Translations under genes and position numbers: made by a program
Notes under the pieces: generated by a model
Databases searched by the model: none
What the model was told of the DNA's origin: nothing
Seen by the model: only the letters and a program-made list of their open reading frames with translations
In this document: in pieces, positions 1-7,905 of the stretch
Numbering within the stretch: position 1 is the stretch's first letter
Layout: each line of letters starts with the position of its first letter
Assembly (NCBI GenBank): GCA_913049525.1
Contig: CAJWYZ010000061.1
Location: 1-7,905 of the forward strand
Direction of reading: 5' to 3'
Length of the DNA: 7,905 nt
Source: an uncultured Fidelibacterota bacterium
GTDB lineage: Bacteria; Fidelibacterota; Marinisomatia; SCGC-AAA003-L08; D37C17

Positions 1-34
1 AAAAAAGCCCCCAACTTATTGGGGGCTTTTATTT
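1..34 (-). terminator. Intrinsic terminator of the motor operon
   Basis: Positions 3-14 and 19-30 form a perfect 12-bp inverted repeat with a GC-rich core (GCCCCCAA pairing with TTGGGGGC) and a 4-base loop. Read on the minus strand, the hairpin ends in six T (positions 6-1), the classic Rho-independent layout, 18 bases after the stop codon of the FliG-like gene. The plus strand also has a T-rich tail (27-34), so it may stop transcription from both sides. It fixes the 3' end of the seven-gene minus-strand operon. Confidence 0.93.
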
Positions 35-48
35 AATTTAACAACCTA

Positions 49-987
49 TTACTCTTCTACTTCAGGTGCTGCTAATACATCATCAATGTTTATATCACCA
101 CTATCAATTTTTTTCTGAAGTTGATCCTTGATTTTGCCTTTTGATTCATCGATTTCCCGTTTTGATACATTGTCATCGGCGGTTTTTGGTGTGAACATGG
201 CTGCCTTCTTTCCTGGAAGATAGCCCTGTAATTTGTCAACGGTTTCAGTTTCACTATCTGCCAATGCAGTTGCCATAATTTCCAGATCAATTTCGGGGTC
301 ACCCCAAAAAGTAGCTGCAATTCCATCTGGCATAGCAACAATGTCATCAAATAAGAGGAAGTATTTTTTCACTTCTTGGAGTAATCCTGGGTTATCTAAT
401 TTCATTTGTTCTAAATATTTTTTTGCATCATCTTCCGGCATTTTACCTAACATTTCTGAAACAGATTTACCCCCACCTCGTGAAAACTTAACTGATTCAG
501 GAAGAAAAGCACATTTCTTTTTAAGCTCATTAGCAGTATGAATGATTGCTTCAAGGGGAATATCATTTAATTCGCCAGTTTGTAAAACAATTTTATTTTG
601 TTTTTCAACATTAACCTTTGACAAAAAAATCATCCTTTTTTCATTGTCAATTTGCTCTAATGCCAATGCAATTACTTTGGGTTTTTCCGGTGACAATAAT
701 ACGAAGAGCTGTTCATCATCTAAAGCTTCAAGAAATTCAAACATTTTTTCACTACTAGTTTGATCTTTATACTTGTCCTTGGAAAGCATTTTGAAATAAT
801 AATCTTCCAATACTTCCTTCTTTACAGCTGTTGGAACGGTATTTTTTAAGGTTTTGGCATGATCCCATATTTTATAAAACTCAGCTTCAGGAATATCTTT
901 AAACATATTAAGGGAAAGAGAATCTCCTAAAATATCAAAAAGGATAGCAACCTTATCATAACCCGTTAATTCTTCTTTAGTTTTCAT
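49..987 (-). CDS. FliG-like rotor (motor switch) protein, divergent
   Basis: This 312-residue protein has the length and three-part layout of flagellar FliG, the rotor protein on which MotA pushes. The N-terminal domain begins with LTGYDKVAILFDILGD (7-22), matching the FliG opening in which a conserved LTG-x-x-KAAILL-x-x-LG is expected. The middle domain (about 80-155) has SPEKPKVIALALEQID (99-114) where FliG has its EHPQ-x-IALIL-x-x-LD motif, so EHPQ is altered to EKPK. A Gly-rich hinge (RGGGKSVSEML, 170-180) leads to the C-terminal domain: DNPGLLQEVKKYFLLFDDIV (198-217) corresponds to the DPELA...MFVFEDI segment, followed by an acidic and basic helix bundle (230-300) where FliG meets MotA. 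The start lies 3 bases after the FliF-like stop, with a GGAGAAG Shine-Dalgarno inside that gene's end, suggesting coupled translation. It should bind the tail of the FliF-like protein at the inner-membrane cytoplasmic face. The family call is strong. A true flagellar role is doubtful because no other flagellar genes are nearby. Confidence 0.86.
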   Translation of the reverse strand: MKTKEELTGYDKVAILFDILGDSLSLNMFKDIPEAEFYKIWDHAKTLKNTVPTAVKKEVLEDYYFKMLSKDKYKDQTSSEKMFEFLEALDDEQLFVLLSPEKPKVIALALEQIDNEKRMIFLSKVNVEKQNKIVLQTGELNDIPLEAIIHTANELKKKCAFLPESVKFSRGGGKSVSEMLGKMPEDDAKKYLEQMKLDNPGLLQEVKKYFLLFDDIVAMPDGIAATFWGDPEIDLEIMATALADSETETVDKLQGYLPGKKAAMFTPKTADDNVSKREIDESKGKIKDQLQKKIDSGDINIDDVLAAPEVEE

Positions 988-990
988 AAA

Positions 991-2313
991 TTATTCTTCT
1001 CCAGCCTCTTCATCATCTTCATCATCTTTATTTGGATTATCCTCCAGCCATTCTTTAATGAGGGCAGATGCGCCCTCTTTTTCCCCTATGGTAAGCGACA
1101 CAGCAGTCTGCCTTAATGAGCGGAGCTCAGAACGCAGACCATCTTCATCAGGGCGAGGAGGAGGTGCAGCAGGTTCAGGGGATTCTTCTGGTTCTGCCTC
1201 GCCAGTTTCATCATCATCAGAATCATTTTCTCCTTCTTTCTTCTTATCCTTTTTTTTGTCTTTAGCTTTTTCCTTTTCTTTACTCTTTGGTTTTAAATAG
1301 ATTGTTTTCGGCTTTTTATTTCTGGCAGCCAAAAAGGTTACAACTATGAGGGCAATGATAAGTAAGATAAAAATAACAGAACCCATTATTCCCGATTTCC
1401 CCCCCCCCAGTTGCATACCCATTAGTGATTCGTCTTCCTTACCACCACCAGCTTGTTGTTTTACAATACTGAGAGTTTCATGAATTATTACAGAATCAGA
1501 TTTAATTTTACTTTCCATGACTCGTTCGAGCCGTTTTTCAGTATTGATAAATTTGAGAGAATCTTGTGATTTTTGTAATTTTTCAGCTACAATCATTTGA
1601 ACAAAACGGATTGAATCTTGCTTTGCCAGTTGTTGTATTCTCCGATGATTCAAAGATCTTTCTTCATCTCTTTCGGTGGAAACTTCATCAATTTGGCGTT
1701 CTAAATCCTCTAATATCTTATTTTGATTTGCCAAATCAGCAGCTCGTTTGTCAGCCTCTAATTTTTCAATTGCCTTTTCTAATTCATAGAGCTTAGTATT
1801 TTTGTTGTTAGCCTGAAATTGAAACTGCATAGCTTCAATTTTAATGCAATCCCCACAGTCTTTGGTTTGAGGAATTATCTTTTCTACTAAGTATTTAATT
1901 TCTTGTTTTATAGAACCTTTATTATGCAATTCTTCATCTATTCCAATAGTAACTTCAACACGTCCGATATCTAAATCATTTCCACTACGGTTTTGGTTTC
2001 TGATATTATTGGATGGCTGTGAACCTTGGTTTGATGGCAAAGTAGGCAGCCCAGGGATATATCCAACAGAAGGGCCGGCTCCAGTTTGAGGTGTAGCAGA
2101 TTTTTTCAGGGTGCCACCAACTGACGAAAATTCAATACTAACAATTACTAAAAACTTCTCCTGCCCCAACATTCGAGACACTGCAGCAGAAACCTTTTGC
2201 TGATAAGAATTTTCTATGGCAATTTTCTGTGAAAGAAGACCTGCTTGCTGGTTCCATAGAAATGCGCAGAGGGCTATTAATAAAAGATATTTACGGCCAA
2301 ATTTAATGGTCAT
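991..2313 (-). CDS. Minimal FliF-like ring/anchor protein with periplasmic coiled coil
   Basis: This 440-residue membrane protein resembles only the C-terminal half of FliF (usually about 550 residues). A basic, short hydrophobic N-terminus (4-20) looks like a signal peptide or first membrane anchor. Residues 37-63 (YQQKVSAAVSRMLGQEKFLV...) and 118-166 (RVEVTIGIDEEL... CGDCIKIEAMQF) match the two halves of FliF RBM3, separated by a Gly/Pro/Asn-rich loop (65-113) where FliF carries its beta-collar insertion. RBM1 and RBM2 are absent. A charged heptad-like stretch (172-285) predicts a long periplasmic coiled coil. A membrane helix (309-329) is followed by RNKKPK, placing the C-terminus in the cytoplasm. 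A Lys-rich, then acidic, then Pro-rich linker (332-391) leads to EKEGASALIKEWLEDN (411-426), which matches the FliG-binding tail of FliF (DPR-x-x-A-x-x-IR-x-W). AGGAG at 2321-2325, 7 bases upstream, supports the start. It presumably anchors the FliG-like protein encoded next. Confidence 0.8.
   Translation of the reverse strand: MTIKFGRKYLLLIALCAFLWNQQAGLLSQKIAIENSYQQKVSAAVSRMLGQEKFLVIVSIEFSSVGGTLKKSATPQTGAGPSVGYIPGLPTLPSNQGSQPSNNIRNQNRSGNDLDIGRVEVTIGIDEELHNKGSIKQEIKYLVEKIIPQTKDCGDCIKIEAMQFQFQANNKNTKLYELEKAIEKLEADKRAADLANQNKILEDLERQIDEVSTERDEERSLNHRRIQQLAKQDSIRFVQMIVAEKLQKSQDSLKFINTEKRLERVMESKIKSDSVIIHETLSIVKQQAGGGKEDESLMGMQLGGGKSGIMGSVIFILLIIALIVVTFLAARNKKPKTIYLKPKSKEKEKAKDKKKDKKKEGENDSDDDETGEAEPEESPEPAAPPPRPDEDGLRSELRSLRQTAVSLTIGEKEGASALIKEWLEDNPNKDDEDDEEAGEE
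1399..1408. repeat. Ten-base C/G homopolymer inside the FliF-like gene
   Basis: A run of ten C (ten G on the coding strand) encodes the end of Leu302 and Gly303-305, just before the membrane helix. Loss of one base gives a stop four codons after the run (GGA AAT CGG GAA TAA). Gain of one base gives a stop about 28 codons later. Either change would remove the membrane segment and the FliG-binding tail. This is the kind of tract that can slip and act as an on/off switch, though it could also just be a Gly-rich linker or be mis-sized by sequencing. Confidence 0.9.
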
Positions 2314-2380
2314 GGTTTTGCTCCTGTTTAAGCATAAGTAAATTTAATACATTCAAATTGTTGTATGAAAGATTGTACAA
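2314..2380 (-). promoter_or_regulatory. Motor operon's only long intercistronic gap, with small dyad
   Basis: This 67-base gap between motB and the FliF-like gene is the only sizeable spacer in an otherwise overlapping or tightly packed operon. It holds a TTGTACAA palindrome (2373-2380) directly after the motB stop, and TTGTA/TACAA arms (2361-2365, 2376-2380) that could form a weak hairpin. It ends in a good Shine-Dalgarno, AGGAG at 2321-2325. It could tune stator versus rotor expression through RNA processing or an internal promoter, but no convincing -35/-10 pair was seen and the dyad is AT-rich, so only the spacer and the ribosome site are well supported. Confidence 0.35.
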
Positions 2381-3376
2381 TTATTTTCCGGCATTTTCGT
2401 ATCTTTCAAGTCCATCTACAAATTTTTGCTGTGTAAAAATAATTTTAATACGCCGGTTTTTTGCACGAAGTTCTTTTGTTCTATTTAGGGAATCAATCAC
2501 AGAATCCATGCTGATTTCATCAAATAAGGGATTCCCATCTTTATCCATGTCAACTCCTGTATATTCAGGCTTACCACCCCTTCCCTCTACAATTTCTACA
2601 TTTTCGCCTCGCGGTTTTTGTACTGCTCCCCGCCTCATGTTTTCCCAGCTCATATCGGCAGGCCAGCGTTCAGCATAGCCATGAGAAACTAACCTTGAAG
2701 GATTTACTCCTTTATCTATAAGGTAGCTTACTACCGCAGAGGCTCTGGCAGATGACAATTCCCAGTTTGTTGGGTACATTTTTGCCACATTCCTAGTAGG
2801 CTTCACATTATCCGTATGTCCTTCTACAATAATTTGCCGATTATCAGATGGAACAGTTAAAAAACTATCTACAGCTGCATCTAAAAATCCTTTCAATTTT
2901 TCTTTAATGGCAGCCTCTCCAGCATCAAAACAGACATTCCCGTTTAATTCAACAACCGTGCCCCGGGGGTCTTTCATTTCTACTTTTGCCTCAGAAGAAT
3001 CTAATTCCATTTCTTCTATAATTTCAGCTAAATCTTCATGCATTTCATAAGATTTCGGAGGTGGCTCTTGCTGTGCCTTTAAATCCTGAATGAGGCTGTC
3101 CATATATTCTTCAATAGGCTTATCATCTATTTCTGTCACCCCTTGTTCTTTTAATTCCTGAGCTTGTTTTTCAATTTCTTCAATTTCTTCCTCTTGTTTA
3201 ACTGCCCCTGCTTCATCCCCACCCCCTTCAACAAGTCCAGCAGGATCTGAACTTGACAAAGAAAACAAAATCACAAAAAATGCAAAGAGCAGGGTGAACA
3301 TATCTGCCATGGTGCCAAAATATCCAGGCAAACCTGCACCGTTTCCATCACATAATGGACAAACCTCGTCAGCCAT
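2381..3376 (-). CDS. motB: MotB/PomB stator protein with interrupted OmpA-like domain
   Basis: This 331-residue protein is the peptidoglycan-anchored half of an ion-driven stator. A short cytoplasmic N-terminus with a CPLC pair (6-9) leads to GLPGYFGTMADMFTLLFAFF (15-34). That stretch aligns with the PomB/MotB membrane segment and places the ion-binding aspartate at Asp25. The signature that follows (VILFSLSSSDP) is also PomB-like. A charged linker (50-135) precedes the OmpA-like peptidoglycan-binding domain (about 139-314), with EGHTDN (185-190, Asp189) and NWELSSARA (204-212, Arg211). Normally GYGE-x-RP is followed closely by the N-x-x-x-x-RA-x-NRR motif. Here about 58 residues (240-297) separate GYAERWP from NRTKELRAKNRRIKI. 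That insert contains a canonical 12-position Ca-loop pattern, D276-x-D-x-D-G...E287. The gene follows motA by 5 bases with a weak ribosome site (GATGAAG). Its partner is the adjacent MotA. The coupling ion cannot be settled from sequence, though the PomB-like N-terminus leans towards sodium. Confidence 0.93.
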   Translation of the reverse strand: MADEVCPLCDGNGAGLPGYFGTMADMFTLLFAFFVILFSLSSSDPAGLVEGGGDEAGAVKQEEEIEEIEKQAQELKEQGVTEIDDKPIEEYMDSLIQDLKAQQEPPPKSYEMHEDLAEIIEEMELDSSEAKVEMKDPRGTVVELNGNVCFDAGEAAIKEKLKGFLDAAVDSFLTVPSDNRQIIVEGHTDNVKPTRNVAKMYPTNWELSSARASAVVSYLIDKGVNPSRLVSHGYAERWPADMSWENMRRGAVQKPRGENVEIVEGRGGKPEYTGVDMDKDGNPLFDEISMDSVIDSLNRTKELRAKNRRIKIIFTQQKFVDGLERYENAGK

Positions 3377-3381
3377 TTATA

Positions 3382-4194
3382 TTAATCTTCATCCGTGAAT
3401 CTGTCTTTTCTTGCCAGGAATGCATTTAGCCGTTCTTGTACCATAATAGGGTGAACCTTATCATATAGTAACATAGCTGCTTCTAAATGCAGGGCACTTT
3501 CTACCTTTTTACCTTCATTAATATATTTTAAATGTTCTGAAAAGGGCAGAAAAAAGAAGAAGGCAAAAAGTGCTCCGTAAAGCGTAGTAATGAGTGCGAT
3601 TGCCATATTTGCGATAAGTGAAGCCATTGGGTCAGTACCGGGGGCCGCAGGCATGGTCATACCAGCTAACATGAAAATCAACCCAAATAATGTTCCGATC
3701 ATACCAAAAGATGGGGCATATTCTCCTAATTTAGCTATAGCATTTGCTGCTTTTATTTCACGCAATGCACGATATTGTTCTTTATTTTCCATAATGGTAC
3801 GGATATCATCTTTTGCCAAACCATCACTAATCATTCGACAGGCATCTTTTATACTACTAAGACGAAAAGGCATGTGTTCTGGAGTTTCATCCGCAGCTTT
3901 TGACAGCTCCCCTTTTCGTGCTAATTCAGCAAGACCAACATAGTCCTGTACCACATCTTTTAAAGTAAACCCCTGTGCACCCAAAAATACTTTTGGAAAT
4001 CCAGCAAAAGCTGCAATTACATCCTCTAAAGGGTACGCAATGCAGGTTGCGGCAATCGCCCCACCAACAACAATTGCTAAGCTAATTCCGTCCCAGAGAG
4101 AACCCATACCACCTGTCGACGCAGATCCTAGGAAGGCTGCGGTAAGTAAAATTCCAAGACCCATCACAAAACCAATGACTGCACCTAAATTCAT
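3382..4194 (-). CDS. motA: MotA/PomA stator ion-channel protein
   Basis: This 270-residue inner-membrane protein has the flagellar MotA/PomA layout: membrane helices at about 4-24, 33-54, 159-180 and 191-216, with a cytoplasmic loop of about 100 residues between helices 2 and 3. Diagnostic segments are IVVGGAIAAT (41-50), LARKGEL (91-97, the basic patch that meets FliG in PomA), APSFGMIGTLFGLI (160-173, with the channel Pro161) and MAIALITTLYGA (197-208), followed by FLP (Pro217). Threonines at 168 and 203-204 match polar positions of sodium-type PomA, which is suggestive but not decisive because some proton MotAs share them. The loop and length exclude the shorter ExbB/TolQ layout. The start overlaps the stop of the upstream barrel gene (ATGA, 4191-4194) and has AGGAGA at 4202-4207, so translation is coupled. 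With MotB it should form the stator that turns the FliG-like rotor encoded in the same operon. Confidence 0.94.
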   Translation of the reverse strand: MNLGAVIGFVMGLGILLTAAFLGSASTGGMGSLWDGISLAIVVGGAIAATCIAYPLEDVIAAFAGFPKVFLGAQGFTLKDVVQDYVGLAELARKGELSKAADETPEHMPFRLSSIKDACRMISDGLAKDDIRTIMENKEQYRALREIKAANAIAKLGEYAPSFGMIGTLFGLIFMLAGMTMPAAPGTDPMASLIANMAIALITTLYGALFAFFFFLPFSEHLKYINEGKKVESALHLEAAMLLYDKVHPIMVQERLNAFLARKDRFTDED

Positions 4195-5546
4195 TTAATA
4201 TTCTCCTGTATTTTTCCTATTTCTATGGGTGTGAGGCGGTTTTCATCAGATGCCTGCAACACATCATAAATTTCAGTAAATTCCGGATCTAATTGCAGAG
4301 CCACATTCCAGTTCAGTGTTGCCCGGCGGTTATCGCCCAGTTTGTAATAAATAGAACCACGCCTGCCATAAGCAATAGCTAAGTTGGGATTTAATTCAAT
4401 GGCAAAATTCACTTCGGACAAAGCATTTCTATATTCTTCATCATAGAAAAACCTCAGCGATCTGGATAAATGTCTCATTGCTTTATTTTGGCTAGATTGG
4501 CTCACCTGTTCACGTAGTAGATTTTTTCTGGTGGAGTCAACTAAAACCACTTCATTATGCTGAAGCATATTATTATAATCATTTAAGTTATCAATCATAT
4601 TATTACTTACCTTGATGGAGTCCCGCAAAGTTTCTACAACATCTGTGCAGATTAGATCATAATACAAAATAGAAGAATCCGTTTCGCCATAAATACCATA
4701 CCCTAATTGTTCATCTAACCCTAATTCTTCTATTTCATCTGCATCAAAAATTCTAGGTACATTTATACCCATTCCAAAAGTTATGGATGGTGCATCGCCT
4801 CTTAGTGCGGACCAATCATCAGTACGGTCTTCAGTAGCAAAATCACCAAAACTCTCGAAATGAGTAATGCCTAAATTAATATGAGTTGACTTTAATATGG
4901 GAATAGAAACACCTATATTTAATCCTTTACCATCAAATTCAGTCATAAAATTTGCTCCACCATTTTTTTTCAAGAAGGGAGTAGTAAAATTAAACCCTAA
5001 AAAAACCCCGATATTTTGCTTTTGATTTGAAACATACAGATGTGAATCTTCATTAATTTTTCCAGAGCCAAAACCCAAATAGGTTGCAATGGCGTAATCA
5101 TCAAAATCTTTTACACTGCTGAGAACTGCAAAAAGAGACACTCCTTTAGTGTCTAATCCATCATCATCTGCAGAATCACTGCCCTGCCTGAAAATAATAT
5201 CCTGAATTCCTGCACCTACATTCACATCTCCATATTTAAACATATTTTTTTGAAGATGAAAACCAAGTTCACCCGAATTAGCGGGATTTACCGGCCTCAC
5301 AAAAGATAGTCCATAAAGGTAGCCGGATTTTCCCATAGTGTTCACAGAAAATGCAGAACTGCTTTGGCTTGAAGATAAATATTCAGAGGATACATTAACT
5401 GCTAAGAGATTTTTATACATATTGATATCCATATTGGGAACACGCATCATATTTCCAGGCCTGGAAAATGCAACACGTGAATTTGCGTCTATTACTCCAG
5501 CCAATAAAATAAATGTAAGTGGAATTAAAAACTTTGCTCTGGGCAT
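4191..5546 (-). CDS. Outer-membrane beta-barrel protein with C-terminal TPR pair
   Basis: This 451-residue exported protein is not a family I can name with certainty. A signal peptide (1-22, hydrophobic 6-18) is followed by about 240 residues (24-265) of alternating, aromatic/Gly-rich beta-strand sequence. Examples are YLYGLSFVRPV, GELGFHLQK and GLNIGVSIPIL, typical of an outer-membrane barrel of the PorV/PorQ or YjbH-like kind. The EFDGKGLNIGV stretch (203-213) recalls the repeated DGK-x-x-N-x-G strands of such proteins. A helical linker (about 300-350) joins two TPR motifs (about 355-389 and 390-424, the second with GRRGSIYYKLGDNRRA), which would face the periplasm. It overlaps motA by 4 bases and follows the TPR gene by 3 bases, so it belongs to the motor operon. 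There is no strong Shine-Dalgarno; the start is set by the signal peptide. It may give the motor an outer-membrane contact, which is inference. Confidence 0.75.
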   Translation of the reverse strand: MPRAKFLIPLTFILLAGVIDANSRVAFSRPGNMMRVPNMDINMYKNLLAVNVSSEYLSSSQSSSAFSVNTMGKSGYLYGLSFVRPVNPANSGELGFHLQKNMFKYGDVNVGAGIQDIIFRQGSDSADDDGLDTKGVSLFAVLSSVKDFDDYAIATYLGFGSGKINEDSHLYVSNQKQNIGVFLGFNFTTPFLKKNGGANFMTEFDGKGLNIGVSIPILKSTHINLGITHFESFGDFATEDRTDDWSALRGDAPSITFGMGINVPRIFDADEIEELGLDEQLGYGIYGETDSSILYYDLICTDVVETLRDSIKVSNNMIDNLNDYNNMLQHNEVVLVDSTRKNLLREQVSQSSQNKAMRHLSRSLRFFYDEEYRNALSEVNFAIELNPNLAIAYGRRGSIYYKLGDNRRATLNWNVALQLDPEFTEIYDVLQASDENRLTPIEIGKIQENIK

Positions 5547-5549
5547 TCT

Positions 5550-6182
5550 TTAATGTTGGTTTAATATCCGCGTTTTGATTTTAGCCGACATGAAATAATC
5601 GCTTTCAGGATAAAAGGAAATAAGTTTTATATAATTACTTTTCGCGTTTTTGATATCTCCTATTGATTCATAAATCATTGCTATTAAGAGATAAAGTTCA
5701 TCGCTTTCGTTTTGTTTGAGTAATGAAAGTACTTGGGCTTTGGCTTTGTCAAGGTAACCAGTCCGGTAGTAGGCCACCGCAAGTAAATAGTTTAAACTTT
5801 CTCTATTTCGTTTTGAGAGCATGCTCAAATCTCTTTGGTAAAGAATCTCAATTACATGTTGATAATTATTATTAAAATAAGATTTTTCTGCTGCTAATTT
5901 AATTTGGTTAATACTAATTTCAACTGAGTCACTTATCAATTGGCTAGATTTTTTCGACAGCAATGTTTTTTTCACAGGGGGTATAAATGGATCTGTAATG
6001 ACGGCATTTATTTTTGCACGAGTCTTTTTTTCTTTAGATGATAACGGATGGGGAGCCTCTTTGACATTCTGAATTTCAGATGGAGTAATTACAACGCCCA
6101 AATCCCATAGCACCTCATTTGTAAATCCCATTGAATAGAATAATCCAATGCTAACGCACAAAACAAATTTGTTAACCGTCAT
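5550..6182 (-). CDS. Small exported TPR protein
   Basis: This is a 210-residue protein when started at the ATG at 6180-6182. That start is preferred over an upstream in-frame ATG (6227, 15 residues longer) because it has TGGAGT at 6187-6192, 5 bases upstream. It also begins a clean signal sequence (MTVNKFVLCVSIGLFYSMGF), while the longer form would bury it. The gene overlaps the lipoprotein gene by 11 bases. After the export signal comes a basic and Pro-rich linker (about 40-80), then at least three TPR-like helix pairs (95-122, 127-160, 161-194; for example LLAVAYYRTGYLDKAKAQV and LLIAMIYESIGDIKNAKSNY), ending with a YPES turn. It probably acts as a periplasmic scaffold within the operon product set. 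No more specific family was recognised. Membrane anchoring instead of cleavage is possible. Confidence 0.78.
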   Translation of the reverse strand: MTVNKFVLCVSIGLFYSMGFTNEVLWDLGVVITPSEIQNVKEAPHPLSSKEKKTRAKINAVITDPFIPPVKKTLLSKKSSQLISDSVEISINQIKLAAEKSYFNNNYQHVIEILYQRDLSMLSKRNRESLNYLLAVAYYRTGYLDKAKAQVLSLLKQNESDELYLLIAMIYESIGDIKNAKSNYIKLISFYPESDYFMSAKIKTRILNQH

Positions 6183-7038
6183 ACTGACTCCAGTCAATAT
6201 CATAACTATATCCAATGAATGAACCAAAAGATTTTGGGATTACCATTTGGAAGTTCCCAACAGCGTGCGGCAAAATACTATTATCGGATGAAATACCAGT
6301 TTCGAAGGTATTTGTCACCCCATTTATAAATGCTGTCAAAGCTTTTGAGTCTCCCTGCCAGTTTGTTCTAAAGGTGAAAATAATTTTTGAAAAATCTGCT
6401 CGTTTATTCCCCACATTTTTCACTTCACCTGATAGTACCGTATTCCCAGAGCCATCCTTTTCCTCTGTAATATCTCCCACCAACACCAAATGAGCAGACA
6501 TATTTGTCACTCGTTTTTGTATGAGGTTTACTCCAGAAGGGTCTGGTACTCCAGGGACCTTAGATTCGGTGTCAAAATTGCCGTAGGCACCTACTTGATT
6601 TACTACCCGAATGATTGTATTTCGATCAATAATTAGCTGTCCTATTAAGGTTTCTATTTTCATTACATCTTGATCCTGATATACAATTTTACCAAAAATA
6701 GAACTTCCGTTATTGAGAACAACTTCTTTGTTATAAATAGCAAATGGGTTTGCCCAAACTTGGGTTTGAGCTTCCAACTTACTTAAATTTTCATGCTGAT
6801 AGTCCAGTTCAGCCTTCATTTTCTTGATATCCATACGAAGATCTTCAATAATTTCAGGCATATTTTTTTCTACAGCTGAATCCTGCAAGAGATCATAATT
6901 GTTTCCATTTTCGCCATTATTCAAATCAGGAGAATTATTTATATCAGGAGAGGTCTCAATTTGGTCGTTTTTACCTCCACAAGAAAACATAAATAGAGTG
7001 CAAAAAATTATTATTATATAGAGTTTAATGTTATTCAT
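6172..7038 (-). CDS. Predicted lipoprotein with coiled coil and FxLYD-like domain
   Basis: This 288-residue protein is the first gene of the motor operon. A hydrophobic signal (5-19) ends in FMFSC with Cys20 and then GG, a relaxed lipobox; the lack of Asp at position +2 is compatible with outer-membrane sorting. An Asn/Asp-rich linker (23-50) and a charged helical segment (about 60-92, IIEDLRMDIKKMKAELDY) suggest a coiled coil. Residues 104-147 (KEVVLNNGSSIFGKIVYQ... IIDRNTIIRVV) form a small beta-rich module of the type V-x-L-x-NG-x-x-I-x-G-x-I. The C-terminus (about 183-284), with VLSGEVKNVGNKRADFSKIIFTF, resembles the FxLYD fold, which has a beta sandwich starting G-x-V-x-N. The start at the ATG (7036-7038) has no obvious Shine-Dalgarno. 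A motor link comes only from operon position, and no function was recognised. Confidence 0.72.
   Translation of the reverse strand: MNNIKLYIIIIFCTLFMFSCGGKNDQIETSPDINNSPDLNNGENGNNYDLLQDSAVEKNMPEIIEDLRMDIKKMKAELDYQHENLSKLEAQTQVWANPFAIYNKEVVLNNGSSIFGKIVYQDQDVMKIETLIGQLIIDRNTIIRVVNQVGAYGNFDTESKVPGVPDPSGVNLIQKRVTNMSAHLVLVGDITEEKDGSGNTVLSGEVKNVGNKRADFSKIIFTFRTNWQGDSKALTAFINGVTNTFETGISSDNSILPHAVGNFQMVIPKSFGSFIGYSYDIDWSQYDG
6187..6192 (-). promoter_or_regulatory. Ribosome binding site deciding the TPR gene start
   Basis: TGGAGT on the minus strand sits 5 bases before the ATG at 6180-6182 and inside the end of the lipoprotein gene. It favours this start over the in-frame ATG 15 codons earlier and implies translational coupling. 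Confidence 0.7.
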
Positions 7039-7142
7039 AATTGAAAAGATTATTTATAATATTTTGGAGTTTTTTTTTTTAAAGGAATCCCTGTGATGCC
7101 AAGAATTTAAATCAATACAACATATTGTTATCTTGAAGGAAA

Positions 7143-7171
7143 AATATACCTTATAATGTGGATATCAGCAA
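7143..7171 (-). promoter_or_regulatory. Candidate promoter of the motor operon
   Basis: On the minus strand TTGCTG (7166-7171) and TATATT (7143-7148) are 17 bases apart, the spacing of a primary-sigma promoter. The -10 matches 5 of 6 and the -35 only 3 of 6. It would give a leader of nearly 100 bases before the lipoprotein gene. In DNA this AT-rich, chance matches are frequent, and the consensus in this lineage is unknown. Confidence 0.3.
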
Positions 7172-7262
7172 AATGATTTATTCCCCAATAGTATATTTTT
7201 TTGGGCAAAAAAAGGACTCAATTATTTTAAATTAATTATTGAAATTAAAAGTTAATCATTTT

Positions 7263-7291
7263 TTGTGAAATAATGGGAATAATTGTAAATT
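7263..7291 (+). promoter_or_regulatory. Candidate promoter of panD-panB
   Basis: TTGTGA (7263-7268) and TAAATT (7286-7291) are 17 bases apart and would start transcription around 7298, about 20 bases before panD. Both hexamers match the usual consensus only partly, so this is a weak candidate. Confidence 0.25.
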
Positions 7292-7304
7292 TACTTCATT
7301 AGTT

Positions 7305-7311
7305 GAGAGGG
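7305..7311 (+). promoter_or_regulatory. Ribosome binding site for panD
   Basis: GAGAGGG lies 7 bases before the TTG start of panD and supports that start over the ATG four codons downstream (7331). Confidence 0.65.
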
Positions 7312-7318
7312 AAATAGC

Positions 7319-7696
7319 TTGTTTATAGAAATGCTTAAAGGAAAAATTCACCGGGCAACGGTGACGGAGGCAGATTTAAATTATATCGGATCGCTTACAT
7401 TAGATGAAGATTTAATGGATGCTGCCGGACTTAGAGAGTACGAAAAAATTGGGGTATTAGATATAACCAATGGAAATCGTATAGATACCTATATTATTAG
7501 TGGAGAAAGAGGGTCTGGAAAAGTATGCATTAATGGAGCTGCAGCTCACTTAATTAGCAAGGATGATTTGGTGATTATTGTGGCATACTGCCAACTTAAT
7601 GAAACTGAAGCCCAGATTCATAAACCCAAAATTGTTCATGTAAATTCCGAAAATCATGTGACATTTTTGGGCAATGAAGAGCCAGTTTTGGTATAA
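7319..7696 (+). CDS. panD: Aspartate 1-decarboxylase precursor
   Basis: PanD converts L-aspartate to beta-alanine in the cytoplasm, supplying one half of pantothenate and so coenzyme A. The 125-residue length is normal for the pyruvoyl-dependent family. Gly24-Ser25 is the self-cleavage site at which Ser25 becomes the pyruvoyl group. Lys9, Arg54, Thr57, Tyr58 and the NGAAAH stretch (Asn72-Ala75) match the known active-site positions of E. coli PanD in the same numbering. The start codon is TTG, chosen because it gives the family's usual N-terminus (four residues before ML-x-GK) and has GAGAGGG 7 bases upstream. panB begins 6 bases after the stop, forming a pantothenate operon. Confidence 0.97.
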   Translation: MFIEMLKGKIHRATVTEADLNYIGSLTLDEDLMDAAGLREYEKIGVLDITNGNRIDTYIISGERGSGKVCINGAAAHLISKDDLVIIVAYCQLNETEAQIHKPKIVHVNSENHVTFLGNEEPVLV

Positions 7697-7702
7697 TATT
7701 CC

Positions 7703-7905
7703 ATGAAAAAAACAACTATCAGAGATATTCAGAAGTTAAAGGGTAGCGAATCTCCCTTTGCTACTGTTACTGCCTATGATTTTGTTTCGGCTCAAAATGC
7801 AGACGCCGTAGATTTTCCATTATTATTGGTAGGTGACAGTGCAGCTATGGTAGTGTATGGGATGGAGAATACAATCCCAATTTCAATGGATGAATTACTA
7901 TTTTT
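7703..7905 (+). CDS. panB: 3-methyl-2-oxobutanoate hydroxymethyltransferase (5' part)
   Basis: The first 67 codons are present; the gene runs off the right edge (the family is about 265 residues). PanB transfers a one-carbon unit from 5,10-methylenetetrahydrofolate to 2-oxoisovalerate, giving ketopantoate. The N-terminus MKKTTIRDIQKLK is followed by FATVTAYDF (19-27) and LLVGDSAAMVVYG (41-53), in which Asp45 is the magnesium ligand position of E. coli PanB. The SAAMVVYG form is closer to actinobacterial-type PanB (SAANVVYG) than to the E. coli SLGMTVQG. It begins 6 bases after panD with only a weak ribosome site, so coupled translation with panD is likely. Confidence 0.96.
   Translation, partial: MKKTTIRDIQKLKGSESPFATVTAYDFVSAQNADAVDFPLLLVGDSAAMVVYGMENTIPISMDELLF

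What the first reader, a model, noticed from the sequence alone, without database searches (positions are those of the whole stretch)
49..4194. Flagellar-type rotor and stator set without a flagellum: a possible stand-alone envelope motor
MotA, MotB, a FliF-like anchor and a FliG-like rotor are co-transcribed, in that order, between a terminator and envelope-protein genes. These are the torque-producing parts of a flagellar motor, but no FliM/FliN, export gate, rod, hook, filament or chemotaxis gene lies in the operon, and the operon ends at a strong terminator. The FliF and FliG relatives are divergent. I infer an ion-driven rotary device with a non-flagellar output. I am not aware of a named system with this gene set, but could not search.
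Basis: partly seen in the sequence, partly recalled or inferred. Interest (0 to 1): 0.93.

Follow-up and report, generated by a model that had tools for sequence, protein, structure and literature searches.

The report
Flagellar motor core without a flagellum
In most sampled genomes of one bacterial phylum, relatives of the torque-making parts of the flagellar motor sit in one operon with predicted outer-membrane proteins and no flagellum-building genes, and together they likely form a separate ion-driven rotary machine that would move something at the cell surface.

Summary
Confirmed. A seven-gene minus-strand operon (7038 to 49) encodes an envelope protein, a TPR protein, a predicted outer-membrane barrel with TPR, MotA, MotB, a shortened FliF and a divergent FliG. 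The own genome (92% complete) gave no FlhA, FliM/FliN or rod/hook hit, and this is its only FliG hit. The operon is old in Neomarinimicrobiota: of 80 named loci, 60 show the full run barrel-MotA-MotB-FliF-FliG, one has FliF split, 19 end with the contig, none contradicts it. Barrel, FliF-like and FliG hits co-occur in 138 of 245 phylum genomes, 105 of them without FlhA and FliM/N hits; 33 of 42 FlhA-positive genomes also have the barrel. Motor FliG (21 rows) and flagellar FliG (12) form separate groups at 100/100. The FliF relative keeps RBM3 and the FliG-binding tail, lacks RBM1/RBM2 and gains a long predicted helix; the FliM-binding EHPQ motif is absent in 66 of 66 motor FliGs. Best reading: a stand-alone rotary motor acting on the outer membrane. 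Its output is unknown; surface movement is favoured over powering type IX secretion, because clades without motor hits keep SprA and cargo. Ten open-access literature searches found no description.

The parts
49..987 (-). FliG-like rotor protein, 312 aa (FliG_N, FliG_M, FliG_C); reads EKPK where flagellar FliG has the EHPQ FliM-binding motif, and lacks the segment joining FliG_N to FliG_M
991..2313 (-). FliF-like rotor protein, 440 aa: export signal or anchor, RBM3, long predicted helix, TM, FliG-binding tail; no RBM1 or RBM2
1816..2232 (-). RBM3 ring-building domain of the FliF-like protein (about residues 28-166)
1453..1800 (-). predicted long helix of the FliF-like protein (residues 172-287, about 17 nm if straight), presumed periplasmic
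   Evidence: AF2; block pLDDT 95-98 for residues 181-250, falling to 60 at 271-280
1042..1146 (-). C-terminal helices of the FliF-like protein (390-424), aligned with the FliG-binding end of FliF
2381..3376 (-). MotB-like stator subunit: plug TM with the conserved Asp, OmpA-type peptidoglycan-binding domain, insertions and a C-terminal extension in this genus
3382..4194 (-). MotA-like stator subunit of the flagellar kind by sequence
4191..5546 (-). predicted 12-stranded outer-membrane barrel with a 78-residue helix and a C-terminal TPR, 451 aa
5550..6227 (-). TPR protein, 225 aa, probably exported; one or two copies in relatives, none found in some
6172..7038 (-). envelope protein, 288 aa, with a Cys after its hydrophobic N terminus (lipoprotein-like; such a pattern in 24 of 69 relatives' rows) and a conserved C-terminal domain
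3..30 (-). terminator-like stem after the FliG-like gene
   Evidence: and sequence
7039..7318 (.). intergenic region shared with the divergent panD gene; presumably holds the operon promoter
   Evidence: weak consensus matches only

Best explanation
A seven-gene operon encodes a MotA/MotB stator pair, FliF- and FliG-related rotor proteins and three predicted envelope proteins, which likely work as a stand-alone ion-driven rotary motor that would turn a periplasmic shaft reaching toward the outer membrane instead of a flagellum. Shown by sequence: the homologies, the conserved gene order, the absence of FlhA, FliM/N and rod/hook hits in the own genome, the missing RBM1/RBM2 and the missing EHPQ motif. 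Inferred: ions flow through peptidoglycan-anchored MotAB; MotA pushes a ring of the FliG-like protein, as in the flagellum; the FliG ring is held by the cytoplasmic tail of the FliF-like protein; its TM and long helix carry the torque through the periplasm to an RBM3 ring, which would engage the helix and TPR of the outer-membrane barrel and the other envelope proteins. Without FliM/FliN the motor probably has no CheY-type switch. The most likely output is movement of outer-membrane or surface structures, such as gliding or adhesin movement.
For: Gene order: FliG, FliF, MotB, MotA genes adjacent in 21 of 21 loci (the window and 20 chosen genomes, 18 families), barrel gene beside them in 20 of 21. 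In 80 named loci, 60 have the exact run barrel-MotA-MotB-FliF-FliG, one (L152) has FliF split in two frames, 19 end with the contig (one of these, L119, was first misread by my ORF picker and does encode MotA), 0 contradict it. The 80 are not all independent: L105 and L106 look like copies, L165 and L168 come from one genome. Independence from the flagellum: 105 of 138 genomes with barrel, FliF-like and FliG hits lack FlhA and FliM/N hits; 33 of 42 FlhA-positive genomes have a strong barrel hit (there FliF and FliG hits can be the flagellar ones, so the barrel is the marker); no rod/hook hit in 23 of 23 genomes of the own family. Motor FliG (21) and flagellar FliG (12) are two sides of one branch, 100/100. 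FliF-like. EHPQ in 11 of 12 flagellar (the twelfth ENPQ), 0 of 66 motor FliG. Torque-helix basic residues: K264-equivalent kept in 64 of 66, R281-equivalent basic in 66 of 66 (E. coli numbering recalled). MotB channel Asp in 80 of 81 c2 rows; the last is another OmpA-type protein (78 by pattern, 2 by eye). RBM3-to-TM distance: median 165 residues, 45-210, in 80 of 83 rows. Selection, own genus: dN/dS FliG 0.066-0.069 and MotA 0.064-0.134 (2 of 3 pairs each, the third saturated), MotB 0.10-0.19.
Against: No experiment. The acidic pair of the flagellar torque helix is mostly gone in motor FliG (P at the D288 column in 49 of 66), and in the window's own genus the K264-equivalent is A (2 of 66 rows), so the FliG-MotA contact must differ. 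FliF-like, barrel, TPR and envelope genes are under weaker constraint than FliG (dN/dS 0.19-0.30, 0.16, 0.36, 0.27). Whether the FliF N terminus is a cleaved signal peptide or an anchor is unresolved: 71 of 75 scored rows carry a cleavage-like motif, the window's own row does not, and 8 of 83 rows were not scored. The AF2 model of FliF-like is weak overall (pLDDT 68.5, pTM 0.33), and Foldseek has no hit under E 0.001. No complex was modelled.
Confidence: 0.72

Rival explanations
1. [quoted passage not shown]
For: SprA model hits in 233 of 245 phylum genomes (221 over cut-off) and 94 of 94 high-quality ones; GldM in only 2 of 245; 9 T9SS sorting-domain hits in the own genome and hits in 50 of 50 genomes tested. 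In Bacteroidota GldLM is modelled to pass torque through the periplasm to the T9SS (PMC8986121, passages).
Against: Clades without barrel, FliF-like or clear FliG hits keep SprA and cargo: g63 with 38-74 sorting domains (7 genomes tested), g28 with 23 and 44 (2 tested; weak FliG_C hits only), reduced g29 genomes with 2-4 (12 tested). I saw no T9SS gene in the operon. Caution: the sorting-domain model also rings in one control outside the Bacteroidota, Deinobacterium, and none of the 14 named controls rings for SprA or GldM.
Confidence: 0.2
2. The operon serves an ordinary flagellum as a second motor or a replacement for its FliF/FliG/MotAB.
For: All four core proteins are flagellar-motor relatives; 33 of 42 FlhA-positive genomes have the barrel gene too.
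Against: Own genome without FlhA, FliM/N or rod/hook hits; 105 of 138 full-set genomes lack FlhA and FliM/N hits; five genomes read carry both a flagellar and a motor FliG; RBM1/RBM2 and EHPQ missing.
Confidence: 0.03
3. An envelope-maintenance machine like Tol-Pal: MotAB energises a trans-envelope link that pulls or constricts the outer membrane, with FliG/FliF as an adaptor that does not rotate fully.
For: MotB with a peptidoglycan-binding domain, a predicted outer-membrane barrel and TPR proteins in one operon.
Against: The genome has a separate 209-aa MotA_ExbB protein of TolQ/ExbB size; Tol-Pal needs no FliG or FliF (recalled); the motor hits are absent in whole clades, so it is not a general envelope function.
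Confidence: 0.12
4. A decaying remnant of a lost flagellum, kept by chance.
For: FliF is shortened and FliG divergent; FliF-like and the small genes are under weaker constraint than FliG.
Against: dN/dS 0.066-0.069 for FliG; fixed order in every locus that can be judged; five genomes keep it beside a flagellar FliG.
Confidence: 0.02

Closest known systems
Bacterial flagellar motor (MotAB, FliF MS-ring, FliG of the C-ring)
   Same: MotA/MotB of the flagellar kind by sequence, FliG with all three domains, FliF RBM3 and FliG-binding tail, probably the same torque principle
   Different: No RBM1/RBM2, no EHPQ motif, no FliM/FliN, FlhA or rod/hook hit in this genome; FliF gains a long predicted helix; the operon includes a predicted outer-membrane barrel, TPR and envelope proteins
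GldL/GldM motor of T9SS and gliding (Bacteroidota)
   Same: Ion-driven inner-membrane motor with a periplasm-spanning part aimed at outer-membrane proteins (inferred here)
   Different: GldLM resemble but are not homologous to MotAB (PMC13104615, passages) and involve no FliF/FliG; GldM in 2 of 245 genomes only
AglRQS-Glt gliding motor (Myxococcota)
   Same: MotAB-like pump in a trans-envelope, flagellum-free system (PMC13104615, passages)
   Different: That review's text names no FliG or FliF (0 occurrences); Agl and Glt proteins were not compared here
RBM rings of injectisomes (PrgK, EscJ) and SpoIIIAG
Zorya ZorAB
   Same: MotB-like subunit resembles ZorB models (best E 2.1e-14)
   Different: MotA matches flagellar MotA far better than ZorA (ZorA E 0.076); no ZorC or ZorD match among the seven proteins at E 0.1

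Membership tests
Bacterial flagellum / flagellar motor | FliG with N, M and C domains | tested here: met
   all three above cut-off; below NCBI's fliG equivalog cut-off (70.5 against 226.7 bits)
Bacterial flagellum / flagellar motor | MotAB stator of the flagellar kind | tested here: met
   by sequence only, structural traits not modelled
Bacterial flagellum / flagellar motor | FliF MS-ring with RBM1, RBM2 and RBM3 | tested here: not met
   only RBM3 and tail align
Bacterial flagellum / flagellar motor | FliM/FliN switch ring and the FliM-binding EHPQ motif in FliG | tested here: not met
   no FliM/N hit in own genome; EHPQ 0 of 66 motor FliG
Bacterial flagellum / flagellar motor | Type III export gate (FlhA) | tested here: not met
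   no hit in own genome; genome 91.7% complete
Bacterial flagellum / flagellar motor | Rod and hook proteins | tested here: not met
   no PF00460 hit in own genome and 22 family members
Bacterial flagellum / flagellar motor | Flagellin filament | not tested
   no flagellin search was run
T9SS / gliding motor (GldLM) | GldM | tested here: not met
   own genome 0; 2 of 245
T9SS / gliding motor (GldLM) | GldL | not tested
   no GldL model was searched
T9SS / gliding motor (GldLM) | SprA translocon and sorting-domain cargo in the genome | tested here: met
   in the genome, not in the operon
Non-flagellar type III secretion (injectisome) | FlhA/SctV export gate | tested here: not met
   no PF00771 hit in own genome
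Zorya | ZorA plus ZorC/ZorD or ZorE | tested here: not met
   MotA of 270 aa scores E 0.076 with ZorA (model of 699); no ZorC or ZorD; a weak ZorE hit (E 0.0012) to the TPR protein
AglRQS-Glt gliding machine | AglQ/AglS and Glt proteins | not tested
   only sub-threshold TPR hits such as GltE (E 0.043) to the barrel's TPR in L073

The most novel reading that the evidence does not exclude
This is a new kind of trans-envelope rotary machine: a FliG ring turned by MotAB that spins an export-free, stalked FliF and thereby drives outer-membrane barrels, the first FliF/FliG rotor known to work outside a flagellum, inherited since early in a whole phylum and kept beside flagella by some members.
Probability: 0.5. 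Interest if true: 0.97.

Novelty: categorically new. Interest (0 to 1): 0.92.

Why it matters
FliG and FliF are known as parts of flagella (recalled). If their torque-making core runs alone, then the engine can be separated from the export gate and the filament, which bears on how flagella arose and on what a minimal rotary motor needs. The phylum (Neomarinimicrobiota, also called Marinimicrobia or SAR406; abundance in the ocean interior is recalled) is mostly known from metagenomes; many members would have a surface machine that no annotation shows. It also exposes an open question: how this phylum energises SprA-based secretion with almost no GldM.

Tried and rejected
Considered and rejected: a flagellum elsewhere in the genome; decay; Zorya. 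T9SS energiser kept as a rival, lowered because clades without motor hits keep SprA and cargo.

Led nowhere: ten literature searches (open-access PMC, no preprints) listed no paper describing this gene set in this phylum; titles and abstract starts were read for the listings. The KSB1 paper PMC9012183 reports ordinary flagellar genes. Papers seen as passages only: PMC12505986, PMC12635249, PMC9012183, PMC13104615, PMC8986121. A PDB sequence search with the barrel family gave 67 matches (60 shown), nearly all through the TPR and none to a barrel. One search used an arbitrary stretch of L174 and told nothing. The promoter scan gives more hits than shuffles (43 against a mean of 29.1) but no full consensus site.

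Limits. The scan outside the phylum is weak: one search found 134 relatives of the barrel protein and kept the best 80, titled Neomarinimicrobiota, Marinimicrobia, FCB group bacterium or just bacterium; the other 54 were not seen, so presence in other phyla is open. In the cross-table 'FliG' is any FliG_C match and the FliF-like profile can also touch canonical FliF, so in FlhA-positive genomes the barrel is the only clean marker. Thresholds differ: barrel E 1e-10, the others 1e-3. Three barrel matches (G021, G024, G153; E 8e-20 to 1e-15) are left out of the 'strong' counts (33 of 42; 131 barrel-positive genomes without FlhA). Rows come from two fetches and include near-copies. The FliG tree has no outgroup, so whether motor FliG arose from a flagellar one is not settled. 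The R297 column is badly aligned and not used.
Full report
What is there. The window (G000:C61, 7,905 bases, a contig of its own) holds seven closely packed genes on the minus strand, 7038 to 49, and panD and the start of panB on the plus strand. In order of transcription: a 288-aa envelope protein, a 225-aa TPR protein, a 451-aa barrel-TPR protein, MotA, MotB, a FliF-like protein and a FliG-like protein, then a terminator-like stem at 3-30. The phylum is Neomarinimicrobiota: homologues are so named, and named contigs of that phylum have the lengths of contigs in the sampled genomes (for example DDYE01000011.1, 142,056, and G218:C13).

Topology (inferred). In 71 of 75 scored rows the N terminus has a signal-peptidase-like motif before Gln, and its hydrophobic run averages 14 residues, against 20-22 for the N-terminal TM of the 12 canonical FliF. 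If it is cleaved, RBM3 sits at the far end of a stalk of up to about 17 nm pointing to the outer membrane. The window's own row lacks the strict motif, so this is likely, not shown.

Distribution. In 20 genomes chosen across 18 families, plus the window, MotA-MotB-FliF-FliG are adjacent in 21 of 21; the barrel gene lies beside them in 20 of 21 (in G184 it is about 0.5 Mb away). The first gene was found in 20 of 21 and the small TPR gene in 18 of 21. In 80 named loci, 60 have the complete run, one has FliF split, 19 end with the contig, none contradicts it. In the 78 of these with a barrel-MotA pair called, the small TPR gene precedes the barrel in 61. Across 245 phylum genomes: barrel 167, FliF-like 145, any FliG_C 172, FlhA 46 (42 over cut-off), FliM/N 40. 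Barrel, FliF-like and FliG together: 138, of which 105 lack FlhA and FliM/N hits. Of 42 FlhA-positive genomes 33 have a strong barrel hit, one a weak one and 8 none. 61 genomes have none of the three hits. Many genomes are incomplete, so some absences are gaps.

A separate lineage. A tree of 21 motor and 12 flagellar FliG splits them at 100/100, with a joining branch of 1.87 + 0.53 changes per column; in G184, G194, G200, G205 and G218 one FliG falls on each side. EHPQ (FliM binding, recalled) is in 11 of 12 flagellar and 0 of 66 motor FliG, and of a 20-residue test stretch in the FliG_N-FliG_M segment 1-5 residues are left in all 66. In the own genus dN/dS is 0.066-0.069 for FliG and 0.064-0.134 for MotA (two of three pairs each; the third is saturated), 0.10-0.19 for MotB, 0.19-0.30 for FliF-like, and 0.16, 0.36 and 0.27 for barrel, TPR and envelope genes from one pair each.

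How it likely works. MotAB is anchored to peptidoglycan and passes ions; MotA drives a FliG ring through basic residues that are mostly kept (K264-equivalent 64 of 66, R281-equivalent basic in 66 of 66). The acidic partners have mostly gone, so the contact is remodelled, most of all in the window's genus. The FliF tail holds FliG. With no RBM1/RBM2 there is nothing to hold an export gate or rod; the helix and RBM3 take the torque outward. Apart from the residue counts, this paragraph is inference from homology and predicted structure.

Output. T9SS: SprA in 233 of 245 genomes and GldM in 2 of 245 make the motor an attractive energiser, but clades without motor hits (g63, g28, g29) keep SprA and 38-74, 23-44 and 2-4 cargo domains in the genomes tested. 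Of the MotA_ExbB family these clades show only proteins of TolQ/ExbB size (201-221 aa): one in most, two in G033, none in G039. So secretion does not seem to need this motor there. Gliding or adhesin movement fits a dispensable, envelope-linked motor better, with no direct evidence.

Novelty. Ten searches of an open-access library listed no account of this gene set (see Tried and rejected). The mBio 2025 survey of MotAB (PMC12505986, passages) ties flagellar-type stators to flagellar motility; the present stators are flagellar-like by sequence, in genomes without FlhA, FliM/N or, where searched, rod/hook hits. Preprints and subscription papers were not searchable.

Noticed in passing
phylum-wide, 245 genomes; own genome G000: SprA, the T9SS translocon, is nearly universal (233 of 245) while GldM is almost absent (2 of 245): the energiser of type IX secretion in this phylum is unknown. 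GldL was not searched.
   Followed up: partly
G166:C9 and G103:C43: The only two GldM matches; G103's lies at a contig start. They may be contamination or late transfer.
   Followed up: no
window 49-987 and L062:6713-7651: In the window's genus the FliG torque helix has lost the K264-equivalent (A) and its acidic pair, yet FliG is 98.4% identical between the two genomes with dN/dS 0.069: a remodelled FliG-MotA contact.
   Followed up: partly
window 2381-3376: MotB of this genus carries insertions and a C-terminal extension not seen in the other families aligned.
   Followed up: no
G003:C1:144453-144836 and others: More than 20 of the 52 genomes searched have a further MotA-like protein of about 270-300 aa outside this operon, flagellated or not.
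   Followed up: no
G033, G034, G035: FliG_C matches just under E 1e-3 in genus g28, which has no barrel or FliF-like hit: a more divergent motor, or chance.
   Followed up: no
G180:C34: A canonical-looking FliG (1.8e-35) and a weak rod/hook hit on the same contig in a 94% complete genome without FlhA hit: perhaps a partial flagellar cluster.
   Followed up: no
L073:1824-2954: In five loci a release-factor-like or ribosome-hibernation-factor-like gene (c8) lies just upstream of the operon.
   Followed up: partly
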